Source: Nanobdellati archaeon
Lineage (GTDB): Archaea > B1Sed10-29 > JAGVWA01
Assembly (NCBI GenBank): GCA_018304505.1
Contig: JAGVWA010000017.1
Location: forward strand, 1-8,492
DNA: 8,492 bases
Direction of reading: 5' to 3'
In this document: piece after piece, positions 1-8,492 of the stretch
Layout: every line of letters begins with the position of its first letter
Numbering within the stretch: position 1 is the stretch's first letter
The notes under the pieces: generated by a model
What the model saw: only the letters and a program-made list of their open reading frames with translations
Told to the model about the DNA's origin: nothing
The model's database searches: none
Position numbers and translations under genes: made by a program

Positions 1-291
1 ATTGGTTGTGATTGGGAACCTTATACTTATGGTCCGTATTCAAGGGAAATTGAGCTGGCGCTTGAAGAGTTGGTTGAGAAAGGCGAACTTGAATTAAGGA
101 TCAAGGGCACGGCAAAGGTATATCGATTAAAGGACATTGAGTACACAAGCAAACTCGCAGAAGCATTACCCAAACCAATCAAGGAACTGCTCGCAGAAGT
201 TATCGAAGACTTCTCAAAAATGGGCACAAAGGAAATAAAAGAGTATGTTTACGCAGCTTATCCAAAATACGCTGTAAAAGCTGCTCGCTAA
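1..291 (+). CDS. 3' part of a YwgA/Panacea-like small protein (5' end outside window)
   Basis: The reading frame is open from base 1 to a TAA at 289-291, giving 96 visible residues, so the start lies upstream of the window. A TTG at 70 could be taken as a start, but the codons before it (WEPYTYGPYSREIELALEEL) fit a conserved protein better. The pattern of an aromatic/proline stretch, then YGPYSRE, then a helix ending in LVEKGEL is what I recall from YwgA-like and Panacea (DUF4065-like) proteins. So is the ending KEIKEYVYAAYPKYAVKA, where such proteins carry a 'yVY..YPeY' signature. These families are winged-helix-like; some Panacea members act as antitoxins or proteolysis adaptors, but nothing here shows that role. 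No membrane segment or metal motif is visible. The assignment rests on motif memory and is moderate to low; the existence of a coding end here is more secure. Confidence 0.55.
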   Translation: MGCDWEPYTYGPYSREIELALEELVEKGELELRIKGTAKVYRLKDIEYTSKLAEALPKPIKELLAEVIEDFSKMGTKEIKEYVYAAYPKYAVKAAR

Positions 292-322
292 CTTCTTGCC
301 CAGCCCCCATTTAACCTATCAG

Positions 323-344
323 AGTTTAAACCAGTGTAAACTGG
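323..344. repeat. Nested inverted repeat upstream of the surface-protein promoter
   Basis: Two overlapping dyads are visible. Arms AGTTTA (323-328) and TAAACT (337-342) are perfect inverted copies with an 8-nt spacer. CCAGT (331-335) and ACTGG (340-344) form a 5-bp stem around a GTAA loop, which fits the GNRA tetraloop pattern. GTTTAAAC (324-331) is also an 8-bp palindrome. The element lies about 15 bp upstream of the TATA box and about 30 bp after the stop of the preceding gene. It could be an operator for a dimeric regulator or a 3' hairpin of the upstream transcript. No T-run follows it, so a classical terminator is unlikely. The function is inferred only from symmetry and position. Confidence 0.35.
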
Positions 345-352
345 ATAACGTT

Positions 353-368
353 GCAAAATCCTTATAAG
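353..368 (+). promoter_or_regulatory. Archaeal BRE/TATA promoter for a leaderless transcript
   Basis: The TATA-like box CTTATAAG (361-368) is preceded directly by an A-rich BRE-like stretch (GCAAAATC, 353-360). The box centre is about 26 bp from the ATG at 391, so the expected archaeal transcription start falls on or next to the start codon. There is no Shine-Dalgarno-like sequence between 369 and 390. Both facts point to leaderless translation of the large surface protein and support the ATG chosen. Confidence 0.6.
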
Positions 369-390
369 GAACCTTGAACAGAATAATTAC

Positions 391-3300
391 ATGCGAAAAG
401 GCGTTATTCCTTTGCCATTGTTGATCTTCTCGGCCCCCCTGATCCTAGCCGCACTGTACGGGGCCTTAGATTTCGTTGCAGCACAGCAAATCTTTGATCA
501 GGTGAACCAGCTGAGGACGCCGGTTGAAATTCAGCACGCTCTGAGCCTGCTGCCCAACGGCACGTACAAGCCGCATTTAGAATCGGCATGGGTGAACGCC
601 AAGCAAGCAAAGGACTTCGCCGTAAAGATGCAGGAGAAGACCCGCGATTTCTATTTCAGCATGGTGTTTGAGCAGACAATTAAGGGCTGGCTATTTGACC
701 TTGGATTACAAACCAATGCAAGCGGCAACTACAAATCCGCGAAAAACAGCTTTTTCAAAGCCCAGACAGAAGCGGCAATAGCGTTCAATGAGCTCTTGGT
801 GCAGCTCGAGGGCCGTAGGATAGAGCTTGACGAAATGGGCGCCGATAATTCCCGCTATTCTGGGCTTGCGAACGTCAAATACAAGGAAGCAGAGGACTTT
901 CTAAACCAGGCCAACGAGTACTACAACGTGACCAACACAATGACGGGCGTGCGGTGCAGCCAGGTTGACCTGCTGACGTGCCTCATCGCGACGCGGAAAA
1001 ACCAGAAAACCATAGAGCACAGCATCACGATTTTTAACACCATTGCGGCGCCAGACAAATCATTATACCTAAACATGACAAAACTCTTAGTTGAGCTTGA
1101 GCAGGGAAAACAGCAGATGCAAGACAAGTACAGCACGTTAAGATCGCTTGCGCAAGCGAAACAGAAATCAGCTGAGTCAATAATAGAAACGCTTGAAAAT
1201 GAAGACATAAAGCTCGTGACAGAAAACGTCATTAATGTCATTCCGGCAAAGGCGACCCACGTAGTGCTGCAAAAAACCGGCTCACCGGACACGATGCACA
1301 AGCGGCTGAAATCAGACATCAGGGATGCTGAAATAACTGCGGAGGAAATTGAGATCCAGAGAAAGCTCAAGCGTGATGATTACCTGTTCAATGCAATCAC
1401 AAGCGCCAAGCCCCTTTATGAAAATTCATTAATAACAGAGCAGCTTGCAAAGACGCTTGAGTCAGATCTTGAAGCCCACGAAAAAGACATGCAAGACTAC
1501 ATTGACGGGCTAATGAGAAGCATGGACGTCAACAACCCCTTCCACATTGAGGCCCGCGAGCTTCTTGAAAAGGCGATTGACCAGGACAAGGTTGGAAGGA
1601 AACTGGTGCTGCAGGCGCAGGCGGCCAAGAAATTCACGATGCCGAAAGATGAAGTAATTCTGGCGAAGATAAACGACGAGACAAGCGACGAGATCCAATG
1701 GCTAATCCGCATAATTGGGCACTGGGGAATATACATCAAGGACCTGCAAGACAGGCTGCGTAATGCGCTGACAGAGAAGAACGAATCAACAAAAAACGAT
1801 ATTATTGGTGACATAATTGATGACGCCATGTTCAGGGCGCTGCCGCTGATAAGGGAACTTGACGAAATGGAAGCGCGGTCTGCGGACCTCATAGGCTTTG
1901 CTGAATTGGTGAAAGAAAATCCCGAGTTATCGCAGTACATCGACCCGGAAATGCTCGACGAGCTGAAGAGGGACTTTGACCTGGCCAGCGGCATGAAGTT
2001 CCCAGAGGACTATGAAAGGATGAAGGAGATCTATGACAAGATCATTAGTAAGCTGGAACCCATAGCAGAGGAAATAAGTTCAAGCATACTGACGAAGAGC
2101 ACGCGGGCCTTTGCCGACATCGGAATCGTTGAATGCAACGAGCAGGTAAACACAAAGCTCAGGTTCCACATAACCAACCCGACGCGGATAAAGCTAATCA
2201 ATGCCAAAATTGAGGTTGACACAAAGGGCCTCGTGGAAAGAACCAGCAACGGGTTTGACAACATTGTGTTTAGTATTCCGGAAATCGCGCCGCTCAGCAT
2301 CATTGAAAAGGAGCTTGACGCGGTCTTCACTGCTGCGAGGTGCACAACAACTGAAAGGGCCACTGTAAGTGCAACGCCTTCCAAGGTAGTATGGGAGGAG
2401 CAAGTGCAACTTGAATGGCTGGTGAAACCGGTAGCAGTGATAGTTAAAAACGATGTCCTTGATTTGATATACTCAAAACCATATGGTTCACTCGTCGGCG
2501 GGAAAATCCTGCTGCTGAACCCCGGGGAAAACATCACGCTGCGCTACGCGCAGAAATCGAACGTAGACGTGCAGCGCAGGGTTTCAATAAAAAAGAAGCC
2601 GAATTTTCAGGACAGGATCGACGTAAGCATTGGGGTTACAAATCTCGGCGAGAAGCTAAGCAATTTCGAACTCACGGAAGAGCTCCCGGCAGGTGCAGAA
2701 GTCATCGAATACTCGATGCAGCCGCAGGTAACGATAACAGGCCTGCAGTTCACGCTGCCATCACTGGCGCCGGCAGAAACAGTATCCATAACGTACGCGT
2801 ACCTCGTAAACAACACGGCAGGCTTTGTTGAAAGCAAGAAAGGCGAGATAGGCTCACTTGTCGGCCTAATCAACATGACTAATGAGAATTTCTCCCAAAC
2901 GCCGTTGTTCCGGCAGTACGAACAGCTCATCAACCTTGCAGATGAGGAATTCCTGGAAAGCCTTCCGGAAGTCAGGGCCGGGCTAGAGCAGCAATATGAA
3001 TTTACCCTGACATCGCAACGCAACAGCACTGGTCTTCCAAGGCTTGATTTCGATAAGGCACCGCAAAATGCTGAGGTAAAGAACAGGCTGGAGCGCATTT
3101 GTCAGTATTCTAGCTGCGTTGAAGTGAAGAACGCGTGCCAGGAAAAGGACACGTGCCCTGAACTGGAAACGGCTGAAGAGTCAGTGCTTGCTGAATTCCA
3201 GGAATTTGACACGTCAGCGCTGGAAAGAAAACTCGATGAGTTCGAAAAAGCATTTGACGGAGACGCTGAAATGACGAACAGCGTTACTGAGGCCAAGACG

Positions 3301-3744
3301 CGGCTGTCGAGCCTAAAGGCGGCAATCACGAAGATGGACTTTTCAAGCTTCGACAACTTTGCCAAAAAGACAGACGCGCAGAAGGCGCGCGTCATTAAAG
3401 AGGAATTCTCAGACATGCTCAATTACCTCGAGCTGAGGATCGCCTCGATACAGGGCCAGGCGCGTTCAGAAATGATCAAGGCCAAGCAGAGGTTCGACGA
3501 AATCAAGGCCAGCAACGGGCTTGAATTATTGGGCAATGCCAAGGAGTACTTCGACACAGGATACTTCTACAGGGCCATGGACGCTGCGAGGCAAATCGGC
3601 AGTGGTACAGGCAATGAAAGCCAGAACCCGATAAAGCCTGAGTATGTCCTGCCGGTGCTGGGCCTCGTAGGGGCTGGTGTTTACGCAATGAAGAAACCCA
3701 AGGAAAAGCCGCGCAAGCAATTCAAGATGCTGAGTGACGATTAG
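391..3744 (+). CDS. Large membrane-anchored, helical-stalk surface protein
   Basis: The product is 1117 residues and I do not recognise a named family. Residues 1-33 form a short basic start followed by a hydrophobic run (a signal peptide or N-terminal membrane segment). Residues 34-570 are charged, Ala/Glu/Lys-rich and mostly helical, probably coiled coil or helical bundle. Residues about 575-735 look like beta-sandwich. Residues about 738-806 (DRIDVSIGVTNLGE, then ELPAGAEV, then an LAPAETVSI closing strand) resemble a DUF11/CARDB-like Ig fold. A second helical part follows, with four cysteines at 904, 909, 916 and 922. Residues 1084-1100 form a weak membrane segment followed by a Lys/Arg-rich tail (residues 1101-1112), which suggests an outside-facing protein with a cytoplasmic C-terminus. 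About ten N-x-S/T sequons (for example N56, N179, N228, N714, N828, N878) fit glycosylation. The ATG start is supported by the TATA spacing and the signal peptide. The last codons and the TAG are the first unit of a tandem repeat. A structural, adhesive or cell-envelope role is an inference. Confidence 0.85.
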   Translation: MRKGVIPLPLLIFSAPLILAALYGALDFVAAQQIFDQVNQLRTPVEIQHALSLLPNGTYKPHLESAWVNAKQAKDFAVKMQEKTRDFYFSMVFEQTIKGWLFDLGLQTNASGNYKSAKNSFFKAQTEAAIAFNELLVQLEGRRIELDEMGADNSRYSGLANVKYKEAEDFLNQANEYYNVTNTMTGVRCSQVDLLTCLIATRKNQKTIEHSITIFNTIAAPDKSLYLNMTKLLVELEQGKQQMQDKYSTLRSLAQAKQKSAESIIETLENEDIKLVTENVINVIPAKATHVVLQKTGSPDTMHKRLKSDIRDAEITAEEIEIQRKLKRDDYLFNAITSAKPLYENSLITEQLAKTLESDLEAHEKDMQDYIDGLMRSMDVNNPFHIEARELLEKAIDQDKVGRKLVLQAQAAKKFTMPKDEVILAKINDETSDEIQWLIRIIGHWGIYIKDLQDRLRNALTEKNESTKNDIIGDIIDDAMFRALPLIRELDEMEARSADLIGFAELVKENPELSQYIDPEMLDELKRDFDLASGMKFPEDYERMKEIYDKIISKLEPIAEEISSSILTKSTRAFADIGIVECNEQVNTKLRFHITNPTRIKLINAKIEVDTKGLVERTSNGFDNIVFSIPEIAPLSIIEKELDAVFTAARCTTTERATVSATPSKVVWEEQVQLEWLVKPVAVIVKNDVLDLIYSKPYGSLVGGKILLLNPGENITLRYAQKSNVDVQRRVSIKKKPNFQDRIDVSIGVTNLGEKLSNFELTEELPAGAEVIEYSMQPQVTITGLQFTLPSLAPAETVSITYAYLVNNTAGFVESKKGEIGSLVGLINMTNENFSQTPLFRQYEQLINLADEEFLESLPEVRAGLEQQYEFTLTSQRNSTGLPRLDFDKAPQNAEVKNRLERICQYSSCVEVKNACQEKDTCPELETAEESVLAEFQEFDTSALERKLDEFEKAFDGDAEMTNSVTEAKTRLSSLKAAITKMDFSSFDNFAKKTDAQKARVIKEEFSDMLNYLELRIASIQGQARSEMIKAKQRFDEIKASNGLELLGNAKEYFDTGYFYRAMDAARQIGSGTGNESQNPIKPEYVLPVLGLVGAGVYAMKKPKEKPRKQFKMLSDD

Positions 3745-3855
3745 GCACTCAACTGGATGTTGAGCGACGATTAGGCACTCAATAGAATGTTGAGTGGCAA
3801 TTAGGCACTCAACAGGATGTTGAGTGACGATTAGGCACTCAACAGAATGTTGAGC
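3727..3855 (+). repeat. Tandem 30-bp repeat array overlapping the stop codon
   Basis: Four full units start at 3727, 3757, 3787 and 3817, and a 9-base partial unit starts at 3847. Units differ from the fourth by only 2-3 bases. Each unit reads ATG-Leu-Ser-x-x-TAG-Ala-Leu-Asn-x, so the first copy is the true C-terminus (MLSDD-stop) of the surface protein and the others repeat it in frame. Each unit carries the arms GTTGAGTG and CACTCAAC. Arms pair within a unit across a 9-nt loop (best at 3789-3813 and 3819-3843). They also pair between units across a 3-nt loop, with a perfect 9-bp stem at 3806-3826 and good ones at 3776-3796 and 3836-3854. There are no spacers, so this is not CRISPR. It probably forms a structured 3' UTR; possible roles are transcript stabilisation, termination or protein binding. 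Confidence 0.9.
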
Positions 3856-3872
3856 TATCACAAATAGAACTG

Positions 3873-3900
3873 TTTATATATCGTAATAACATAATATATA
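3873..3900 (+). promoter_or_regulatory. TATA promoter region of the toxin-antitoxin operon
   Basis: A strong TATA-like box TTTATATA lies at 3873-3880, and a second AT-rich box AATATATA at 3893-3900. From the first box, the expected start of transcription about 26 bp downstream falls near 3902-3904, just before the GTG start at 3913. The two boxes form an imperfect mirror of TATATA stretches about 14 bp apart. The AbrB-type antitoxin might bind here for autoregulation, as is usual for such operons, but no clear operator palindrome is visible. Confidence 0.5.
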
Positions 3901-3903
3901 CAT

Positions 3904-3907
3904 GGTG
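3904..3907 (+). promoter_or_regulatory. GGTG ribosome binding site for the toxin GTG start
   Basis: GGTG matches the core of the archaeal Shine-Dalgarno sequence (GGTGA type) and is 5 nt from the GTG at 3913. This favours that codon over the ATG at 3902, which is out of frame and hits a stop after 14 codons. The frame of the toxin is closed by TAA at 3892-3894, so the start cannot lie far upstream. Confidence 0.4.
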
Positions 3908-3912
3908 TTCGG

Positions 3913-4188
3913 GTGGAGGATCTTTCAAAGCAGGGGGTTGTGTTGAGTAGGCATGCCTTAAAGGAAGCGCTTGAAGATATAATTAGCATGAGGGAGCTTG
4001 AGTCAAATCTTGACAATGCGTTGGTAATGGATTCAGGCTTGGGGAAAGAAAAAGCAGTATGCAAGATAAAAGACCGCTATGTAACGGCGATATTTGTCAG
4101 GTTCAGAAATGGGATCAAGATAATAACTTGTTGGGGCAGTTCATTGTGGGAAACGCAGGCATACGAAAATGCACTGAAGAAAATGTGA
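3913..4188 (+). CDS. DUF4258-like putative toxin of a type II toxin-antitoxin pair
   Basis: The product is 91 residues. The layout is LSRHAL (residues 11-16) at the start of a charged helix (14-34), then strands AVCKIKDRYVTAIFVRF (48-64) and IKIITCWGSS (68-77), then a short C-terminal helix. An early Arg-His-Ala motif, a beta-sheet core and a closing 'iiT.w' strand are what I know of DUF4258, a RelE/MqsR-related fold commonly paired with YgiT-type zinc-finger antitoxins. The next gene encodes exactly such a partner, starting 5 bp after this stop. If active it would be an mRNA-cleaving ribonuclease in the cytoplasm; His14 and Arg13 are candidate functional residues by analogy only. The start is GTG with a GGTG site upstream. 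The toxin-first order is common for MqsR/YgiT-type systems. In lines I counted by hand the GC was about 42-43%, lower than parts of the flanking surface genes, which fits a mobile cassette but is not proof. Confidence 0.7.
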   Translation: MEDLSKQGVVLSRHALKEALEDIISMRELESNLDNALVMDSGLGKEKAVCKIKDRYVTAIFVRFRNGIKIITCWGSSLWETQAYENALKKM

Positions 4189-4193
4189 TGTAA

Positions 4194-4526
4194 ATGAAAT
4201 GTGTTTGCGGAAACACCATGAAAAAGATCAAGACGGAACTTGATTTATATGATGGCACAGTCATAGTAAAAGACATCGATGCTTATTACTGTATAAATTG
4301 CAAAGAGGAAGTTTTCACGTCTGTGCAAGGCGAAATTGTGCAAAAAAAGCTAGGCCAAGTTGTACCGGTAGAGGCGTTCAAACTTCGTAAAAAGCTAATA
4401 AAAGTTGGCAATAGCCTCGCCATGCCGATTTCAAAGGAAGTTGCTGAGTTCATGCAGCTCCACAAGGGCCAGGAGGCAGAACTCATGGTCAAAAGCAGGC
4501 ACAGGCTAATTCTAAATGTGGCATGA
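4194..4526 (+). CDS. Antitoxin: YgiT-type zinc finger fused to AbrB/MazE-type domain
   Basis: The product is 110 residues with two domains. Residues 1-41 are a YgiT-type zinc ribbon: cysteines C3 and C5 in the first knuckle (KCVCG) and C33-x-x-C36 (YYCINCKEE) in the second, separated by strands. Residues about 62-110 are an AbrB/SpoVT/MazE swapped-hairpin DNA-binding domain, shown by IKVGNSLAMPISKEV (69-83) followed by LHKGQEAEL (89-97). In MqsA-like antitoxins the zinc domain binds the toxin and a C-terminal domain, usually a helix-turn-helix, binds the promoter. Here the AbrB-type domain appears to take the DNA-binding job, so autoregulation is expected. The oddity is the first cysteine pair, which has CxC spacing rather than the usual CxxC. 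The ATG is 5 bp after the toxin stop, and GTGATG at 4185-4190 can serve as a ribosome binding site overlapping that stop, so translation is probably coupled. Confidence 0.8.
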   Translation: MKCVCGNTMKKIKTELDLYDGTVIVKDIDAYYCINCKEEVFTSVQGEIVQKKLGQVVPVEAFKLRKKLIKVGNSLAMPISKEVAEFMQLHKGQEAELMVKSRHRLILNVA

Positions 4527-4528
4527 CC

Positions 4529-4563
4529 GCAGTTAACTGCAGCCCTGCTCATAACGCTTTTTT
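4529..4563 (+). terminator. Possible terminator of the toxin-antitoxin operon (palindrome plus T6)
   Basis: A perfect 12-bp palindrome GCAGTTAACTGC (4529-4540) starts 3 bp after the antitoxin stop. A run of six T (4558-4563) follows 17 bp later. Archaeal termination mainly uses T-runs, so the T6 may stop the plus-strand transcript. It lies within the last codons (Lys-Lys region) of the converging minus-strand gene, so the two transcripts would overlap slightly. The hairpin itself is short and weak, and the T-run may exist simply because it encodes lysines on the other strand. Confidence 0.3.
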
Positions 4564-7500
4564 CATTCTCTGTTCAACATCGGCTTGCGTCAATGATCTG
4601 TTAAACCACGCGACCTCGTCAAACGTTCCGGCCGCAAGTTCATTATTTTGACTATCCAAATTTATCTTCCCGAGTTTCCAGAATGGATCTCCAATCGTAT
4701 CGAGTTCGCCAGCGTAGGTTTTGCTGATAATGTTTGTCCCATTTAGGAAGACATTCGCCTGACCGTTGCCCCACGTGAATGCGATGTGGTGCCATGAATC
4801 ATTACTCAAAGGGTGCGTAGCATCGCTGGTAAAGTAATTATGGCTATTCACGGTGTTGAAAACGTCTAACTGTATTTTCCCATTAGCCTCGATACGTAAG
4901 TATGGTCTCCCGTCGTTTCTACTGACGAGGTAATATGGCGTGTTGGTTGGCAAGTTATTTTTTGGCTTGAACCAGAACATGAACGTGCCGTTCTTTGTGA
5001 TTGTTGTCGGCAATGAAGCCCACTGATTTTCCCCATTTAGGCTTATGCCATAGCCGATTTTTCCCGGCGCGTATTCCGGGCTGCCAGTGTATGTTGATTG
5101 GTTGTTGTTTGCACTGTCATCGTTTCTATTTCCGTTGAAGTGCCACAGTCCCTGGAGACCCGGTTCAAGACCGAGTTCCTTGCTGGTGGCACTTGGCGGG
5201 GTGCACGAGCTTGCTGTGAACGAGTATCCCGTATGGTCGGTAAACGTTACAGGAACATTAGTTATGCTTATTTCCGGTGATGCAGCTGCCCGTATCATAG
5301 TGAGGTTTGATTGGTTTGTGCCGGTGTTTTCAGCGACCTCAGTAACGTTATATTGCTGTGCAGCTTGAGGGCCAATTTGTGCTGCTAGGTTTTGGTTTAG
5401 CCGTGAAGCCACTTCAAGGTTCATCAGCGTGTTTTGAGTCTGCAACCGTATTGTGTATGGGTCACTATGGGTACACTGGAGCACACTCAAGCCAAAGGTT
5501 TTTTCGCTGAGGCTGCTCGGGTATGCTGGCAAGTAGACGTTGAGCAGAGGCACTAGCTGTGATTGACGTTCAGCATCTCCAAGTCCACCAGAAGAGTTTA
5601 GTGTGAAATTGCTTAGCACGAGTATGTTTTTTCCAGACCTCCATAGGCTTTGATACACCCAAGCATCGTTGATTTTCTGGTTGTAGAACCTGATTTTCGC
5701 AGTGCCTGCGATGAGCCTGTCTGTGAGAACATGGTAGTCCTTGTCCCGCTCGTCAAAGGCCTGCATTGCAAGTTGTTCTGTGAAGTATTCTGAAATGTTT
5801 ACCATCAGCAGTTGTGGCGTAGCTGTGTGATTGTAGATGAGCCCAGCAGCAAGTTTTACATCTTGTGGTGTGGGCTGTTTCAATGATGAGATTAGTACTG
5901 CCCCAGCAACGTTTCTTGAAAGTGCTGGAGGCGTTTGATATCTCAGCAGCCTTGCTCTGCCGTTCGTGCCTCGGTCAATTGCCCAGCCGTTGTTTGAGTC
6001 GATCATGTCGATGTCAGTGATTGTAGTGTTGCCGATAGTGAAATACAACTTGGTCTTTGATAAGTCATCTAGCGTTGTGCTGTTGGCATCAAATGGCATG
6101 TACTGCGGCGTCGACTGATTAGTTTCAGTTGGGCTTATTAGCGATTGAGATGATGCGCTGATGGGCATGCTGTCCGCGCCCATAGTGAATTTCCCCGCAA
6201 TCCACCCGTTCAGCGGGTTTAGGAAATCCATTCCGCCCGGGTTTGTGACGTTGTGCGTTCTGAATGTCCATGACTTGGCGTTGTCGTAGCTCACGCCGAT
6301 TTCAGTGTCAGTTAGGGCGTAGATGACGCTGCTCACTTTCCCACTGAGAATCTGTGGCACGAACGTGTTTTGCGCGACCGTGAATCCTGATTCGACAGGC
6401 ATGTAGTCAATCTTTTTTATGTTTTGTATGGTTTGGTTTATCTCCTTCAATACCCACGAGTTGTTTTCGGACTTCATGTGTATAACGCCAAGGGCGCCAG
6501 CAATCCACGCCTCTCTCTCAGCGACTGCGTCAACTGAATTCCAATCTGCGGACAAGATGATCGAGATTTGCCGAGGCACAGCATTCCACGTTGAGCCGCC
6601 GTTGCTTGTGTGGAATATCCTGTCTTGGTTTGCAGCGATCCACGTCTCATTGGCAGAGTAAACGTCGATGTCGTTCAGCTGAATCTGGGATATGTCAAGC
6701 ACGCCGTCTGCACCTTGGACATTGGTTTGCGGCTGCCATGCTTTCCCGCCGTTGCTGGTTTTGTATATCCTGTTGTTCTGCGTTATCATCCATCCATTAT
6801 TCGCGTCTGCAAAGGCGATGTCAATTGGCACTGTGTCGGGTAGCTCTGATTCCTTGGTAAATGTATTGCCGCTATTGATGGTTTTTATGAACACCATTTT
6901 GTTTTCATAAGTGCCCGCGATGAAACCGATAGCGTTGTTGATGAAGTCCATCTTCAGCGGCGTGATGTTTATGCCAACGTGGGCGAAGCTGACTTGCTCA
7001 ACCCATGACTTAATGCCATCTGAGTTGATCGTGTATTCGCGTCCAGTAGTCTTTTCATTTGAGTCGGTCAATGTTAGTTGCGCCGGGGCAATTACCTTTC
7101 CAATGTCGCTCGGGTACAATGCAAGGTAGGTGGTCGTGATGTTCCTCACCAGCGTGGCGTTTTCTCCTTTTACTTGGAGAATGTGGATTCCGCTGGGCCA
7201 TACTTCTTCTTGCACGTCCCGAATGAAGTCGGAGCCGGGGTCTGGGTAGGTGGTTATGTTGTGCGAGCCAACAGCGACAGTTTGAGCCCCCGATGCCGAT
7301 TTTTGCGTGCGTCTCATCGCGCTTTCCAGCGTTCCGAGCTGCGAGTCGAGGTAACCCTGGGAATACTTGTAGAAGTAGAGGGTGTATTTTTCGTTCTGCG
7401 TCGATGTGTATTCAACAGTGGCCGTGAGTGTGAGTTCTGGCTCAGCTGTAAATTCAGTACCATTCGCGACTTCTTCGTATTTCGTTAGCCTGAAGCCACT

Positions 7501-8492
7501 GATGTTTTCTTTGATTGCGAAGTTGCGCACTGCACCAGGGGCGGTAACATTGGTTGTGACATTTCTCGGCGCGGTTACGTTCGTTGGCTTTGGGCACGCA
7601 GCGAGGCTCGCGGCCTTTGTTCCATCAAGGCACGTTATTTGTGTTATCTGTTCCTGCTCTTTTGCCGTTGGCACAAGCTCGCCCTGGCAGTACGTCGAAT
7701 TTCTAGCTAGCTGGAACACGTTTCGCGATGTGATGCTCGGCATTACGTCAAGCGGTATTTCACATGACATTGTCTTGCTTACCTGCGCCAGGTCCTTGAT
7801 GTTGTTTACCTGGATGAGCTGCACCGTGACGCCGCAGTTAGTGCTAATTTTCCCAGTTACGGTGTGCTTGTACACCCCGGGAAGCAGCACGTTCGAAGTC
7901 AATGGCAGGTTTGCAGTTACAAGTTCGCAGTTCTTGGCCTTGCTGGTGAAGCAGTTCTCGTCAGTGCGGCAGTTGAATGTCGAGCTTTCGATGTCCTTCT
8001 TGGCTGCGAATTGTGACGCGTTTGTCGCAGTCACGGCGAAGTAGCTGAAGCCTGGAGTTACAGAGCTGAATGTTATTGTGCGTGTGGTTTCCTCTGCCTG
8101 CTCTGTCGGCAACTCAACCCAAGTCAGGTTTTCCTCATCGTATCGATAGAGCCTGACGGTTTTAGGATCATGTTTGTTGTCGTCCAGCCATGATTTTTCA
8201 ACGATGAAGTAGATTTGTGTTTCCTCAACATCCTCTGCGTCTAGGTCGTTGCCTTGCAATTGGAACAGCAGCCATGTGTTTGTCTTGCCAGCTGCCGATT
8301 TTATTGATCTTGGAAGGGCATCCAGTTTTGTAACTTCAAGTTGGGCAGTGTCGAGAGTTCCGCGTTGCGACGCCGTGACGAGAATTCGGTCTATGAAGAG
8401 GGATTGGGAATTTTCCAGAAGCGCGTCGAAGGTCTTAGATGGACCTAGTTCGCCGATGCTGAGGGTTTCAAATGTCACCTCTTCAATTATTG
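4549..8492 (-). CDS. Giant surface protein: PGF-pre-PGF, Asp-box propeller, LamG (5' end outside window)
   Basis: The frame runs open to the window edge. A GTG at 8478 gives 1309 residues (numbering used here), but the codons upstream (IIEEV) continue the same domain and no signal peptide is present, so the true start lies outside. Residues 1-151 match the PGF-pre-PGF domain of archaeal surface proteins (SWLDD, VRLYRYDEENLTWVEL, TPGFSYFAVTA). Residues about 165-300 hold eight cysteines (170, 176, 184, 215, 239, 264, 283, 295), then a Thr/Pro linker with repeated NVT sequons. Residues about 505-850 are a Ycf48/BNR-like beta-propeller, with Asp-box motifs at 533-540, 574-581 (TSNGGKAW), 624-631 (TSNGGSTW) and 730-737 and GW/TW strands before them. 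Residues 850-1090 are unrecognised. Residues about 1104-1305 are a LamG/concanavalin-A-like domain (GLWHFNG, WHHIAFTW, DEVAWFNRSL). There is no C-terminal anchor or PGF-CTERM signal. A secreted or wall-associated glycan-binding or adhesion role is inferred. Confidence 0.88.
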   Translation of the reverse strand, partial: IIEEVTFETLSIGELGPSKTFDALLENSQSLFIDRILVTASQRGTLDTAQLEVTKLDALPRSIKSAAGKTNTWLLFQLQGNDLDAEDVEETQIYFIVEKSWLDDNKHDPKTVRLYRYDEENLTWVELPTEQAEETTRTITFSSVTPGFSYFAVTATNASQFAAKKDIESSTFNCRTDENCFTSKAKNCELVTANLPLTSNVLLPGVYKHTVTGKISTNCGVTVQLIQVNNIKDLAQVSKTMSCEIPLDVMPSITSRNVFQLARNSTYCQGELVPTAKEQEQITQITCLDGTKAASLAACPKPTNVTAPRNVTTNVTAPGAVRNFAIKENISGFRLTKYEEVANGTEFTAEPELTLTATVEYTSTQNEKYTLYFYKYSQGYLDSQLGTLESAMRRTQKSASGAQTVAVGSHNITTYPDPGSDFIRDVQEEVWPSGIHILQVKGENATLVRNITTTYLALYPSDIGKVIAPAQLTLTDSNEKTTGREYTINSDGIKSWVEQVSFAHVGINITPLKMDFINNAIGFIAGTYENKMVFIKTINSGNTFTKESELPDTVPIDIAFADANNGWMITQNNRIYKTSNGGKAWQPQTNVQGADGVLDISQIQLNDIDVYSANETWIAANQDRIFHTSNGGSTWNAVPRQISIILSADWNSVDAVAEREAWIAGALGVIHMKSENNSWVLKEINQTIQNIKKIDYMPVESGFTVAQNTFVPQILSGKVSSVIYALTDTEIGVSYDNAKSWTFRTHNVTNPGGMDFLNPLNGWIAGKFTMGADSMPISASSQSLISPTETNQSTPQYMPFDANSTTLDDLSKTKLYFTIGNTTITDIDMIDSNNGWAIDRGTNGRARLLRYQTPPALSRNVAGAVLISSLKQPTPQDVKLAAGLIYNHTATPQLLMVNISEYFTEQLAMQAFDERDKDYHVLTDRLIAGTAKIRFYNQKINDAWVYQSLWRSGKNILVLSNFTLNSSGGLGDAERQSQLVPLLNVYLPAYPSSLSEKTFGLSVLQCTHSDPYTIRLQTQNTLMNLEVASRLNQNLAAQIGPQAAQQYNVTEVAENTGTNQSNLTMIRAAASPEISITNVPVTFTDHTGYSFTASSCTPPSATSKELGLEPGLQGLWHFNGNRNDDSANNNQSTYTGSPEYAPGKIGYGISLNGENQWASLPTTITKNGTFMFWFKPKNNLPTNTPYYLVSRNDGRPYLRIEANGKIQLDVFNTVNSHNYFTSDATHPLSNDSWHHIAFTWGNGQANVFLNGTNIISKTYAGELDTIGDPFWKLGKINLDSQNNELAAGTFDEVAWFNRSLTQADVEQRMKKAL

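Follow-up and report, generated by a model that had tools for sequence, protein, structure and literature searches.

What is a row of short inverted repeats doing at the point where the gene for a predicted surface protein ends and a toxin-antitoxin-like pair is about to begin? The locus lies in a window of 8492 bp (the whole stretch of DNA analysed), which is contig C6 of a 917-kb, 21-contig draft genome that is 93% complete and archaeal by its SSU rRNA match (1135 bits). The original prediction regarded the repeats as an array of 30-bp units with two competing hairpin registers in a 3' UTR that could act as a stability element, a protein-binding array or a terminator. Our analysis points instead to a locus-specific minisatellite that is likely to have formed by tandem duplication of the gene end.

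The array and its units

TRF places a 30-bp tandem array at 3726-3854 (period 30, 4.3 copies, score 202), and a repeat search returned the same register; the array predicted at 3727-3855 is therefore real, and its existence is well above chance. Its score is the highest among the noncoding and gene-edge arrays in the sampled part of the genome. The units match at 86% according to TRF and differ from one another by 7-17%.

Arms capable of pairing had been predicted in every unit. Such arms do exist, but the perfect pair GTTGAGTG/CACTCAAC is confined to units 3 and 4; the variant GCTGAGTG occurs in unit 1, GTTGAGCG and CACTCAAT occur in unit 2, and partial unit 5 possesses the 5' arm only. The unit is palindromic beyond chance, a 9-bp stem being reached in none of 300 shuffles. 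An ORF on the minus strand that crosses the array (3526-3861) was dismissed, since it merely reflects the absence of stops from the 30-bp unit in that frame.

Features of the window around the array
Feature	Position	Strand	Remarks
ORF, 1117 aa	391-3744	+	Predicted surface protein (one DUF11 domain); unit 1 holds its final five codons and stop
Unit 1	3727-3756	+	ATGCTGAGTGACGATTAGGCACTCAACTGG; codes MLSDD-stop; arm pair broken at 3730/3752
Unit 2	3757-3786	+	MLSDD-stop, in frame with unit 1; C at 3765 disrupts one pair, T at 3783 still forms a wobble
Unit 3	3787-3816	+	MLSGN-stop; perfect 9-bp arms
Unit 4	3817-3846	+	MLSDD-stop; perfect 9-bp arms
Partial unit 5	3847-3855	+	ATGTTGAGC; 3' flanking partial repeat
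TATA-like element	3871-3880	+	Upstream of the toxin-antitoxin pair
Candidate toxin gene, 91 aa	3913-4188	+	First gene of the pair; no Pfam or NCBIfam match
Antitoxin-like gene, 110 aa	4194-4526	+	N-terminal weak YgiT/MqsA-type zinc-finger and C-terminal "putative addiction module antidote" matches

The gene end inside the array

The array does not begin behind the gene but within it. Positions 3727-3744 read ATG CTG AGT GAC GAT TAG, that is, M-L-S-D-D-stop, and belong to unit 1; the label of a 3' UTR is thus incomplete. Since 30 bp correspond to ten codons, every later full unit has a tail of the same kind followed by an in-frame TAG, the series continuing as MLSDD*, MLSGN* and MLSDD* and ending in a diverged MLSYHK* at partial unit 5. 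The full units therefore repeat a five-residue tail with its stop codon, which identifies the array as a tandem-duplicated, hairpin-containing gene end rather than an independent 3' UTR element. A reading of the five in-frame TAG codons as pyrrolysine was rejected: no pyrrolysyl-tRNA synthetase (PylS) scores above the cut-off in the genome, and the sole match below it is of a kind also given by E. coli and other controls.

A homologue of the surface protein in genome G002 shares 21% identity across residues 23-1113 and stops at the equivalent place (...KKPRKKPRKPITMKLKRGS compared with ...KKPKEKPRKQFKMLSDD in the 1117-aa protein), so that the stop in unit 1 lies at about the ancestral place, with the extra units beyond it. 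No repeat was found 3' of the stop of this homologue, nor was an array found around a weaker one in G003, and searches of genome_contigs and viral_contigs returned no closer homologue. Homologous loci lacking the array, which the original prediction had named as one part of what would refute it, thus exist, although the homologues concerned are distant (21-54% identity).

Predicted folding and the fate of the pairs

The predicted RNA fold of 3727-3855 has an energy of −50.8 kcal/mol, against −29.1 ± 3.6 kcal/mol in shuffles (z = −6.1), a difference that is expected of a tandem array whose unit contains a hairpin. The perfect 9-bp hairpin with a 3-nt loop at 3806-3826 is present as described, and alternative pairings are real; the picture of two competing registers, however, does not hold, because the predicted ensemble contains many. 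For the array alone it is dominated by the intra-unit stem of unit 3 (P = 0.94) together with long-range stems joining units 2 and 4, 4 and 2, and 5 and 1, stems between adjacent units being minor, and when flanking sequence is included the predicted pairing pattern shifts again. At the level of units the predicted energies are alike, from −5.4 to −12.1 kcal/mol within units and from −7.0 to −11.5 kcal/mol between them. Alternative registers are in fact automatic in such an arrangement, since tandem arms A and A' yield A...A' within units and A'...A between them.

Whether pairing has been preserved can be judged from three arm substitutions. The C-to-T change at 3783 in unit 2 leaves a G-U wobble pair, as had been noted, whereas C at 3730 in unit 1 and C at 3765 in unit 2 break theirs. 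By chance, half of all transitions in the arms would keep the pair. The substitution rate is 3/64 in the arms and 5/56 elsewhere (Fisher P = 0.47, a weak test with four units only). With two of the three arm substitutions breaking pairs, no selection on pairing is visible.

One locus, many unrelated arrays

The unit is specific to this locus. No further copy occurs in its own genome, and it is absent from the 393 other genomes searched, apart from one match with three mismatches (G094) that is at chance level. Exact scans of genome_contigs and viral_contigs (85k-genome and viral collections) did not recover it either, nor did the plasmids and phages searched. Rfam offers no matching family, in agreement with the earlier remark that no named family with this repeat was known.

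Arrays as such, by contrast, are common in this genome. In the 535 kb (58%) sampled with TRF at a score of at least 60 there are 49 of them, or 9.2 per 100 kb, against densities of 1.2, 5.1 and 4.5 per 100 kb in sampled stretches from three relatives; none appeared when the first 295 kb were shuffled. Roughly half (24 of the 49) are noncoding or lie at gene edges. The units of these 24 are unrelated to one another, and seven of the arrays contain the stop codon of a gene. Nearly the same architecture is seen in L037:13720-13776 (G000:C5), where 22-bp units carry the gene end GTCEE-stop or a variant of it; its last unit has TAA in place of TGA. Significantly palindromic units were detected in four of the 24, where about one would be expected (p ≤ 0.04 for each in shuffling tests), namely the array under study, L033:17108, L034:9717 and L042:1223. 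The second of the latter three (L034:9717-9796, G000:C2) is intergenic and consists of 3.2 copies of a 25-bp unit, 100% identical and hairpin-forming (TATCTG-CTTA-CAGATA); it is probably very recent. The third (L042:1223-1302, G000:C11) is a 31-bp array upstream of a minus-strand gene, its unit forming a hairpin with 11-bp arms (AGGTTAAGTAA...TTACTTAACCT).

Two general features that might have characterized the class were discarded. A preference for co-directional spacers, apparent in 16 of 17 arrays of a first sample, was not replicated in an independent second one (2 of 7), and overlapping stop-start motifs (ATGA/GTGA) are not enriched in the units, with 29 observed and 28.3 in shuffles.

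Alternative roles for the array

Could the hairpins serve as a 3' structural element that shields the surface-protein mRNA from 3' exonucleases or pauses the polymerase before the toxin-antitoxin promoter? The strength of the predicted fold is in keeping with such a role, as is the position of the array, directly after the stop codon and ahead of the TATA-like element, and there are precedents: in a Haloferax reporter, 59% of transcripts were terminated by a hairpin (PMC7237163), and the sequence 3' of archaeal stop codons is enriched in inverted repeats, if less strongly than in bacteria (PMC13155455). However, aCPSF1 binds U4 tracts, on which efficient archaeal termination with this factor depends (PMC8716108), and every T run in 3701-4250 is shorter than four. 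With no U-tract following the array, a standard archaeal terminator appears unlikely. The substitutions, moreover, do not follow a pairing-preserving pattern, the homologues of both the surface protein and the toxin-antitoxin pair, distant as they are, do without an array, and a ribosome terminating at the stop codon enclosed by the first hairpin would be expected to melt it. We therefore regard a dedicated structural element as unlikely: its registers follow from geometry, its pairing is not visibly kept, homologous loci lack it and the U-tract is missing. It is less probable still that the array works as a 3' element depending on copy number, its successive stop-bearing hairpins adjusting the stability of the mRNA or the extent of read-through into the toxin-antitoxin pair, with duplication of gene ends as a recurrent route to such elements in this lineage.

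The downstream pair directs attention to another function, that of an operator array whose palindromes, spaced about three helical turns apart, would be bound by the antitoxin with its zinc finger and AbrB-like end. It is common for antitoxins to bind palindromes close to the promoter from which they are expressed; here the TATA-like element follows the end of the array by about 16 bp, and a further copy of TGTTGAGT is found at 3941-3948, early in the first gene of the pair. (There it is complementary to the 3' arms of the array, probably by chance.) The antitoxin-like gene itself matches TIGR02609 (1.9e-7) and TIGR03831 (9e-4), both below their cut-offs; the pair at 3913-4526 has a relative at G000:C5:17208-17522 and others in several distant archaea. 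However, the closest homologous pair, in L017 (antitoxin 54% identical), shares the gene order and is likewise preceded by a comparable TATA-like element, but has neither array nor related palindrome. Of the 11 homologous loci examined, L017 among them, not one has a GTTGAG/CTCAAC palindrome upstream. The operator role is thus not supported and, with unit 1 being coding sequence of the neighbouring gene, we hold it to be rather improbable. A mobile or dispersed repeat family of the REP/BIME, MIRU or integron attC type would also place a hairpin-forming unit next to a gene end, and the arms fit GTTRRRY/RYYYAAC, the consensus of the attC R box. Yet the repeat occupies one locus in the genome and has no match in Rfam, and the integron integrase profile TIGR02249 has no match at E = 0.001 in a genome that is 93% complete; the attC reading of the arms was rejected. 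A mobile origin is hence largely refuted and in our estimate highly improbable.

The window also holds two further genes. On the minus strand, 4549-8490 encode a 1313-aa protein with an open 5' end, a PGF-pre-PGF match, a YCF48-like (BNR-type) repeat and a C-terminal Laminin_G_3 domain, and this gene is convergent with the toxin-antitoxin pair; positions 1-291, at the contig edge, hold the 3' fragment of a protein that matches the SocA/Panacea antitoxin domain below threshold.

A probable minisatellite made from a gene end

A minisatellite derived from the gene end offers, in our judgment, the likely explanation of the locus. The final 30 bp, comprising the last five codons of the surface-protein gene, its stop and the hairpin sequence, would have been duplicated head to tail, through slippage during replication or through unequal recombination, until four full units and one partial unit were in place; the units have since drifted apart. 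Because each ten-codon unit supplies an in-frame tail and a stop, the protein would hardly change when units are added or lost, and the array would be tolerated. Self-complementarity of the unit probably aided slippage through hairpins formed in single-stranded DNA. Two observations weigh against the minisatellite: the palindrome goes beyond chance, which a neutral origin does not require, and the arms of units 3 and 4 are perfect despite the divergence between units. A passive effect of the array on the 3' end of the mRNA is possible; any such effect would be a by-product, and we infer that the array lacks a dedicated function.

If this account is right, an array of hairpins with many registers can arise passively when tandem duplication affects a gene end that contains an inverted repeat. 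The analysis also singles out a small archaeal genome in which locus-specific minisatellites at gene ends are unusually common. Such arrays are possible strain-typing loci, and they provide a test case for tandem repeats that start at stop codons.

Comparison with known systems

Compared with the anatomy of attC sites, the unit is too short and is devoid of L boxes. Bacterial VNTR/MIRU loci consist of short tandem units between co-directional genes and can overlap a stop codon, as this array does. MIRUs, however, represent one sequence dispersed across many loci, whereas the present unit is found at one. With head-to-tail units of at least 10 bp at a single locus, the array has the layout of a VNTR-like prokaryotic tandem repeat. 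Elements of the REP/BIME type are similar in that they are 20-40 bp long, form hairpins 3' of genes and enter larger folds with their neighbours, but they are high-copy, bacterial and mostly tagged by GTAG or CGTC, those with GTAG being tied to RAYT transposases (PMC3733652); the single-locus array does not share their many dispersed copies. The tandem repeats of Borgs, extrachromosomal elements of Methanoperedens, may start in the end of an ORF and be flanked by a partial repeat (PMC9879509, Fig. 4B legend), and both traits recur here, although the host is the genome of a small archaeon and not a Borg. Perfect, recent units and a high A content (48%) mark the Borg repeats (PMC9879509), in contrast to the diverged units of the array and its A content of 30% (27% in the genome sample). 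Without being classed as a Borg repeat, the array works like one.
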